Positions 1-64,000 of a stretch of 64,000 bases of DNA are shown here, piece by piece (position 1 is the stretch's first letter; the number at the start of each line of letters is the position of its first letter). The translations under genes were made by a program, and so were the position numbers. The notes below the pieces were generated by a model. That model saw only the letters and a list, made by a program, of their open reading frames with translations, did no database searches and was not told where the DNA came from. The stretch spans positions 186,001 to 250,000 of the forward strand of contig NZ_VINQ01000001.1 in NCBI RefSeq assembly GCF_008369105.1. The letters are read 5' to 3'. Origin of the DNA: Aquicoccus porphyridii (GTDB taxonomy: Bacteria > Pseudomonadota > Alphaproteobacteria > Rhodobacterales > Rhodobacteraceae).

Positions 1-356
1 CCGCCGTCTTTCGCGCCCAGAGCGGCGAGGTGAAATCGCGCGTGCCGCTTTTTGCCAGCGCCGAGGCGGTGATCGGAAGCGGCGCACAGGCGGGTGCATT
101 CGCGATCTCGACACCCGATAGCTCGGTCGATGTATTGTTTCTCGCGCTGATGAATGCCGACCGTCCCACCGGCCTTGCCCTGCGGGAGACCGGGCTTGCC
201 GCGCGCCCCTGCATGACCGAGGCCACCCGGCAGGCCTTTCACAGCGCGCTGACCGTGTCGCCCTCGGTTCTGGTGTATTCTGCGCCCGACGGCGCCTTTG
301 CCGTACTCGATCCTGTGCGCCGCCACGTCGTGCTGACCAGCGGGGCAATCCAATGA
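1..356 (+). CDS. C-terminal part of an unrecognised protein (cut by window start)
   Basis: An open frame already open at base 3 runs to a TGA at 354-356, so about 117 residues of the C-terminus are visible. An internal GTG at 30 could be a start, but the frame is open upstream of it, so a longer protein is more likely. I see no signal peptide, membrane segment or family motif. It converges on the DUF4174 gene, with only 7 bases between the two stop codons. I do not recognise the family and give no function. Confidence 0.55.
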   Translation, partial: AVFRAQSGEVKSRVPLFASAEAVIGSGAQAGAFAISTPDSSVDVLFLALMNADRPTGLALRETGLAARPCMTEATRQAFHSALTVSPSVLVYSAPDGAFAVLDPVRRHVVLTSGAIQ

Positions 357-363
357 TCGGCGC

Positions 364-813
364 TCACGACTCCTGCTCTATCCTGCGCCTGACTTCCTGT
401 TGTCTGAGCGGCATCTTGTCGATCGAGCGTGTCAACTCACGCACATCCCATGGCAATGGCTTGCGCAGGTATATGGTCCCGTCCTTGCTCAGCAAAAGCA
501 GCATGAAACCGCGTGGCCGGAACTTCAGGCGCATTGCGCTGCGTCCGGCGGGGTCGGTGTCGGTCAGAACGATCACATCCCGCTCTTCCAGTGCCTCCGG
601 GCGGTCCGCCAGGATGCGCATCTGCTCAACGAATTGCGGATCGTTGGGGCTGTCGGCGAAGACGATGACGAGCCGGTTTTTCCAAAGGAATTGTTCAAAA
701 TCCAGTTCTTCTCCCTTGGGAACATTCGGCGAGATGGTCTCGGGCAGACGTTCCTGCGCGGCACTGGCCGAGGCAAGAAACACAGTCATAACAAGGGCAA
801 GAACAGGTTTCAT
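364..813 (-). CDS. DUF4174 domain-containing exported protein
   Basis: A 149-residue protein. Residues 1-19 form a clear Sec signal peptide (MKPVLALVMTVFLASASAAQ), so the mature protein should be periplasmic. The rest fits DUF4174: a strand-rich core with LVIVFADSPNDPQF, then VIVLTDTD and the C-terminal segment LLLLSKDGTIYLRKP, recalling a thioredoxin-like or peroxiredoxin-like fold without catalytic cysteines. The ATG follows a purine-rich AAGGAGACC ribosome site. Family function is unknown. It stands alone, transcribed away from the sulfotransferase-like gene. Confidence 0.75.
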   Translation of the reverse strand: MKPVLALVMTVFLASASAAQERLPETISPNVPKGEELDFEQFLWKNRLVIVFADSPNDPQFVEQMRILADRPEALEERDVIVLTDTDPAGRSAMRLKFRPRGFMLLLLSKDGTIYLRKPLPWDVRELTRSIDKMPLRQQEVRRRIEQES

Positions 814-927
814 ATGGTCTCCTTCGGGTTTTCATATAGGCGCGTTTTACCCCAATACGACCGCCGTTTTGCAAGAATGCATAAAAAATGCTTCCGTTAA
901 ACGCTTTGTGACGAAAGGGGGTGCAGG

Positions 928-1935
928 ATGATGGGCGTTCTCACCATGTCGCCGGTCCGGGCGGCGCTTCACAGGGCGGCACGTTTCATGGATGTCATAT
1001 TGCATATCGGGGCGCATCGCACGGCCTCGACCACGCTGCAACACTATCTGCGCAGCAATGCCGGGGCCCTGCGCGCGCAGGGGGTGGGCTTCTGGGGCCC
1101 GATGCGCACGCGCCAGGCCGGTCTTCTGAGCGGGGTGATACCCGTCCCGGGTGGCGATCCCGGGGCGCAGCTCGATCGCGCCCGCGGCCGCATTGCGCTG
1201 CAACTCGAAACGGCGGCGCGCAAGGGGGTGCGCCATGTCATCATCAGTGACGAGAATATTCTCGGCTCGGTGCGCCGCAACCTGCGTCAGCGCCGGTTTT
1301 ACCGCGATGCGGGCGCGCGTCTTGCGCGCTTTGCCACTGCCTTCGATGGGCGGGTGACGCGAATCGTGCTGGCGGTGCGGGGGCTCGATGCATTCTGGGC
1401 CTCGTCGCTGAGCTATGGGGTCATGCGCGGGCGGGCGGTGCCGGGCACGGACGATCTCGACCGTTTCGTGACCCAGGGACGTAGCTGGCGCACCCTCGTG
1501 GACGAGATCGCCACCGCTTTTCCCGGCGTCGGGATACAAGTGCATGTTCACGAAGAGCTGGCGGGTCGCCCTGAAAGACGTCTCTGGCACATGCTGGACG
1601 GGGCCGTGACTGCCCCGCGCGAGACCCGTCCGCCCTGGCTCAATCGCGCGTCGGATCTGCCCGCACTGCGCGAGGTTCTTGCGCTGCGCGGCGAAGACCC
1701 GGCCCTGTTGCCCTCCGGCGCGGGCCGCTGGTCCCCCTTTGACGATGCGCAGGCTGCGGCGTTGCGCGAAATCCATGCCGACGATCTGTTCCATCTTGCC
1801 TCCGGGGCCGGTGGGGCGGTGCGGCTGATCAAGGAATCCACCCTTCAGACAGGCGGGATGAACCCGCCGGACGGGGCGAAGACAAGAGGACAAGACGATG
1901 ACGGACAAGATGGACGCATGGCGCAAACTGGCTGA
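928..1935 (+). CDS. Sulfotransferase-like (P-loop) protein
   Basis: A 335-residue protein whose N-terminal segment [18 protein letters not shown] matches the 5'-phosphosulfate-binding region of bacterial sulfotransferase-like proteins (usual pattern HIG-x-x-KTGTTxLQ). Here KTGTT reads RTAST, so the hydroxyl residues are kept but the lysine is replaced by arginine. The call as a PAPS-dependent enzyme is inference. A start at 928 follows AAAGGGGG; the in-frame ATG at 988, directly before the fold, is the alternative. The end overlaps the start of scpA by 38 bases in another frame, so the two may be translationally coupled. A related but degenerate N-terminal domain occurs in the fusion protein at 38676-41066. 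Confidence 0.65.
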
Positions 1936-4027
1936 GAAAGAGCTTCGTGGCCGCCCGCTCGATGATCTGACGTGGCACACGCTCGAAGGGATCGCGGTCA
2001 AGCCGCTTTATACCGGGGAAGACACGGCCGAACTGCCCCATATGGATAGCGTGCCGGGGTTCGAGCCCTTTACCCGTGGCGTCAAGGCGACGATGTATGC
2101 CGGTCGCCCCTGGACGATCCGGCAATATGCGGGGTTTTCCACGGCCGAGGATTCGAACGCCTTTTACCGGCGCAACCTCGCCGCCGGACAGCAGGGCGTC
2201 TCGGTTGCCTTCGATCTTGCCACGCACCGCGGCTATGACAGCGATCACCCGCGCGTGGTGGGTGACGTGGGCAAGGCCGGCGTAGCCATCGATTCGGTCG
2301 AGGACATGAAAATCCTCTTCGACGGCATCCCGCTCGATCAGGTTTCGGTCTCGATGACGATGAACGGCGCGGTGATTCCGGTTCTCGCCAGCTTCATCGT
2401 GGTCGGCGAAGAGCAGGGCCATGACCGCTCGGCGCTCAGCGGCACCATCCAGAACGACATTCTCAAGGAATTCATGGTCCGCAACACCTATATCTACCCG
2501 CCCGAACCCTCGATGCGGATCATCTCGGACATCATCGAATACACGTCGAACGAGATGCCGAAATTCAATTCCATCTCGATTTCCGGCTACCACATGCAAG
2601 AGGCGGGCGCGAACCTCGTGCAGGAGCTGGCCTACACGCTGGCCGACGGGCGCGAATATGTCCGCGCGGCGATCGAGGCCGGGATGGACGTGGACAGGTT
2701 CGCCGGGCGACTGTCGTTCTTCTTTGCCATCGGCATGAATTTCTTCATGGAAGCGGCCAAGCTGCGCGCCGCCCGGCTGCTCTGGCACCGGATCATGACC
2801 GAGTTCGGCGCGCAGAACGAACGCTCCAAGATGCTGCGCACCCATTGCCAGACGAGCGGCGTCAGCCTGCAGGAACAGGACCCCTATAACAACGTGATCC
2901 GCACCGCCTATGAGGCGATGTCGGCGGTGCTGGGCGGCACGCAAAGCCTGCACACCAACGCGCTCGACGAGGCGATCGCGCTGCCCACCGATTTCTCGGC
3001 CCGGATCGCGCGCAACACGCAGCTCATCCTGCAAGAGGAAACCGGCATCACCAACGTGGTCGATCCGCTGGCCGGCTCCTATTACGTCGAAAGCCTGACC
3101 CATGAACTGGCTGAAAAGGCCTGGGAGTTGATGGAAGAGGTCGAGGAGATGGGCGGCATGACCAAGGCAGTCGCCAGTGGCATGCCCAAGCTCAGGATCG
3201 AGGAAACCGCGGCCACCCGCCAGGCGATGATCGACCGCGGCGAAGAGGTGATCGTCGGGGTCAACAAGTATCGCAAGGACAAGGAAGACCCGATCGACAT
3301 TCTCGACGTCGATAACGTCAAGGTCCGTCAAAGCCAGATCGCAAGACTGGAGAAAATCCGCGCGACGCGCGACGATGCGGCCTGCGTGGTCGCGCTCGAT
3401 GAACTGACCCGCCGCGCCAAAGAGGGCGGCAACCTGCTCGAAGCGGCGGTCGAAGCGGCCCGCGCACGGGCCTCAGTGGGGGAAATCAGCATGGCAATGG
3501 AAAAGGAATTCGGCCGTCACCGGGCCGAGGTCAAGACGCTCGCCGGGGTCTATGGCGCCGCCTATGAAGGCGACGAAGGCTTTGCGGCGATCCAGAAGAG
3601 CATCGAGGAATTCGCCGAGGCGGAGGGCCGCCGCCCGCGGCTCCTGGTGGTCAAGATGGGGCAGGACGGCCATGACCGCGGCGCCAAGGTGATCGCCACC
3701 GCCTTTGCCGATATCGGCTTTGACGTGGATGTGGGACCGCTGTTCCAGACCCCCGAAGAGGCTGCGCAGGATGCGGTCGACAATGACGTGCATGTGGTCG
3801 GCATCAGCTCACAGGCGGCAGGGCACAAGACACTTGCGCCGCAACTGATCGAGGAGCTGAAGAAGAAGGATGCCGAGGATATCATCGTGATCTGCGGCGG
3901 GGTGATCCCGCAACAGGATTACGATTTCCTCAAGAAGGCCGGCGTCAAGGCGATCTTCGGGCCGGGCACCAACATCCCCCAAGCCGCGCAGGAAATCCTC
4001 GAGTTGATCCGCGCTGCCCGGGCCTGA
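1898..4027 (+). CDS. scpA: Methylmalonyl-CoA mutase
   Basis: A 709-residue B12-dependent mutase interconverting (R)-methylmalonyl-CoA and succinyl-CoA, the last step of propionyl-CoA assimilation in the cytoplasm. Residues 1-560 are the substrate-binding barrel, with the catalytic tyrosine in RQYAGFS (Tyr77) and the active-site histidine in SGYHMQEAG (His232). Residues 580-709 are the cobalamin domain with the DxHxxG signature as D590-G-H592-D-R-G595. Length and motifs fit the single-chain enzyme, and the substrate segments read as methylmalonyl- rather than ethylmalonyl-CoA mutase. The ATG follows an AAGAGGA site. No propionyl-CoA carboxylase gene lies in view. Confidence 0.97.
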
Positions 4028-4044
4028 TCCGGGTGCCGTGCCTA

Positions 4045-4130
4045 TTGGGGGGCTGTCTGCCCCCCAAAGGTGCAGATTGCCCTTGCAATCCGCACCTTCC
4101 CCCCGAGAGTATTTCCCGCAAGATGAAGGA
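4045..4130 (+). repeat. Dispersed intergenic element, family A, copy 1
   Basis: Between scpA and the MAPEG gene lies a GC hairpin (GGGGGGC..GCCCCCC), an inner hairpin GGTGC-GATTGC / GCAATC-GCACC, and the conserved tail CCCCGAGAGTATTTCCCGCA followed by AGATGAAG. The tail runs into the ribosome site GAAGGAGG of the next gene. Related copies lie at 28984-29027, 34637-34688, 43915-43990 and, in modified form, 60821-60900. Confidence 0.7.
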
Positions 4131-4136
4131 GGGGGC

Positions 4137-4622
4137 ATGTCGCTACGTATGAGGATCGTTCTGGGGCAGGGGATCGGGCTGGCCCTGGCCATCGTGTTAC
4201 TTTGGATTCCGCTGTCGAGATCGGCCCCGTTCATGCCGCTCAACACGGTGCTGATCACTGCCTTCCTGCCCGGAGGACTGGTGGCGCTGGTGATGGTTGG
4301 CGTGCTCGCCCTGCGGCGGTTGCGCGATACCGATGTCATCACCGGCGGCGCGCTGCGCCCCGGATCGCCTGCCGAGATCGACCAGCGGGTCTTGTCGAAC
4401 ACGGTTGAACAGCTTGTCATCGCCCTTGCGCTCTGGCCGTTCGTGGCGCTGACGCTGGGCGGGCTGGTGGTGATCTGGATGGGGGTGGGCTTTGCCCTCG
4501 CGCGGCTGGTTTACTGGCTGGGCTATCACCTTTCGCCACTTGTCAAATCCGCCGGTTTCGGCGCAGGATTCTATCCCACGGTCCTGGCCACGCTCTGGGC
4601 CGTGATCCAATGGGCGACATGA
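4137..4622 (+). CDS. MAPEG family membrane protein
   Basis: A 161-residue protein with four hydrophobic segments and the MAPEG hallmark RVLSNTVEQLVIALALWP near residues 84-101. MAPEG proteins include microsomal glutathione transferases and eicosanoid enzymes; the bacterial members are small inner-membrane proteins mostly without an assigned substrate. The ATG at 4137 sits just after AAGGAGGGGG, so I prefer it to the upstream in-frame alternative at 4038, which would translate the intergenic repeat. It is followed closely by the VOC and GNAT genes, suggesting a small operon. Confidence 0.85.
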   Translation: MSLRMRIVLGQGIGLALAIVLLWIPLSRSAPFMPLNTVLITAFLPGGLVALVMVGVLALRRLRDTDVITGGALRPGSPAEIDQRVLSNTVEQLVIALALWPFVALTLGGLVVIWMGVGFALARLVYWLGYHLSPLVKSAGFGAGFYPTVLATLWAVIQWAT

Positions 4623-4632
4623 GGGACGTGCC

Positions 4633-5247
4633 ATGCTGAAACTCGATCATCTCGCGGTGGCGGCCACCGACCTGGAAGAGGGACGCGCCCATATCGAGGC
4701 GGCGCTTGGCGTTGCGACGCAGCCGGGCGGCAAACACGCCAATTTTGGCACGCATAACGTGCTTTTGGGGCTCGAGGACGGAATCTATCTCGAAGCCATC
4801 GCCATTGATCCCGACGCGCCCGATCCCGGGCGTCGGCGCTGGTTCGATCTCGATGATTTCACCGGCCCGCCCCGACTGGCCAACTGGATCTGCCAGACCG
4901 GGGATATCGACGAGGCGCTGGCGCTTTCGCCTGCCGGAATGGGCCCAGCCACCGATCAGCGGCGCGATGATTTGCATTGGCAAATGGCCGCCGGCGAGAA
5001 TGGGCATCTGCCGCTTGAGGGAACCTATCCCGCGGTGATCGCATGGGGGAACACGCCACACCCCTCGACCCGGCTTGCCTCCACCGGGATACGGCTCGAA
5101 CGCCTGATCGTCACTTCGCCGGTGGCCGCGGCGCTGCGTTCCACCTTGCGCCATCTGCTGGCGGATGCGCGGATCGTGATCGAACAGGGCGACAAGAGCC
5201 TGCGGGCAGAGTTCTCGACGCCGTCGGGGCGCCGGGTGCTGGAATGA
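4633..5247 (+). CDS. VOC family (glyoxalase-like) protein
   Basis: A 204-residue protein opening with LKLDHLAVAATDLEEGRAHI, the usual first strand-helix of a vicinal-oxygen-chelate module with a metal-ligand histidine, followed by GTHNVLLGLEDGIYLEAIAI, which supplies the second half-module with its glutamate. It resembles the Glyoxalase_3 subgroup of uncharacterised cytoplasmic proteins; the substrate is unknown. Its TGA overlaps the ATG of the GNAT gene (ATGA), so the two are translationally coupled. Confidence 0.85.
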   Translation: MLKLDHLAVAATDLEEGRAHIEAALGVATQPGGKHANFGTHNVLLGLEDGIYLEAIAIDPDAPDPGRRRWFDLDDFTGPPRLANWICQTGDIDEALALSPAGMGPATDQRRDDLHWQMAAGENGHLPLEGTYPAVIAWGNTPHPSTRLASTGIRLERLIVTSPVAAALRSTLRHLLADARIVIEQGDKSLRAEFSTPSGRRVLE

Positions 5248-5720
5248 TCCGTCCCGCCGCGCCCGGGGATGCCGCGCCAATCGCCGCGATCTGGAACCAC
5301 ATCATCCGCGACACCACGGTGACCTTCACCACCGAGGAAAAGACCGAAGCGGGGCTCATTGCGATGATGGCTGAGCGGGCACCGGGATTTATCGTCGCCG
5401 AAGAGGGCGACGCGATCACGGGATTTGCCACCTATGGCCCGTTCCGGGGCGGTCCCGGCTATGCCCATACCCGCGAATTGACCATTCAACTGGCGCCCGA
5501 GGGACGCGGGCGCGGCCTGGGGCGCGCGCTCATGTCGGCGCTCGAAGAGGCGGCGCGCAGGGATGGCATACATGTGCTGATGGCCGGGATCAGTGGCGCC
5601 AACCCTGGCTCGGTCGCCTTTCACGCCCGGCTGGGGTTCGAGACCTGCGGCACGCTTCGCGAGGTGGGGCATAAATGGGGCCAATGGCTTGATCTTGTGC
5701 TGATGCAGAAAATTCTCTGA
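5244..5720 (+). CDS. GNAT family N-acetyltransferase (phosphinothricin acetyltransferase-like)
   Basis: A 158-residue acetyl-CoA-dependent N-acyltransferase. MIRPAAPGDAAPIAAIWNHI followed by TTVTF is typical of the phosphinothricin/methionine-sulfoximine acetyltransferase branch. The acetyl-CoA loop is seen in APEGRGRGLGRALM (the R/QxxGxG/A motif), and the C-terminal part has NPGSVAFHARLGFE. The ATG overlaps the upstream stop by four bases; longer upstream in-frame sequence is the alternate frame of the VOC gene and was excluded. Substrate specificity cannot be read from sequence. Confidence 0.88.
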   Translation: MIRPAAPGDAAPIAAIWNHIIRDTTVTFTTEEKTEAGLIAMMAERAPGFIVAEEGDAITGFATYGPFRGGPGYAHTRELTIQLAPEGRGRGLGRALMSALEEAARRDGIHVLMAGISGANPGSVAFHARLGFETCGTLREVGHKWGQWLDLVLMQKIL

Positions 5721-5775
5721 CCTGCGCCCCCATCGCGCACTGACAGCCGCCCCGCAACAGGTTACGTTCTTGCCC

Positions 5776-6480
5776 ATGTCGATCTGGTCCCGCATCACAG
5801 CCGCCGTTTCCGCGCTCACCCACGGTGAGTCGCTGTCGGCCGTGTTCGAACATTTGCGCAGCCCGCCTGAACGCTCGGTCGCCTTCACCATCGCGGTGAT
5901 CGCGCTCGGGGCCAAGATGGCCAAGGCCGACGGGCAGGTGACGCGCGATGAGGTCAAGGCCTTTCGCGAGGTGTTCCAGATCGCGAAGGAGGACGAGGCG
6001 GGCGCCGCGCGTGTCTTCAACCTCGCCCGGCAGGATGTCGCGGGATACGAAGAATACGCCAGGAAGATCAAGGCGATGTTCGGTGACGGCTCCGACACGC
6101 TTTGCGATCTGATGGAGGGGCTGTTTCACATCGCCGTGGCGGATGGCGAATACCACCCCAAAGAGGATGCATTCCTCGCCCGTGTGGCCGAAATCCTGGA
6201 CCTGCCCGAGGCCAAGTTCCGCAGGTTGCGCGCGCGTTTCGTTCCCGATGCACGGCCCGATCCCTATGACGTTCTGGGCGTCGATCATGCGACCCCTCTG
6301 CCCGAGATTCGTGCCGCGTGGCGCGAACAGGTGCGGGATACCCACCCCGACCGCCTTCTGGCCCGGGGCCTGCCCGAAGAGGCGTTGAAACTGGCCGAAA
6401 AGCGCATGATCGCGATCAATGACGCCTGGGAAGAAATCCAGCGCGAAAGGGCCCGCGCCGATGCGCATCGCGACCTATAA
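5776..6480 (+). CDS. TerB/DjlA-type protein with C-terminal J domain
   Basis: A 234-residue protein. The N-terminal two thirds is a helical TerB-like domain (ALGAKMAKADGQVTRDEV and LFHIAVADGEYHPKEDAFL, two acidic repeats typical of the family). Residues from about 165 form a J domain (DPYDVLGVDH..) with the Hsp70-contacting HPD tripeptide in DTHPDRLLARG. Proteins of this design (DjlA/DjiA) are DnaK co-chaperones; unlike E. coli DjlA no obvious N-terminal membrane anchor is present. A TTG two codons upstream is an alternative start. The gene overlaps the next by 20 bases. Confidence 0.85.
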   Translation: MSIWSRITAAVSALTHGESLSAVFEHLRSPPERSVAFTIAVIALGAKMAKADGQVTRDEVKAFREVFQIAKEDEAGAARVFNLARQDVAGYEEYARKIKAMFGDGSDTLCDLMEGLFHIAVADGEYHPKEDAFLARVAEILDLPEAKFRRLRARFVPDARPDPYDVLGVDHATPLPEIRAAWREQVRDTHPDRLLARGLPEEALKLAEKRMIAINDAWEEIQRERARADAHRDL

Positions 6481-7492
6481 CGTCGAGTGGTTCAACAGCC
6501 TTTTTGACGATGCGGGCCAGCTTTTGATGGATGACCGCCCGTCGGGACGATTCGAGGTGACGCGCGCCACCCAGGTCGAGGCCCTGGGCATGGTCTTTAC
6601 CGCGCTCGACGCGGATGCCGTCATGGTGATCGAGGCCCCCGACCACAATAGTCGTCGCAACACCGTTTCAGCATTGGAAAACTTTGCCCGGGTGTTTGAC
6701 TTGCGCGCACGCCGGGCGGTGATGGGGTTCGACAACGACACCCAGCAGGAGATTGCCCTGCTCCACGATCCCGACCGGCTGACAGTGCGGCATGATCCGA
6801 TGGGTGACGAGACCGGCAAGAAGGGCGCGCATGGGGCACCGCGTTTCGACAGCGTCTTTCGCATCGACCTTGATTTCGACGCGACTGAGGATCTTGTCCG
6901 CTTCTCGAAACCGCCCCTTGAACTGGCGATGCGCACCGCAGGTGGGTTCGAATTCCGCATGATCGGCGCGCATCTCAAGTCCAAGGCGCCGCATGGTGCG
7001 CGGGGCAAGGATGCGATCATGCGGCTGGCGATCCAGAACCGGCGCAAGCAACTGGCACAGGCGATATGGCTGCGCCGCCGGATCGAATATCACCTCGATG
7101 CGGGCACACCGCTCATCGTTCTGGGTGATCTCAACGATGGTCCGGGGCTCGACGAATACGAGGATCTGTTCGGCCGCTCCTCGGTCGAGATCGTGATGGG
7201 CGAGGATGATGGCGTTCCGCTCCACGATCCGCATGCCCGTCAGATCCTGAAACGCCGCGTGGGGCCGCGGCCCAGCACCGCGCGCTTCTATCTCGCCGAT
7301 CAGAGCCGCTTTCTCGAGGCGCTGCTCGATTACATCATGATTTCCGCCGATCTGCGCGCATACAATCCGCGCTGGCGCATCTGGCATCCGTTCGACGATG
7401 CCGATTGCTACCGGTTGCCGGAGTTGCGCAATGCGCTGATTTCCGCTTCCGATCACTTCCCGGTCACGCTCGATATCGACCTGCCGTCTTAA
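6461..7492 (+). CDS. Endonuclease/exonuclease/phosphatase family protein
   Basis: A 343-residue EEP-fold hydrolase. MRIATYNVEWFNSLFDD at the N-terminus carries the first metal-site asparagine, VMVIEAPDHNSRRN the metal-binding glutamate, IGAHLKSK the catalytic histidine region, VLGDLNDGPG the D-x-N motif, and ISASDHFPVTLDI the terminal SDH(F/Y)P motif, so the catalytic set looks complete. Substrate (DNA, phosphoinositide-like or other phosphodiester) is not predictable. No signal peptide. The start overlaps the J-domain gene by 20 bases, suggesting co-translation. Confidence 0.88.
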   Translation: MRIATYNVEWFNSLFDDAGQLLMDDRPSGRFEVTRATQVEALGMVFTALDADAVMVIEAPDHNSRRNTVSALENFARVFDLRARRAVMGFDNDTQQEIALLHDPDRLTVRHDPMGDETGKKGAHGAPRFDSVFRIDLDFDATEDLVRFSKPPLELAMRTAGGFEFRMIGAHLKSKAPHGARGKDAIMRLAIQNRRKQLAQAIWLRRRIEYHLDAGTPLIVLGDLNDGPGLDEYEDLFGRSSVEIVMGEDDGVPLHDPHARQILKRRVGPRPSTARFYLADQSRFLEALLDYIMISADLRAYNPRWRIWHPFDDADCYRLPELRNALISASDHFPVTLDIDLPS

Positions 7493-7523
7493 AATCGTTG
7501 TCCGTTCGAGTTATATTGGGTGC

Positions 7524-7892
7524 ATGAAACATGTTCTGGCCATTGCCCTGTCGCTGTGCCTTGCCGCCCCCGTGATCGCGCAGGAGCAAGAGGACGAGCG
7601 GGGCTTTTCCCTGATGGAGGAAGGCGCGCGGCTTTTCCTCGAGGGGATCATGCGCGAGATGGAACCGGCACTCGACGATTTGCGCGAATTCTCGGACGAG
7701 GTTGAGCCGGGGCTGCGTCGGTTCGTCGAGGAAATGGGGCCCGCCCTCGGTGAGCTTATGAACAAGATCGACGATTTCACCGTCTACCATCCGCCCGAGA
7801 TGCTGCCCAATGGCGATATCATCATCCGCCGCAAGACCCCGCTCGAACAGGAGCGGGACGAGGTCGCGCCGGGTGACGAGATCGAGTTGTAG
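7524..7892 (+). CDS. Small exported hypothetical protein
   Basis: A 122-residue protein with a signal peptide (MKHVLAIALSLCLAAPVIAQ, cleavage near residue 20). The mature part is acidic and helical, with the repeated theme EPALDDLREFSDEVEPGL then FVEEMGPALGELMNKIDDF, and the conserved-looking end YHPPEMLPNGDIIIRRK. I believe relatives in Rhodobacteraceae sometimes carry an AAA+ ATPase label, but no Walker motif exists here and such a label would be wrong. Likely a periplasmic protein of unknown role. Confidence 0.7.
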   Translation: MKHVLAIALSLCLAAPVIAQEQEDERGFSLMEEGARLFLEGIMREMEPALDDLREFSDEVEPGLRRFVEEMGPALGELMNKIDDFTVYHPPEMLPNGDIIIRRKTPLEQERDEVAPGDEIEL

Positions 7893-7949
7893 GTGAAACC
7901 CGCTTGAGGCGCCTCGAACCGATCCGGTAATCGGCTGGGGTAGGCCGTG

Positions 7950-8792
7950 TTACCAGCGCCCCGAGGCCCCGCCGCCACCGGATTTGCCGCCGCCGAACCC
8001 CGACTTGGAGCTCGATGACCGCACCTTCGAGATCGAGTAATCCTCGTCACTGTGATAGCCGCAATTGCGACAGGTGATGGTGCGTCGGCCCAGGCCGTTG
8101 ATGGTGTTGCTGGCCGGTCGGATCGTCCGCCGCGTGACCGACAGGCCGCCGCGTTCGCCGCATTGCGGGCATTTGCCGATCGAGGCGAACCTGTCCTTGA
8201 TGCTGCGCCAGAAGATCAGCAAGAGAATGGGCAGAACGAACAGGGCGCCCATCCATGCGCCGCCACCGCTTTTGCGTTCCGGTGCAGGCTGGCCTGCATG
8301 AAAGGGGCGCGCGATGGTGGCGATCGTCTCGCGCACGCCCGCACGGATGCCCGCCTCATAGCGATCCTCGCGAAATTCCGGCAGAACCGCGCGGTCGATC
8401 ACCGCCTCTGCTTCGCGATTCCAGGCGTTGTCAAAGCCCAACCCCAGCTCCAACCGCACCTCGCGGTCGCCCCGCAAGACCAGCAACAGGATGCCGTCAT
8501 TGCGGCTCGCATCCCCGATTCCCCATTGATCGAACAAACCGGCGGCAAAGGTTTCAAGATCCTGATCCGGGGCGAAAACCTCCTTGCGCGACAGGGTGAC
8601 GACGGTGAACTCAATCCCCGTCTCGTCGCGCAGCGCGTCCAGCTCCGCAGCGATTTCCGCCTCGGCCTCGGGCGGCAAAAGCCCTGCGAAATCGTTCACG
8701 GTGATGGTTTCGGGGTCGGGATAGGTCTGCGCGCCCGCAGGCACGGCCAGACACAGGGCCAGCAGCAACCAGCCGATCAAAATCCGTTTCAT
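7950..8792 (-). CDS. TPM-domain (YgcG-type) membrane protein with zinc ribbon
   Basis: A 280-residue protein. Residues 1-21 are a signal peptide, followed by a TPM domain (DFAGLLPPEAEAEIAAELDA and GILLLVLRGDREVRLELGLG), one membrane helix (WMGALFVLPILLLIFW), a four-cysteine zinc ribbon (KCPQCGERG..ITCRNCGYH) and a Gly/Ser-rich tail. The TPM domain is expected outside the membrane and the zinc ribbon in the cytoplasm. TPM proteins are linked to envelope and photosystem maintenance in other organisms, but the role here is unknown. The ATG at 8792 is chosen because it begins the signal peptide. Confidence 0.85.
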   Translation of the reverse strand: MKRILIGWLLLALCLAVPAGAQTYPDPETITVNDFAGLLPPEAEAEIAAELDALRDETGIEFTVVTLSRKEVFAPDQDLETFAAGLFDQWGIGDASRNDGILLLVLRGDREVRLELGLGFDNAWNREAEAVIDRAVLPEFREDRYEAGIRAGVRETIATIARPFHAGQPAPERKSGGGAWMGALFVLPILLLIFWRSIKDRFASIGKCPQCGERGGLSVTRRTIRPASNTINGLGRRTITCRNCGYHSDEDYSISKVRSSSSKSGFGGGKSGGGGASGRW

Positions 8793-8855
8793 GGCAATCT
8801 CTCGTGCGTCAAATGAACTGGCACGAGGATACGGTAACACTCTGCCGCGAATCAA

Positions 8856-10028
8856 TCAGATTTGCGCCTGCGCGAAATCAACCAGCTTTTTCAAGGCGTT
8901 GCCGAACGCGGAATCCTCGATGGTCATCGCAACCCGGATATGCCCCGCCGCCGCCGCGCCAAAGCTTTCGCCCGGCATCACCGCGATGTGGCACTCGTCC
9001 AGCAGTTTCTCGGCGAAACCCGAACCGCTCATCCCCGTCGCGCGGATGTCGAGCATCAGGTACATCGCCCCCTGTGGCGGCACCAGCCGCAGCGCGTTCT
9101 GCCCGGCAAGCACCCCGAGCGCGATCTCGCGCCGCCGCCGGAACGGCGCGGCGACCTCCTCCTCGGCACGCGCGCCGCGGCGCAGCGCGAAAAGCGCAGC
9201 GTCCTGGATATACCCCGCCACGCCATAGGTGGTGTGGGTCGAGAGGTTGATCATGTGCCCCACCACCTCCTGCGGCCCCACGACCCAGCCGATGCGGCTG
9301 CCGGTCATGGCATGGCTTTTCGACATCGAGCCCACGACCAGCGTGCGTTCGGCCATCCCCTCGATTGCGCGGATCGACAGGTGCCGCCCCTCCCAGACCT
9401 GGCTGTCATAGACCTCGTCCGAGATGAGCCAGAGGTCGCGGGCACGCGCCACCTCGGCGATCCCTTCCAGCGTTTCGCGGGAATAGACCACCCCGGTGGG
9501 GTTGTTGGGCGTGTTGATCATGAGGGATGCCGCCCCCCCGGCCGCCACCACGTCGATATCCGCCGGGTCGGGTTGAAACCCGTTCTCCGGACGCGCGGCC
9601 ACGGGGCAGGGGATTGCCCCGGCACCCCGGATCGTGCCGGGATAGGTCGCGTAATAGGGGTCGATGAAAAGCGCGTTCTGCCCCGGATCGCACAGCGCCA
9701 TGTGGGATGCGAAAAGCCCCGATTGCCCGCCCGGCGTGACCAGCACGTTGTCACGGGTGGTCTTGACCCCGCTCGCCGCCTCGATCCGCGCCGCCACCTC
9801 GTCGCGCAGCGCGGGAATGCCCGGAATGTCGGCATAGCCGGTATGACCGGCCAGCGCCGCGCGGTGCATCTCGTCAAGGATGGCCGGATCGGTGCGAATG
9901 TCATGCTCGCCGATCGTCAACTCGGTCACATCGACGCCCGCGGCCTTCATCGCCCGGGCCCTGAGAAACAAATCCCACCCGCCCGATGCGTCGGATGTCA
10001 ATGTCGTGATCCGCTTTGAAAGCGCCAT
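8856..10028 (-). CDS. Class I/II PLP-dependent aminotransferase
   Basis: A 390-residue fold-type I aminotransferase. Visible landmarks are TPGGQSGLFASHMAL (cofactor phosphate region), MINTPNNPTG, LISDEVYDSQ (PLP-ring aspartate and tyrosine), the Schiff-base lysine in VGSMSKSHAMTGSRIGW, and the substrate-carboxylate arginine near the C-terminus. It belongs to the large aspartate/aromatic/alanine aminotransferase group; the exact amino donor cannot be told. It is divergent from the cysS leader region. Confidence 0.88.
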   Translation of the reverse strand: MALSKRITTLTSDASGGWDLFLRARAMKAAGVDVTELTIGEHDIRTDPAILDEMHRAALAGHTGYADIPGIPALRDEVAARIEAASGVKTTRDNVLVTPGGQSGLFASHMALCDPGQNALFIDPYYATYPGTIRGAGAIPCPVAARPENGFQPDPADIDVVAAGGAASLMINTPNNPTGVVYSRETLEGIAEVARARDLWLISDEVYDSQVWEGRHLSIRAIEGMAERTLVVGSMSKSHAMTGSRIGWVVGPQEVVGHMINLSTHTTYGVAGYIQDAALFALRRGARAEEEVAAPFRRRREIALGVLAGQNALRLVPPQGAMYLMLDIRATGMSGSGFAEKLLDECHIAVMPGESFGAAAAGHIRVAMTIEDSAFGNALKKLVDFAQAQI

Positions 10029-10093
10029 GCCGGGAATCTCCTGTCGTGAAGTCGGCTCATGCAGCAGATGCGCCCCCGGATTGTCAATCGCTC

Positions 10094-10122
10094 TTGGCAG
10101 GGGCTGCGAAATCTCCTAGTGT
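10094..10122 (+). promoter_or_regulatory. Predicted sigma-70 promoter of the cysS leader (leaderless start)
   Basis: A -35 TTGGCA (10094-10099) and a -10 TAGTGT (10117-10122) are separated by exactly 17 bases. Transcription would start about 10129-10130, on the ATG of the leader peptide at 10130. No Shine-Dalgarno sequence stands before that ATG, consistent with a leaderless transcript. Prediction only. Confidence 0.55.
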
Positions 10123-10129
10123 CGCGCCC

Positions 10130-10171
10130 ATGAACGCAACCTGCATCACCATCTGCTGTATTATCGGCTGA
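10130..10171 (+). CDS. Cys/Ile-rich leader peptide upstream of cysS
   Basis: A 13-codon reading frame, [13 protein letters not shown] then TGA, with three Cys codons (10142-10144, 10154-10159) and four Ile codons. It lies 106 bases ahead of cysS and directly behind a well-spaced promoter. Such composition is typical of attenuation leader peptides whose translation reports charged-tRNA levels. The downstream genes fit both residues: cysS charges tRNA-Cys, and cimA starts isoleucine synthesis. It is too short for ordinary gene finding. The sequence and codons are direct observations; the regulatory role is inferred. Confidence 0.6.
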
Positions 10172-10175
10172 CATA

Positions 10176-10192
10176 GGTCGGGCTCCCCGACC
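10176..10192 (+). promoter_or_regulatory. Hairpin in the cysS leader (possible attenuator)
   Basis: GGTCGGG-CTC-CCCGACC forms a perfect 7-bp stem starting four bases after the leader-peptide stop. A U-rich stretch follows at 10203-10223 but is not directly attached. Possible competing helices are CGGCTG (10165-10170, overlapping the leader stop) with CAGCCG (10250-10255), and GGCGGG (10197-10202) with CCCGCC (10241-10246). Confidence 0.45.
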
Positions 10193-10277
10193 ACCGGGCG
10201 GGTTGTTCTTCTGTTTCCTCTTTGAAATGAAATTGCTAAGCCCGCCGCGCAGCCGCACGCGAGGGCACGAAGGCAAC

Positions 10278-11774
10278 ATGACCGAGATCAAGCTTTACAA
10301 CACCCGAACCCGCAAGAAAGAGCGGTTCGATCCGATCGACCCCGACAATGTGCGGATGTATGTCTGCGGCCCCACGGTCTATGACCGCGCGCATCTGGGC
10401 AATGCGCGGCCCGTTGTCGTGTTTGACGTGCTCTATCGCCTTTTGCGCCATGTCTACGGGTCGGATCACGTGACCTATGTGCGCAATTTCACCGACGTCG
10501 ATGACAAGATCAACGCCCGCGCCGCCGAGTCGGGGCGCGAGATTTCCGAGATCACCGCCGAGACGACGCAATGGTTTCTCGACGACATGGGCGAGTTGGG
10601 CGCGCTTGAACCCAGCCACATGCCGCGCGCCACGCAATACATCCCCCAGATGGTGGCGATGATCGAAGACCTGATCGTCAAGGGCCACGCCTACGAGGCC
10701 GAGGGCCACGTGCTTTTTGCCGTCGACTCGTGGCGCGAGCATTACGGCAAGCTTTCGGGCCGCTCGGTCGATGACATGATCGCCGGGGCAAGGGTCGAGG
10801 TCGCCCCCTACAAGCGCAACCCGATGGATTTCGTGCTGTGGAAGCCCTCCTCAGATGACCTGCCGGGCTGGGACAGCCCCTGGGGCCGCGGCCGCCCCGG
10901 CTGGCATATCGAATGCTCGGCGATGGCCTTCGAACTTCTGGGCGAAAGCTTCGACATCCATGGCGGCGGCAACGACCTGATGTTCCCGCACCATGAAAAC
11001 GAGATCGCCCAAAGCTGCTGCGCCCACCCCGAGGGCGATTTCGCGAAAGTCTGGATGCATAACGAAATGCTCCAGGTCGAGGGCAAGAAGATGTCCAAGA
11101 GCTTGGGCAATTTCTTCACCGTGCGGGATTTGCTGGAGCAGGGAGTGCCGGGCGAGGTGATCCGGTTCGTGTTCCTCTCCACGCATTACCGCAAGCCGAT
11201 GGATTGGACGGCGGAGAAGGCGCGGGAGGCGGAGGCGACGCTCAGGAAGTGGTACGGACAGGTATCAGAAGCGGTCGATGGGGCCGAACCCTACGGTGCG
11301 ATTGAGCAAGCTCTTTCCGACGACCTCAATACAGCGCTGGTCATCACAGAACTCCACCAGCTTTCGAATGCAGGCGACACCCCGGCCCTGCGGGCTTCTC
11401 TTCAATTAATCGGGCTAATGGGGAAGGACGTGCCGGAATGGTCCCAGAAGTCGGGATGGAATGATATCGTCTCCGACATCATTGAAGCGCGGATGGCTGC
11501 CAAAAGAGAACGCAATTTCGAGCGAGCGGATGAAATCCGCGACTGGCTTCTTGAAAGGGGAATCAAGATCACTGACGCCCCGTCGGGGACAGAAGTGTCG
11601 GCGGTGGATGCCAAAAATGTCATGGACTATGCTCATTCTCTTGGTGAGGAAGAACACTTGGCACTTGGTCATAGGCCACAGGGCGAAGGAGCTTGGAGTT
11701 TCTCCCAAGCGGACATTGTTCCAACGTATCTTCGGCACGTCTTGAGTGAGTGGCAAAGGGAAGTTGTGAAGTGA
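10278..11774 (+). CDS. cysS: Cysteinyl-tRNA synthetase
   Basis: A 498-residue class I aminoacyl-tRNA synthetase charging tRNA-Cys. It shows the zinc-ligand Cys30 in [18 protein letters not shown], the HIGH-equivalent HLGN (39-42), [20 protein letters not shown], the zinc motif [10 protein letters not shown], and KMSKS at 271-275. The ATG at 10278 follows CGAAGG. The family ends after a segment like [21 protein letters not shown]. Here about 58 further residues (441-498) follow that I do not recognise, and the last part of the gene is visibly more AT-rich than its surroundings. Expression is probably governed by the leader peptide upstream. Confidence 0.95.
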
Positions 11775-11904
11775 TAGTATTCTCAACTGCGCTCCGAACG
11801 ACCGCTGAACGGAAAACCCTATCGCCAGAGCGCCCTCCCGGGGGGAGGGGAGGACGTGGCACGGGGCTGGTCGCCCCGCGCCGTGAAGGAAGAAAGGTCC
11901 GCCC

Positions 11905-13521
11905 ATGACCGAACGCCTCTACATTTACGACACCACCCTGCGGGACGGCCAGCAAACACAGGGCGTGCAATTCTCGACCCCCGAGAAACAGGCCATCGCG
12001 AAAACCCTCGACGCGCTCGGCGTCGATTACATCGAAGGCGGCTGGCCGGGCGCCAACCCGACCGACAGCGCATTCTTCCACGAAGCCCCGAAAACCCGCG
12101 CCACCTTCACCGCCTTCGGGATGACCAAGCGCGCCGGTCGCAGCGCCGAGAACGACGACGTGCTGGCCGAGGTGATGAACGCGGGCACATCGGCCGTCTG
12201 CCTCGTCGGCAAGACCCATGATTTCCACGTCGAACGAGCACTCGGAATCACGCTTGAGGAAAACCTTGAAAACATCCGCGCCAGCATAGCGCATATGGTG
12301 GCGCAGGGTCGTGAGGCGCTGTTCGATGCCGAGCATTTCTTCGACGGTTACAAGGCCAATGCGCCCTATGCGCTCGATTGCGTGCTCGCGGCCTTCCACG
12401 CGGGCGCACGCTGGGTCGTGCTGTGCGATACCAATGGCGGCACGCTGCCCGCCGAGATCCACGACATCACCCGCGCGGTGATCGAGGCGGGCGTGCCGGG
12501 CGACCGCCTCGGCATCCACACTCATAACGACACCGAAAGCGCCGTCGCGGGCAGTCTTGCCGCCATCGACGCGGGCGCGCGACAGGTGCAGGGCACGCTC
12601 AACGGGCTAGGCGAACGCTGCGGCAACGCCAACCTCACCACGCTCATCCCCACGCTTCTGCTCAAGGAACCCTATGCCAGCACCTTCGAGACCGGCATCA
12701 CGCATGACGCGCTGAAAACCCTCACCCAGGCCAGCCGCCAGCTTGACGATATCCTCAACCGCGTGCCCACGCGACAGGCGCCCTATGTCGGCGCCTCGGC
12801 CTTTGCCCACAAGGCCGGGCTGCACGCGAGTGCCATCCTCAAGGACCCCACCACTTACGAACATATCGACCCCGAGGCGGTCGGCAACACCCGCATCATC
12901 CCGATGTCGAACCAGGCGGGCCAATCGAACCTGCGCCGCCGCCTCGCCGAGGCCGGGATCGAGGTGCCACCGGGCGATCCGGCGCTGCCTCGCATCCTCG
13001 AAGAGATCAAGACGCGCGAGGCGATGGGCTATACCTATGACAGCGCACAGGCCAGTTTCGAACTGCTCGCGCGGCGCGAATTGGGCCAGATGCCCGAGTT
13101 TTTCGAGGTCAAGCGCTACAAGGTGACGGTCGAGCGGCGCAAGAACAAGTATGACCGCATGGTCTCGCTCTCCGAGGCGGTCGTAGTGGTCAAGGTCGAT
13201 GGTGACAAGAAGCTATCGGTTTCCGAAAGCCTTGATGAAAGCGGATCGGATCGCGGCCCGGTCAACGCGCTGTCCAAGGCGCTGGCCAAGGATCTGGGCA
13301 GCTACCAGTCATTGATCGACGATGTGAAACTGGTGGATTTCAAGGTCCGCATCACGCAAGGCGGCACCGAGGCCGTCACCCGCGTCATCATCGACAGCCA
13401 GGACGGGCAGGGCCGACGCTGGTCCACCGTGGGGGTCAGCGCCAACATAGTCGACGCCAGTTTCGACGCCCTGCTTGACGCGGTGAACTGGAAACTCCTG
13501 CGCGACGGGGCAAAGGGCTAG
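11905..13521 (+). CDS. cimA: Citramalate synthase
   Basis: A 538-residue enzyme of the isopropylmalate synthase family that condenses pyruvate with acetyl-CoA to (R)-citramalate, giving 2-oxobutyrate for isoleucine without threonine. Residues 1-270 are the catalytic barrel: YDTTLRDGQQTQGV, DTNGGTLP, the metal motif HTHND, and GLGERCGNANL. Then come a linker (FAHKAGLHASAI) and a C-terminal LeuA-type regulatory domain (residues 410-538), probable site of isoleucine feedback. Its length and the YIEGGWPGANP segment favour citramalate over isopropylmalate or homocitrate synthase. It lies 130 bases after cysS, and the gap contains GC-rich hairpins. Confidence 0.92.
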   Translation: MTERLYIYDTTLRDGQQTQGVQFSTPEKQAIAKTLDALGVDYIEGGWPGANPTDSAFFHEAPKTRATFTAFGMTKRAGRSAENDDVLAEVMNAGTSAVCLVGKTHDFHVERALGITLEENLENIRASIAHMVAQGREALFDAEHFFDGYKANAPYALDCVLAAFHAGARWVVLCDTNGGTLPAEIHDITRAVIEAGVPGDRLGIHTHNDTESAVAGSLAAIDAGARQVQGTLNGLGERCGNANLTTLIPTLLLKEPYASTFETGITHDALKTLTQASRQLDDILNRVPTRQAPYVGASAFAHKAGLHASAILKDPTTYEHIDPEAVGNTRIIPMSNQAGQSNLRRRLAEAGIEVPPGDPALPRILEEIKTREAMGYTYDSAQASFELLARRELGQMPEFFEVKRYKVTVERRKNKYDRMVSLSEAVVVVKVDGDKKLSVSESLDESGSDRGPVNALSKALAKDLGSYQSLIDDVKLVDFKVRITQGGTEAVTRVIIDSQDGQGRRWSTVGVSANIVDASFDALLDAVNWKLLRDGAKG

Positions 13522-13530
13522 GGTGGCGGC

Positions 13531-14505
13531 ATGGTTCTGAAGGTGCTGTCCTTCCTTCTCGTCTCGGTCGGTATCTACCTCTCGGTCGCGCTTGTCCTGA
13601 TCCTGTCGCAATCGCCGGGCCACATGAAGAGTGACGGACAAACACTTGATTTTGCATCTGTTGTGACGGATGATCCGGCCGAACCGCTGCCCCGGATCGA
13701 GGTCACGGCGGAGGATGGGAGCCTCTACAGCGCCGGGCATCTGCCGGCCCCCCCGGGGCGGCCGCTTCTCGTCATGCTGCATGGCTCGGGCTGGCACGAT
13801 GGCCAGTTCGCGAAACTGGCCCGTGCGCTCGAAGGATCGGCCGAGATCATCACGCCCCCCCTGCGCGGTCATTTCCGGGGTCCGGGCGAACGCGGCGACC
13901 TGCAATATATCGGCCAGCTCGAGGATGATGTCGCCGCCCTGATCGAGGCGCAGGCAAAGCCCGGGCAACCGGTCGTTCTGCTGGGCCATTCCTCGGGGGG
14001 TGGGCTTGTGGTGCGCTTCGCGGGCGGCGCCCATGATGGCCTGATAGATCGGGCAATCCTGCTGGCGCCATTCCTGCAATACGACGCGCCGACGACGCGG
14101 CCCGATTCGGGTGGTTGGGCGCGCCCCTTGACGCGCCGGATCATCGGCCTGTCGATGCTCAACGCGGTTGGGTTCCATGCGCTCGACGGTCTCACCGCGA
14201 TCGAATTCGCCATGCCAGCCGCGCTGCGCAATGGCCCTTTGGGAGATCAGGCGACACTGGCCTATAGCTGGCGGCTCAACCAGTCTTATGCGCCGCGCCG
14301 CGATTACCTCGCCGACGCCGCTGCGCTGCCGCCCTTCCTGCTGATTGCCGGCGCGCAGGACGAGGCGTTCGATGCATCCGCCTATGAACCGCTTCTCGCG
14401 CCGGTCAATCCCGACGGGCGCTATGAAATCCTGCCCGGGGTCGATCACCTGGGCGTGGTGAGCGCGAAACGCACCGTCGCCCTGATCGCCGAGGCCTTGG
14501 GATGA
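13531..14505 (+). CDS. Membrane-anchored alpha/beta hydrolase
   Basis: A 324-residue protein with an N-terminal hydrophobic helix (VLKVLSFLLVSVGIYLSVAL) that probably anchors it in the membrane. The hydrolase core has the oxyanion region VMLHGSGWHD, the nucleophile elbow GHSSGGG (serine in GxSxG), an acid site near LLIAGAQDEAFD, and the catalytic histidine in LPGVDHLGV. It looks like a lysophospholipase/serine aminopeptidase S33-type hydrolase of unknown substrate. It overlaps the next gene by four bases (ATGA). Confidence 0.85.
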   Translation: MVLKVLSFLLVSVGIYLSVALVLILSQSPGHMKSDGQTLDFASVVTDDPAEPLPRIEVTAEDGSLYSAGHLPAPPGRPLLVMLHGSGWHDGQFAKLARALEGSAEIITPPLRGHFRGPGERGDLQYIGQLEDDVAALIEAQAKPGQPVVLLGHSSGGGLVVRFAGGAHDGLIDRAILLAPFLQYDAPTTRPDSGGWARPLTRRIIGLSMLNAVGFHALDGLTAIEFAMPAALRNGPLGDQATLAYSWRLNQSYAPRRDYLADAAALPPFLLIAGAQDEAFDASAYEPLLAPVNPDGRYEILPGVDHLGVVSAKRTVALIAEALG

Positions 14506-15263
14506 GCGAGGATATCGCCGCCTGCGCCGAGATCGTGCAAAAGGGCGATCCGCACCGGTTCCGCGCCACCATGGCCGCGCCGGTGCAAGCGCGCGAAAAG
14601 CTCTTTCCGCTCTATGCCTTCAATGTCGAGGTGGCCCGGGCGCCCTGGGTCACATCCGAGCCGGGGATCGCCGAGATCCGCCTGCAATGGTGGATCGAAG
14701 CGCTGGAAGAGATTGCCGCGGGCGGCGTGGTGCGGCGGCACGAGGTGGTGCTGCCGCTGGCGCACACTCTCGCTCCCGATCAGGCCCGCGCACTCATCCC
14801 GCTGATCGAGGCGCGGCAGTGGGACATCTATTCCGATCCATTCGCCAGTGACTCGGCGCTCACCGATTACCTGTCCGACACGTCTGGCCGACTGATGCAG
14901 GTGGCGGTCGGGCTACTGGGGCAGGGGGGCGAGGCGGTGGCGCAGGACGCGGGAGTTGCTCTCGGCGTGGCCAACTGGCTGGCCGCCGTGCCTGTCCTCA
15001 TGGCCGCAGGGCGTCATCCGCTGCCCGATGACAGCGATGCGGGCATCCGCGCGCTGGCCGAGGCCGGGCTCGACCACCTGAACCGCGCGCGCCGCACCCC
15101 CGTGCCGCCAAGCCTGCGCCCGGCCTTCCTGCCCATGGCGGGCACTGCCCGGATGCTCCGGGCCGCCCGAGCGAGGCCCGAACATGTGCGAAAAGGCGGG
15201 CTCGACACCCCGTTTCGCGCGCGCCTGTCTCTGATGAAAACCGCCCTCACCGGACGGTGGTAG
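14502..15263 (+). CDS. Squalene/phytoene synthase family protein
   Basis: A 253-residue all-helical protein of the squalene/phytoene synthase superfamily (REKLFPLYAFNVEVARAPW and RLQWWIEALEEI). The diphosphate-binding aspartate-rich motifs of true prenyl synthases are not intact: the DxxxD-like positions read YAFNVEVAR. It therefore resembles the non-catalytic branch related to the complex I assembly factor NDUFAF6 rather than a terpenoid synthase. No carotenoid gene is nearby. It is coupled to the upstream hydrolase, and its stop lies three bases from the converging MFS gene. Confidence 0.75.
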   Translation: MSEDIAACAEIVQKGDPHRFRATMAAPVQAREKLFPLYAFNVEVARAPWVTSEPGIAEIRLQWWIEALEEIAAGGVVRRHEVVLPLAHTLAPDQARALIPLIEARQWDIYSDPFASDSALTDYLSDTSGRLMQVAVGLLGQGGEAVAQDAGVALGVANWLAAVPVLMAAGRHPLPDDSDAGIRALAEAGLDHLNRARRTPVPPSLRPAFLPMAGTARMLRAARARPEHVRKGGLDTPFRARLSLMKTALTGRW

Positions 15264-15266
15264 CGG

Positions 15267-16493
15267 TTACGCCAGTTCGTCCTTGCGGCTGAACCAGAAC
15301 CAGATCAGTGCCCCGCCCGCCAGCATCAGGAACGGTCCCATCGCAAGGTTGACGCTGGCCCATCCGGCCAACGCATCGCCGCCCGAGCAGTTCATCAACC
15401 CACCCGAGGCGAGCGAGGCGACGGTCACACCACCGAACACGATGAGGTCGTTCATCCCCTGCATCCGTCCCCGCTCCTCGGGGGTATGCGATCCGGCCAG
15501 CATGGTCGTCGCACCGATAAAGCCGAAATTCCATCCAACGCCCAGCAGGATCAAGGCGATATAGAAATTCTCCAACTCCACACCCTGAAGCGCCACAGCG
15601 CCCGCGCCCGCAAGGATTGCCAGCCCCGTGGCCACGATCGTCTTGACCCCGAAGCGCGCGATCAGGTGGCCGGTGAAGAAACTCGGCACATACATCGCCA
15701 GAACATGTGCGCTCACGATATCCGCCGCCGTGCTGGTGTCGAACCCGCAGCCCACCACGGCCAGCGGTGTCGAGGTCATGACGAGGTTCATCAGCGCATA
15801 AGAGACCATCGCACAGATCACCGAAACCGCGATGATCGGGGTTGTGATCAATTCGCGCCGCGTGCGGCCTCGGGCGCTGCCCGGCTTGGGTGCGGGCGGC
15901 TTGGGGATGTCGAGGAAGAGAAACAGCGCCGAGCCCAGCACGTTGGTCAGGATCACCGCCAGATAGGTGCCCATGAACGGAATCACCATCGCATCGGCGG
16001 TGAATTTCACCAGTTGCGGCCCGATGATCGCCGAGGCAAGACCGCCTGCCATCACATAGGAAATCGCCTTGGGCCGGAACGCGTCACTGGCCGTGTCGGC
16101 GGCGGCAAAACGATAAAAGCCATGCGCCGACATGTAGACCCCGGTCAAAAGCGAACCGAACAGGAAGATCGGGAAGGACGCGGTAAAAAGACCATAGGCC
16201 CCCACGACACCGCCCATCGCTCCGAACCCGGTCCCGAGAAAGAATCCCGCGCGCCGCCCGTATTTCTGCATGATCCCGGAAACCGGTGTCGCCGCCAGCA
16301 TCGAGCCCAGCACGATCAGCGAGATCGGAAGCGTCGCCCAGCACGGATTCGGCGCAAGCGACTGCCCGGCCAGCCCGCCAATGGTAAAGATCATCGGCAT
16401 CTGCGCGCCCAGAATCGCCTGTGCGAGAACGAGAATCGTCACGTTTCGCTTGGCGCGGCGGTCATCGACCGGGGAAAGGACGGCATCTGTCAT
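15267..16493 (-). CDS. MFS transporter
   Basis: A 408-residue inner-membrane protein with about 12 hydrophobic segments split by a basic central loop (KPGSARGRTRRE). The 2-3 loop carries GIMQKYGRRAGFFLG, a recognisable form of the MFS G-x-x-x-D/Q-R/K-x-G-R-R/K signature, and the second half has GHLIARFGVKTIVATG. The substrate is not predictable. The ATG at 16493 precedes TDAVLSPVDDRRAKRN; a longer upstream start was rejected because it adds a non-membrane stretch. Confidence 0.88.
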   Translation of the reverse strand: MTDAVLSPVDDRRAKRNVTILVLAQAILGAQMPMIFTIGGLAGQSLAPNPCWATLPISLIVLGSMLAATPVSGIMQKYGRRAGFFLGTGFGAMGGVVGAYGLFTASFPIFLFGSLLTGVYMSAHGFYRFAAADTASDAFRPKAISYVMAGGLASAIIGPQLVKFTADAMVIPFMGTYLAVILTNVLGSALFLFLDIPKPPAPKPGSARGRTRRELITTPIIAVSVICAMVSYALMNLVMTSTPLAVVGCGFDTSTAADIVSAHVLAMYVPSFFTGHLIARFGVKTIVATGLAILAGAGAVALQGVELENFYIALILLGVGWNFGFIGATTMLAGSHTPEERGRMQGMNDLIVFGGVTVASLASGGLMNCSGGDALAGWASVNLAMGPFLMLAGGALIWFWFSRKDELA

Positions 16494-16839
16494 GGCAAAT
16501 CGCCTACCCCGAAGCGTCGGGGGCTGCAAGCATCACATTGCGGCCCCGCGATGTGACGCTGCGCCCCGGGCGTGTTGCCTTGCGCCGGAACGCTGGTAAC
16601 ATCTTGGCCAAACCTTGCTGGGCATCGCTTGTCGTGGCCGCCGCGTGCCGGTCAAAAGGTGTCAAATCGCACCGATCTCGTGCCTCGCACCCCCCGTGAT
16701 ACAAGAAAATCGGCCCCAACCCGCCCCATGCGGCCTATTGCGTCTTTCATCCGGGCGCGCGAGAGATTAGATAAACGGTCACAATTCACCGGGCGCATGG
16801 CGGCACCTGCCGCGTGACCCCGGACTAGGGAGAAGTCAA
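16494..16839. other. Intergenic region between MFS transporter and tatA
   Basis: About 346 bases of divergent upstream sequence. I see no credible gene or strong stem-loop. An AT-rich patch near 16765 (GAGATTAGATAAACGG) could hold the tat operon promoter, but no convincing -35 box pairs with it. Confidence 0.5.
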
Positions 16840-17055
16840 ATGCTCAACAATATCGGCCTTCCGGGCCTCCTGCTCATCGCTGTTGTCGTGCTGGTGCTGT
16901 TCGGTCGCGGCAAGATCAGCTCGCTCATGGGCGAGGTCGGCAAAGGCATCACCGCCTTCAAGAAAGGCGTGAAAGATGGCTCCGAAGAGCTTGAAAACCA
17001 GGCCGCCGACGAAGCCAAGGACGTGACGCCCGAAGACGAAAAAGACAAGGTCTGA
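16840..17055 (+). CDS. tatA: Sec-independent translocase subunit TatA
   Basis: A 71-residue membrane protein with one N-terminal helix ([21 protein letters not shown]), the FGRGKI hinge, the amphipathic helix [19 protein letters not shown] and an acidic tail. TatA polymerises to form the pore that moves folded twin-arginine substrates across the inner membrane. ATG follows AGGGAGAA. It heads a tatA-tatB-tatC-DUF815 operon, 7 bases from tatB. Confidence 0.95.
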
Positions 17056-17062
17056 ACCCTCC

Positions 17063-17722
17063 ATGCTTGACCTTGGCTGGACCGAGCTTCTGGTGATCGG
17101 TATCGTCGCGCTGATCGTCGTGGGGCCCAAGGACCTGCCCGTCCTGTTCAGGAAAGTGGGCGAGTTCGTGGGCAAGGCACGCGGCATGGCCCGCGAGTTC
17201 AGCCGTGCCATGAACGAGGCGGCGGATGAATCCGGCATGAAGGACACGGCCAATTCCCTGCGCTCGATCGCCGACCCCAAGAAGATGGGGCTCGACGCGG
17301 TCAAGGAGGCGGCGGATTTCCAGAAATGGGACCCCGAGTCCGAAACCGCCAAGCTTGCGGAAGAGCGCCAGGAAGCCAAGCGCAAGATCCAGGAATCGGC
17401 CGCCAACAAGGCCGCCGCGCGCACGGCCGAAGAGGCCCGCCTCGCGCGTGCCGCCAAGGATGGCACACAACCCGCCAGTGAGACAGCCGGTGAGGCCGCC
17501 AGCGCGTCAGCCAAACCCCCGGCCGACGCCTCCAGCCCCGCCAAGAAACCGGCTGCGAAAAAGACAGCGAGCAAGGCTCCGAGAAAAGCCGCCGCCAAAC
17601 CCAAGGCCGAACAGGCAGCCGCGAAAACGACCGCCAAAAAGCCGGCGTCCAAGAAACCGACCACCAAGAAAACCGCCGCCAGAAAACCGGCAGCCAAGAA
17701 AACCGACCAACAAGGCGGGTAA
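17063..17722 (+). CDS. tatB: Sec-independent translocase subunit TatB with Lys/Ala-rich tail
   Basis: A 219-residue protein. Residues 1-60 are canonical TatB: one membrane helix ([19 protein letters not shown], with the conserved glutamate and the GPKDLP hinge) and an amphipathic helix ([18 protein letters not shown]). With TatC it forms the receptor for twin-arginine signal peptides. The remainder is a coiled-coil-like segment, then a histone-H1-like tail. Between residues 161 and 213 I count 20 Lys/Arg and a single acidic residue, with repeats such as [11 protein letters not shown]. The tail should be cytoplasmic. The neighbouring TatC has the opposite charge in its tail. Confidence 0.95.
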
Positions 17723-17728
17723 CCTGTC

Positions 17729-18793
17729 ATGAGCCCATCAGACGCCCAAGACGATATCGAGGACAGTTCCGCCCCGCTGATCGAGCATCTGGCGGAATTG
17801 CGCACGCGACTCATCCGCTCGGTTCTGGCGTTCATCGTGGGCATCGTTCTGGCCTTCACCGTGGCCGAACCGATCCTGCAATTCCTGCTCTTCCCGATCG
17901 AGGAAACGCTGCGTTCGATGGGCGATCCCGACCCGACGCTGCAATATACCTCGCCACAGGAATACCTGTTCACGCTGTTTCGCATCTCGATGGTCTTTGG
18001 CTTTGCGCTGGCCTTTCCGGTGATCGGCGCACAGATGTGGCGCTTTGTGGCGCCCGGTCTCTACCGGTCCGAGAAATCGGCCTTCCTGCCGTTCCTGATC
18101 GCCTCGCCGGTGATGTTCCTTCTCGGCGCATCGTTCGCGCAATTCGTCGTCACACCGCTGGCGATGCGCTTCTTTCTCGGTTTTGCCGATGTCAGCTCGA
18201 TCTTCGCCAATCTCCTGGCGGTCGCAGCGGGCGAAGTGCCATCCGATACCGCCATTGTTCCTTCCTCGCGCGAGGGCCTCAAGATCACCTTCTTCGGTAA
18301 GGTGAACGAGTCGCTCGACATCACGCTCAAGTTCATTATCGCCTTCGGTCTCTGTTTCCAGCTTCCGGTGCTGCTCACGCTGATGGGCAAGGCCGGGCTG
18401 GTCAGCGCAGAGGGGCTGGGCAACGTGCGCAAATACGCGATGGTCGGCATCCTGTTGCTGGCCGCACTGGTCACGCCACCCGATGTCGTCACGCAACTGA
18501 TCCTGTTCACCGTGGTCTATGGCCTATACGAAGTCTCGATCTTCCTCGTCCGCCATGTCGAGAAAAAGCGCGAGGCCGACCTGAGGGCGCAAGGACTCTG
18601 GTTCGAAGAGGACGAGGACGAAGACCCCGGTGACACGCCACCGAGCGATCCCGAAGAGGAGTTCGACGACCCGCTCATGCGCGAGCTGGACGACGAGATC
18701 GCCGAGCAGGAATCCGAGGATGAGGGCGATGATGACGATGACGATGATGATGACGACGATCCCGATGACGGGATGGTAGACAAGACTCGATGA
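17729..18793 (+). CDS. tatC: Sec-independent translocase subunit TatC with Asp/Glu-rich tail
   Basis: A 354-residue polytopic membrane protein, longer than the usual 250-270. The core (residues 10-290) has the family pattern: LIEHLAELRTRL at the N-terminus with the invariant glutamate used in signal-peptide recognition, a PQEYLFTLFRIS cytoplasmic loop, and six hydrophobic segments with FGLCFQLPVLL and GILLLAALVTPPDVVTQ. From about residue 293 to 350 it continues as a cytoplasmic acidic tail ending with a run of eleven aspartates (GAT/GAC codons, 18728-18760). Its stop overlaps the ATG of the DUF815 gene (ATGA). Confidence 0.95.
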   Translation: MSPSDAQDDIEDSSAPLIEHLAELRTRLIRSVLAFIVGIVLAFTVAEPILQFLLFPIEETLRSMGDPDPTLQYTSPQEYLFTLFRISMVFGFALAFPVIGAQMWRFVAPGLYRSEKSAFLPFLIASPVMFLLGASFAQFVVTPLAMRFFLGFADVSSIFANLLAVAAGEVPSDTAIVPSSREGLKITFFGKVNESLDITLKFIIAFGLCFQLPVLLTLMGKAGLVSAEGLGNVRKYAMVGILLLAALVTPPDVVTQLILFTVVYGLYEVSIFLVRHVEKKREADLRAQGLWFEEDEDEDPGDTPPSDPEEEFDDPLMRELDDEIAEQESEDEGDDDDDDDDDDDPDDGMVDKTR

Positions 18794-19635
18794 CCAAGAA
18801 GACTCTCACGCGCATCGCCGCCGCCCTCGAACGCATGGCACCCGCGCCCTATCCCGGCCCTGATTTCTCGCAGGCCGATGGCTTTCTGTGGCATGTCGAA
18901 CCTGACCGGCTCGACCCCGTCGCACGGATATCCCGGGTCGATCTTTCCCTGCTTCTGGGGGTGGACCGGTCGCGCGATACGCTGTTGATCAATACGCGCC
19001 AGTTCGCGCGTGGCCTGCCCGCCAACAACGCCCTTCTGTGGGGCGCGCGCGGCATGGGCAAATCCTCTCTGGTAAAGGCCGTGCACGGCACGGTGGTGGC
19101 CGAGGGGTTACCGCTCAAGCTCGTCGAGCTTCAGCGCGAAGACCTGCCCTCGGTCGGGCGTCTGCTGAATCTCTTGCGATCGGCCCCCGATTGCCGCTTC
19201 TTGCTCTTCTGCGACGACCTTTCGTTTTCCCATGACGATCAGCACTACAAGTCGCTCAAGGCCGTGCTCGATGGCGGGATCGAGGGGCGGCCCGACAACG
19301 TGGTGTTCTATGCCACCTCGAACCGTCGCCACCTCATGCCCCGCGACATGATCGAGAATGAACGCTCCACCGCGATCAACCCTTCCGAGGCGGTCGAGGA
19401 AAAGGTGTCGCTCTCTGACCGGTTCGGGTTATGGCTCGGCTTCCACCCGTGCTCGCAAGATGAATACCTGTCGATGATCCGGGGCTATTGCGATCATTTC
19501 GGGATTTCGATCTCGGATGATGATCTGCGCGCCGAAGCGGTCGAATGGCAGGCGACACGCGGCGCAAGGTCGGGCCGCGTTGCGTGGCAATATGTAACCG
19601 ACCTGGCCGGCCGCAAGGGAATTCGGCTGGACTGA
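18790..19635 (+). CDS. DUF815 ATP-binding protein
   Basis: A 281-residue AAA-type P-loop protein. Walker A is GARGMGKSSL (from about residue 84), Walker B is CRFLLFCDDLSF, and a sensor-like ATSNRRHLMPRDM follows, all characteristic of DUF815. Biochemical role is unknown. Its fixed position after tatC with a 4-base overlap suggests co-expression with the Tat translocase, although a functional link is not established. It converges on nlpD across a strong terminator. Confidence 0.9.
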   Translation: MTKKTLTRIAAALERMAPAPYPGPDFSQADGFLWHVEPDRLDPVARISRVDLSLLLGVDRSRDTLLINTRQFARGLPANNALLWGARGMGKSSLVKAVHGTVVAEGLPLKLVELQREDLPSVGRLLNLLRSAPDCRFLLFCDDLSFSHDDQHYKSLKAVLDGGIEGRPDNVVFYATSNRRHLMPRDMIENERSTAINPSEAVEEKVSLSDRFGLWLGFHPCSQDEYLSMIRGYCDHFGISISDDDLRAEAVEWQATRGARSGRVAWQYVTDLAGRKGIRLD

Positions 19636-19712
19636 TCGGGCCGGATCGAACGCCGGGTTAACCAATTTTCGTGATGGTCTTCAGGGCAGCAGCCGACAGC
19701 CGGATGGCAGCC

Positions 19713-19746
19713 GGGGGGTGCGCGAGTATCACCCCCCTGTTTTTTG
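19713..19746. terminator. Rho-independent terminator between tat operon and nlpD
   Basis: GGGGGGTG (19713-19720) pairs with CACCCCCC (19730-19737), followed by TGTTTTTTGG. It terminates plus-strand transcription from the tat-DUF815 operon. Confidence 0.8.
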
Positions 19747-19788
19747 GCCTGTGGCGGGCATTAACCACGCGGGACGCCCCGTTCAGAC

Positions 19789-20985
19789 TTATTGAAGATA
19801 CGGCATCGGATCGACCTGCGTGGTGCCTTTCGCGACCTGAAACTGGACATATGGCGGGCTGCCGTCTGGCATGGCGGCAATTTTCTGCCCACGCCTGACC
19901 GTGTCGCCATTCTTCACGGCAACCTTGTCCACGTTGACATAGACCGTGGCCAGCGAATTCGAGTGCTTGATCACCACGAATTGCACGTTCTCGGTCGATT
20001 TCGTCACCGAGACCACGGTGCCCGCCTCGGCCGCGGTCACAGCCGAACCGGGGGCCGCCGTAAAGTCGATGCCGTCATTCTTACCATTTGAATATTCACG
20101 AATAATTCGCCCCTGAACCGGATAGGCGAACTGCCCCCCCGAGGGAGTTCGCGGCTGCGCCTGGGCGGATTCCGTGGTGGCAGGGGTGGTTTCGGCAACC
20201 GGCTGTGTCCGCTCCGCAGGCAAGGGTCTGGCCGCGCTTGGCGGGGTCGGCGTTGGCGAGCCCTGGCCGGGTTGTTCGGTCGCCGGGGCAGGGGTCGCGC
20301 GCTTCGGGGCCGGGGTTTCGGGCACCGGAATCAGCAGGTATTGACCCTCGCGAATCTTGAAATCGCTTCCCAGCCCGTTCCATTCGGCAAGCGAACGAAC
20401 GCTCACCCCGTAGAGCCGCGAGATGGTATAGACCGTCTCACCCCGGACAACCTTGTGCCGCTTGGGCTCCAACCCTCTGGTAACCTTCGGTTTTTCGGGT
20501 TGTTTGACAGCATCGAGCGTGGTGGTTTCGACCCTTTGGTCTCCGGCCCGGTCAATCGCACCGCCAGCCAGCGCCGTGATGTCGACCCCCGGCGGCTGGA
20601 TCGGTCCCGTTGTCGGCGAACCGGTCTGCGGCGAGGGTTCTGCGACCCGACGCGGCAGGGCCACGACCTCGCCTGCCCGCAAATTGTCATCCACTTGCAA
20701 ACCGTTATAGCGCGCCAACGCCTCTCGATCCGTTCCGACACGGGCTGCAAGATCAGCCACCGTATCACCGCGCCGTGCGATGACGACCTGGTAATTCGGA
20801 TAGGAGATAACGCCACGGTCATCCGCATCCGGGCGCTTCGCCGTTGCCGTGCGGGCCGCTTCGGCCGTGTTCAAGCCCGAACCGAAAGCCCCCCGCATAT
20901 CGAAATCCAGAGGCTGTTCGCAGGCAGCGAGCGCGACTGCCGCGCTGGCCAGAAGATACGATTTCAAGTGCTTGGAAAAGCTCAT
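19789..20985 (-). CDS. nlpD: NlpD-type lipoprotein: two LysM domains and a degenerate LytM domain
   Basis: A 398-residue exported lipoprotein. A signal peptide ends in the lipobox LAAC (Cys22). LysM domains lie at about 66-111 and 177-220, a Pro/Thr-rich linker at 221-282, and a LytM/M23 domain at 286-395. The zinc-binding residues of active M23 peptidases are lost: the first histidine is Asn303 (KNDGIDF), the YAHL histidine is Asn351, and HxH is Y379-V-Q381. It should therefore be an amidase activator (NlpD/EnvC/DipM class) for septal peptidoglycan splitting, not an enzyme. The order surE-pcm-nlpD matches the well-known bacterial block. Confidence 0.88.
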   Translation of the reverse strand: MSFSKHLKSYLLASAAVALAACEQPLDFDMRGAFGSGLNTAEAARTATAKRPDADDRGVISYPNYQVVIARRGDTVADLAARVGTDREALARYNGLQVDDNLRAGEVVALPRRVAEPSPQTGSPTTGPIQPPGVDITALAGGAIDRAGDQRVETTTLDAVKQPEKPKVTRGLEPKRHKVVRGETVYTISRLYGVSVRSLAEWNGLGSDFKIREGQYLLIPVPETPAPKRATPAPATEQPGQGSPTPTPPSAARPLPAERTQPVAETTPATTESAQAQPRTPSGGQFAYPVQGRIIREYSNGKNDGIDFTAAPGSAVTAAEAGTVVSVTKSTENVQFVVIKHSNSLATVYVNVDKVAVKNGDTVRRGQKIAAMPDGSPPYVQFQVAKGTTQVDPMPYLQ

Positions 20986-21046
20986 CTTTAAATCCTCATC
21001 CTGCCCCTTGTTCGGCCGAGGCTTGGGTTCACTTTACCGCGTGGCC

Positions 21047-21700
21047 CTACGTATCCTTGCCGAGCCCTTCAAGCAAGGGAACGAAACGCACGGGCCGCAA
21101 CTCGTCATAATCGAAACCGTTCTCATCGCGTGTCACCTTGATCAGGCTCTGCACCGTGTCGGACCGTCCGACCGGAACCACCATGATACCGCCGATCTTC
21201 AGTTGGGCCAAGAGCGGCCCTGGCGGGTCTTCGGCAGCTGCGGTCACGATGATACGATCGAACGGGGCCTGATCGGGCAGGCCAAAGCTGCCATCCGAGG
21301 TCATTGCAATGATATTGTTGATGTCGAGCGAGGCAAACAGGGCAGAGGCCTCCTGAACCAGCCGCCGGTGCCGGTCGACCGTATAGACCCGCCTTGCCAA
21401 CTGGCTCAGAATAGCCGCCTGGTAGCCCGAACCGGTGCCGACTTCGAGAACCTTGTCACGCGGGGAAACGGCAAGCGCCTGCGTCATGAGCCCAACCACC
21501 GATGGTTGCGAGATCGTTTGACCACAGGCAATCGGCAACGGCATGTCCTCATAGGCGCGCTCGGCAAAAAGCCCGCGAACAAAAAGCCCGCGGTCGATCT
21601 TTTCCATCGCTGCCAGAACCTGCTGATCGGTCACCCCTTTTGAGCGTAGCGCGAAAAGAAACCGCATCTGGCGTTCCGCGATATCGCGTGAGTCACTCAT
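21047..21700 (-). CDS. pcm: Protein-L-isoaspartate O-methyltransferase
   Basis: A 217-residue SAM-dependent enzyme that methylates isoaspartyl residues so damaged proteins can be repaired. It has the PIMT signature [15 protein letters not shown], the SAM loop [13 protein letters not shown], and the family motif [14 protein letters not shown]. Length is normal. It starts inside the last codons of surE (4-base overlap) and precedes nlpD, so the three are probably one transcript. Confidence 0.95.
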
Positions 21701-22476
21701 TCGATCGCCTTGAGGGTGTCGAGTACGTCATGTGCTGTCAGATCGGCGCGCATTGGGGTAACGGATATGTAACCATCCAGATTTACATTGGCATCCGTTC
21801 CCGGTGCCGTCGGCCTGTGCTGTTCGCCCCCTCGAACCCAAAGGAACTTTCGTCCCGACGGGGAATGATGCGGTTCTACCGTGAAGCGCGTATGTTCGCG
21901 AAAGCCCTGCGCCGCGGCCCGCACACCTGCGACCGACGCCGCCCCGACCGGTGGAAAGTTGATGTTGTAGAACAACTGGTAATCCGAGGTCTCTTTGGGG
22001 TTGGTGCTCAGAACGCGCCGGATCACATCGGCCCCATGCGCACGTGCGGCCTCGAACGGATCATCGGCGTGGACATTCTGCGGTCCGAGATATTGCGACA
22101 GCGCAAAAGACGTGATGCGTTGAAGCGCGCCTTCCATGGCACCGCCCAGCGTGCCGGAGTAAAGCGCGTTCTCGGCCGAATTGTTGCCGCGGTTCACGCC
22201 GGAAAGGATCAGGTCCGGACGGTCCCCCATCACGTCATGCAGCCCGGCCATGACGCAATCGGCGGGGCTGCCTTCGGCGGCATAGCGGCGCTCGCCCATC
22301 TTGGCGATCATCATCGGATGCGTGTAACTGATGCAATGGGCCACGCCGGATTGCTCGAAAGCCGGGGCAACAGTCCAGACCTCGCCATCGGACCCTGCAA
22401 GCTCGGTTGCGATCTCGTGCAGCACTGCAAGCCCGGGTGCGTTGATTCCGTCGTCATTTGTGATGAGAATACGCAT
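21697..22476 (-). CDS. surE: 5'/3'-nucleotidase SurE
   Basis: A 259-residue metal-dependent nucleoside monophosphatase. The start [16 protein letters not shown] carries the paired metal-binding aspartates, with [20 protein letters not shown] in the middle (metal-binding Asn) and the C-terminal strand region [12 protein letters not shown]. It removes phosphate from nucleotides during stress and stationary phase. Immediately upstream of, and overlapping, pcm. Confidence 0.96.
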
Positions 22477-22580
22477 GATCGGCCCTTTGATTGCTCATTC
22501 TATAGCTGTTCTGCCCTGCCATGAACCAGACAAAACGGCATGCGTGCACGACCGGTTAAGAAGTTCGTCAGGATTTGTGT

Positions 22581-23249
22581 CTATTTGTCTTCACCGCGCA
22601 CGTCGCGCAGTTCGGTGATCTGCAATAGCCGCAGTGCTTCATCCCGTGGCGCGGCCAAAGGGACGCGATCCTCGCCGGGGAAAAAACGGGCACGCGTGGC
22701 CGTTGCCATGGGTTGGGGGGTGAGAATATGCACCTGCGTCTTAGACTTGGCTTTTTCCGCCGCCCAGCTTTTGGCAAGGGCAATCTGTGCAGCCTTCGTG
22801 GCCCCGTAGGCGCCAAAGAATTTTTCGCCGGCATGCGGATCATCAAAGAAAAGTGCCGTGCCATTTTCGCCGAGCAAGGGGGCGACAAAGGCAATCAACG
22901 TGCCGCTCGCCGCGACATTGATCGAGACAGATTTGTCCCAGTCTTTCGCGTCTATATGATCCGCTGGTGACAGGGGGGCCGCGTGGATCGCACAATGCGC
23001 CCAGATATCGACCTTGCCCCATCGATCGTAGATCGATCTGCACAACTGGGCCATGGCATCCGCCTTTGCGATATCCATCGGGGCCAGTGTCGCATTGCCG
23101 CCTTTTGCCTGAATGCGATCATCCAACTCTTCCAGCGCGCCTGTGGTGCGGGCGACAGCTACGATGTGATGGGTATTGCAGAGGGCTTCTGCAAGCCCTG
23201 CTCCAAGACCACGGGACGCACCGGTTATGAGAGCGATCTTCTTTTCCAT
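22581..23249 (-). CDS. SDR family oxidoreductase with altered active site
   Basis: A 222-residue short-chain dehydrogenase. MEKKIALITGASRGLGAGLA is the NAD(P)-binding motif; the YxxxK pair is present in FGAYGATKAAQIALAK. The catalytic serine expected about 13 residues before that tyrosine is not there, the segment reading ALFFDDPHAGEKF. Reductase activity is thus doubtful. The ATG at 23249 was chosen because it begins the Rossmann strand; upstream in-frame sequence is not family-like. It lies between a small gene after purF and surE, all on the same strand. Confidence 0.85.
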   Translation of the reverse strand: MEKKIALITGASRGLGAGLAEALCNTHHIVAVARTTGALEELDDRIQAKGGNATLAPMDIAKADAMAQLCRSIYDRWGKVDIWAHCAIHAAPLSPADHIDAKDWDKSVSINVAASGTLIAFVAPLLGENGTALFFDDPHAGEKFFGAYGATKAAQIALAKSWAAEKAKSKTQVHILTPQPMATATRARFFPGEDRVPLAAPRDEALRLLQITELRDVRGEDK

Positions 23250-23348
23250 GCTCGTGGTGTGGGCGGATTGACGGCCGACGTCAAGGGGGCAGGGGACTGT
23301 GTGCGGCGTCTCGTCCAGCACGGGCCGAAACCCGCACCGCAAGGTGAA

Positions 23349-23615
23349 TCAGGGCAAATGCAGCACTTTTGTTCTGCTCCCTGACGCGATCGCGATGGCG
23401 CCGTTGCCGATCGCGGTCACCTTGCCGCCCAAGGCGTCATCGCCCAGCTCTACGCGCTGCACCCGACCTGAAGGCCCACGCAAGAGTGCGCCCGGGGAAT
23501 CTTCGTTGCCAAAAGTGCCGATAAGCACCGTCCGACCACGGGGCAATGTGCCGCGCGATGTGGCAAGAGCGCCGACGTTCGCGGCGCTGTCTGAGATTGG
23601 TTGCTGATCGGACAT
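23349..23615 (-). CDS. Small hypothetical protein downstream of purF
   Basis: An 88-residue reading frame, MSDQQPISDSAANVGALATS then RGTLPRGRTVLIGTFGNEDS and a beta-rich end GGKVTAIGNGAIAIASGSRT. The pattern of short strands with glycine turns suggests a compact beta domain. Placed between purF and the SDR gene on the same strand. No signal peptide or metal site. Function unknown; a longer upstream extension of the frame runs into purF and was rejected. Confidence 0.7.
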   Translation of the reverse strand: MSDQQPISDSAANVGALATSRGTLPRGRTVLIGTFGNEDSPGALLRGPSGRVQRVELGDDALGGKVTAIGNGAIAIASGSRTKVLHLP

Positions 23616-23737
23616 TTTGGGCTTGGGTTCCTTTTGGCTGGTTGGGAAACCGGCCATAGGCCCAAAACGAACGCGCTTAAAGCGCCGAGTGTGGCGCCTG
23701 TTTCGCATGCGCAGAAAAACGCCAATCGGTGGTCTGG

Positions 23738-25222
23738 TTACTCGGCGGCTTTCAACTCGAAACCTTTTTCGATCATGTCCGAAGGGGCCACCGGATATTC
23801 CCCTGAGAAACAGGCATCGCAATATTGCGGACTATTTGCATCGCGTCCGCTCGCTTCGCCAACCGCGCGGTAAAGACCGTCCAGCGAAACGAACTTGAGG
23901 CTGTCAACATTAAGATGTTGACGCATTTCCTCTTCGCTCATGGTTGCCGCTAGGAGCTTTTCGCGTTGCGGCGTATCGACGCCATAGAAACAGGGCCAAG
24001 CCGTTGGCGGGCTGGCGATTCGGAAATGAACTTCCCGCGCGCCGGCATCGAGGATCATCTCCTTGATCTTGCGGCTGGTGGTTCCACGCACGACGCTGTC
24101 ATCAACCAGAACGACGCGCTTGCCGCGAACCAGTGCACGATTGACATTCAGCTTGAGCCGGACACCCATGTTGCGGATCTGTTCGGTCGGCTCGATGAAG
24201 GTGCGCCCCATATACTGGTTGCGGATGATGCCCATCCCGAAAGGGATACCGCTTTCATGGGCATAGCCGATGGCCGCCGGCGTTCCGCTGTCGGGCACCG
24301 CGCAGATGATATCGGCCTCGACCGGGGCCTCACGCGCCAATTCGACGCCGATCTGCCGCCGAGTTTCATAGACTGACCGACCGCCGATGATGCTGTCCGG
24401 ACGCGAGAAATAGACATGCTCGAAGACACAGAACCGTGACTTTTGGCGACGAAACGGAAAATGGCTTTCAACACCGTCGTCATCGATCACGACCATTTCG
24501 CCGGGTGCAATCTCACGCTCGAATTCGGCGCCGATGATATCGAGTGCGCAGGTCTCCGAGCTAAGCACCCATCCATCACCGATTCGGCCCATGACCAACG
24601 GGCGGACGCCCAACGGATCACGCACGCCGATCAATTTGCTCTGCGTCATCGCAACAATCGAAAACGCCCCTTCGACCCGGCGCAGCGCATCCTGCATCCG
24701 CTCGGGGATGTCGCGTTGCAAGGACCGCGCCATCAGGTGAATGATGCATTCGCTGTCCGAAGAACTTTGGAAGATCGAGCCGCGCTCGATCAATTCACGG
24801 CGCAAGGCTTCGGCATTGGTGAGATTGCCATTATGCGCGATGGCGGCGCCGCCCATCGAGAACTCGCCGAAAAACGGTTGCACATCACGGATTTGCGCAA
24901 CTTTCGAACCCGCCGTGGAATAACGCACATGGCCGATCGCCAATGGGCCGGGCAGGGTCTCCATCAATGATTGCTTGGTAAAATTATCACGGACATATCC
25001 GAAACGTCGGGCCGAATTGAAACCCTCATCGGCATCGTGACTGACGATTCCACCGGCTTCCTGCCCACGATGCTGCAACGCATGCAGGCCAAGCGCCACA
25101 AAATTCGCAGCATCCGTCAAACCGATCACGCCAAAGACGCCGCATTCTTCTTTTAGCTTGTCATCGTCAAAAGGGTGGGCAGGGGGCATGGGGCGGGACA
25201 AGACTGGTGGCTCCGAATCCAT
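23738..25222 (-). CDS. purF: Amidophosphoribosyltransferase
   Basis: A 494-residue enzyme for the first step of purine synthesis (PRPP + glutamine to phosphoribosylamine). The N-terminal glutaminase has its nucleophile at Cys27 (KEECGVFGV), implying removal of a 26-residue propeptide, followed by LHALQHRGQEAGG. The C-terminal PRTase carries the PRPP loop VVLVDDSVVRGTTS. The start at 25222 is preceded by a GAGGGG/GAAG purine stretch; the ATG at 25189 has none. The segment around RIASPPTAWPCFYGVDTPQR is as in the B. subtilis-type family. Follows cvpA, as in many proteobacteria. Confidence 0.95.
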   Translation of the reverse strand: MDSEPPVLSRPMPPAHPFDDDKLKEECGVFGVIGLTDAANFVALGLHALQHRGQEAGGIVSHDADEGFNSARRFGYVRDNFTKQSLMETLPGPLAIGHVRYSTAGSKVAQIRDVQPFFGEFSMGGAAIAHNGNLTNAEALRRELIERGSIFQSSSDSECIIHLMARSLQRDIPERMQDALRRVEGAFSIVAMTQSKLIGVRDPLGVRPLVMGRIGDGWVLSSETCALDIIGAEFEREIAPGEMVVIDDDGVESHFPFRRQKSRFCVFEHVYFSRPDSIIGGRSVYETRRQIGVELAREAPVEADIICAVPDSGTPAAIGYAHESGIPFGMGIIRNQYMGRTFIEPTEQIRNMGVRLKLNVNRALVRGKRVVLVDDSVVRGTTSRKIKEMILDAGAREVHFRIASPPTAWPCFYGVDTPQREKLLAATMSEEEMRQHLNVDSLKFVSLDGLYRAVGEASGRDANSPQYCDACFSGEYPVAPSDMIEKGFELKAAE

Positions 25223-25317
25223 CACTTCGCGTGCTCCCCTCTTATTAGGTCTGGCGGCCGGTGTCACGAAAGGATCACAATTTATCGCAGATGAGGTCGG
25301 TGTCGCCTCGTCACGCA

Positions 25318-25878
25318 TTACTGGCCCGATGAACAAGTGCCGACGAGCTCTTCATATTGCCGTGTGATCCAGCCAAGCGCCTGTTGCGGATTTCCGTCCT
25401 CGATGCGGCCGGTCAGTTGGGCAAAGACCCGATGAGACCGGCTATCGTCGATCATCTGGATATCCTGGCTGGCGACTACGGTCTCATAAACGAAAAACGC
25501 GATCGCGATCAGCAGGACACCACGGAATACGCCGAACAAAAAACCTGCGCCTTGATCCAACCCGCCCAGGGCAGAACGCTGGACCAGGGATGCAAAAAGC
25601 GGCGTGAAAAGCGATGCGATGACAAGCGCAAGTGCAAAAATCGCGGCAAAACCCGCGATCATGGACAATTCGCAACTATCTGACAGGAAACTGCCGACAA
25701 CCGGGATTTCCTTGACCAGGGGTTGAACCTGCGGCGCGAAGATGAAAGCGACAACTGCCGCAACGATCCACCCCGCAATGGCGAGCGCTTCACGGACAAA
25801 ACCGCGGGAATAGGCCAGAAGAGCCGAGATCACGATGACCAACGCGACGCCACCGTCGACTAGGGTAAAGCCTTCCAT
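25318..25878 (-). CDS. cvpA: CvpA family membrane protein
   Basis: A 186-residue protein with four hydrophobic segments beginning MEGFTLVDGGVALVIVISAL, followed by the family-specific YSRGFVREALAIAGWI. CvpA homologs are inner-membrane proteins first linked to colicin V production and more broadly to envelope homeostasis. It lies between radA and purF on the same strand, a conserved arrangement. About 95 bases separate it from the purF start. Confidence 0.92.
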   Translation of the reverse strand: MEGFTLVDGGVALVIVISALLAYSRGFVREALAIAGWIVAAVVAFIFAPQVQPLVKEIPVVGSFLSDSCELSMIAGFAAIFALALVIASLFTPLFASLVQRSALGGLDQGAGFLFGVFRGVLLIAIAFFVYETVVASQDIQMIDDSRSHRVFAQLTGRIEDGNPQQALGWITRQYEELVGTCSSGQ

Positions 25879-25906
25879 GTCTGTCCTTTTCTCTTTTTTC
25901 CCGATG

Positions 25907-27271
25907 TCAGCCTGCGCCGAACATGTCTCCTACAAAACCTGTCAGGTCGCCGAAACGGTTCAGGCTGAGGCCCGGAATATCGACAGATTTTCCGCCTGAC
26001 GGAATGATGGCCGAGGTGAAACCAAGTTTTTGCGCTTCTTTCAACCTGTTTTCGCCTTGTGATGCCGCGCGCAGGGCGCCGGATAGACTGATTTCGCCGA
26101 AAATAACCGTATCCGTTGGAAGGCTTGTATCCTCGCGCGCGGACAAGAGCGCGGCAGCAACGGCAAGATCCGCGGCGGGTTCCGAGATTTTCATCCCGCC
26201 CGCGACGTTAAGATAGACGTCGAGGCCGGCAAAGGGAATACCGCAACGCGCTTCGAGCACGGCAAGGATCATCGAAAGACGACCGCCATCCCATCCGACC
26301 ACGGTTCGCCGTGGCTGGGAGAGTGAAGAAGGGGCGACAAGGGCTTGAAATTCAACGAGAAGAGGCCGCGTTCCTTCGATTCCAGCGAAAACGGCCGAAC
26401 CGGGAGAGGGGTCGCCCCGTTCGGAAAGAAACAGGGCCGACGGGTTGGTGACCTCGGCCAGCCCGCTGCCGGTCATCTCGAACACGCCGATTTCATCGGC
26501 GGGGCCGAAGCGGTTCTTGACGGCGCGCAGGATGCGGAACTGATGGCCGCGCTCACCCTCGAAATAGAGCACCGTATCTACCATGTGCTCGACGACGCGG
26601 GGGCCCGCGATTTGACCGTCCTTGGTCACGTGGCCGACGAGAATGACCGAAATGCCCATGCGCTTGGCGAAACTGGTCAGCTCATGCGCGGCGGCCCGCA
26701 CTTGCGAGACCGATCCGGGGGCGCTTTCTACATTGTCGGCCCACATCGTCTGGATCGAGTCGATGATGACGAGGCCCGGGCGTTCGGCTTCGAGCGTGGT
26801 CAGGATGTCGCGCAGGTTGGTTTCGGCAGCAATCTGCACCGGCGCATCCATGAGGTTGAGCCGGGCCGCCCTCATGCGTATCTGGGCGCTGGCCTCTTCA
26901 CCGGAAACATATATTGTTTTCATGCCCTTACGAGCGAAAGCCGCGGTCGCTTGCAAGAGCAGGGTGGACTTGCCTATGCCGGGATCGCCGCCGACAAGAA
27001 TCGCCGAGGCCGGCACAAGGCCGCCGCCGAGGACGCGATCAAGCTCGTTCAGCCCGCTTTCGCTGCGCGGGGGTGGGGACTCCTGTGTGCCAAGGTCGCT
27101 CAGTGTCACCGAGGCGCCGCGGCGTGTTCCAAGCGATTTTGAAGCGGGGCCGCTGGACAGCGGGCGCTCTTCGATAATGGAATTCCACTGGCCGCACGAA
27201 TCGCAGCGGCCGGACCATTTGGTGGAATGTGCGCCGCAGGCGGTGCAGGTGAAACTCGGGTTTTTCGCCAT
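25907..27271 (-). CDS. radA: DNA repair protein RadA
   Basis: A 454-residue RecA-like ATPase that helps process recombination intermediates. The N-terminal C4 zinc finger (FTCTACGAHSTKWSGRCDSC) is complete; Walker A is GGDPGIGKSTLL, the RadA-specific KNRFG motif is in RAVKNRFGPADEIG, and the C-terminal Lon-like domain ends the protein. ATG at 27271 begins AKNPSFTCTACG, the standard start. No LexA-type GTTC-N7-GTTC box was noticed upstream. Confidence 0.96.
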   Translation of the reverse strand: MAKNPSFTCTACGAHSTKWSGRCDSCGQWNSIIEERPLSSGPASKSLGTRRGASVTLSDLGTQESPPPRSESGLNELDRVLGGGLVPASAILVGGDPGIGKSTLLLQATAAFARKGMKTIYVSGEEASAQIRMRAARLNLMDAPVQIAAETNLRDILTTLEAERPGLVIIDSIQTMWADNVESAPGSVSQVRAAAHELTSFAKRMGISVILVGHVTKDGQIAGPRVVEHMVDTVLYFEGERGHQFRILRAVKNRFGPADEIGVFEMTGSGLAEVTNPSALFLSERGDPSPGSAVFAGIEGTRPLLVEFQALVAPSSLSQPRRTVVGWDGGRLSMILAVLEARCGIPFAGLDVYLNVAGGMKISEPAADLAVAAALLSAREDTSLPTDTVIFGEISLSGALRAASQGENRLKEAQKLGFTSAIIPSGGKSVDIPGLSLNRFGDLTGFVGDMFGAG

Positions 27272-27463
27272 GCTTTGCGTGATGCATGAGCCGGTGCGTC
27301 GCGTCAAACCACAAAAGGAAAAAAGAATCTTCAATCCAGCATGCCTGGGAAACCTTAACATCGATCTTTGCATGCGCGCGGGTCCCGTTTCGTCGCGCGC
27401 GGCGGGGGTTTCGTGTCGATGCCGATTGATTCTGCCTGGCGTCTGGGACGTGAATTCCTGCTC

Positions 27464-27913
27464 TTAAGCAGCTGTTCTTGATAGAATTTTACGTTCCGTC
27501 AACATGCCCACGGCGAGGGTGGCGAGGATGCAGGCGGTGAAGAGGTAAAGGCCCCAGGCGGTTTCGACCCGGCCGATGCCGATGCCTTTGATCACGGTGA
27601 TGTAGAGCGCGATCAGGAAAATGTCGGCCATGGCCAGCTTGCCCAGAAGATGCAGCACCGGAAGAAGTCGGGGAGAGAGCAGGTCAAAATGCACCAATGC
27701 CAGGCCGATGGTCTTGAGATACGGGGCGAACAGGGCAAGGAACGTGACGGCCAAAGCCAGGAAAACATCAGTTTTCCAAAGGGTTTGCAGGCCGGAGATG
27801 ACGCTGATCTCGCTTGTGCCAAAGAGCGGCAGGTTGATGCCCGCGCGCATCAGCGGAGCAAACCACGCGATCGGGAAAAGCACGATCAGGGACAGGTTGA
27901 CGAGCCGCAGCAT
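27464..27913 (-). CDS. Paraquat-inducible protein A family membrane protein
   Basis: A 149-residue protein with four hydrophobic segments and the PqiA-type pattern FGTSEISVISGLQTLW, then LLHLLGKLAMADIFLIALYI. It equals one half of the duplicated PqiA of E. coli and lacks the zinc-ribbon start. PqiA proteins work with MCE-type lipid transport systems; the mlaE-mlaF genes just upstream on the same strand support a role in envelope lipid traffic, as inference. ATG at 27913 begins the first helix. Confidence 0.8.
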   Translation of the reverse strand: MLRLVNLSLIVLFPIAWFAPLMRAGINLPLFGTSEISVISGLQTLWKTDVFLALAVTFLALFAPYLKTIGLALVHFDLLSPRLLPVLHLLGKLAMADIFLIALYITVIKGIGIGRVETAWGLYLFTACILATLAVGMLTERKILSRTAA

Positions 27914-27977
27914 GGCGCCCTCCGAAGGTAGGTTCGGCGTGTGTTTACGTGGTGCGGACCGGCCGGGCAAGATGTGC

Positions 27978-28053
27978 GTTAACCTCTGGAGATGGGCGCG
28001 AATCGGGGGGGTGACATCCGGCTGCCGCGCGGCTGTTCCCCGGCTGCCGGGGC
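27978..28053. repeat. Dispersed intergenic element, family C, copy 1
   Basis: A GTTAAC at 27978 is followed 33 bases later by GTGACATCCGGCTGC (28011-28025) inside a run of seven G, then two more CGGCTG units. The same arrangement, with identical 33-base spacing, recurs at 53574-53650. It lies in the 300-base gap between mlaF and the pqiA-like gene. Confidence 0.6.
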
Positions 28054-28113
28054 GCGCGGGCATGCGCAACTGGCGGAAAATCGGCCAAACGTGACCCCAC
28101 CGTGACGGTGGTT

Positions 28114-28209
28114 GCGTTTCGGGAAATAGCCGCATCGCAAATGCCCTGCCGCGCTTCGCGCTCTCGGGACATTTGCGATTCATGATGTATCCGGTATTTC
28201 CCGAAACGC
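28114..28209. repeat. Palindromic intergenic element, family B, copy 1 (96 bp)
   Basis: GCGTTTCGGGAAATA (28114-28128) is perfectly inverted at 28195-28209. Inner arms ATCGCAAATG.CCC and GGGACATTTGCGAT also pair, around a central CCGCGCTTCGCGCTCT. It ends just beyond the stop codon of mlaF, so in RNA it could act as a 3' stem-loop. A second copy with shared termini and core is at 61620-61714. Confidence 0.75.
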
Positions 28210-28210
28210 T

Positions 28211-28957
28211 TTAACGAACCGCCTCGATCGGGCCGGTCGCGCGCCCGTTGATGAACTGGTCGAGATAGGGATCGCCGGAATTGTCCATCCCGGTCACCGG
28301 CCCGGTCCATTTGATCACCCCGTCATGCAGCATCGCCACGTTGTCGGCAATGGCGCGCACCGAGGACATGTCATGGGTGATGGTCATCGCCGTGGCGCCC
28401 ATCTCGACCACGATTTCGCGGATCAGGTCGTTGATCACGCCGGCCATGATCGGATCGAGCCCGGTGGTGGGCTCGTCGAAAAAGATGATCTCGGGTTCGG
28501 CGGCGATGGCGCGGGCGAGGCCGACGCGTTTCTGCATGCCGCCCGAAAGCTCGGCCGGGAAGAGATCGGCGGTTTCCGGTTTCAGACCGACACGGCGCAG
28601 TTTCTCGATGGCGATGTCGCGGGCCTCGGGTTTGGGGCGTTTGAGCGAGCCGCGCAGCAGGCGGAAGGCGACGTTCTGCCAGACCGGGAGGGAATCAAAG
28701 AGCGCGCCGCCCTGGAACAGCATCCCGAAGCGGGCGAGAAAGGCGTCGCGGTCGCCCGCATGCACGTCCTTGCCGTCGACGGTGATGGTGCCGCTGTCGG
28801 GTTCGATGAGGCCGAGGATGCATTTCAGCGCCACCGACTTGCCGGTGCCCGAGCCGCCGATGATGACAAGCGACCTGCCGCGCGGGATCGAGAGGGTCAC
28901 GCCGCGGAGCACCTTGTTGGCGCCGAAAGCCTTGTGGACGTTCTGAAGTTCGATCAT
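28211..28957 (-). CDS. mlaF: Phospholipid ABC transporter ATP-binding protein
   Basis: A 248-residue ATPase of the MlaF/Ttg2A type. Walker A GGSGTGKSVALKCILG, signature LSGGMQKRVGLARAI, Walker B EIIFFDEPTTGLDP and the H-loop THDMSSV are all intact. With MlaE it forms the inner-membrane core of the system keeping outer-membrane lipid asymmetry. The MCE subunit MlaD is not in this window. Spaced about 120 bases from mlaE by a family A repeat. Confidence 0.93.
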   Translation of the reverse strand: MIELQNVHKAFGANKVLRGVTLSIPRGRSLVIIGGSGTGKSVALKCILGLIEPDSGTITVDGKDVHAGDRDAFLARFGMLFQGGALFDSLPVWQNVAFRLLRGSLKRPKPEARDIAIEKLRRVGLKPETADLFPAELSGGMQKRVGLARAIAAEPEIIFFDEPTTGLDPIMAGVINDLIREIVVEMGATAMTITHDMSSVRAIADNVAMLHDGVIKWTGPVTGMDNSGDPYLDQFINGRATGPIEAVR

Positions 28958-28983
28958 CGGCGGACCATGTGGTTGAGGGCGAC

Positions 28984-29027
28984 CGGGGCTCTGCCCCGGA
29001 CCCCGAGGTATTTCGAGCCAGATGAAG
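28984..29027 (-). repeat. Dispersed intergenic element, family A, copy 2
   Basis: GGGGCTCTGCCCC hairpin, then GGACCCCGAGGTATTTCGAG and CCAGATGAAG. It lies between mlaE and mlaF. Relative to transcription the AGATGAAG end faces the mlaE stop and the GC hairpin faces the mlaF start. Confidence 0.7.
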
Positions 29028-29075
29028 ACCGGGGCGGGCGTGGCGTGTGCCTTGGGTATGGGACAAGCGGGTGGG

Positions 29076-29858
29076 TCATGCCGAGAAGAAGAGTTCGGTG
29101 AGGATGTAGTTGGCGGCGAGGATCAGCACGCTTGCGGCGACCACGGCGGATTTTGTGGCGCGCCCCACACCCTGCGCCCCGCGGCCCGATTGCATGCCGT
29201 AGAAACAACCCATCGTGGCGACGATGAAGCCGAAGACCGCGCCCTTGATCATGCCCGAGACCACATCCCAGAGTTCGAGGAAGTCGGCGGTGTTCTTGAG
29301 ATAGGCGGCGGCGTTGAATTCAAGCCGCGTGATGCCGACGAGGTAGCCGCCCATGATGCCGATGGAATCGCCCACCGCGACGAGGATCGGCACGGCGAGG
29401 GTGGCGGCGAGAACGCGGGGCAGGGTGAGGTATTTCATCGGGTGGGTCGAGAGCGTCACCAGCGCGTCGATCTGTTCGGTGACTTTCATCGTGCCGATCT
29501 CGGCGGCGATGGAGGAGGCGACGCGCGCGGCGACCATGAGCCCGCCCAGCACGGGGCCAAGTTCGCGCGCCATGCCGATGGCGACGATCGAGGGCACCAC
29601 GGATTCGGCGTTGAAGCGTGATCCGCCGGCATAGATCTGGAGCGCCAGCGCGCCGCCGGTGAAGAGCGCGGTCAGCCCCACCACGGGCAGCGAGAGCCAG
29701 CCGATCTGGACCAGCGCATGAAGAAATTCGCGCCCGTAAAAGGGCGGGCGAAAGAGATGGGTGACGGTCGAGAGCGCAAAGAGCGCGACCCGCCCGATCA
29801 GGGCGAGCGCCGACAGGATGGTGCGGCCCAGGGTGGCGAGGGGGGCGGTCAGGCTCAT
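29076..29858 (-). CDS. mlaE: MlaE family lipid ABC transporter permease
   Basis: A 260-residue membrane protein with about five or six hydrophobic segments and the MlaE hallmark [20 protein letters not shown] then [19 protein letters not shown], which contacts the ATPase. Partner of MlaF downstream. It begins within the final bases of alr (4-base overlap), so alr and mlaE are translationally coupled, an arrangement with no evident metabolic logic beyond shared envelope function. Confidence 0.94.
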
Positions 29859-30892
29859 CCGCCGCTATAGCGCCGGTCGTAGCGCGCCCCCAGGGAGGTG
29901 AGGATCTCGTAGCCGATGGTCTGGGCCGTGTCGGCGACATTGTCGATCGGTTGATGTTCGCCGATCAGGGTCAGCTCGGCCGGGTCGGTGCCAAGGTGGG
30001 TGACGTCGATGCCGATGAGGTCCATCGAGACGCGGCCGAGGATCGGGCAGGGGGTGGCGCCGAAATGGAACTGGCCGCGATTGGTCAGGATTCGGTGGAT
30101 GCCGTCGGCGTAGCCGCCCGAGACGGTGGCGACGCGGGTCGGCTCGGTCGCGGTCCAGGTGTTGCCGTAGCCGACGGTTTCGCCCGGTTCGAGATCGCGG
30201 GTCTGGATCACCGGCAGGTCGAGGCGCACCACGGGTGCGGCCGCTTCGAACGGGCGCCCGCCATAGAGGCCGATGCCCGGGCGGGTGATGTCGAAGTGAT
30301 AGTCCTCGCCCAACAGGATGCCGCCCGTCGCGGCGAGCGAACGCGGGAGTTGCAGCCCCTCGGTCATGGCGTGGAACTGGTCGAGTTGCTGGCGGTTCAT
30401 CGGGTGGTCGGGTTCGTCGGAACAGGCGAGATGCGACATGATGAGCGTCGGGTTCTGCGCCACGGCGATGTCGCGCAGGGCGGACCATTCGGCGGCTTCC
30501 ATGCCGAGGCGGTTCATGCCGGTGTCGAGCTGGATGCCGAACTGCGCCCCGGGGAGCGATTCGAGATGGCGCAGGAGTTGATCGTAGGAATTGATCATCG
30601 GCGTGAGGTCGAGATCGCCGATCATGTCGGTATCGCCCGGCATGTGGCCCGACATCACGTTGATCTCGGGGCCCGGCCCGAGGGTCTGGCGCAGGGTGGC
30701 GCCTTCTTCGGCGACGGCGACGAAAAAGCGGCGCACCCCGGCGCGGGCCAGCGCGCGCGCCACCCGGGCGATGCCCAGCCCGTAGCCATCGGCCTTGACC
30801 ACCGCGGCGGCCTCGCCGGTGGTGTGGTCGGCAAGTGTGCGCCAGTTCTGTACCAGCGCGTCGAGGTCGATTGTGAGTTTTCCGGTCGCCAT
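29855..30892 (-). CDS. alr: Alanine racemase
   Basis: A 345-residue PLP enzyme making D-alanine for peptidoglycan. The PLP lysine is Lys33 in [11 protein letters not shown]; the second catalytic base, a tyrosine, is in [24 protein letters not shown] lines the active site. Length is slightly short of the 360-370 common in enterobacteria but complete. It lies downstream of dnaB, the NTF2-like gene and the DUF1194 gene, and overlaps mlaE. Confidence 0.96.
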
Positions 30893-30941
30893 GCCGGGTT
30901 CATGCCATGGATTGGCGCAGGGTCAAGGGGAAACCGGGCGC

Positions 30942-31724
30942 TCATGGTTCCAGCCAGTAGCGTTGCATGTTGCGGTGCCATATTTTCTCGCCGATGAGGC
31001 AGTCATAGGCGGCGACCGGGATCACGCGGGGCGTGGCGGGCGGTGCGAGACCGGCGATTTCGAGAACCAGCTTGCGGCGCACGGCGTGGGCGAATTCCTG
31101 CCAGTCAAGCACCGGGATGACAAAGGCGCCGGGGCCAGCGATGACACAGTTGCGGTAATAGGCGTCGAGATCGGGAATGCCCCAGCGGTCGGACATCGCA
31201 TCGCGGGTCATCAGCGGCAGGCCGTTGATGATGATGCCCCGGGCCAGTGCCCGATCGCGGGCGGCGGTGACGGGCGGGCCGTCATTGTTGGGCCCGTCGC
31301 CCGATACATCAATAACGCGGCGCAAGCCTTTGAAATCGCTGTTCTCAAGGTGAGTAATGGAAAAGTCGAGCGCGGAGGAGATCGAGGTCTGGCGCAGGGT
31401 GGTTTCGAAATTGGCGTGGATGATCTCGGCCACGCGCGCTGCATCCTCTGCGCTGGCGATGCGGGTCCAGGGCACGACCACGCGATGTGACCCCGCGCCG
31501 GCCCATTCGACATAGCTGAGCGCGATGGTGCCGATCATGCCGCCGGTGATGGCCGCGATCACCTCGGGGCTTTGCAGGGCTTCGGCATAGCCGCGGCGCT
31601 GGATCTCGAGCTCGTGAAACTGCATCGAGCGCGAGACGTCGACCGCGAGGAGCAGCTTCACATCGACCTCTTCGGCGCGCAGTGGCAGCGCCAGACAGAG
31701 CAGGAGGGCAATCAGGGCACGCAT
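30942..31724 (-). CDS. DUF1194 (von Willebrand A-like) exported protein
   Basis: A 260-residue protein with a signal peptide (MRALIALLLCLALPLRAEEV) and a VWA-type domain whose metal site DVSRSMQ (DxSxS) lies at the start of the fold, followed by VIDVSGDGPNNDG. It fits DUF1194, exported VWA-like proteins of unknown partner found in Rhodobacteraceae and rhizobia. ATG at 31724 is selected because it begins the signal peptide; the upstream open frame covers the neighbour's antisense. It sits between the NTF2-like gene and alr. Confidence 0.88.
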   Translation of the reverse strand: MRALIALLLCLALPLRAEEVDVKLLLAVDVSRSMQFHELEIQRRGYAEALQSPEVIAAITGGMIGTIALSYVEWAGAGSHRVVVPWTRIASAEDAARVAEIIHANFETTLRQTSISSALDFSITHLENSDFKGLRRVIDVSGDGPNNDGPPVTAARDRALARGIIINGLPLMTRDAMSDRWGIPDLDAYYRNCVIAGPGAFVIPVLDWQEFAHAVRRKLVLEIAGLAPPATPRVIPVAAYDCLIGEKIWHRNMQRYWLEP

Positions 31725-31783
31725 GGCCCCATTGAGGCGCGGCGGGGTGCGGCTTGTCGAGTTACATTTGCGCAGGATCAGGG

Positions 31784-32206
31784 TTACCGGGCGGTGGAAT
31801 GCCACCAGATGCGCACGTCGGTGGCTTTTCCGGCGGTGTCGAACCGGCCGAGGAGCGTGCCGTCGAGGATCATGCGCGGCAGCGGATCGCCGGGCGCGCG
31901 GTCGGGCAGGCCGGTGCCGGTGGAGCGGGCCCAGATCTCGAACAGTTCCTCCGAGGCGACCTGATATTCGACGTGCCAGTGGGCAAAGCCGCCGGTCGGG
32001 GTTTCGCCCAGAACCTCGTAGGAAAGCGAGATGTCTTCCTGCAGCTTGATCCGGTCCCAATAGGTCTTGCGCGCCTCGAAGCTGTCCTGCACCTGGAAGG
32101 GGGTGTTCCAGTATTGGCCGGTTTCGGTGAAGAGCGCGGCAAAACCTTCGCTGTCGCGGTTCTCCCAGACCCGTTTGTAGGCGGCCATGAAATCATGGAT
32201 CGACAT
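31784..32206 (-). CDS. NTF2-like / SnoaL-type protein
   Basis: A 140-residue single-domain protein: MSIHDFMAAYKRVWENRDSE then GFAALFTETGQYWNTPF, HWHVEYQV and VRIWWHSTAR, the alternating helix and curved-sheet pattern of NTF2-like folds. Such proteins bind small hydrophobic ligands or act as isomerases; no catalytic assignment is possible. The ATG at 32206 lies two bases before the dnaB stop ends, so it overlaps dnaB and is likely co-transcribed. Confidence 0.78.
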   Translation of the reverse strand: MSIHDFMAAYKRVWENRDSEGFAALFTETGQYWNTPFQVQDSFEARKTYWDRIKLQEDISLSYEVLGETPTGGFAHWHVEYQVASEELFEIWARSTGTGLPDRAPGDPLPRMILDGTLLGRFDTAGKATDVRIWWHSTAR

Positions 32207-32207
32207 C

Positions 32208-33695
32208 TCAGAAATCGCCCGCATCGCCCTGTTGCCATGGTTTGACGAGGTTTCCGAAGCGGGTGAATTCGCTTTCGAAACTGAGTTCGATCGAGCCGAT
32301 CGGGCCGTGACGCTGTTTGCCGATAATCACCTCGGCCTTGCCATGCAGCCGCGACATGCGGTCCTGCCATGAGGCCATTTCATCGAGCTTTTCATCGGAT
32401 GGTTTTTCGCGTTCGACGTAATATTCCTCGCGGAAGACGAACATGACCACGTCGGAATCCTGTTCGATCGAGCCGGATTCGCGCAGGTCGGAAAGCTGCG
32501 GGCGCTTGTCCTCGCGGCTTTCGACCTGCCGCGAAAGCTGACTAAGGGCGATGACGGGGATGTTGAGTTCCTTGGCGATGGCCTTGAGGCCCATCGAAAT
32601 CTCGCCGATCTCCTGCACCCGGTTATCGGCCATGCCGCGCACCAGTTGCAGGTAGTCGACGATCAGCAGGTCGAGCCCGTGGGTGCGTTTGAGACGCCGC
32701 GCCCGTGCGGCCAATTGGGCAATCGGGATGGCGGCGGTGTCGTCGATGAAAAGCGGGCAGGATTCAAGGGTCTTGGCCGCGTCGACGAAACGGCGGAATT
32801 CGCCCTCGTCCATGTCGCCCTGGCGGATCTTGTGGCTCGAGATTTCCGAGGCTTCGGCGAGGATGCGGCTGGCGAGTTGTTCGGCGCTCATTTCGAGCGA
32901 GAAGAAGCCGACGACGCCGCCATCGAGCGCGCCCTCGGTGCCATCGGGGCGGACGCCGCGGCGATAGGCCTTGGCCACGTTGAAGGCGATGTTGGTGGCA
33001 AGCGAGGTCTTGCCCATCGAGGGGCGCCCGGCAAGGATCAGGAGGTCGGATTTGTGCAGCCCGCCGAGTTTCTTGTCGAGGTCAACGAGCCCGGTGGCGA
33101 TGCCGGCGAGGCCGCCGTCGCGCTGATAGGCCGCGTTGGCGACATTGACCGCATCGGTGACAGCCTTGAGAAAGCTTTGAAAGCCGCCCTCGGCCTGGCC
33201 CTGTTCGGCAAGTTGGTAGAGCGCCTGTTCGGCCTCGACGATCTGTTCCCGGGGTTCCGAGCCGACCTCGACCTTGGCGGCCTTTGCGGCGATGTCCTGA
33301 CCGAGGCGGATGAGATCGCGGCGCACGGCGAGGTCATAGATGAGCTGGGCGTAATCCTTGACCGCGAAGGCCGAGATTGCCGCCCCGGCGAGCCGGGCGA
33401 GATAGGCCGGGCCGCCCAGTTCCTTGAGCCCGTCGTCATCCTCGAAGAAGGCCTTGAGCGTGACCGGAGAGGCGAGGTTGTTCTTGGCGATGCGAGCGGC
33501 AGCGGTTTCAAAGATGCGGGCATGGACCGGATCGTAGAAATGCTGCGGCCCGATGATCGAGGCGACCTTGTCGTAGATGTCGTTGTTGGTGAGGATCGCG
33601 CCCAGCAACTGCTGTTCTGCCTCGATCGAATGCGGAATCGAGTCGGGACTCTGAATCTCCGCCCCGGTCGGGTTGAAGGCTGCGATCTCGTTCAT
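32208..33695 (-). CDS. dnaB: Replicative DNA helicase
   Basis: A 495-residue hexameric helicase that unwinds DNA at the replication fork. The N-terminal domain (SIEAEQQLLGAILTNNDIYD) binds primase; the RecA-like C-terminal domain has Walker A AGRPSMGKTSLATNIA, Walker B LLIVDYLQLV and QLSRQVESREDKRPQLSDLR. A short insertion near RRGVRPDGTEGALDGGV lies after the Walker A helix. No intein is present. It opens a run of minus-strand genes leading to alr, a pairing common in bacteria. Confidence 0.96.
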   Translation of the reverse strand: MNEIAAFNPTGAEIQSPDSIPHSIEAEQQLLGAILTNNDIYDKVASIIGPQHFYDPVHARIFETAAARIAKNNLASPVTLKAFFEDDDGLKELGGPAYLARLAGAAISAFAVKDYAQLIYDLAVRRDLIRLGQDIAAKAAKVEVGSEPREQIVEAEQALYQLAEQGQAEGGFQSFLKAVTDAVNVANAAYQRDGGLAGIATGLVDLDKKLGGLHKSDLLILAGRPSMGKTSLATNIAFNVAKAYRRGVRPDGTEGALDGGVVGFFSLEMSAEQLASRILAEASEISSHKIRQGDMDEGEFRRFVDAAKTLESCPLFIDDTAAIPIAQLAARARRLKRTHGLDLLIVDYLQLVRGMADNRVQEIGEISMGLKAIAKELNIPVIALSQLSRQVESREDKRPQLSDLRESGSIEQDSDVVMFVFREEYYVEREKPSDEKLDEMASWQDRMSRLHGKAEVIIGKQRHGPIGSIELSFESEFTRFGNLVKPWQQGDAGDF

Positions 33696-33931
33696 GCCTG
33701 TCCTCTTGGTGTATGTGGTCCATCCCCTGATCGGACCTGAGTGTTCTAGCCCTATCGGAGCGGGCGCGCCAATCGGGAAAAGTCTGTGGAGATCTGCCGG
33801 ACAAACCGGTGGAAAAGGCTTTTCGCCGATCTTGTTGCCAAGATAGGGTTGCTCGGTGGGAACTTAACACAAGATCTATGGTGGGTCAGTGATTCTCGTT
33901 TCCGGGTTATCCCGGCTTATCCCCAGCAATT

Positions 33932-34609
33932 TTATTTCTTGTTTTCTTCCTGCCACTTGCGCGGATCGTCGAGGAAGGATTCGACCCCGGCAAGCGTTTC
34001 GGAATCAAACGCACCCTGGGCACGGGCCTCGGCCAGAACGTCGCGCCATGTGCACAGGTGGTGCAGGGTGATGCCGTGATCGCCCAGCGTCTTTTCGGTT
34101 TCGGGGAAGATGCCGTAATAGAAGATCACCGCGGTGTGGGCGCAGGTGGCGCCGGTGTCGCGGATCGCGTCGACGAAGCTGAGCTTCGAGCCGCCATCGG
34201 TGGTGAGATCCTCGACCAGAAGCACGCGCTGGCCCTCGCTCATGGCGCCTTCGATGCGGGCGTTGCGGCCGTAGCCCTTGGGCTTTTTTCGCACATAGGT
34301 CATGGGCAGGCTCATCCGTTCGGCCACAAGGGCCGCGAAGGGAATGCCCGCCGTCTCGCCGCCGGCGATGTTGTCGAACGCCTCGAAACCGGCGTTGCGC
34401 ATCACCGTGACGGTGAGGAAATCCATCAGCGTGGAGCGGATGCGGGGAAAGGAGATCAGCTTGCGGCAGTCGATATAGGTCGGGCTGGGCAGGCCGGAGG
34501 CGAGGGTGAACGGCTCGCGCGCGTTGAAATGGACGGCCTCGATTTCCAGCAGCATGCGGGCAGTGAGGCGGGCGATTTCGTCCTGGGCGGGGTAGGTGGA
34601 GGGGATCAT
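33932..34609 (-). CDS. pyrE: Orotate phosphoribosyltransferase
   Basis: A 225-residue enzyme making orotidine monophosphate from orotate and PRPP. The PRPP loop [18 protein letters not shown], the N-terminal [17 protein letters not shown] orotate-binding region, and the catalytic-loop lysines in [16 protein letters not shown] are all seen. It follows pyrC on the same strand with a family A repeat in the gap, so pyrC-pyrE is a probable operon. About 235 bases separate it from dnaB with no gene visible. Confidence 0.95.
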
Positions 34610-34636
34610 TGGGTCGGCCTTTGTTCTGGTGCAGGG

Positions 34637-34688
34637 CGCCGGGGGGCCAGCCCCCCGGACCCCCCGAGGTATTTGGGGTCAGATGAAG
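34637..34688 (-). repeat. Dispersed intergenic element, family A, copy 3
   Basis: GGGGGGCCAGCCCCCC hairpin, then GGACCCCCCGAGGTATTTGG and CAGATGAAG. It lies between pyrC and pyrE with the AGATGAAG end against the pyrC stop and the GC hairpin towards pyrE, the same orientation as the mlaE-mlaF copy. Confidence 0.7.
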
Positions 34689-34692
34689 GGGA

Positions 34693-35730
34693 TCAAGGGG
34701 TGCTCCAATAGACCGGGAAGCCCGGATCGAAGACGGTGACGGGGCCATCGCCGGTTTCGATCTTTGCCGGGAAGGTCGTGGGCGTGTCGGATTTGGTGAG
34801 AGTGAGGGTCGTCTCGTTGGGCGGCAGGCCATAGAAGGCGGGACCGTTGAGCGCGGCGAAGCCTTCGAGCCGGTCGAGCGCGTTTTCCGCCTCGAACACA
34901 TGGGCGAGCAGGGCCATGGTGTTGGTGGCGGTGAAACAGCCCGCACAGCCGCAGCCGGTTTCCTTGGCCGCGTCGACATGCGGTGCGCTGTCGGTGCCCA
35001 GGAAGAACCGCGGGTCTCCGCCGGTGGCCGCTTTGCGCAGGGCGAGGCGGTGGGTTTCGCGCTTGGCCACGGGCAGGCAGTAGTAATGCGGTCGAATCCC
35101 GCCCACGAGGATGTGGTTGCGGTTGATGATCAGGTGGTGTGTGGTGATGGTGGCGCCGAGATCGCGGTCGGCGGAGCGGACGTAATCGACGCCGTCGGAG
35201 GTGGTGATATGTTCCATCACCACGCGCAGGCCGGGCGTGGCGCGGCGGATCGGGTCGAGCACGCGGTCGATGAACACCGCCTCGCGGTCGAAGATGTCGA
35301 CATCGGGGTCGGTCACCTCGCCATGGACGCAGAGCGGGCAGCCGATCTCGGCCATCTTTTCCAGCACGGGGCGGACGCGGTCGAAATCCTGCACGCCGGA
35401 GGCCGAGTTGGTGGTGGCGCCAGCCGGGTAGAGCTTGACCGCGGTGACGAGGCCCGAGGCGTGCGCGGCGGCGAGGTCGTCGGGGTCGGTCTCTTCGGTG
35501 AGATAGAGCGTCATCAGCGGTGTGAAATCGGCGCCATCGGGCAGCGCCGCCATGATCCGCCCGCGATAGGCCATCGCCTCGGCCCCGGTCACGACGGGGG
35601 GCACGAGGTTGGGCATGATGATCGCGCGGGCGAAATGGCGCGCGGTTTCGGGCAGGACGGCGCGCAGCATCGCGCCATCGCGCAGATGCAGGTGCCAGTC
35701 GTCGGGGCGGCGGATGGTGAGCGTGGTCAT
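34693..35730 (-). CDS. pyrC: Dihydroorotase (class II)
   Basis: A 345-residue zinc amidohydrolase of pyrimidine synthesis. The metal motif HLH is in [20 protein letters not shown]; the carbamylated lysine is in [16 protein letters not shown]; further zinc ligands lie in LCVHGEV and [10 protein letters not shown]; the catalytic aspartate lies in [15 protein letters not shown]. The length and these motifs place it in the E. coli PyrC (class II) group rather than the longer PyrC/PyrX type. Confidence 0.95.
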
Positions 35731-35771
35731 GCCAGCCGATTAGCGCAAAGCGCAGGCGCTTTCCAGTGCTG

Positions 35772-36737
35772 TCAGAGCCGGGCGGGCGGGATTGCGAAAT
35801 TTCCGTCCTGCGCCTCGCGTTCGAGCTGCTTGAGGCGGCGGGCGAAGCGCGGGGCATCATTGCGTCGGGCAAGCACGTTGCGGCAGAGCATGGTGGCGAG
35901 CCACGGCCGGTCCTGCCGGTCGATGGCGGCAAGCAGGCTGCGCAGATAGGGCGGGTGGTCGCGGCGGTCGCGCATCAGGCGGGCAAAGCTGGTCGTGTCG
36001 AGCGTGCCGTTCGCGGCCCGGTCGAGCAGGGCGACCAGATGGTTCATCTCGATCAGGTCGGACTGGATCGCCGAACCCATGAAGCGCATCCGGAATTTCG
36101 TGACATTGGGCCGGGTGAAGAGTGCCGCATGCATCGCGTCGAGCGTGACCTCGGGGTCGTAAAGCACGAAAGCCCGGTCTGCGGCGTCGATCATGTCGGG
36201 GGCGTAACCGTAGCGGTCGGTGAAAGAGATGCGGCGCATCTCGGTGAAACGATCGTCCCATTCGGTGACGCGCGGATCGAGCGTGGCCTGTGGCTGGATC
36301 GCGACCACGCGCGCACCCGGTGCCGCGACCGAGAAGGCGGCGGCGGCATATCCGCATGGGCCGGCGCCATAAAAGACGATGGTGTCGAACTCGTCGAAGA
36401 ACCCGTCGTCGATCAGCCGGTCGAAATAGCCATAGACATTGCGATCGCGAAACCACGTATCACCTTCGGAGATCAGCGTGAGGCTGGACCAACCCAGCGT
36501 CCTGACACAATCCCATCCCAGTGGCTGTGCGCGCTCGGAGAGCGCGCGGATGCCCTGAAGTGTTTCGAAGCTGACCAGAAGGGTCGCGCCGGCATCGACA
36601 AAGGCGGCGAGATGATGTTTCCCGAGCGGTTGAAAATGGCCATGCTCTTCGGCCACGTCGGCAAGACGCGTGAGCCACGCGGCCTTGTCGAGATCGACCA
36701 TGGGCGGCGTTTCGAATGTTTGCGGCTTATCCTGCAT
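35772..36737 (-). CDS. Uncharacterised protein at the end of the glycan operon
   Basis: A 321-residue cytoplasmic protein. I believe relatives in Rhodobacteraceae are often labelled phosphoadenosine phosphosulfate reductase, but the sequence lacks the reductase P-loop and catalytic cysteine motif, so that name is unsupported. The strand-turn-helix IVFYGAGPCGYAAAAFS resembles an alpha/beta-hydrolase elbow with cysteine in place of serine, and VVAIQPQATLD follows. It is the last gene of the minus-strand glycosyltransferase/sulfotransferase run, which suggests a part in polysaccharide or protein glycan work. Function unknown. Confidence 0.6.
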   Translation of the reverse strand: MQDKPQTFETPPMVDLDKAAWLTRLADVAEEHGHFQPLGKHHLAAFVDAGATLLVSFETLQGIRALSERAQPLGWDCVRTLGWSSLTLISEGDTWFRDRNVYGYFDRLIDDGFFDEFDTIVFYGAGPCGYAAAAFSVAAPGARVVAIQPQATLDPRVTEWDDRFTEMRRISFTDRYGYAPDMIDAADRAFVLYDPEVTLDAMHAALFTRPNVTKFRMRFMGSAIQSDLIEMNHLVALLDRAANGTLDTTSFARLMRDRRDHPPYLRSLLAAIDRQDRPWLATMLCRNVLARRNDAPRFARRLKQLEREAQDGNFAIPPARL

Positions 36738-36866
36738 CGTGACTGCCTTTGCCTCGCCGGGCTGCGATACGCGCAGATGCCGACCTTTTGCTGGGTCAGT
36801 AATTATGCATGGATTCGGGCGGAATTGAGAAGAATCCGTGGGAATTTCAGGCTGTTTCCGGGCGGT

Positions 36867-37967
36867 TCAGCGGCGCGGCCCGGTGGTCGTGGTTGTGGTC
36901 GTGGCCGCGTCGCGCGATTGGCCAAGACGGGCGTGATACAGAATGAGGCGCGCCTCTTCTGGACGCACGGGGCGCGAGGGCGGGGTTTGCAGAAGGCGGC
37001 CAAAAAGCGCGCGGTATGGTTCATCCTGCATCAACTCGTGAAACCGGGCCTTGCGCCATGCGACCGCCGCATCGTGTAGCGCGGCGAGCCCCGGGTCGGA
37101 TTTGAGCGCGGCCAGCGCGGCATCGCGACGGGGGGCCAGGGCGGCGATGGTGGTGTCGGTTTCGGTATTGTAGTTGCGCTCGACCCAGTAGTCGAGATCG
37201 AGCATATGGGCGTTGTGCACGGCCCGGCCCCGGTCGGCCTTGATCACGAAATTCTCCATCGAACCAAGGGGATAGTGATTGAGTTGAGCAAGGCCGTGAT
37301 TGGGTCGGCCAAAGGGTGAAAAGATCTGGCGCGTGAGAAACTGGGATGGCAGTTCGCGCCCTTCGCCGTCGAACCAGCGCGCGCTGTGCAGCCGGTCGGG
37401 ATCGGGTTTGCGTGGGCGGTGAACCCCGAGCTTGGCATACGTGTCGTCATTGCGAAACAGGGTCTTGAACATCGACGCGCGCCACGGCCAATACATCACC
37501 GCGGGGGCGGCGCGGGTGAACTGATCGGTCACCGGGCGATCCTCGTAGCGGACGATATCGGACGAGCCGAAGAGCCGCCAGGTGAGGGTGATGGCGCTGG
37601 CCTCGGGCAGGGCGGCCAGGAGGGCGGGGACGGTGTGATCGCCGACATGGATATTGATGAATTCATCCGCGTCGAGCGTGATGATCCAGTCGGCCGCCGC
37701 CACTTCGGGGCGTTTGTCGGCGAGTTTCATCGCCGTGAACTGAATACCGCCCTTGTCATGCGGGCCGTCATTGCGGACATGGGTCAGCAGGCCCATCTCG
37801 GCCAGCCGGTCGAGCATCAGATCGGTGCCGTCGTCACAATCGTTCGAGAATACGAGGAAATCGGTGATGCCGGCCGTCTGGTGATGAGCGAGCCATTCCA
37901 GGAGGTAGGCGGCTTCGTTGCGGACGGTGAGAACGGCGAGGATTTTCAAGGGTTCACAACCGACCAT
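36867..37967 (-). CDS. Glycosyltransferase family 2 protein
   Basis: A 366-residue GT-A-fold protein. VLTVRNEAAYLLEWLAHHQT begins the nucleotide-sugar domain, and the metal motif is WIITLDADEFINIHVGD (DxDEF). It belongs with two other cluster members to the Glyco_tranf_2_4 / GT92-like group. The middle region RPNHGLAQLNHYPLGSMENF is shared in pattern by all three. The C-terminus has a run of seven threonines from GTG/GTC/GTT triplets on the plus strand, an in-frame repeat. Its start overlaps the FkbM gene by 22 bases. Confidence 0.85.
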   Translation of the reverse strand: MVGCEPLKILAVLTVRNEAAYLLEWLAHHQTAGITDFLVFSNDCDDGTDLMLDRLAEMGLLTHVRNDGPHDKGGIQFTAMKLADKRPEVAAADWIITLDADEFINIHVGDHTVPALLAALPEASAITLTWRLFGSSDIVRYEDRPVTDQFTRAAPAVMYWPWRASMFKTLFRNDDTYAKLGVHRPRKPDPDRLHSARWFDGEGRELPSQFLTRQIFSPFGRPNHGLAQLNHYPLGSMENFVIKADRGRAVHNAHMLDLDYWVERNYNTETDTTIAALAPRRDAALAALKSDPGLAALHDAAVAWRKARFHELMQDEPYRALFGRLLQTPPSRPVRPEEARLILYHARLGQSRDAATTTTTTTGPRR

Positions 37968-38674
37968 GAGCGACGAAAGACGATCACCTTGCGGTGCGAC
38001 CAGCGCGGGAAATAGGTCAGTCCGGCGCGGTGCATCGCGTCAAAGACGGCGCGCACGCCCTCGGGGCCGATCCATTGCGGGTGCAACTCGATCACCGCGG
38101 CGCGCAGGCCCTCATAGTCAAGCGCGGGCAGGATGCTGGCCTCGGCGCCTTCGATGTCGCACACCAGAACGCTGGGCCGGATTTCGGTGAAGGTGTCGTT
38201 GATATCGCGCACGGCGACCTGTTCGGTCGAGGTGATCGCGGACTCGTCGGTGGCGGTCTTGTCGAGCGAGGAGGCCAACAGGTTCTTGCGCACGTAGAAA
38301 TCGACCGGCCCGGAGGCCTTGGGGGCCAGCAGCGCGTTGTGCACGGTGGCGTTGGTGACGCCATTCTCGGAATGGACGCGGTGGATATAGTCGATCAGGT
38401 TGGGGTTGGCCTCGAAGCTGTGGATGGCCGTGACCGGCTTCTTGGTCGCGATCAGGGTGGACATGTAGCCGATGCCCGCACCGAGTTCGAGCACGGTGTC
38501 GCCCGCGCGCGCAACGCGCAGCACCGCTTCGGATTCGAGCTTTTCATAGGCGTTCTTGCGCAGCGACTGGCGGATGCGGGGACTGAGGATCGCGGGATCG
38601 TTGGGAAAGCGCAGCCCGCGCGATTGGATCAGGTCTGCTGCCGTGTCCGGCGGGTCAGCGCGTGGGGCGTCCAT
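37946..38674 (-). CDS. FkbM family methyltransferase
   Basis: A 242-residue SAM-dependent O-methyltransferase. SAM-binding loop VLELGAGIGYMSTLIATKKP, then IHSFEANPNLIDYI, and the late motif VLVCDIEGAEASILP, all typical of the FkbM family acting on sugars of surface polysaccharides. It lies one base after the long fusion gene and overlaps the next glycosyltransferase, so it is embedded in the operon. The specific acceptor is unknown. Confidence 0.87.
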   Translation of the reverse strand: MDAPRADPPDTAADLIQSRGLRFPNDPAILSPRIRQSLRKNAYEKLESEAVLRVARAGDTVLELGAGIGYMSTLIATKKPVTAIHSFEANPNLIDYIHRVHSENGVTNATVHNALLAPKASGPVDFYVRKNLLASSLDKTATDESAITSTEQVAVRDINDTFTEIRPSVLVCDIEGAEASILPALDYEGLRAAVIELHPQWIGPEGVRAVFDAMHRAGLTYFPRWSHRKVIVFRRSWSVVNP

Positions 38675-38675
38675 G

Positions 38676-41066
38676 TCAACTCTCCATATCGAGGGCGAGG
38701 GCGTAGGCGACGCGCTCGGTCTCGGTCAGTTTCAGCTTGAGCGCCTGGTCGTAAAGGTCCTGGAATTCGGGGATGGCGTGCAGTTCCTCGGCCTTGGCGC
38801 GGTGCCATGCGAGGCCCTTTTGATGCCAGGTGCGCAGGGTGTCGTCGGCCATGAGCCGGTCGTACTCGGCGCGCAGGCGAGGGATGTTGCGCTTGATCGT
38901 GATGTCGCGGAAATCGGACCAGTCCATGCGAATCCAGTAGTTGATCCCGATCGAGCGGTCGACGTGGAGCGCACGTCCGCGCTGGCGTTTTATGAGGAAG
39001 CTTTCGGCCGAGCGCAGCGCGTAGTGATTGAGTTGCAAGAGGTCATAGCCGATGGATTTCTTGGAGCTGCGCCAGCCGTTCTCGGCTGCCTCGCCGGTCA
39101 TGTCGCGGCCCGATCCGTTGACCCATTTCACGCGGGACTTGAACGACTCGTCGAGCTTGTTGGGGCGGTGGCACGAGATCTTCTCGTAGGCGCCGATGTT
39201 GCGGAACATGGTCTTGAAGCCCCAGACGGTGTGCGGCTTGGGGCAGAACTTGGGGGCGCAGGTGTCGAACTGGTCGATGACGAAATCGTCGCTGAGCCGC
39301 GTCACGCCGTTATGGCCAAAGAGCCGCCATGTCATCGCGACATTGGTGGCGTCGGGCACGTGTTCGAAGAAATCATCCAGCGTGCCGTTGCCGCAGCGCA
39401 CGTTGATGAATTCGTCGACGTCGATATGGGTGATCCATTCGGCATTGCGGATCACGCCTTCCTTGAGGGCCTGGTTGAGGGCGTATTGCTGGGGCGAGTT
39501 GCCTTTCCAGTTGTCGTTGTTGCGGTGCTGGAGCACGCCCATCTCTTGCAACCGGTCGAGGATTTCGGTCGTCCCGTCGGTGCAGTCGTTGGTGTAGATC
39601 AGGAAATTGTCGACGCCCATGGCGCGGTGATAGGCGACCCATTCGACGATATAGGGCGCCTCGTTCTTCATGCAGCCGACGATGACGTTGCCGGTGCTCC
39701 CGGGCAGCAGGGCGCGCGGTGGCACCGGGGTGTAGGCGGCGGCCAGTTCCTCTTCGTTCACCGCGCCCAGCCGGTTGTGCGGGGCAAAGGAGGAGTGCTG
39801 CAGCTTGGCGAAATTCTGTTTGGCGAGGGGGGGCAAGACGATCTGCGCGGTGGGGCTGAGGCCGGTGTCTGGTGTCGGGGTAACCGTGTCCGGTTGGGGC
39901 GTGGGGGTGGCGGGGTCGGTGCCGTTTTCGAGCCGGGCCAGCGCGTCGAGCTTGGCCTTGCGCTCCTCGCGCGTGGCCTTGTCGATGCGCCACATGAAAC
40001 CCAAAAGATACTGCGAGGCACGATAGCCGTTGCCGGGGTCGACCTCTTGCCAGGCGGGCAGGGCGCGGTCGCGTTTGAGGCTGGTGGGGGTCAGTGCCGG
40101 GTGGGCCTTGACCAGGGCCTTGTTGGCGGGTTCGAATGCGCGGGAAACCTCGGCGAGACTGCCCGGAGCGATCGGGTCTCCGGGGATCTCGATCTCGGTG
40201 AGGAACTTGCGCCAAAGCATGCGCGGCAGCACCTTCTGGCGGCTGGACAGAACCTTGAGCAGCAATGCGTTGAGTTGCCGTGCCCGGGCCAGCCATGCCG
40301 CCGCGGGTTCCGGTGGGATGGTGTCGGGCGTGGCCTTGCCGATGGTGGGGGCGATGCCGAATGCGGCGCGGATTTCCTCGGTCACCTCGGACCCGTAAAA
40401 GAGTGCCGGATCATAGGGTCGCAGCGTGACCGCGCCGGGGCCGAACACCCCCTCCCAATGGCGCACCAGCCGGGGATAATCGAGCCAGAACGGCGGCGCC
40501 TGTGTCTCGAGAAACTGGCCCGCCTGCGGGTCGATGGCATGGGCGTCAAGCAGCGCGTCATCCCACCAGTCCGAGGTTCCGGCCATTTCAAGCTCAAGCT
40601 CGAGCGAGGCCGCGCGCCCTTCGAACACCTGCTCGGCATAGCGCCGTGCGAGAAGCCGCCCCTGTTCGTCGATATGGGCGAGGATGCGGATGTCGTCGGA
40701 GAGCGGCGCCAGCAGGGCGTGCAGCCGCTCAAGCTCGGACCGGCTGGCGAGGGAGCTGCCAAGTTGGCTGGCTGAGAGGATCATCAACTCGGGGCGGTGG
40801 GTTTCGACCTCGCGAGCGAGACCGGCGGCGACTTCGGCGTGGAGCGCGTCCTGTGCCTCGGGGAGGATGTAGCCGCGATTGAAGCGCAACGGGTCGATAT
40901 GGGCGGGGTCGGTCACGGCCATGTAGAGCCGGGTGTGGTTCTTGCCCCCGGGCGAGCGCGGATAAAGCACACCCTTGGACAGCAATTGCTCGCGTTTCTG
41001 ATCGAGCACCTGTTGCAGGCGCAACGCGCCGACCTGTTCGAGACCGATATGGACCACGATACGCAT
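38676..41066 (-). CDS. Fusion: degenerate sulfotransferase-like domain + glycosyltransferase 2
   Basis: A 796-residue protein with two parts. Residues 1-300 begin RIVVHIGLEQVGALRLQQVL and GVLYPRSPGG, the pattern of HIG-x-x-KTGTT sulfotransferase-like proteins, but the phosphosulfate loop reads EQVGA, so binding of PAPS is doubtful. A Pro/Thr linker (about 395-425) leads to a GT-A glycosyltransferase: VGCMKNEAPYIVEWVAYHRA, the metal motif WITHIDVDEFINVRCG, and LLQLNHYALRSAESFLIK. The start overlaps the stop of the sulfotransferase gene by one base. It is probably bifunctional or has a structural N-domain. Confidence 0.8.
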   Translation of the reverse strand: MRIVVHIGLEQVGALRLQQVLDQKREQLLSKGVLYPRSPGGKNHTRLYMAVTDPAHIDPLRFNRGYILPEAQDALHAEVAAGLAREVETHRPELMILSASQLGSSLASRSELERLHALLAPLSDDIRILAHIDEQGRLLARRYAEQVFEGRAASLELELEMAGTSDWWDDALLDAHAIDPQAGQFLETQAPPFWLDYPRLVRHWEGVFGPGAVTLRPYDPALFYGSEVTEEIRAAFGIAPTIGKATPDTIPPEPAAAWLARARQLNALLLKVLSSRQKVLPRMLWRKFLTEIEIPGDPIAPGSLAEVSRAFEPANKALVKAHPALTPTSLKRDRALPAWQEVDPGNGYRASQYLLGFMWRIDKATREERKAKLDALARLENGTDPATPTPQPDTVTPTPDTGLSPTAQIVLPPLAKQNFAKLQHSSFAPHNRLGAVNEEELAAAYTPVPPRALLPGSTGNVIVGCMKNEAPYIVEWVAYHRAMGVDNFLIYTNDCTDGTTEILDRLQEMGVLQHRNNDNWKGNSPQQYALNQALKEGVIRNAEWITHIDVDEFINVRCGNGTLDDFFEHVPDATNVAMTWRLFGHNGVTRLSDDFVIDQFDTCAPKFCPKPHTVWGFKTMFRNIGAYEKISCHRPNKLDESFKSRVKWVNGSGRDMTGEAAENGWRSSKKSIGYDLLQLNHYALRSAESFLIKRQRGRALHVDRSIGINYWIRMDWSDFRDITIKRNIPRLRAEYDRLMADDTLRTWHQKGLAWHRAKAEELHAIPEFQDLYDQALKLKLTETERVAYALALDMES

Positions 41067-41722
41067 TACGCCACCCTGCCTGCCGTGTCATCGCCCTTGC
41101 GGGCCGTGTCGGGGTTGGCGTTGAGCCGCCCCCACCATGGAAGATCGTGGCCGAGAAAGGCCCCGATCCTGTTCGGCGCCTCGGGATCGGCGACATCGTA
41201 TTCGAGGAACGCAGCGTCGCCTTCGAACACCTTGCGCAGAAAGGCGTGATGCGCGGCAATCCATTTGGCACGCTCATGCGTGGTCTGGCCATAGCCGCGC
41301 GGCAGGCCCGGCACGGTCAGGCGCGGTAGCCGCTCGGTGCCCATGTCGGACCAGCGCAGCATGCTCAGCGCCTGATCCATCGGGTCGCGGGACGAGGCGA
41401 GAAAGCGAACCTGCGGATGATGCTGGCGGATCGCGTCGATCACGCCCCAGTCGGTCTGGGGCCAGATCGACTGGCCGCGGCGCATCAGGCTGATCTCGGT
41501 GAAGGCGTTGAATTCATCCAGCGTTTCGAGCGGGTCGCCGGTGGTGAAATAGCCGTGATACATCTGCCCCGCGACAAAGCGCCCGCGCAGTTTGGGCCGG
41601 TCGGTGTCGCGCCGCCGGATGCGGTAGTCGGCCACGCTGAACCCGGCCTTGCGCAACGCATTGGCAAGCGTCGTGGTGCCGGATTTGGGCAGGCCGAGAT
41701 TGACGACGATCAATTCGTTCAT
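41066..41722 (-). CDS. Sulfotransferase family protein
   Basis: A 218-residue protein with an intact 5'-phosphosulfate loop (VVNLGLPKSGTTTLANALRK) and a 3'-phosphate segment (RFLASSRDPMDQALSM), so it is a credible PAPS-dependent sulfotransferase. Short length and lack of a membrane helix suggest a cytoplasmic enzyme acting on a nucleotide- or lipid-linked glycan. It overlaps both neighbours (4 bases upstream, 1 downstream), which puts it squarely in one translational unit with the glycosyltransferases. Confidence 0.85.
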   Translation of the reverse strand: MNELIVVNLGLPKSGTTTLANALRKAGFSVADYRIRRRDTDRPKLRGRFVAGQMYHGYFTTGDPLETLDEFNAFTEISLMRRGQSIWPQTDWGVIDAIRQHHPQVRFLASSRDPMDQALSMLRWSDMGTERLPRLTVPGLPRGYGQTTHERAKWIAAHHAFLRKVFEGDAAFLEYDVADPEAPNRIGAFLGHDLPWWGRLNANPDTARKGDDTAGRVA

Positions 41723-42750
41723 GAAGCCAGCCCCAGGTCGATCAGCATCGCTTCTTCCTCGGGGGGCAGTTTCGAGGCGCTGCGCAACTGCGCGCGCATC
41801 GCGCGATATTCTTCACGGGCCAGAAGCTCATCACGTTTGGCGATGTGGCGGGCGACGCATTCGTCATGCAGGGCGGCGATGTCGGGATCGCTTTTCATCT
41901 CGGCCAAGGCGTCGCGCAATGCGGGCAGGTAGCGTTGTATCGAGAGATCGGAAAAGGCATCGTCATTGCGCTCGCGCCAATAGGTGTCGTCGAAGGCGCG
42001 GTTCTCGCGGTTGACGTCGCCGCGGTCGTTCTTGACGAGATAGCTGTCGAGCGAACGCAGCGCGTAATGATTGAGCGTGGCAAACGCGCGCGCGCCCTTG
42101 GCCGGAAACCTGCGGATGCGGCGCGGATTGGCGGCGACAAGGAACCGATGCGACACCTCGCGGCCCGACCCGTCGGTCCATGCGGGGCGTTTCTTCTTTG
42201 GCAGCTTGTCGCGGAAAAACGGCCGGTGCGCGCCGTAATACTGCACCGGAAAATCGTGGCGCACCAGTGTCTTGACCTCGATCGCAGTTTCGCCACCCCA
42301 CAGGTCGGGATTGTGCGAGCGGGTGAATTGCTCGATCACCGGCCGATCCTCGAAGGTGTCTATGTCGCAATTGGCGAAGAACTGGAAGGTGAGGGATATC
42401 GCCTGTGGATCGCCGCAGGCCGCGATCAGGGCCGGGATGGTGTGATCGCCCACATGGATGTTGAGAAACTCATCGACATCGGCGACCCAGAGCCAGTCGG
42501 CCTCGGTCACGATCTCGCGCTTCTTGGCGTCCTTGAGCGCCTCCATCTGGTAATTGCGCCCCTCGGCCGGGTTGGGCAGGTGCTGCACCATCCCGCGGGC
42601 CTGCAACGCATCGAGCAGCCGGTCGGTGCCGTCAGTGCAGTCGTTGGAGTAAAACAGGTGATCGGTCACGCCGATCAGGCGGTTGAACGCGATCCATTCC
42701 AGAAGGAACGGACCCTCGTTCTTGACGCAGGTGACGGCCGTTATGCGCAT
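41719..42750 (-). CDS. Glycosyltransferase family 2 protein (first gene of glycan operon)
   Basis: A 343-residue GT-A protein close in design to the one at 36867: ITAVTCVKNEGPFLLEWIAF, metal motif WLWVADVDEFLNIHVGDHT, and FATLNHYALRSLDSYLVKN. It appears to head the run of overlapping minus-strand genes down to 35772. The 253-base region upstream to the cox cluster probably carries the promoter, but no clear box could be fixed. Sugar donor and acceptor are unknown. Confidence 0.85.
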   Translation of the reverse strand: MRITAVTCVKNEGPFLLEWIAFNRLIGVTDHLFYSNDCTDGTDRLLDALQARGMVQHLPNPAEGRNYQMEALKDAKKREIVTEADWLWVADVDEFLNIHVGDHTIPALIAACGDPQAISLTFQFFANCDIDTFEDRPVIEQFTRSHNPDLWGGETAIEVKTLVRHDFPVQYYGAHRPFFRDKLPKKKRPAWTDGSGREVSHRFLVAANPRRIRRFPAKGARAFATLNHYALRSLDSYLVKNDRGDVNRENRAFDDTYWRERNDDAFSDLSIQRYLPALRDALAEMKSDPDIAALHDECVARHIAKRDELLAREEYRAMRAQLRSASKLPPEEEAMLIDLGLAS

Positions 42751-43003
42751 TGACGCACCCCCGCCCTTGTGCCGGAACCTTCACGCATGCCTCTGCCCGT
42801 CATTGCCCGCCCTGGTGCCATGGCCATTCACGACCATTCTGGCATCTTGTTCTTTCCCTGAACCATGGCATCCGGGGTGAAAAACGTCAATCTTTCGTGA
42901 ATTTCAGCCCCGTGGTCCGCCCCGTGGTGGGACAATTCCGTGACAGGCTGTGACTTGACCTTGTGGCGCGGGCCATGCAGTCGTTGTCGCAGGGAGGACC
43001 GCC

Positions 43004-43912
43004 ATGCGCGACATGACATCCATTGACGACGTACAGGCGATGCTGGCCGGGCAGGATTACGTCTGCGGGCGGGCGCTGGCCACGGTCGTTTTCCTGGCGC
43101 TCCGGCTGGGCCGACCGCTGTTTCTCGAGGGCGAGGCGGGGGTCGGCAAGACCGAGATCGCCAAGGCGCTGGCCAGCGGTCTGGGGCGGCGGCTGATCCG
43201 GTTGCAATGCTACGAGGGGCTCGATGCGGCCACGGCGGTTTACGAATGGAATTTCGCCGAGCAGATGATCGCGATCCGCGCCGCCGAGGCGGCGGGCGGG
43301 GCCGATGCGGACATGCTCAAGACCGAGTTGTTCACCGAGGATTACCTGATCGAGCGCCCGCTCCTGCAGGCGATGCGCCCGCAGCCGGGTGGTGCGCCGA
43401 TCCTGCTCATTGACGAGCTCGATCGCACCGACGAGCCGTTCGAGGCATTCCTGCTGGAGGCGCTCAGCGATTTCCAGGTGACGATCCCGGAGCTGGGCAC
43501 GATCCGCGCGCCCGAGCCGCCGATCGTCATCCTGACCTCGAACCGCACGCGCGAGGTGCATGACGCCTTGAAGCGGCGCTGTCTCTATCACTGGGTCGAT
43601 TACCCCAGCTTCGAGCGCGAGATCGAGATCCTGCATGCCCGCGCGCCAGAGGCGGCCGAGCACCTGTCGCAACAGGTCGTGGCCTTCGTTCAGAGGTTGC
43701 GCTCCGAGGATCTGTTCAAGAAACCGGGTGTGGCGGAAACCATCGACTGGGCCAAATGCCTCTTGGCGCTCGATGTGCTCGACCTCAGCCCCGAGGTCAT
43801 TGCCGATACGCTGGGGGCGATCCTGAAATATCAGGACGACATCCAGAAACTCCAGGGGTCCGAGGCCAAGCGCATTCTGGATGAGGTGAAATCCTCGCTC
43901 GAACCGGCGTGA
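43004..43912 (+). CDS. coxD: MoxR-type AAA ATPase of the cox cluster
   Basis: A 302-residue AAA+ ATPase: Walker A FLEGEAGVGKTEIAKALASG, Walker B APILLIDELDRTDEPFEAF, sensor VILTSNRTREVHDALKRRC. In Oligotropha CoxD helps build the [CuSMoO2] site of CO dehydrogenase; here it would mature the molybdenum enzyme encoded downstream. Paired with a VWA protein (CoxE), as MoxR proteins usually are. First gene of the cox cluster. Confidence 0.9.
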   Translation: MRDMTSIDDVQAMLAGQDYVCGRALATVVFLALRLGRPLFLEGEAGVGKTEIAKALASGLGRRLIRLQCYEGLDAATAVYEWNFAEQMIAIRAAEAAGGADADMLKTELFTEDYLIERPLLQAMRPQPGGAPILLIDELDRTDEPFEAFLLEALSDFQVTIPELGTIRAPEPPIVILTSNRTREVHDALKRRCLYHWVDYPSFEREIEILHARAPEAAEHLSQQVVAFVQRLRSEDLFKKPGVAETIDWAKCLLALDVLDLSPEVIADTLGAILKYQDDIQKLQGSEAKRILDEVKSSLEPA

Positions 43913-43914
43913 TG

Positions 43915-43990
43915 CTTCATCTTGCCCGAAATACTCCGGGGGGGCGACAAAACGCGGCGCGTTTTGCGCCTTGGGGGCAGCGCCCCCAGG
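43915..43990 (+). repeat. Dispersed intergenic element, family A, copy 4
   Basis: Inverse orientation: CTTCATCTTGCCCGAAATAC directly after the coxD stop, an inner hairpin AAAACGCGGCGCGTTTT, and GGGGGCAGCGCCCCC just before coxE. Relative to transcription this is the same order as the mlaE-mlaF and pyrC-pyrE copies. Confidence 0.7.
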
Positions 43991-43997
43991 ACGGTCG

Positions 43998-45254
43998 ATG
44001 ACGGAACTGCCGCCGCTCGATCTGCCCGAGCAGCCCCGACTGGCGCATAACATCACCCATTTCGCGCGGGCGCTGCGCAAGGCCGGTCTGCCGATCGGGC
44101 CGGGGCGGGTGATCGACGCGATCCGCGCGGTCGAGGCAGCCGGGTTCACCGAGAAAACCGATTTCTACTGGGTTCTGCATGCCTGTTTCGTGAACCGGCC
44201 CGAGCATCGCCGGGTCTTTGCCCAGCTTTTCCGCCTCTACTGGCGCGATCCGCGCTACATGGAGCACATGATGTCGATGATGCTGCCCGCCATTCGCGGC
44301 GTGCAGGAGGAACGCCGCGCCGAGGCGGCCGAGAAACGCGCGGCCGAGGCGCTGCTCGACGGGGTCGAGCGTGACCTGCCCGAGATCGAGGAGAGCGGCG
44401 AGGAGGTGCAGATCGAGATCGACGCCTCGCGCACCATGTCGCGCGAGGAGCGCCTCAGAACGCTTGATTTCGAGCAGATGAGCACCGCCGAGATCGCCGA
44501 GGCCAAGCGCATGCTGGCGCGGTTGCGGCTGCCGGTCAAACCGATCCCGACGCGCCGAGGCATGGCCGCGATCCATGGCCGCGAGATCGACGGGCGGCGC
44601 ACGCTGCGCGCGGCGATGCGGGCCGGGGGCGAATTGCGCAAGCTCCAGATGAAGGCGCCGCGCCCGCGCTGGCCCAACCTCGTGGTGCTGTGCGATATTT
44701 CCGGCTCGATGAGCCAATATAGCCGTATGGTGCTGCATTTCCTGCACGCAGTGGCCAATCACAAGGGTGCGGGCTGGTCCAGGGTGCATGCCTTCACCTT
44801 TGGCACACGGCTGACCAACATCACCCGGCATCTCGCCACCCGCGATGTCGATCAGGCGCTGAAGGCCGCCGGGGCACAGGCGCAGGACTGGGAAGGTGGC
44901 ACGCGGATCGGCGAGAGCCTGCATGCGTTCAACCGTGACTGGTCGCGCCGGGTGACGGGGCAGGGGGCCGTGGTGCTGCTCATCTCCGACGGGCTTGACC
45001 GGGACGATACGGCGCTTCTGGAAAAGGAGATCGAGCGGCTACATCTTTCGGCCCGTCGCCTGATCTGGCTCAACCCGCTGCTGCGTTGGGACGGGTTCGC
45101 ACCCAGGGCCGCGGGCATCCGCGCGATGTTGCCGCATGTCGACAGTTTCCGCGCGGGCCATTCTGTCGCCACGCTGGAGGAACTTGCCATCGCGATTTCG
45201 CGCCCCGACGACATGGGCGAGAAGTCGCGGCTGATGGCAATGCTTGACGGGTGA
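43998..45254 (+). CDS. coxE: VWA domain protein of the cox cluster
   Basis: A 418-residue protein. The N-terminal half is helical and charged (residues 60-200); the C-terminal VWA domain begins RWPNLVVLCDISGSMSQYSR with the DxSxS metal site, followed by GGTRIGESL and LLISDGLDRDD. It fits CoxE, partner of the MoxR ATPase CoxD. ATG at 43998 starts TELPPLDLPEQPR; the upstream in-frame start lies inside the repeat and was rejected. Confidence 0.9.
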   Translation: MTELPPLDLPEQPRLAHNITHFARALRKAGLPIGPGRVIDAIRAVEAAGFTEKTDFYWVLHACFVNRPEHRRVFAQLFRLYWRDPRYMEHMMSMMLPAIRGVQEERRAEAAEKRAAEALLDGVERDLPEIEESGEEVQIEIDASRTMSREERLRTLDFEQMSTAEIAEAKRMLARLRLPVKPIPTRRGMAAIHGREIDGRRTLRAAMRAGGELRKLQMKAPRPRWPNLVVLCDISGSMSQYSRMVLHFLHAVANHKGAGWSRVHAFTFGTRLTNITRHLATRDVDQALKAAGAQAQDWEGGTRIGESLHAFNRDWSRRVTGQGAVVLLISDGLDRDDTALLEKEIERLHLSARRLIWLNPLLRWDGFAPRAAGIRAMLPHVDSFRAGHSVATLEELAIAISRPDDMGEKSRLMAMLDG

Positions 45255-45438
45255 TTGACGGTCCGAGGGGGCATTTTTGCGGAGCCGGGTTGACGTGGCC
45301 GGGCCGCGAGGGTGTCACGCTGATCGCCGAGGCGTCGGCAGAGCGAAATTTGACCGATCATGCAAATGCGAACGGCTGCCCCTTGCGGGTGACTGCTTTC
45401 TTTTGTTTGGTGAGGGGGGGCCTGATTGGGGGAAAACC

Positions 45439-46401
45439 ATGGACCGTTTCGACAACATTCCCGAAATCGCGCTCGACTGGATGCAGGCGGGCCGCAAGGT
45501 GGCGCTGGCCACGGTGGTCGAGACGTGGGGCAGCGCGCCGCGCCGGGTGGGGGCGCAATTGGCGATCTCGGACGAAGGCACGATCGAAGGGTCGGTCTCG
45601 GGCGGCTGTGTCGAGGGTGCGGTGGTGGCCGAGGCGCTGGAGGCGCTGGAGGACGGCGCACCGCGGATGCTGGAATATGGCGTCTCGGACGGGGATGCCT
45701 TTGCCGTGGGGCTGGCCTGTGGTGGCACGATTCGTGTGATGGTCGAGCCGGTCGGCCCGGTTCTGCCGGTGGCCCTGCTGGAAGAGCTGGTCACGGCGCG
45801 GGCGGCGCGCGAGCGGGTCGCGGTGGTCTCGCCACCGCAAGAGAGCGCTCGACGGCTGGTGCGCGAGGGGTTCGAGCAGCGCTTCCGCATGGACCGCTCG
45901 GGGTTTGAAGAGGATGGCAGTTTCGTGACCATCCACAATCCGCCCCTGCGCATGATCATCGTGGGCGCGGTGCATATCGCGCAGGCATTGGTGCCGATGG
46001 CGCGGCTCGCGGGGTTCGATCCGCTGTTGGTCGACCCGCGCCCGGCCTTTGGCTCGTCCGAGCGGTTTCCGGGTGAGACCATTCTTGATGACTGGCCCGA
46101 TGAGGCGGTGACCGCGTTGGGGCTCGATGGGCGCACGGCACTGGTTCTGCTGACCCATGATCCGAAGCTTGACGATCCGGCGCTGATGGCGGCGCTGCGA
46201 TCCGAGGTGTTCTATATCGGTGCGCTGGGATCGACCCGGACCCATGCCAAGCGCGTGGCGCGCCTCGACGAGGCCGGGTTTTCCGACGAGGAGATCGGGC
46301 GGATTCATGCGCCCGTGGGTCTGGATATCGGTGCGGCGGGACCGGCGGAAATCGCGGTGTCGATCCTGGCCGAGTGCCTGACGGTGTTGAGGAAGGGATG
46401 A
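45439..46401 (+). CDS. XdhC/CoxF family molybdoenzyme maturation protein
   Basis: A 320-residue protein. The N-terminal XdhC/CoxI part shows KVALATVVETWGSAPRRVGA, SGGCVEGAVV and CGGTIRVMVEP; the C-terminal Rossmann part has IIVGAVHIAQALVPMARLAG and YIGALGSTRTHAKRVARL. These proteins deliver the cofactor after sulfuration in xanthine dehydrogenase-type enzymes. ATG at 45439 was chosen by family start. A 184-base gap precedes it. TGA overlaps the next ATG. Confidence 0.88.
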   Translation: MDRFDNIPEIALDWMQAGRKVALATVVETWGSAPRRVGAQLAISDEGTIEGSVSGGCVEGAVVAEALEALEDGAPRMLEYGVSDGDAFAVGLACGGTIRVMVEPVGPVLPVALLEELVTARAARERVAVVSPPQESARRLVREGFEQRFRMDRSGFEEDGSFVTIHNPPLRMIIVGAVHIAQALVPMARLAGFDPLLVDPRPAFGSSERFPGETILDDWPDEAVTALGLDGRTALVLLTHDPKLDDPALMAALRSEVFYIGALGSTRTHAKRVARLDEAGFSDEEIGRIHAPVGLDIGAAGPAEIAVSILAECLTVLRKG

Positions 46402-47426
46402 AGTTTGGCCCGGCTGCCATAAAGGATGCCGAAGGGGCGATACTGGCGCATTCCGTCACGGTTGGAAAAAAGCGACTGCGCAAGGGGCAGGTTCTGAGTG
46501 CGGATCATATCGTGTCGCTTGAGGAGGCCGGGATCACGGATGTGACGGTGGCGCGGCTCGGGCCCGGTGATCTGCACGAGGATGAAGCCGCAAGCCTTGT
46601 CGCCGCGGCGTCGATCGAGGGCATGGGCGATGGGCTGAGCCTCAGCCGTGCCTTTACCGGCCGGGTCAACGTGATTGCCGATGGCCCCGGTGTCGTCCTC
46701 CTGGACGCGGTGCGGTTGCGCGAGGCCAACCGGGTGAACCCGATGATTACCGTGGCGACGGTGCCGCCGTTTCAACAGATGGCGAGCGGCGGGATGGTCG
46801 CGACGGTCAAGATCATTTCATACGGGGTGCCGGGCGAGGATGTGGCGCGCGCCGCCGACCATGCGCGTGGATCGCTGCGGCTGGCCCGGCCGGAAATCGC
46901 CAGTGCGAGCCTGATCGTCACCGAGATCGCGGGTGGCGCGGGCGAGAAGGGGCGTGATGCGATTGCCGGGCGGCTTGAAGCATTAGGCGTGGAATTGGCC
47001 GAGGTGGTGCGTGTGCCGCATGAGACCGGGGCGCTGGCGCAGGCCCTGGCCGGGGCGCGGGGTGCGGCGATCCTGATCCTGACCGGATCGGCGACTTCGG
47101 ATTCGGCGGATACTGGCCCCGAGGCGTTGCGCCGGGCCGGGGGCCGTGTCGATCGTTTCGGCATGCCGGTTGATCCAGGAAACCTTCTGTTTATCGGCGC
47201 ACTTGGTCAACGCCCGGTGATCGGGCTGCCGGGTTGTGCGCGCTCGCCCGCGCTCAACGGGGCCGACTGGGTGCTGAGCCGGGTGGTTTGTGGCGTTGAG
47301 GTCAGCCACGAAGACATTGCCGCGATGGGGGTGGGCGGGCTTCTCAAGGAGATTCCGACGCGCCCGATGCCGCGGCGCGGCAAGGCGCGCGCGGGCAAGG
47401 CGCCGGGGCCGGGCACGAAATCGTGA
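46398..47426 (+). CDS. Molybdopterin-binding (MoCF/MoeA-like) protein
   Basis: A 342-residue protein. [20 protein letters not shown] and [19 protein letters not shown] are like the early MoeA/MoCF domains, and the C-terminal MoCF-type domain runs through [20 protein letters not shown] and [19 protein letters not shown]. Such fused or truncated MoeA-like proteins occur in cox and xdh clusters and probably bind or insert molybdopterin. It overlaps the xdhC-like gene by 4 bases. A basic tail ([14 protein letters not shown]) ends it. Confidence 0.85.
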
Positions 47427-47528
47427 GGGCGGGAAAAACGCCGAGCGGAAAAATTCTGGGTTCTCAACCGGGGTGACCCGTGTTTAACTTGCACCAGAAC
47501 AACACAAAACCAAATCTGGGAGGAGCCT

Positions 47529-48014
<486 letters not shown>

Positions 48015-48059
48015 GGCGTAGGGTGGGTGTGATCCCGCCGCAAATGGGAGGAATTTGGA

Positions 48060-50426
48060 ATGCCGAAGGATCATGAAGGCATTGGCGCCAGTAGCAAACG
48101 GCGCGAGGACGTGCGGTTTCTGACCGGCGCGGGCAATTATACCGATGATATCAACGTGAACGGCCAGGCCTATGTGCATTTCCTGCGCTCGGACGTGGCG
48201 CATGGCCGGTTGACCAAGGTCGACACCAGCGAAGCCGAGGGCATGCCGGGTGTCATCCGCGTCTTTACCGGGGCGGATTTCGAGGGCGTGGGCGGGCTTC
48301 CCTGCGGCTGGTGCGTGACCGACCGGCATGGGCAACCGATGCAGGAACCGGCGCACCCGGTTCTGGCACAGGGCAAGGTGCGTCACGTGGGCGACCCGAT
48401 TGCCGCCGTGGTGGCCGAGACCGCCGAGCAGGCACGCGATGCCGCCGAGGCGATCGAGGTGGATATCGAGGACCTTCCGGCGGTGGTCGACATGAAAGCG
48501 GCGCTCAAGGATGATGCGACGAAGGTGCATGACGATCTGAGCTCGAACCTCTGCTATGACTGGGGGTTCGTCGAGGAGAACCGCGAGGCGGTGGACAAGG
48601 CCATCAACGAGGCCGCGCATGTCACCACGCTGGAATTGAAGAACCAGCGGCTGGTCGCCAACCCGATGGAACCGCGCGTGGCGGTGGGTGATTTCAACCG
48701 CGCCACGGGTGAGCACACGCTTTATACCACGAGCCAGAACCCGCATGTGATCCGCCTTCTGATGGGGGCTTTCGTGCTGGGCATTCCCGAGCACAAGCTG
48801 CGCGTCGTGGCGCCCGATGTGGGCGGTGGCTTTGGCTCGAAGATCTTTCACTATGCCGAAGAGGCGTTCTGCACCTTTGCCGCCAAGGCGGTGAACCGGC
48901 CGGTGAAGTGGACATCCAGCCGGTCCGAGGCGTTCATCTCGGACGCGCATGGTCGCGACCATGTGACGAAGATCGAACTGGCGCTGGACAAGGACAACAA
49001 TTTCACCGCGATCCGCACCGAAACCTATGCGAATATGGGGGCTTACCTCTCGACCTTCGCGCCTTCGGTGCCGACATGGCTGCACGGGACGTTGATGGCA
49101 GGCAATTACAAGACGCCGCTCATCTATGTGAACGTCAAGGCGGTCTTTACCAACACGGTGCCGGTCGATGCCTATCGCGGTGCCGGGCGGCCCGAGGCGA
49201 CGTTCCAGCTTGAGCGGGTGATCGACAAGGCCGCGCGCGAGCTGGGCGTGGACCCGATCGCACTGCGCCGGCAGAATTTCGTGACCGAGTTCCCCTATGC
49301 CACGCCGGTGGCGGTGGAATATGACACGGGCGATTATAACGGCACGATGGATGTGCTTGAAAAGATGGCCGATCTCTCGGGGTTCGAGGCGCGGCGCAAG
49401 GAGAGCGAGGCGCGTGGGAAACTGCGGGGTCTCGGGCTCAACTGCTATATCGAGGCCTGTGGCATCGCGCCCTCGCAATTGGTGGGCCAGTTGGGCGCGC
49501 GGGCCGGGCTCTACGAGAGCGCGACCGTGCGGGTGAACGCCACCGGCGGGATCGTGGTCATGACCGGATCGCACAGTCACGGGCAGGGCCACGAGACGAC
49601 ATTCCCGCAGGTGATCGCCGACATGATCGGGATCGACGCGGATATGGTCGAGATCGAGCATGGCGATACGGCCAACACGCCGATGGGCATGGGTACCTAT
49701 GGCTCGCGCTCGATCGCAGTGGGCGGGAGCGCCATGGTGCGCGCCGCCGAGAAGGTGATCAACAAGGCCAAGAAGATCGCCGCCCACCTGATGGAGGCCA
49801 GCGAGGCGGATATCGAGTTGAAGGACGGGCAGTTCAGCGTGGCGGGCACCGACAAGTCGGTGGCCTGGGGCGATGTGACCCTGGCGGCCTATGTGCCGCA
49901 TAACTATCCGCTCGACGAGATCGAACCGGGGTTGGAGGAGACGGCGTTTTACGATCCGTCGAACTTTACCTATCCGGCCGGGGCCTATGCCTGTGAGGTC
50001 GAGGTCGATCCCGAAACCGGCAAGGTCGAGATCAAGCGGTTCGCCGCAGCCGACGATTTTGGCAACATCATCAACCCGATGATCGTCGACGGGCAGGTGC
50101 ATGGCGGGATCGGACAGGGGATCGGGCAGGCGCTGCTGGAAAACTGTGTCTATGATGAAAGCGGTCAGATCCTGAGCGCCTCGTTCATGGATTACGCCAT
50201 GCCACGGGCCGATGACGTGCCGTTCTATGACGTCGATCATTCGAGCCAGACGCCCTGCACCCACAACCCGCTGGGCGTGAAGGGCTGTGGCGAGGCCGGT
50301 GCCATCGGGTCGCCCCCGGCGGTCGTGAACGCGGTGATCGACGCGCTGCATTCGGGCGGTCACAAGGTGGATCACATCGACATGCCGGTGAGCCCCGCGC
50401 GTGTCTGGGCGGCGATGAACGCATAA
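48060..50426 (+). CDS. coxL: Form II CoxL-type molybdenum hydroxylase large subunit
   Basis: A 788-residue xanthine-oxidase-family catalytic subunit binding molybdopterin cytosine dinucleotide. The active-site loop is A371-Y-R-G-A-G-R377 (AYRGAGR), the form II signature; true CO-oxidising form I enzymes carry AYXCSFR with the Cu-ligating cysteine. GGGFGSK and the late [17 protein letters not shown] (active-site glutamate) are intact. Form II in roseobacters has not been shown to support CO oxidation, so the substrate is uncertain. S-L-M gene order agrees with form II. Confidence 0.93.
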
Positions 50427-50439
50427 GGAGGACGAGGAC

Positions 50440-51231
50440 ATGTATGCATTTGATTTTGAACGGCCCTCCACGCTTGCCGAGGCGGAAAAGGCGCTTGCAA
50501 CCGAGGACGCACAGGCGCTTGGCGGCGGGCAGACCCTGATCCCGACGCTGAAACAGCGCCTTGCAATGCCGTCGAAACTGGTAAGCCTTGGCGCGATCGA
50601 TGAGATCAAGGGCGTGCGCAAGGGTGATGACGGCGCGCTTTGCGTGGGCGGTGGCGCCACCCATGCGACGGTGGCGCGCGAGGCGGCGGCGGATTACCCG
50701 GCGCTGGCGGCGCTGGCGAGCCATATCGGCGATCCGGCGGTACGCAACCGGGGCACCATCGGTGGCAGCATCGCCAACAACGACCCGGCGGCCTGCTATC
50801 CGGCGGCGGTGCTGGGTTCGGGGGCGACGGTGGTCACCAACAAGCGCGAGATCGCGGCGGATGATTACTTCACGGGGTTGTTCGAGACCGCCCTCGACGA
50901 GGGCGAGATCATCACCGAGGTGCGTTTCCCGATCCCTGAAAAGGCCAACTACCAGAAGTTCGAACAGCCCGCGTCGCGCTTTGCGCTGGTCGGGGTGTTC
51001 GTCGCGAAATACGCAGATGGCGTGCGGGTGGCCGTGACCGGGGCGAGCGAAGGCGGCGTGTTCCGCTGGAGCGAGGCCGAGGCGGCACTTTCGGGCGCGT
51101 TTTCAGCGGATGCGGTGGCCGGGCTGGCGCTTTCCGCGGACGGGATGATGTCGGACCTGCATGGCAGCGCCGCGTATCGTGCGCACTTGGTTGGCGTGAT
51201 GACCCGTCGCGCGGTGGAATCGGCAGGCTAA
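50440..51231 (+). CDS. coxM: CO dehydrogenase-type FAD-binding medium subunit
   Basis: A 263-residue flavoprotein subunit. FAD-binding motifs are AQALGGGQTLIP near residues 25-36 and RNRGTIGGSIANNDPAA near 100-116, both in canonical form. The C-terminal domain VGVFVAKYADGVRVAVTGAS packs against the iron-sulfur subunit. It closes the cox cluster, immediately before a strong terminator. Confidence 0.94.
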   Translation: MYAFDFERPSTLAEAEKALATEDAQALGGGQTLIPTLKQRLAMPSKLVSLGAIDEIKGVRKGDDGALCVGGGATHATVAREAAADYPALAALASHIGDPAVRNRGTIGGSIANNDPAACYPAAVLGSGATVVTNKREIAADDYFTGLFETALDEGEIITEVRFPIPEKANYQKFEQPASRFALVGVFVAKYADGVRVAVTGASEGGVFRWSEAEAALSGAFSADAVAGLALSADGMMSDLHGSAAYRAHLVGVMTRRAVESAG

Positions 51232-51249
51232 GGTTATGGAAAATCAGGG

Positions 51250-51278
51250 AAAACGCGGGTCCGGGTGGCCCGCGTTTT
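51250..51278. terminator. Bidirectional terminator after coxM
   Basis: AAAACGCGGG (51250-51259) and CCCGCGTTTT (51269-51278) form a 10-bp stem with A- and T-runs on either side, so it can end both coxM transcription and the converging methyltransferase gene, whose stop is the next codon. Confidence 0.9.
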
Positions 51279-51872
51279 CTATTCCGGTTTGCGCGCGATA
51301 AAGTCGATCAGGGCCGACAGGCCGGAATGGCCGCGCCCCTCCTGCACCTCGCGTTCGTATTCTCGGCATTCATGAATTTCCCATCCGAGGAAGCTCTCGG
51401 ACAGGGTCTTGCAGGTATACATGTTGCGCACGTCAGGCGGGCCGCCGGTGCCGTGGGCAATCTGCTCGGGGGTGTAGCCGTGCAGCATCATGAGCCCGCC
51501 GGGTTTCGTCGCGTCCTGCATCTTGCGGAAAAGTTGCGCGCGCTCGGCCGGGCCGACGAACTGGATGAAAACACCGAGCACGATGTCGTAAGTCCCGTCG
51601 AACTCCTGTGTCAGAACGTCGAACCGGCGAAAATCGACCGTAACGCCGCGCTCATCGGCCAGGATGCGGGCCTTGGCGATGGCCGAAGGGGCGAATTCGA
51701 GGGCTGTCACCTGCAAACCGCGCTGCGCGAGATGGACCGAATTGCGCCCTTCGCCGTCGGCGACCGAGAGCACGGAGAGGCCGGGTTGAAAAATATCCGC
51801 ATGATCGAGAAGAAACTGTGCGGGTTCTTTTCCGAAGAGATAATCCGGCGTCGCGAAACGTTCTTCCCACAT
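51279..51872 (-). CDS. Class I SAM-dependent methyltransferase (TehB-like)
   Basis: A 197-residue protein with the SAM loop VLSVADGEGRNSVHLAQRGL, an acidic residue at VTALEFAPSAIAKAR, and VLGVFIQFVGPAERAQLFRK. It looks like the TehB/thiopurine methyltransferase-like set of small cytoplasmic methyltransferases. The usual glycine-rich DxGxGxG is altered to VADGEGRN, common in this subgroup. I use the ATG at 51872; a TTG at 51884 would add MGAN. Substrate unknown. Confidence 0.82.
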   Translation of the reverse strand: MWEERFATPDYLFGKEPAQFLLDHADIFQPGLSVLSVADGEGRNSVHLAQRGLQVTALEFAPSAIAKARILADERGVTVDFRRFDVLTQEFDGTYDIVLGVFIQFVGPAERAQLFRKMQDATKPGGLMMLHGYTPEQIAHGTGGPPDVRNMYTCKTLSESFLGWEIHECREYEREVQEGRGHSGLSALIDFIARKPE

Positions 51873-51953
51873 GTTGGCGCCCAATCTTTACGAAAATGAA
51901 AACGCCCCGCGCGACCTTTCGGGCGGCGGGGCGTCGCGTGCACTGTCAGCCGG

Positions 51954-52502
51954 TCATTTCTGTGGCAGGGGCGCGATCATCATGATCATCTGGCGCCCTT
52001 CCATTTTCGGCATGTTCTCGACCTTGCCGATCTCCTTGACGTCTTCGGCGACCCGCTCGAGCAACCCGCGCCCGAGATTCTGGTGCGCCATCTCGCGGCC
52101 CCGGAATCGCAGCGTGATCTTGACCTTGTCACCGCCCTCGAGAAATTTCACCACGTTGCGCATCTTGACGTCATAGTCATGCGTATCGGTGTTGGGGCGG
52201 AACTTGACCTCTTTGATTTCAATGGTCTTTTGCTTTTTCCGGGCCTCGGATTCACGCTTTTGCTGTTCGTATTTATACTTGCCGAAATCCATGATCTTGC
52301 AGACCGGTGGATTGGCATTGGGCGAAATCTCGACAAGGTCGAGTCCGACCTCTTCGGCCATTTCAAGGGCACGTTCCGGGGTGACAACCCCGACATTTTC
52401 ACCCTCGGCGCCGATCAGGCGAATCTCGGTTGCGCGGATGCGATCATTGACGCGGGGTCCGGTGTCGCGCGTGGGTGGCGCGTTGTGAGGTCTGCGAGCT
52501 AT
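51954..52502 (-). CDS. infC: Translation initiation factor IF-3, ATA start
   Basis: A 182-residue factor that prevents premature ribosomal subunit joining and checks start codons. The first ATG in frame (52361) would delete the N-terminal domain. Reading upstream without a stop gives [20 protein letters not shown] then [18 protein letters not shown], which is standard IF-3. The only start candidate at the right place is ATA (52502-52500), preceded 8 bases upstream by AAGGA. Rare infC start codons (AUU in E. coli) are known to permit autoregulation by IF-3. The C-terminal domain ends [20 protein letters not shown]. Confidence 0.9.
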
Positions 52503-52698
52503 GGTTTTTGTCCTTCGATTGTTTTCCGGAAATCCGAGTCTGCACGGTAAACTTGGCCGGGCCGCACTTCAAGCGGCAAAATTCGGCGGAAAAGGGCCAT
52601 TTGACCGAGGTTTTCCCCTTGCGGGTTGCGTGGTTGGATCGCATTTGACATGTCCAAGGTCGATCCCCTTGTAGGGTGGGGACGACGAGTGTGAGAGG

Positions 52699-53478
52699 AT
52701 GAAGATCATGAAAAATTTGCTTTGGGTCGTGGTGGCGGTTGCCGTGCTCGGGATCGGGTATTTCGTGTGGACCGGCCAGAGCGTGGACGAAGCCGTTGAA
52801 ACGATGTCGGAAACGGGTACGCAAGCGGGTGATACTGCTTCTGATGCCGCGGATGAGGCAACAGAATCCGTGAGCGAGGCCGCCGAAGAGGCCGCGCAAG
52901 CCGCCGAAGAGGCAGCCGAAGCCGCTGGCGAGATGGCCGAGGAGGCCGTCGAGGATGCCGAACAAGCCATTGATGATGCTGTGGAAAACGCCACCGATTC
53001 CGACGAGGAGTCGACCGACACCACGCAAGGTGAGACCAGCGATACGGCGGACACCACCGAGGAGACTTCGACGGATGATGACGCCACCGGGGATACAGCC
53101 GACGTGACCACGGATGCGGATGCGAGTGTCGAAACTACGGATGAGAATGCAGGTGGCGAGACCACGGATACGAGTGGCGAAACCACGGATGAGGCGCCTG
53201 AAACGACCGACGAGTCGGCGGCAGAAGACACTGATTCTACTGCAGAAACCTCCGATGAAGCCATGAGTGAAACGGCGGATGAGAGCGCGGGTGAGACGGG
53301 TGAGGCGTTGACCGTGGACGGGTTCGATTTCGACCGGGTCGTGGAGATGATTGACGGGAGCGAGAGCATTGGTTCGGGTGAGAAGATGCTGCTCAAGACC
53401 GGGCTGGAGAGCGCGCGCGACAATCCTGAAATGCTTGAGGAAATCCTGAACGAGATCAAGCAAGCGCTTGATATGTAA
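52699..53478 (+). CDS. Highly acidic membrane-anchored protein of low complexity
   Basis: A 259-residue protein. Residues 4-25 form one membrane helix (KNLLWVVVAVAVLGIGYFVW), likely an uncleaved anchor. Residues 30-200 are almost only Ala, Glu, Asp, Thr and Ser: first an Ala/Glu helix region (EAAEEAAQAAEEAAEAAGEM), then Thr/Asp/Glu repeats such as ETTDTSGETTDEAPETTDES. The last 55 residues form a normal-looking small helical domain (VDGFDFDRVVEMIDGSESIG). The acidic region probably spans the periplasm. Function unknown. A perfect-form terminator follows. Confidence 0.75.
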   Translation: MKIMKNLLWVVVAVAVLGIGYFVWTGQSVDEAVETMSETGTQAGDTASDAADEATESVSEAAEEAAQAAEEAAEAAGEMAEEAVEDAEQAIDDAVENATDSDEESTDTTQGETSDTADTTEETSTDDDATGDTADVTTDADASVETTDENAGGETTDTSGETTDEAPETTDESAAEDTDSTAETSDEAMSETADESAGETGEALTVDGFDFDRVVEMIDGSESIGSGEKMLLKTGLESARDNPEMLEEILNEIKQALDM

Positions 53479-53514
53479 CCAGTTTCCCCAAACGGTTTTC
53501 CGGGTCTTTGGTTG

Positions 53515-53545
53515 CCCCCGTCCGGTTGTCCGGGCGGGGGTTTTT
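53515..53545 (+). terminator. Rho-independent terminator
   Basis: CCCCCGTCCGG, loop TTGT, CCGGGCGGGGG, then TTTTT. It follows the acidic protein gene by about 37 bases. Confidence 0.85.
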
Positions 53546-53573
53546 CGTGCGTGGCGATGCCGCGCCCACAATG

Positions 53574-53650
53574 GTTAACGTCGCCCGGGACCCGATTTGC
53601 GGGGGGGTGACATCCGGCTGCTGTCCGGCTGCCGCCCGGCTGCCGGGTGA
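53574..53650. repeat. Dispersed intergenic element, family C, copy 2
   Basis: GTTAAC (53574) then, 33 bases on, GTGACATCCGGCTGC (53607-53621) after a G7 run and two more CGGCTG units. It matches 27978-28053 in content and spacing. It lies in the 340-base gap 53479-53818, where apart from the terminator and this element I see no gene. Confidence 0.6.
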
Positions 53651-53818
53651 CAGGGCGACGGTTAACCCTTTGTTAGGTTAACGGGGCGCGCGGTGATGGG
53701 TGGAGATGCCGGTTTGACCGGGCCCTTCCATGTTGTATTGCAACAGGAGCAACAGTAACCTCGCGGGTCATCAGACCATTGTTCCCTTGGACAAACCAGA
53801 TTTCGAGAAAAGGACACC

Positions 53819-54883
53819 ATGATTAGCCTGTTCATCGCCTTCCTGTCTCTTTCCATTGCGGTTTCCTTCTTCTGTTCGCTGTGGGAGGCGGTGCTTTTGA
53901 GCATTTCGCCCTCCTACATGCAGATCGAGCTCAACAAGGGGAGCAGGTCCGGCCAGATCCTGAAGGATTTCAAGAACAACATCGACCGCCCGCTGGCGGG
54001 CATTCTGACGCTGAACACGATCGCGCACACGGTCGGGGCGATCGGCGTCGGTGCGCAGGCGACCCAGATCTGGGCCGATAGCAACCCGTTGATCACCGGG
54101 CTGATCGTTCCGGTCGCGATGACCGCCGCGATCCTGATCCTCTCGGAGATCATTCCCAAGACGATCGGCGCCACCAACTGGCGCATGCTGGCGCCGTTCA
54201 CCGCCCGGTCGCTTGACCTGATCGTGAAGGTGCTGGCGCCTTTCGTGTGGATTTGCCAGTTGGTTACCGGCGTCTTCAACGCCGACAAGGAAAAGCAGAT
54301 TTTCAGCAGGACCGATTTTCTGGCCATGGCGCAGATCGGGTCGGAGGAAGGGCATCTCGATCAGAGCGAGATCCAGGTCATCGAGAGCATATTGCAATTC
54401 AAGGCCCACAAGATCCGGGACATCATGACGCCGCGCACCGTGCTGGTGACCGCACCGCAGACGATGACAGCGCGGGAGTTCTACGATTACCAGGACGAGC
54501 TGACCTATTCACGTATTCCGCTGCGCGAAGAAGCAACGTCGGAAACCATCGTCGGATATATTCTCAAGGACGATGTTCTTGAACACCTCATCGACGAGTC
54601 GGACGACAAGCCGTTGAGTTCGTTCATCCGCGATATCCTCGTGGTGCCGGAAGATTACAACGTCTTCCAGTTGTTCAACGATTTCATCAAGCGGCGCGAG
54701 CATGTGGCCCTTGTGGTCGACAGCTATGGTGGCACGGCCGGAATCGCGACCATCGAAGACGTGATCGAGACGCTTCTCGGGGCGGAAATCGTCGACGAGA
54801 CGGACAGGACCGTCGACATGCAGGACAAGGCGCGGGAATTGCGCAAGAAACGCCTCGCCCGCAAGAAGGGTCAGGGCGCGTAG
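53819..54883 (+). CDS. CNNM/HlyC-family membrane protein with CBS pair
   Basis: A 354-residue protein. The N-terminal CNNM (DUF21) domain has about four hydrophobic segments with SLWEAVLLSISPSYMQIELN and ILSEIIPKTIGATNWRM (conserved EIIPK). Then comes a CBS pair (IRDIMTPRTVLVTAPQTMT and VVDSYGGTAGIATIEDVIET). The C-terminal CorC/HlyC transporter-associated domain is missing; the protein ends with a basic stretch. The family is implicated in magnesium and cobalt movement across the inner membrane; the exact ion is unknown. Confidence 0.9.
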   Translation: MISLFIAFLSLSIAVSFFCSLWEAVLLSISPSYMQIELNKGSRSGQILKDFKNNIDRPLAGILTLNTIAHTVGAIGVGAQATQIWADSNPLITGLIVPVAMTAAILILSEIIPKTIGATNWRMLAPFTARSLDLIVKVLAPFVWICQLVTGVFNADKEKQIFSRTDFLAMAQIGSEEGHLDQSEIQVIESILQFKAHKIRDIMTPRTVLVTAPQTMTAREFYDYQDELTYSRIPLREEATSETIVGYILKDDVLEHLIDESDDKPLSSFIRDILVVPEDYNVFQLFNDFIKRREHVALVVDSYGGTAGIATIEDVIETLLGAEIVDETDRTVDMQDKARELRKKRLARKKGQGA

Positions 54884-54925
54884 CTGCGCGGCGGGGGGGG
54901 CGCGGTGGCCCGTCATCTGCGCAAC

Positions 54926-54958
54926 GAAAAAGGGCGCCCGCTGGGGGCGCCCTTCGTT
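54926..54958. terminator. Bidirectional terminator between CNNM gene and glnA
   Basis: AAGGGCGCCC (54930-54939) pairs with GGGCGCCCTT (54945-54954), extended by flanking CAACGA / TCGTTG. It serves two convergent genes. Confidence 0.85.
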
Positions 54959-54975
54959 GATTCCGATGCCGGGCT

Positions 54976-56382
54976 TCAGCAGCTGTAATACATGCCGAAT
55001 TCGACCGGGTGGGGGGTGTGCTCGAAGAGTTCGACCTCTTCCATCTTGAGGTCGATATAGCCCTCGATCTGGTCCTTGGTGAAGACGTCGCCCGCAAGCA
55101 GGAAGTCGTGATCGTTGGCAAGGCAGTCGAGCGCCTCGCGCAGTGACCCACAGACGGTGGGGATGCCGGCGAGCTCCTCGGCGGGCAGGTCGTAGAGGTT
55201 CTTGTCCATCGCCTCGCCCGGGTCGATCTTGGACTTGATGCCGTCGAGCCCGGCCATCAGCAGTGCGGCAAAGCACAGGTAGGGGTTGGCCGAAGGATCG
55301 GGGAATCGGGCCTCGACGCGCTTGGCCTTGGGGCTTTCGGTCCATGGGATGCGCACGCAGCCCGAGCGGTTGCGGGCGGAATAGGCACGCAGCACTGGAG
55401 CCTCGAAGCCGGGGATCAGGCGCTTGTAGCTGTTGGTCGAGGGGTTGGTGAAGGCGTTGAGCGTCTTGGCGTGCTTGAGGATGCCGCCGATGAACCAGAG
55501 CGCCTCCTGGCTGAGGTCGGCATATTTGTCACCGGCGAAGAGCGGCTTGCCGTCTTTCCAGATCGACATGTTGCAATGCATGCCGGTGCCGTTGTCGCCA
55601 TAGATCGGTTTCGGCATGAAGGTGGCCGATTTGCCATAGGCGGCGGCGACGTTGTGGATGACGTATTTGTATTTCTGAAGCTCGTCGGCCTGCTTGGTGA
55701 GGCTGTCGAAGATCAGGCCGAGCTCGTGCTGGCACGAGGCCACTTCGTGGTGGTGCTTGTCGACCTTCATGCCGAGGCGCTTCATGGTCGAGAGCATTTC
55801 CGAGCGGATGTCCTGGCCGTCATCGACCGGGTTGACCGGGAAATAGCCGCCCTTGACGCCGGGGCGGTGGCCGGTGTTGCCCATTTCGTACTCGGTGTCC
55901 GAGTTCCACGCGCCGTCGATGGCGTCGACCTCGTAGCTGACCTTGTTCATGGTGTTGGAAAAGCGCACGTCGTCGAACAGGAAGAATTCCGCCTCGGGCC
56001 CCCAGAACGAGGTGTCGCCGATGCCCGACGCCTTGAGATAGGCCTCGGCCTTCTGGGCGGTGCCGCGCGGGTCGCGGGCATAGGGTTCACCGGTGTCGGG
56101 TTCGACGACCGAGCAATGCACGCAGAGGGTTTTCTCGGCATAGAACGGGTCGAGATAGGCGCTTTCGGTGTCGGGCATGAGCTTCATGTCGGAGGCTTCG
56201 ATGCTCTTCCAGCCGGCGATCGAGGAGCCGTCGAACATGAAGCCCTCTTCGAGGAAATCCTCGTCGACCTGATCGGCCATGACGGTAACATGCTGGAGCT
56301 TGCCGCGCGGGTCGGTGAAACGGATATCGACATAGTCGACCGCCTCGTCCTTGATCGTGTTGAGGATGTCCTTGATGCTCAT
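54976..56382 (-). CDS. glnA: Glutamine synthetase, type I
   Basis: A 468-residue dodecameric enzyme making glutamine from glutamate and ammonia. Landmarks: [29 protein letters not shown], the ATP/glutamate region [16 protein letters not shown], and [20 protein letters not shown]. The adenylylation tyrosine is Tyr397 in KNLYDLP, exactly the E. coli number, so control by a GlnE-type adenylyltransferase is likely. It follows glnB on the same strand, the usual alphaproteobacterial glnBA operon. Confidence 0.97.
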
Positions 56383-56472
56383 TCCGTTGGTCCTTTTCGT
56401 CTGTAGAATGGTTCGATGTGTGTTTGTGGCTGGGCCTGTGGCTGCGCCGCCGGGCCGTGATGAAGCGGCGCG

Positions 56473-56844
<372 letters not shown>

Positions 56845-56919
56845 TCAGCACTTCCCGTGGGCGGGCACAATTCGATAGGCTGGTGCCGGGCGGTGCTGTC
56901 GGGGTGAAAACGAAGGCGC

Positions 56920-56934
56920 GCCTAAAATTTAGGC
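56920..56934. promoter_or_regulatory. Perfect palindrome in the glnB / NAD(P)HX-repair divergent region
   Basis: GCCTAAA-A-TTTAGGC is a perfect 15-base inverted repeat, unusually AT-rich for this DNA, 46 bases before the repair gene and 108 bases before glnB. It may be an operator for either gene. Inference only. Confidence 0.4.
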
Positions 56935-56980
56935 ACGGAGCCTTTATTCTGGGCGAAAGTGAATCGGGAGAGGCCGGAAC

Positions 56981-58507
56981 ATGACCGAGGTGCTGACGGC
57001 GGGGCAGATGCGGGCAATCGAAGCCGCGGCGATCGAAAGCGGCGCGGTTTCGGGGCGCGAACTGATGGAGCGCGCCGGGCGGGGCGTGGTCGCGGCGCTG
57101 TTCGAGGAATGGCCGGAACTGGCGGCGGCGCCGCATCGTGCGGTGGTGCTGTGCGGGCCGGGCAACAACGGTGGCGACGGGTTCGTGGTGGCGCGGCTCC
57201 TGAAGGACTGGGGCTGGGAGGTGGCGCTGTTCCTTGTGGGCGACGCCGAGCGGCTGCCGCCGGATGCGAAGGCGAATTGCGTGCGATGGGCGGCCATGGG
57301 GCCGGTCGGGGATTGGTCCGGGGCCGGGGGCGCGATGCAGGCCGACCTGGTGGTGGATGCGCTGTTCGGCACCGGGCTGACACGACCGGTGTCCGAGGAT
57401 GCCACCACGCCGATCCGGGCCTGCGCGGGTGCGCGGAATCGCCCGCGCATCGTGGCGGTGGATATCGCCTCGGTCATGGATGCCGATAGCGGGCGGGCGT
57501 TGGGGCCTGTCGGCTTTGCCGATCTGACGGTCACGTTTCATCGTGCCAAGCTGGGGCATTACCTCGCCGAGGGGCCGGGGCGGTCGGGGCGGTTGCGGGT
57601 CTGTGATATCGGGTTGAGCGGGGCGGCCTCGGGCGCGGTTCGGATCGCGCACCCGTCTTGCGCCGGCAAGGCGGTGGCGGGGCACAAATATGCCAGCGGT
57701 CACGCGCTGGTCCTGTCGGGCGGGGCCGGGCGCAGCGGTGCCGCGCGGCTGGCGGCGCGGGGGGCGCTTCGGATGGGCGCCGGGCTGGTCACGCTGGGGG
57801 TGCCGGGGTCGGCGCAGATGGAGGTGGCGAGCCAGATCACCGCGATCATGCTGGCCCGCGTCGAGGATGGCGCGGGGCTGGCCCGGGTGCTGGAGGATGG
57901 GCGGATCAACGCGCTTTGCCTCGGGCCGGGGTTGGGGGTCGGGCGCGCACGCGATCTGGTGGCGGCGGCCTTGGGCGCGGACGATCCTGACGGTCCGGCG
58001 CGGGCGCTGGTGCTGGATGCCGATGCGCTGACGGCGTTCGAGGATGATCCGCAAGACCTGTTCAAACGGCTGCATGATGGCTGCGTTCTCACCCCCCACG
58101 GGGGCGAGTTTGCGCGGCTGTTTCCCGATCTTGCCGAGAAGCTGGCGGCGCCTGCCACCGAAGGCCCGGGGTTTTCCAAGGTGGATGCGACGCGCGAGGC
58201 GGCGGCGCGGGCGGGGTGCGTGGTCCTGTTCAAGGGGGCCGATACGGTGATCGCGGGGCCGGACGGGGCCTGCGTCATCAACGGGGCGGTTTACGACCGC
58301 GCCGCGCCGTGGCTGGCCACCGCCGGGTCGGGTGATGTGCTGGCAGGGTTCATCACCGGGCTGCTGGCGCGCGGGTTTGCACCGCTTGAGGCCGCCGAGA
58401 CGGCGGCATGGCTGCATGTGGAATGTGCCCGCAGCTTTGGCCCCGGCTTGATTGCCGAAGACCTGTCCGAAGAATTGCCCCGGGTGTTGCGCGCGCTTGG
58501 CGTCTGA
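56981..58507 (+). CDS. nnrD: Bifunctional NAD(P)H-hydrate epimerase / ADP-dependent dehydratase
   Basis: A 508-residue repair enzyme that returns damaged hydrated NAD(P)H to the active form. The N-terminal epimerase (NnrE/YjeF-N) carries VVLCGPGNNGGDGFVVARLL; the C-terminal kinase-fold dehydratase (NnrD) has LVLDADALTAFEDD, LTPHGGEFARLFP and the catalytic-aspartate motif TAGSGDVLAGFITGLL. The fused order matches E. coli YjeF/Nnr. It is divergent from glnB. Confidence 0.94.
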   Translation: MTEVLTAGQMRAIEAAAIESGAVSGRELMERAGRGVVAALFEEWPELAAAPHRAVVLCGPGNNGGDGFVVARLLKDWGWEVALFLVGDAERLPPDAKANCVRWAAMGPVGDWSGAGGAMQADLVVDALFGTGLTRPVSEDATTPIRACAGARNRPRIVAVDIASVMDADSGRALGPVGFADLTVTFHRAKLGHYLAEGPGRSGRLRVCDIGLSGAASGAVRIAHPSCAGKAVAGHKYASGHALVLSGGAGRSGAARLAARGALRMGAGLVTLGVPGSAQMEVASQITAIMLARVEDGAGLARVLEDGRINALCLGPGLGVGRARDLVAAALGADDPDGPARALVLDADALTAFEDDPQDLFKRLHDGCVLTPHGGEFARLFPDLAEKLAAPATEGPGFSKVDATREAAARAGCVVLFKGADTVIAGPDGACVINGAVYDRAAPWLATAGSGDVLAGFITGLLARGFAPLEAAETAAWLHVECARSFGPGLIAEDLSEELPRVLRALGV

Positions 58508-58516
58508 GCCGGATGC

Positions 58517-59020
58517 TCAGGCTGCGCGGCGCAGCGGTTCGGGGGGCTCGCAGGACAGTTCGAGCCCGTCGACATAGAGGATATGGGGCGCGTCGAAGAT
58601 GAGGTCGAAGAGCCGCAGGTCGCGGACCGGACCCCGGCGGATGAATTCGCCATCGACCAGGTCACGCGCGGCGACGAGGGCCTGTTCGCGGCCAAAGAGC
58701 GCCTCGGCCCGCCAATCGCGCAGGAGAACCCGCTGATCGGCGGGGATGAGAATGTCGGCCGCCGGGACGCCCTGGCCCAGCGATCCGGCGGCGATCTGCA
58801 CCGTTTCGACCCGCGCGCGCCGGGCTTTCAGCCCGTGCAGGAGCACCATGCCGCGATTGCGGGTGATGATCCTGTCACCGGGGCTCAGATGTTCGACCGG
58901 CAGCGCGCCGTCGAGCGTGAGGATCGTGCTGCCGATGGGAAAACCGTTGGAGATGGATGTACGTTCTGGATCGTCGACGCGCGGTGACGCGGCGAACGAC
59001 CCCTTGGGGATCTGTGTCAT
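58517..59020 (-). CDS. Hint domain-containing protein
   Basis: A 167-residue protein. FPIGSTILTLDGALPVEHLS begins a Hedgehog/intein (Hint) domain, and PADQRVLLRD is the block usually holding the Hint histidine, here lacking it. The cysteine or serine normally at the splice start is the serine in GSTIL. Family members are common in Rhodobacteraceae as stand-alone proteins of unknown role; autoprocessing is not assured. Confidence 0.78.
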   Translation of the reverse strand: MTQIPKGSFAASPRVDDPERTSISNGFPIGSTILTLDGALPVEHLSPGDRIITRNRGMVLLHGLKARRARVETVQIAAGSLGQGVPAADILIPADQRVLLRDWRAEALFGREQALVAARDLVDGEFIRRGPVRDLRLFDLIFDAPHILYVDGLELSCEPPEPLRRAA

Positions 59021-59161
59021 TGGGCAAACCTGCTCTTACTGCCTTATTGTTTTGTCACAGCTTATGACAAGAGCGGGTTAATGTCGCCTGTTTTTTCGTC
59101 GACACATCCGGTGGATTTGCCCTCGCCATGGTCAGGGGGCTTTGCTAGAAGGCGGGCGCGT

Positions 59162-59246
59162 GCGGGTGTGGCGGAACTGGTAGACGCACCAGATTTAGGT
59201 TCTGGCGCCGCAAGGCGTGGAGGTTCGAGTCCTCTCACCCGCACCA
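59162..59246 (+). tRNA. tRNA-Leu (anticodon TAG)
   Basis: An 85-base class II tRNA. Acceptor arms GCGGGTG / CACCCGC; anticodon stem CCAGA / TCTGG with loop TTTAGGT giving anticodon TAG; a long variable arm CGCCGCAAGGCG; T-loop TTCGAGT; encoded CCA end. It reads CUA and, by wobble, other CUN leucine codons. Confidence 0.95.
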
Positions 59247-59386
59247 AAAGCCCCGACACGGCGTTTTCCGGCCAGAGACGGGTGGCGGCGATTCAGGGTT
59301 GATCCCCCCCAATGCCGCCATTAGGAAGGCGCAAATTTCGTCAGGCTGCCGGACGGGCGGCCTGTTAAGCTCATGCGAGGAAGCAC

Positions 59387-60721
59387 ATGCAAGTCACCGA
59401 GACCCTGAACGACGGCCTCAAGCGCGCCTATCAACTGCTGCTCACGGCGCAGGAACTGGATGACAAGGTCAACCAGAAACTGGCCGAGGCCCAGCCCGAT
59501 ATCGAGATGAAGGGCTTTCGCAAGGGCAAGGTGCCGATGGCGCTTTTGAAAAAGCAGTTCGGCCAGCGCATCCTTGGCGAAGCGATGCAGGAATCGATCG
59601 ACGAGGCGATGGGCCAGCATTTCGAGGAGACCGGCGACCGCCCCGCGCTTCAGCCCAAGATCGAGATGGTCGATGGCGAGAACTGGAAAGAGGGCGACGA
59701 CGTCACCGTCGAGATGTCCTATGAGGCGCTGCCCGAGATCCCCGAGGTCGATCTCAAGGCGATCTCGCTTGAAAAGATGGTCGTCAAGGCCGGCGAGGAC
59801 GAGGTGAACGAGGCGCTGGAGAACCTGGCCGAGACGGCGCAGGATTTCGAGCCGCGCAAGAAGGGCACCAAGGCCAAGGACGGCGACCAGGTGGTGTTCG
59901 ATTTTGTCGGCCGCGTCGATGGCGAAGCCTTCGAGGGCGGGTCGGCCGAGGATTACCCGCTGGTTCTGGGCTCGGGGTCGTTCATCCCCGGCTTCGAGGA
60001 GCAACTGGTCGGCGTCAAGGCCGGTGACGAGCCCGATGTGACGGTGAATTTCCCCGAGGATTACCAGGCCGAGCACTTGGCCGGGAAAGAGGCCGTGTTC
60101 TCCTGCACCGTGAAAGAGGTGAAGGCGCCCAAGAAGGCCGAGATCAACGACGAGTTGGCGCAGAAATTCGGCGCCGAGGACCTGGCCGCGCTCAAGGCCG
60201 ACGTGGCCAAGCGGCTGGAGGAAGAATATTCGGGTGCGGCCCGCGCGGTGATGAAACGCGCGCTGCTGGACGCGCTCGACGAGGCGGTGAGCTTTGATCT
60301 GCCGCCGAGCCTTGTCGAGGCCGAGGCCAAGCAGATCGCGCATCAGCTCTGGCACGAGGAAAACCCCGAGGTGGAAGGCCATGACCACGGCGAGGTCGAG
60401 GTGAGCGACGAGCACACCAAGCTGGCCGAGCGCCGGGTGCGTCTCGGCCTGTTGCTGGCCGAGCTGGGCCAGAAGGCCGAGGTCGAGGTGACCGATGCCG
60501 AGATGACGCAGGCGATCATGAACCAGGCACGGCAATACCCCGGTCAGGAGCGCCAGTTCTTCGAGTTCATCCAGCAGAACCAGCAGATGCAGCAGCAACT
60601 GCGCGCGCCGATCTTCGAGGACAAGGTTGTCGATTACGCCTTCGAGCTGGCCACGGTCAGCGAGAAGGAGGTCAGCAAGGACGAGCTGCAAAAGGTCGTC
60701 GAGACGCTGGACGACGAATAA
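59387..60721 (+). CDS. tig: Trigger factor
   Basis: A 444-residue ribosome-bound chaperone and peptidyl-prolyl isomerase. The ribosome-binding signature is in [20 protein letters not shown]; the FKBP-type isomerase domain (about 160-245) has [20 protein letters not shown] and [18 protein letters not shown]; the C-terminal half is the helical chaperone cradle with a His-containing [12 protein letters not shown] insert. ATG follows GAGGAAGC. About 140 bases after the tRNA-Leu, and closed by its own terminator. Confidence 0.97.
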
Positions 60722-60763
60722 GCCGGGCCTCCGGCCCGCCGCATCGACAAGCCGCACAGACCA

Positions 60764-60792
60764 GAAGGGCCGTCCCGCCGGGGCGGCCTTTT
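60764..60792 (+). terminator. Rho-independent terminator after tig
   Basis: AAGGGCCGTCCC-GCC-GGGGCGGCCTT folds into a GC-rich stem followed by TT. It lies 43 bases past the tig stop. Confidence 0.75.
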
Positions 60793-60820
60793 CATGTGCG
60801 GGATGGCGGTGTTCGGGCGG

Positions 60821-60900
60821 GGATTCGAGTATTTCCACCAGGAAAGAGCAGGGGGCCTTGCCCAACTGTCTGTTCTTTCTTGGGAAAAATACTCGAAAAC
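60821..60900. repeat. Intergenic inverted repeat related to family A
   Basis: TTCGAGTATTT (60824-60834) and AAATACTCGAA (60887-60897) are a perfect 11-bp inverted repeat around a GAAAGAGCAG / TTCTTTCTTG interior. The GAGTATTT core is the same as in the other family A elements. It fills most of the gap between tig and the DUF1638 gene. Confidence 0.65.
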
Positions 60901-60942
60901 CCGGGCCGTGTCATGCGCAGGGGGGCGGGGGTGGTCACCGGG

Positions 60943-61587
60943 TCAGGTGCGGGCCTGTTTGGCCAGTTGCGTTGCAAGATCGCCATAGCCGGTGAAGCGG
61001 CGCTCGAAGCTCAGGCCGAGCCGGGTGGCGGCCTCTCGGGCCTTTTCGGTGAGCGCGTCATCCTCGCTCTGGGCAAGATAGACCAGTTTCTCGTAATGGC
61101 CGAAATAGGTGTCGAGCAATTGCGGGTGGCGGTCGAGGCCGAGCGGTTTCCACACGAAGGCGTCGAACTGGCGGGCAAGGAAATCGGTGAGGTAGAAGGT
61201 GGTGATCTCATCCTCGGAACGGGCGGCGAAGGCGGTGTTGCCCTCGAAGAACGAATAACAATGCGGGCCGGGGATCATTTCGACGCCCAGTTCCCTGCAT
61301 TTTTCCCACAATTGCCCGCCGGTGCCGCAATCGGCGTAGACGACGAAGATCCGGTCGTAGCGGTCGCGGTGGGCCGTGACCGTTTCGGCCACCCGTTCGG
61401 TGATCCGGTCGGGCGTGTTGTGCAGGATCGCGGGCAGGCAGACCAGATCGACGTGATCCCAGCCGTTCATCTCTTTCAGCGCGATGATCTCGCGGGCGAG
61501 CGCGCCGCAGGCCACGAGCAGAAGCCGCGCCCTGGCGCCCGTGAGGGCAAGGCCGGCTTCTGTCAGGGTTTCGTCGTCGGGTATCAT
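60943..61587 (-). CDS. DUF1638 protein linked to corrinoid metabolism
   Basis: A 214-residue protein with LLLVACGALAREIIALKEMN, AILHNTPDRI, YADCGTGGQLWEKC and PGPHCYSFFEG, the conserved Cys/His pattern of DUF1638. The family occurs beside corrinoid methyl-transfer proteins, and here a corrinoid protein gene lies directly upstream on the same strand. The actual reaction is unknown. ATG at 61587 is chosen; the upstream ATG at 61635 would place the first codons inside the palindromic repeat. Confidence 0.82.
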   Translation of the reverse strand: MIPDDETLTEAGLALTGARARLLLVACGALAREIIALKEMNGWDHVDLVCLPAILHNTPDRITERVAETVTAHRDRYDRIFVVYADCGTGGQLWEKCRELGVEMIPGPHCYSFFEGNTAFAARSEDEITTFYLTDFLARQFDAFVWKPLGLDRHPQLLDTYFGHYEKLVYLAQSEDDALTEKAREAATRLGLSFERRFTGYGDLATQLAKQART

Positions 61588-61619
61588 GGCACAGCGCGGC
61601 GCATTGCGCGCCGCCCATA

Positions 61620-61714
61620 GCGTTTCGGGCAACATTCGAATCGCCTCGAGTCTACCGCGCTTGGCGCTCTTGCGATATCGGCGATACCGTGTGTATCGGG
61701 TGTTTCCCGAAACA
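61620..61714. repeat. Palindromic intergenic element, family B, copy 2
   Basis: Ends GTTTCGGG (61622-61629) and CCCGAAAC (61706-61713), with the same core CCGCGCTT-G-GCGCTCT and TGTATC as the copy at 28114-28209. It lies between the corrinoid gene and the DUF1638 gene; the interior is diverged, so the inner stem is weaker. Confidence 0.65.
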
Positions 61715-61716
61715 CC

Positions 61717-62421
61717 TCAGACCGTTGCGCCCTGGTTGTGCTTGCGCGACACGAGGGTTTTCGCGGTTTCCACCGCGACGGCGGCATCGCGGCAATAGGC
61801 GTCGGCGCCGATCGCGCGGCCGAATTCCTCGTTCAGCGGGGCGCCGCCCACGAGCACGATGAAATCGTCGCGTTTGCCCTGTTCGATCATCGTGTCGATC
61901 ACGACCTTCATATAGGGCATGGTGGTCGTCAGCAGGGCCGACATGCCGAGAATGTCGGGTTCCTCGGCCTCGAGCGCTTCGAGATAGGCCTCGACCGCGT
62001 TGTTGATGCCAAGGTCGACGACTTCGAACCCGGCGCCTTCCATCATCATCGAGACGAGGTTCTTGCCGATGTCGTGGATGTCGCCCTTGACCGTGCCAAT
62101 CACCATCTTGCCCATGCGCGGCGCGCCGGTTTCGGCGAGCAGCGGCTTGAGGATATACATGCCGCCTTTCATCGCGTTGGCCGCGAGCAGCACCTCGGGG
62201 ACAAAAAGGATACCGTCGCGGAAATCGTCACCGACGATCTTCATGCCGCCGACCAGCGCCTCGGTCAGGATCTTGTAGGGGGTCCAGCCGCGTTCGAGAA
62301 GGATGTTCACGCCTTCCTCGATCTCTTCCTTGAGGCCGTCATAGAGGTCGTCGAACATCTGGGCGACGAGATCGTCGTCGTCGAGTTCGCTGAGGATGAT
62401 GTCTTCTTCTTCCTCGGACAT
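61717..62421 (-). CDS. Corrinoid (B12-binding) methyl-carrier protein
   Basis: A 234-residue protein with the two-domain plan of methyltransferase corrinoid proteins. A helical cap (residues 20-100, LLERGWTPYKILTEALVGGM) is followed by the B12 Rossmann domain with the lower-ligand motif GTVKGDIHDIGKNLVSMMME (DxHxxG), then DILGMSALLTTTMPYMK and VLVGGAPLN. The N-terminus is very acidic (SEEEEDIILSELDDDD). It resembles MtbC/MttC-type carriers or the cobalamin part of methionine synthase. The cognate methyltransferase is not in view. ATG at 62421. Confidence 0.9.
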   Translation of the reverse strand: MSEEEEDIILSELDDDDLVAQMFDDLYDGLKEEIEEGVNILLERGWTPYKILTEALVGGMKIVGDDFRDGILFVPEVLLAANAMKGGMYILKPLLAETGAPRMGKMVIGTVKGDIHDIGKNLVSMMMEGAGFEVVDLGINNAVEAYLEALEAEEPDILGMSALLTTTMPYMKVVIDTMIEQGKRDDFIVLVGGAPLNEEFGRAIGADAYCRDAAVAVETAKTLVSRKHNQGATV

Positions 62422-62491
62422 GGGTGTTTCCTTTGTCGTTGGGCGCCGCGGTTGATCGGGTGGCGCGGGTTTCCCGATGCTATTGCCGGAT

Positions 62492-62521
62492 TGTCGCAAC
62501 CGGACTGTCCGGATTGCGACA
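62492..62521. promoter_or_regulatory. Near-perfect 30-bp palindrome upstream of the corrinoid gene
   Basis: TGTCGCAA-CCGGAC-T-GTCCGG-A-TTGCGACA: 14-bp arms with a single extra base on one side. It lies 71 bases before the corrinoid start and 81 bases before the LexA promoter of the divergent gene. Probably an operator, less likely a structural RNA element. Confidence 0.45.
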
Positions 62522-62601
62522 TGCGCGACGCATTGACCGACTTATACCGTGAATTCCCGTCAGCACGGCGCGAAAAATCTGCATGTGGAACATGAGTTTC
62601 A

Positions 62602-62630
62602 TTGCAGATGTTCGCGGTATGTTCTATTTT
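62602..62630 (+). promoter_or_regulatory. LexA-controlled leaderless promoter of the radical SAM gene
   Basis: A -35 TTGCAG (62602-62607) and -10 TATTTT (62625-62630) are 17 bases apart. Between them lies GTTC-GCGGTAT-GTTC (62610-62624), an exact alphaproteobacterial LexA box (GTTC-N7-GTTC). Start of transcription would fall on the ATG at 62638. Confidence 0.7.
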
Positions 62631-62637
62631 GCGGATC

Positions 62638-63723
62638 ATGGACGAATTTGGTGACATCGTGGAGCACACGCGCAGGCGCGGGCGCGGCGCGCTGTCGAAC
62701 GTGGCGGGGCGGTTCGAACGGCTGGCGCGGGTCGAGGCGCATGACGGATGGGACATTCCCGAGGCCCGCGCGGGGTTCGGGACAGAACTGCGGGTGGAGC
62801 GGGCAGGGCGGATCATCACCTATAACCGCTCGCCCGACCTGCCGTTCGACCGGTCGATCAACCCTTATCGGGGATGCGAACATGGCTGTGTCTATTGTTT
62901 CGCGCGGCCGAGCCATGCCTATCTGGGCCTGTCGCCGGGGCTTGATTTCGAGACACGGCTGGTGGCCAAGGAGAACGCGCCGGAGGTTCTGGCGCGGGAA
63001 TTGTCGGCACGATCCTACCGGGTGGCGCCGCTTGCCATCGGGACCAATACCGACCCCTATCAGCCGGTCGAGAAGACGCAGGAAATCATGCGCCGTTGTC
63101 TGGAGGTGTTGCGCGATTTCCGGCACCCGGTTGCAATCGTGACCAAGGGAGCGCTCATTGAGCGTGACATCGACATCCTGGCGCCTATGGCGCGCGACGG
63201 GCTGGTGCGGGTGGGCGTGTCGGTGACGACGCTGGACAACGATGTCGCGCGCCGGATGGAGCCGCGGGTGCCGCGCCCCTCCCGCCGGTTGGCGGTGATC
63301 CGGCGGCTCTCGGAGGCGGGTATTCCTGTGCGGCTCATGGTGTCGCCGGTGGTGCCGGGGCTGACCGATCACGAGATCGAGGCGATCCTGGAAGCGGGGC
63401 GGGATGCGGGTGCGGATGCGGCGAGCTGGATCATGCTGCGGCTGCCGCGCGAGGTATCGCCGCTGGTGCAGGAATGGCTGCAGGCGCATGAACCGGGGCG
63501 GGCGGGCAAGGTGATGGCGCGGCTGCGCGAGATGCACGGGGGCAAGGAATATGATGCGCGCTGGAGCCACCGGATGCGGGGCGAGGGGCCGCATGCGCGG
63601 ATGATCGGCGCGCGGTTCAAGACGGCGGCGCGCCGACTCGGGCTGGCCGAGGGGCAGCCGGGATTGCGCTGCGATCTCTTTCGGGTGCCGCCGCGCGTCG
63701 GTGATCAGTTGCGCTTGTTCTGA
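62638..63723 (+). CDS. PA0069-family radical SAM protein
   Basis: A 361-residue radical SAM enzyme. The cluster motif is CEHGCVYCF (CxxxCxYC) in INPYRGCEHGCVYCFARPSH, followed by LAIGTNTDPYQPVEK and RVGVSVTTLDNDVARRMEPR. It is distantly related to spore photoproduct lyase, and the LexA box upstream implies expression on DNA damage. A repair role is inferred, not shown. ATG at 62638 is preferred to an in-frame ATG at 62608, which lies within the LexA box. The 3' end overlaps the opposing hydrolase gene by 19 bases. Confidence 0.88.
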   Translation: MDEFGDIVEHTRRRGRGALSNVAGRFERLARVEAHDGWDIPEARAGFGTELRVERAGRIITYNRSPDLPFDRSINPYRGCEHGCVYCFARPSHAYLGLSPGLDFETRLVAKENAPEVLARELSARSYRVAPLAIGTNTDPYQPVEKTQEIMRRCLEVLRDFRHPVAIVTKGALIERDIDILAPMARDGLVRVGVSVTTLDNDVARRMEPRVPRPSRRLAVIRRLSEAGIPVRLMVSPVVPGLTDHEIEAILEAGRDAGADAASWIMLRLPREVSPLVQEWLQAHEPGRAGKVMARLREMHGGKEYDARWSHRMRGEGPHARMIGARFKTAARRLGLAEGQPGLRCDLFRVPPRVGDQLRLF

Positions 63724-64000
63724 GCCTCGAGCCAGACGCGGATCGCGCGGGCGACGGTTTCGGGTTTCTGGTGACAGACCCAGTGATCGGCCCCGTCGAT
63801 CTCCACGCGGGTGAGGTTCGGGGCATAGTCTTCGAGCCCCTCGGTCGCGTCGGGGAGCAGGGCAGTGTCATCCGCGCCCCAGATGAGCAGGTGCGGCTGG
63901 CGCACCATGAGCCGCTCGCGGGGCAGGTCGGGCAGGTCGGTGATGGGCTGGCCCGGTTTGGCCACGCGCAGCGGCGAGGCGCGATACCAGTTGATCATGC
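63705..64000 (-). CDS. Alpha/beta hydrolase, C-terminal part (cut by window end)
   Basis: About 98 C-terminal residues, continuing past the window. MINWYRASPL and LLIWGADDTALLPDATEGL (acid site) and VEIDGADHWVCHQKPE (catalytic histidine) are typical of epoxide hydrolase/haloalkane dehalogenase-like alpha/beta hydrolases. The nucleophile elbow lies outside the window. Its stop lies inside the end of the radical SAM gene. Confidence 0.82.
   Translation of the reverse strand, partial: MINWYRASPLRVAKPGQPITDLPDLPRERLMVRQPHLLIWGADDTALLPDATEGLEDYAPNLTRVEIDGADHWVCHQKPETVARAIRVWLEAQNKRN

Follow-up and report, generated by a model that had tools for sequence, protein, structure and literature searches.

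The closest described relative of the leader considered here is the uORFC-8-2 motif, of which 145 examples with tandem Cys codons have been reported upstream of cysS in Rhodobacterales (PMC8632094, RNA Biol 2021). The published structure consists of two stems, the first of which contains the Cys codons, followed by a U-run, and ribosome-mediated attenuation has been proposed for it in a motif section that contains no experiment (PMC8632094). That section names only Cys and cysS; Ile codons, cimA, leaderless starts and pairing past the U-run do not appear in it. PMC8632094 is the only paper on the motif that we found, and neither the Ile/cimA link nor the leaderless start turned up in the open-licence literature that we searched.

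Two other kinds of leader invite comparison. The thrL leader of E. coli likewise combines Thr codons with Ile codons (PMC7041290), but there both concern one pathway, whereas the leader described here stands before two genes, one for a tRNA synthetase and one of the isoleucine pathway; we claim no homology. The Cys-rich frames of Actinobacteria are also short and upstream, carry consecutive Cys codons shortly before the stop and have been proposed to be leader peptides, but they precede cys operons or cbs rather than cysS, they belong to another phylum, and the account of them reports no conserved hairpin (PMC1262725).

How does the present locus compare? The window is a 64,000-nucleotide stretch of Aquicoccus porphyridii DNA, and the leader, its RNA elements and the two genes behind it lie on the + strand. 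The leader peptide frame (10130-10171), supported by the sequence, by relatives and by covariance model R1, encodes 13 residues and ends in a TGA stop (10169-10171); Cys is found at residues 5, 9 and 10, and Ile at residues 6, 8, 11 and 12. A Shine-Dalgarno-like GAAGG (10269-10273) precedes cysS, the cysteinyl-tRNA synthetase gene (10278-11774), identified by its frame and relatives, and the name, given by resemblance, matches PMC8632094. An Rfam search of the region returned nothing above threshold, its one match, on the minus strand, scoring 15.3 bits where the cut-off is 60 (E 0.99), and it placed the region in neither the T-box class nor any other Rfam family of cis-regulators. The frame at 11905-13521, 130 bases after cysS, is citramalate synthase-like, a putative activity, and we take it to be cimA. 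As in attenuators of the trp and thr type, the leader codons match the pathway regulated, with Cys and Ile codons standing before cysS-cimA.

The leader is a genuine member of the published predicted attenuator class uORFC-8-2, with which it shares the position upstream of cysS in Rhodobacterales (its named relatives are Rhodobacteraceae), an AUG-initiated uORF with tandem Cys codons, and a 3' U-run. When set against the published description of the stems alone, the U-rich run is present and a stem between the leader and the segment that we call region 3 is predicted. The Cys part of the leader, as described in PMC8632094, is already in print; what is new here is the leaderless signature, the Ile codons, the link to cimA, and a covarying helix past the published motif.

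Where does transcription of the leader begin? The initial annotation pointed to a promoter with 17-base spacing whose start would fall on the ATG, and this arrangement is indeed found in the sequence: the -35 TTGGCA (10094-10099) and the -10 TAGTGT (10117-10122) bound a promoter of 10094-10122, and the ATG at 10130 lies seven bases past the -10. A consensus promoter scan found 0 sites at this promoter because TAGTGT is a weak -10, and taken alone the promoter is unremarkable; its conservation across the family lifts it above chance. Alignment of 167 loci on the ATG gives T at -35 (0.88), G at -33 (0.69), TA near -12/-11 (0.58/0.66) and C at -1 (0.84), and the distance from promoter to ATG is nearly fixed across family loci. 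A Shine-Dalgarno-like tetramer precedes 10 of the 167 uORFs versus 158 of 167 cysS starts. The fixed distance and the few Shine-Dalgarno-like sites fit the leaderless start that had been proposed: on these sequence features the leader looks leaderless, with its ATG at the expected transcript start. The trpL leader of Sinorhizobium is reportedly leaderless as well, and if so, both are alphaproteobacterial leader peptides translated from the first codon of the transcript. The trpL leader differs in its Trp codons, in serving trp genes, and in the known trans action of its peptide (PMC7298713).

Conservation of the tiny frame is extensive within the family. It was found before cysS in 58 of 83 loci (80 from named records and 3 of the window's genus), mostly 85-150 bases upstream, and in 0 of 8 rows outside the family. 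R1, built from the 48 sequences of alignment A1, matches 325 of 394 family genomes and 324 of 393 genera, counts in which the 48 building sequences match by construction, and all strong matches that were fetched stand before cysS. The 226 loci collected include 18 without cysS, namely two off-target protein matches and 16 weak second R1 matches (L131-L146), which we take as chance. Once 16 duplicates were dropped from the 208 cysS loci, 167 of the remaining 192 had a leader frame. A leader cut off at a contig edge (L049) was counted as a leader; 80 further R1 matches in this sample come from the upper part of the list, so that the leader-bearing set leans to strong members. On the other side, 69 R1-negative genomes were searched, 56 of which have cysS, and upstream DNA was fetched for 53 (G337, G218 and G370 were omitted for want of upstream sequence or a start); leaders at these loci were chosen by eye from lists requiring a Cys.

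The small Cys/Ile frame is thus real and conserved. The interpretation in the initial annotation is supported in part: the frame, the Cys and Ile codons and the promoter-ATG distance are kept in the family, and the core of that interpretation, a leaderless Cys/Ile peptide with ribosome stalling, alternative leader helices and a possible dual readout, is well supported by comparison, but the 7-bp hairpin that was given prominence does not share in this conservation. The hairpin is present at 10176-10192, beginning four bases past the leader stop, as seen in the sequence, the alignment and the fold, and it is an insertion specific to the window's genus, absent from 45 of the 48 rows of A1.

Tandem Cys codons occur in 132 of 167 relatives, beginning at codons 8-11 in 129 of the 132; in the window they are codons 9 and 10. 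The uORFC-8-2 Cys codons are usually at positions 14 and 15 (PMC8632094), and as this offset runs through the whole set, it is probably a difference in numbering. Counted from the end of the peptide, Cys is the fifth residue in 134 and the fourth in 135 of 167 leaders, and Ile is the third in 163 of 167. Among leader residues after the Met, the fractions of Ile (0.307) and Cys (0.232) are upper values, since the leader-picking score rewards both. The third-from-end Ile codon (10160-10162 in the window) is ATT in 160 of 163 leaders, whereas ATC is the commoner codon in cysS 5' ends, and this near fixation suggests an extra constraint at the RNA level there. With that residue excluded, ATT still accounts for 213 of 484 leader Ile codons versus 36 of 300 in cysS 5' ends. 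Among the residues sixth to eighth from the end, Ile is encoded by ATC (158) or ATT (157) and never by ATA, and V, L, M and F account for 32 between them. By this comparison of sequences, the Ile codons are conserved beside the Cys codons, and ATC and ATT interchange.

Do the Ile codons follow cimA? We call cimA near downstream when no more than 1000 bases separate it from the cysS stop (the gap is 697 bases at one locus), and by this definition it is present in 142 of the 163 family loci with known context and absent there in 21. The 163 rows are the 212 rows of the tree less 8 outgroup rows and 41 loci short of downstream sequence; the context of G104, which has an Ile-rich leader and a cysS close to a contig end, was set to unknown. 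A leader with at least 2 Ile is found at 131 of the 142 loci with cimA near downstream versus 0 of the 21 without (Fisher p 9e-19, uncorrected for kinship), and when leaders are filtered blind to Cys, 130 of 133 leader-bearing cimA loci versus 2 of 21 loci without cimA are Ile-rich. On a FastTree tree of the 212 cysS proteins, cimA adjacency changes 14 times, and the Ile-rich leader goes with cimA in 7.4 of 8 supported independent pairs and against it in 0 (median p 0.008, range 0.008-0.06). The same pair test for any leader against cimA gives 6.1 the same way and 0.1 opposite (median p 0.03). Nine loci with cimA near downstream have no leader.

The frame at 14502-15263, presumably squalene/phytoene-synthase-like, helps to place the loci that lack cimA. 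Where a homologue was found at cimA-bearing loci, it stands behind cimA in 99 of 101. At 11 of the 21 cimA-lacking loci a homologue (36-52% identity) is directly behind cysS, within 371 bases and on the same strand, so that at these loci cimA is missing in place, most simply through loss, though the tree cannot tell loss from gain. The other 10 have no synthase homologue in the fetched downstream DNA. What has become of the leader where cimA is missing? In genus g106, where it is missing in place, three genomes have leaderless-looking frames, MDWICCLCRA, MDWICCLCRA and MEWICCPC, in which Cys is kept, encoded now by TGC and now by TGT, and no Ile run remains. In two further cimA-lacking genera the frames are degenerate, with 1 Cys and without Ile, and the remaining 15 of the 21 loci have no leader; g106 is the one lineage with a clear Cys-only leader. 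The dual Cys/Ile readout over cysS and cimA suggested earlier appears well founded in that the Ile codons are conserved and track cimA. Threonine deaminase was considered as a simple rule for the presence of cimA and rejected: its regulatory domain (PF00585) is found in 13 of 15 genomes with adjacent cimA absent or context unknown, and in 35 of 47 leader-bearing genomes examined, the window's own included and cimA not being checked in each.

The leader RNA can be folded in competing ways. The fold of 10130-10290 is unexceptional (z -0.85), and that of 10130-10220, up to the U-rich stretch, has a z of -2.94, with 1 of 200 shuffles as stable. In the latter fold codons 3-5 (10136-10144), which include the first Cys codon, form the predicted 5' arm of a terminator-like stem with region 3 (10197-10206, engaged through 10198-10206), with the genus hairpin inside the loop, and the U-rich stretch noted earlier is present at 10203-10216 as a terminator-like tail after region 3. 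Across the family, in 150 loci, the predicted partner of region 3 is the leader's last two sense codons, which form with a GCGGG segment a stem that lies 5' of a T-rich stretch. Shuffles of the nascent RNA are less stable than the RNA itself (mean z -1.77; 52 of 100 sampled loci fall below -1.64). The leader:region 3 stem shows no compensatory change in the family, shuffled leaders pair with region 3 almost equally well (0.76 versus 0.82 for real leaders), and most relatives have an interrupted U-rich run.

The alternative partner of region 3, through 10197-10203, is region 4 (10240-10246), and here compensatory changes are found across the family. The outer pair alternates, being G-C in 63 cases and C-G in 35, and is paired in 103 of the 152 usable loci out of 164, a count in which the window-genus rows L003 and L004 are misplaced, versus 62.5 in shuffles, 0 of 1000 being as high. 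A tree test on 13 supported pairs gives 5.6 the same way, 0.0 opposite and 7.4 with no difference (median p 0.03); L003 and L004 were excluded from this test and from the leader:region 3 positions. Masking the leader lifts the mean predicted probability of the 3:4 helix from 0.18 to 0.68. In the window itself the 3:4 helix is absent from the predicted fold, even with the leader masked. Comparison thus supports covariation in the family of a 3:4 helix that lies beyond the published motif, and region 3 is predicted to have two competing helices, with the leader or with region 4, of which only the second covaries. One of the two alternative helices listed in the initial annotation, 10197-10202 with 10241-10246, is accordingly present and conserved in the family; the other, 10165-10170 with 10250-10255, is present in the window, and by eye was seen only in the three members of the window's genus (L002-L004).

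Region 4 is overlapped by a further conserved element, TTTCC-N15-TGCTA (10214-10238). The pattern TTTYC-N15-TGNTA, with exactly 15 bases between its parts, is found at 85 of 179 leader-bearing loci, where any other spacing between 8 and 23 occurs 0-5 times, and at 15 of 56 family loci without a leader; shuffles give 0.1 and 0.0, respectively. As a general class of promoter the pattern was rejected, with 17 matches in the genome versus 42 for the reversed pattern, and because it is not enriched genome-wide, the element remains a candidate: a possible second, leader-free cysS promoter, or a binding site. Some of the genome-wide matches precede possible gene starts.

How might the leader work? 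The reading we favour, and hold to be reasonably probable, is a dual attenuator in which a leaderless leader peptide senses charged tRNA-Cys and tRNA-Ile on behalf of the cysS-cimA unit. Transcription would start at the leader ATG. When the Cys/Ile run is read fast, the ribosome would leave the leader, which could then pair with region 3 to give the predicted terminator-like stem just before the U-rich run. When Cys-tRNA or Ile-tRNA is scarce, the ribosome would stall on the run and mask the leader arm, and transcription would continue into cysS and cimA. Region 3 would then be free for the covarying pairing with region 4, which may keep the stem from re-forming; because region 4 lies behind the U-rich run, the 3:4 helix cannot itself prevent termination at that run. 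Comparison of the loci probably extends the Cys-only switch of cysS to a Cys/Ile switch of cysS-cimA. We also lean, on balance, toward a wider proposal, that the codons of the leader evolve with its targets: one leaderless peptide would report Cys and Ile to cysS-cimA, the Ile run would be missing where cimA is missing, leaving a Cys-only, degenerate or absent leader, and a second promoter, leader-free and overlapping region 4, would provide basal expression outside this control.

One might think that the switch senses Cys only, as published for uORFC-8-2 (PMC8632094), with the Ile codons serving merely as AU-rich sequence that keeps the leader open, or held by some other RNA constraint. The near fixation of the third-from-end Ile as ATT is what such a constraint would look like, and the Cys-only leader of g106 is also in its favour. 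Elsewhere in the run, however, ATC and ATT replace one another freely and few other AU-rich or hydrophobic codons occur; the Ile-rich leader tracks cimA rather than cysS, which is present at all these loci, and 15 of the 21 cimA-lacking loci are without any leader, so we consider a Cys-only switch rather unlikely. It is also unlikely, in our view, that the link to cimA is a by-product of rearrangement, cysS having been moved or replaced with loss of both its upstream leader and its downstream neighbour. Such events would account for the 10 cimA-lacking loci with no synthase homologue in the fetched DNA, and the upstream sequences of Paracoccus loci L030 and L054 do look unrelated. They would not account for the 11 loci where the synthase homologue is directly behind cysS, as it is behind cimA elsewhere, nor for g106, which keeps a leader without the Ile run, and the tree test counts independent pairs.

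The dual attenuator might also work by means other than an intrinsic terminator. If masking of the leader allowed the 3:4 helix to open the cysS ribosome-binding site, control would be translational, and masking does raise predicted access to the Shine-Dalgarno sequence at 128 of 152 loci. The gain is unspecific, however, being 0.148 versus 0.147 with shuffled leaders (90 of the 152 loci sampled), so that gating of this site is unsupported and translational control seems very improbable. Rho-dependent attenuation is somewhat less improbable, and still doubtful. The T/C-rich stretch after region 3, enclosed by the 3:4 helix, could be where Rho loads, with the ribosome or that helix standing guard, and region 4 lies too far downstream for intrinsic control; on the other hand, no result obtained here favours Rho over an intrinsic terminator.

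Why would a cell read Cys and Ile together? If the dual attenuator is correct, Cys and Ile supply are predicted to be coordinated in these bacteria. Threonine deaminase is said to be a target of cysteine in E. coli, going by the title of a 1981 report by Harris. In Corynebacterium glutamicum, cysteine inhibits acetohydroxyacid synthase, and valine relieves the effect on growth while isoleucine does so little or not at all (PMC11893703). Extracts of Roseobacter denitrificans contain both citramalate synthase and threonine deaminase activity (PMC2749216). In that case a prediction published for Cys only would become a testable switch with two inputs, present in hundreds of genera, and the loci with and without cimA would form a natural series in which leader codons change with the genes served.

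Several smaller observations may be added. An aminotransferase-like gene (8856-10028) is divergent from the leader promoter, and a relative of it is found in the fetched upstream DNA, where flanks are often too short, of 34 of 133 leader-bearing cimA loci. At L062 the leader is 172 bases from cysS, and what appears by eye to be a long inverted repeat is inserted between the two. Two frames with cimA near downstream are of a different composition: that of G278 (L275/L299), MTVAARTAVHIAAIRIIR, has 4 Ile and no Cys, and that of G250 (L298), MAIIINILTNFVSINPQIL, is likewise short, Ile-rich and without Cys. Judged by their codons, these are possibly Ile-only leaders.
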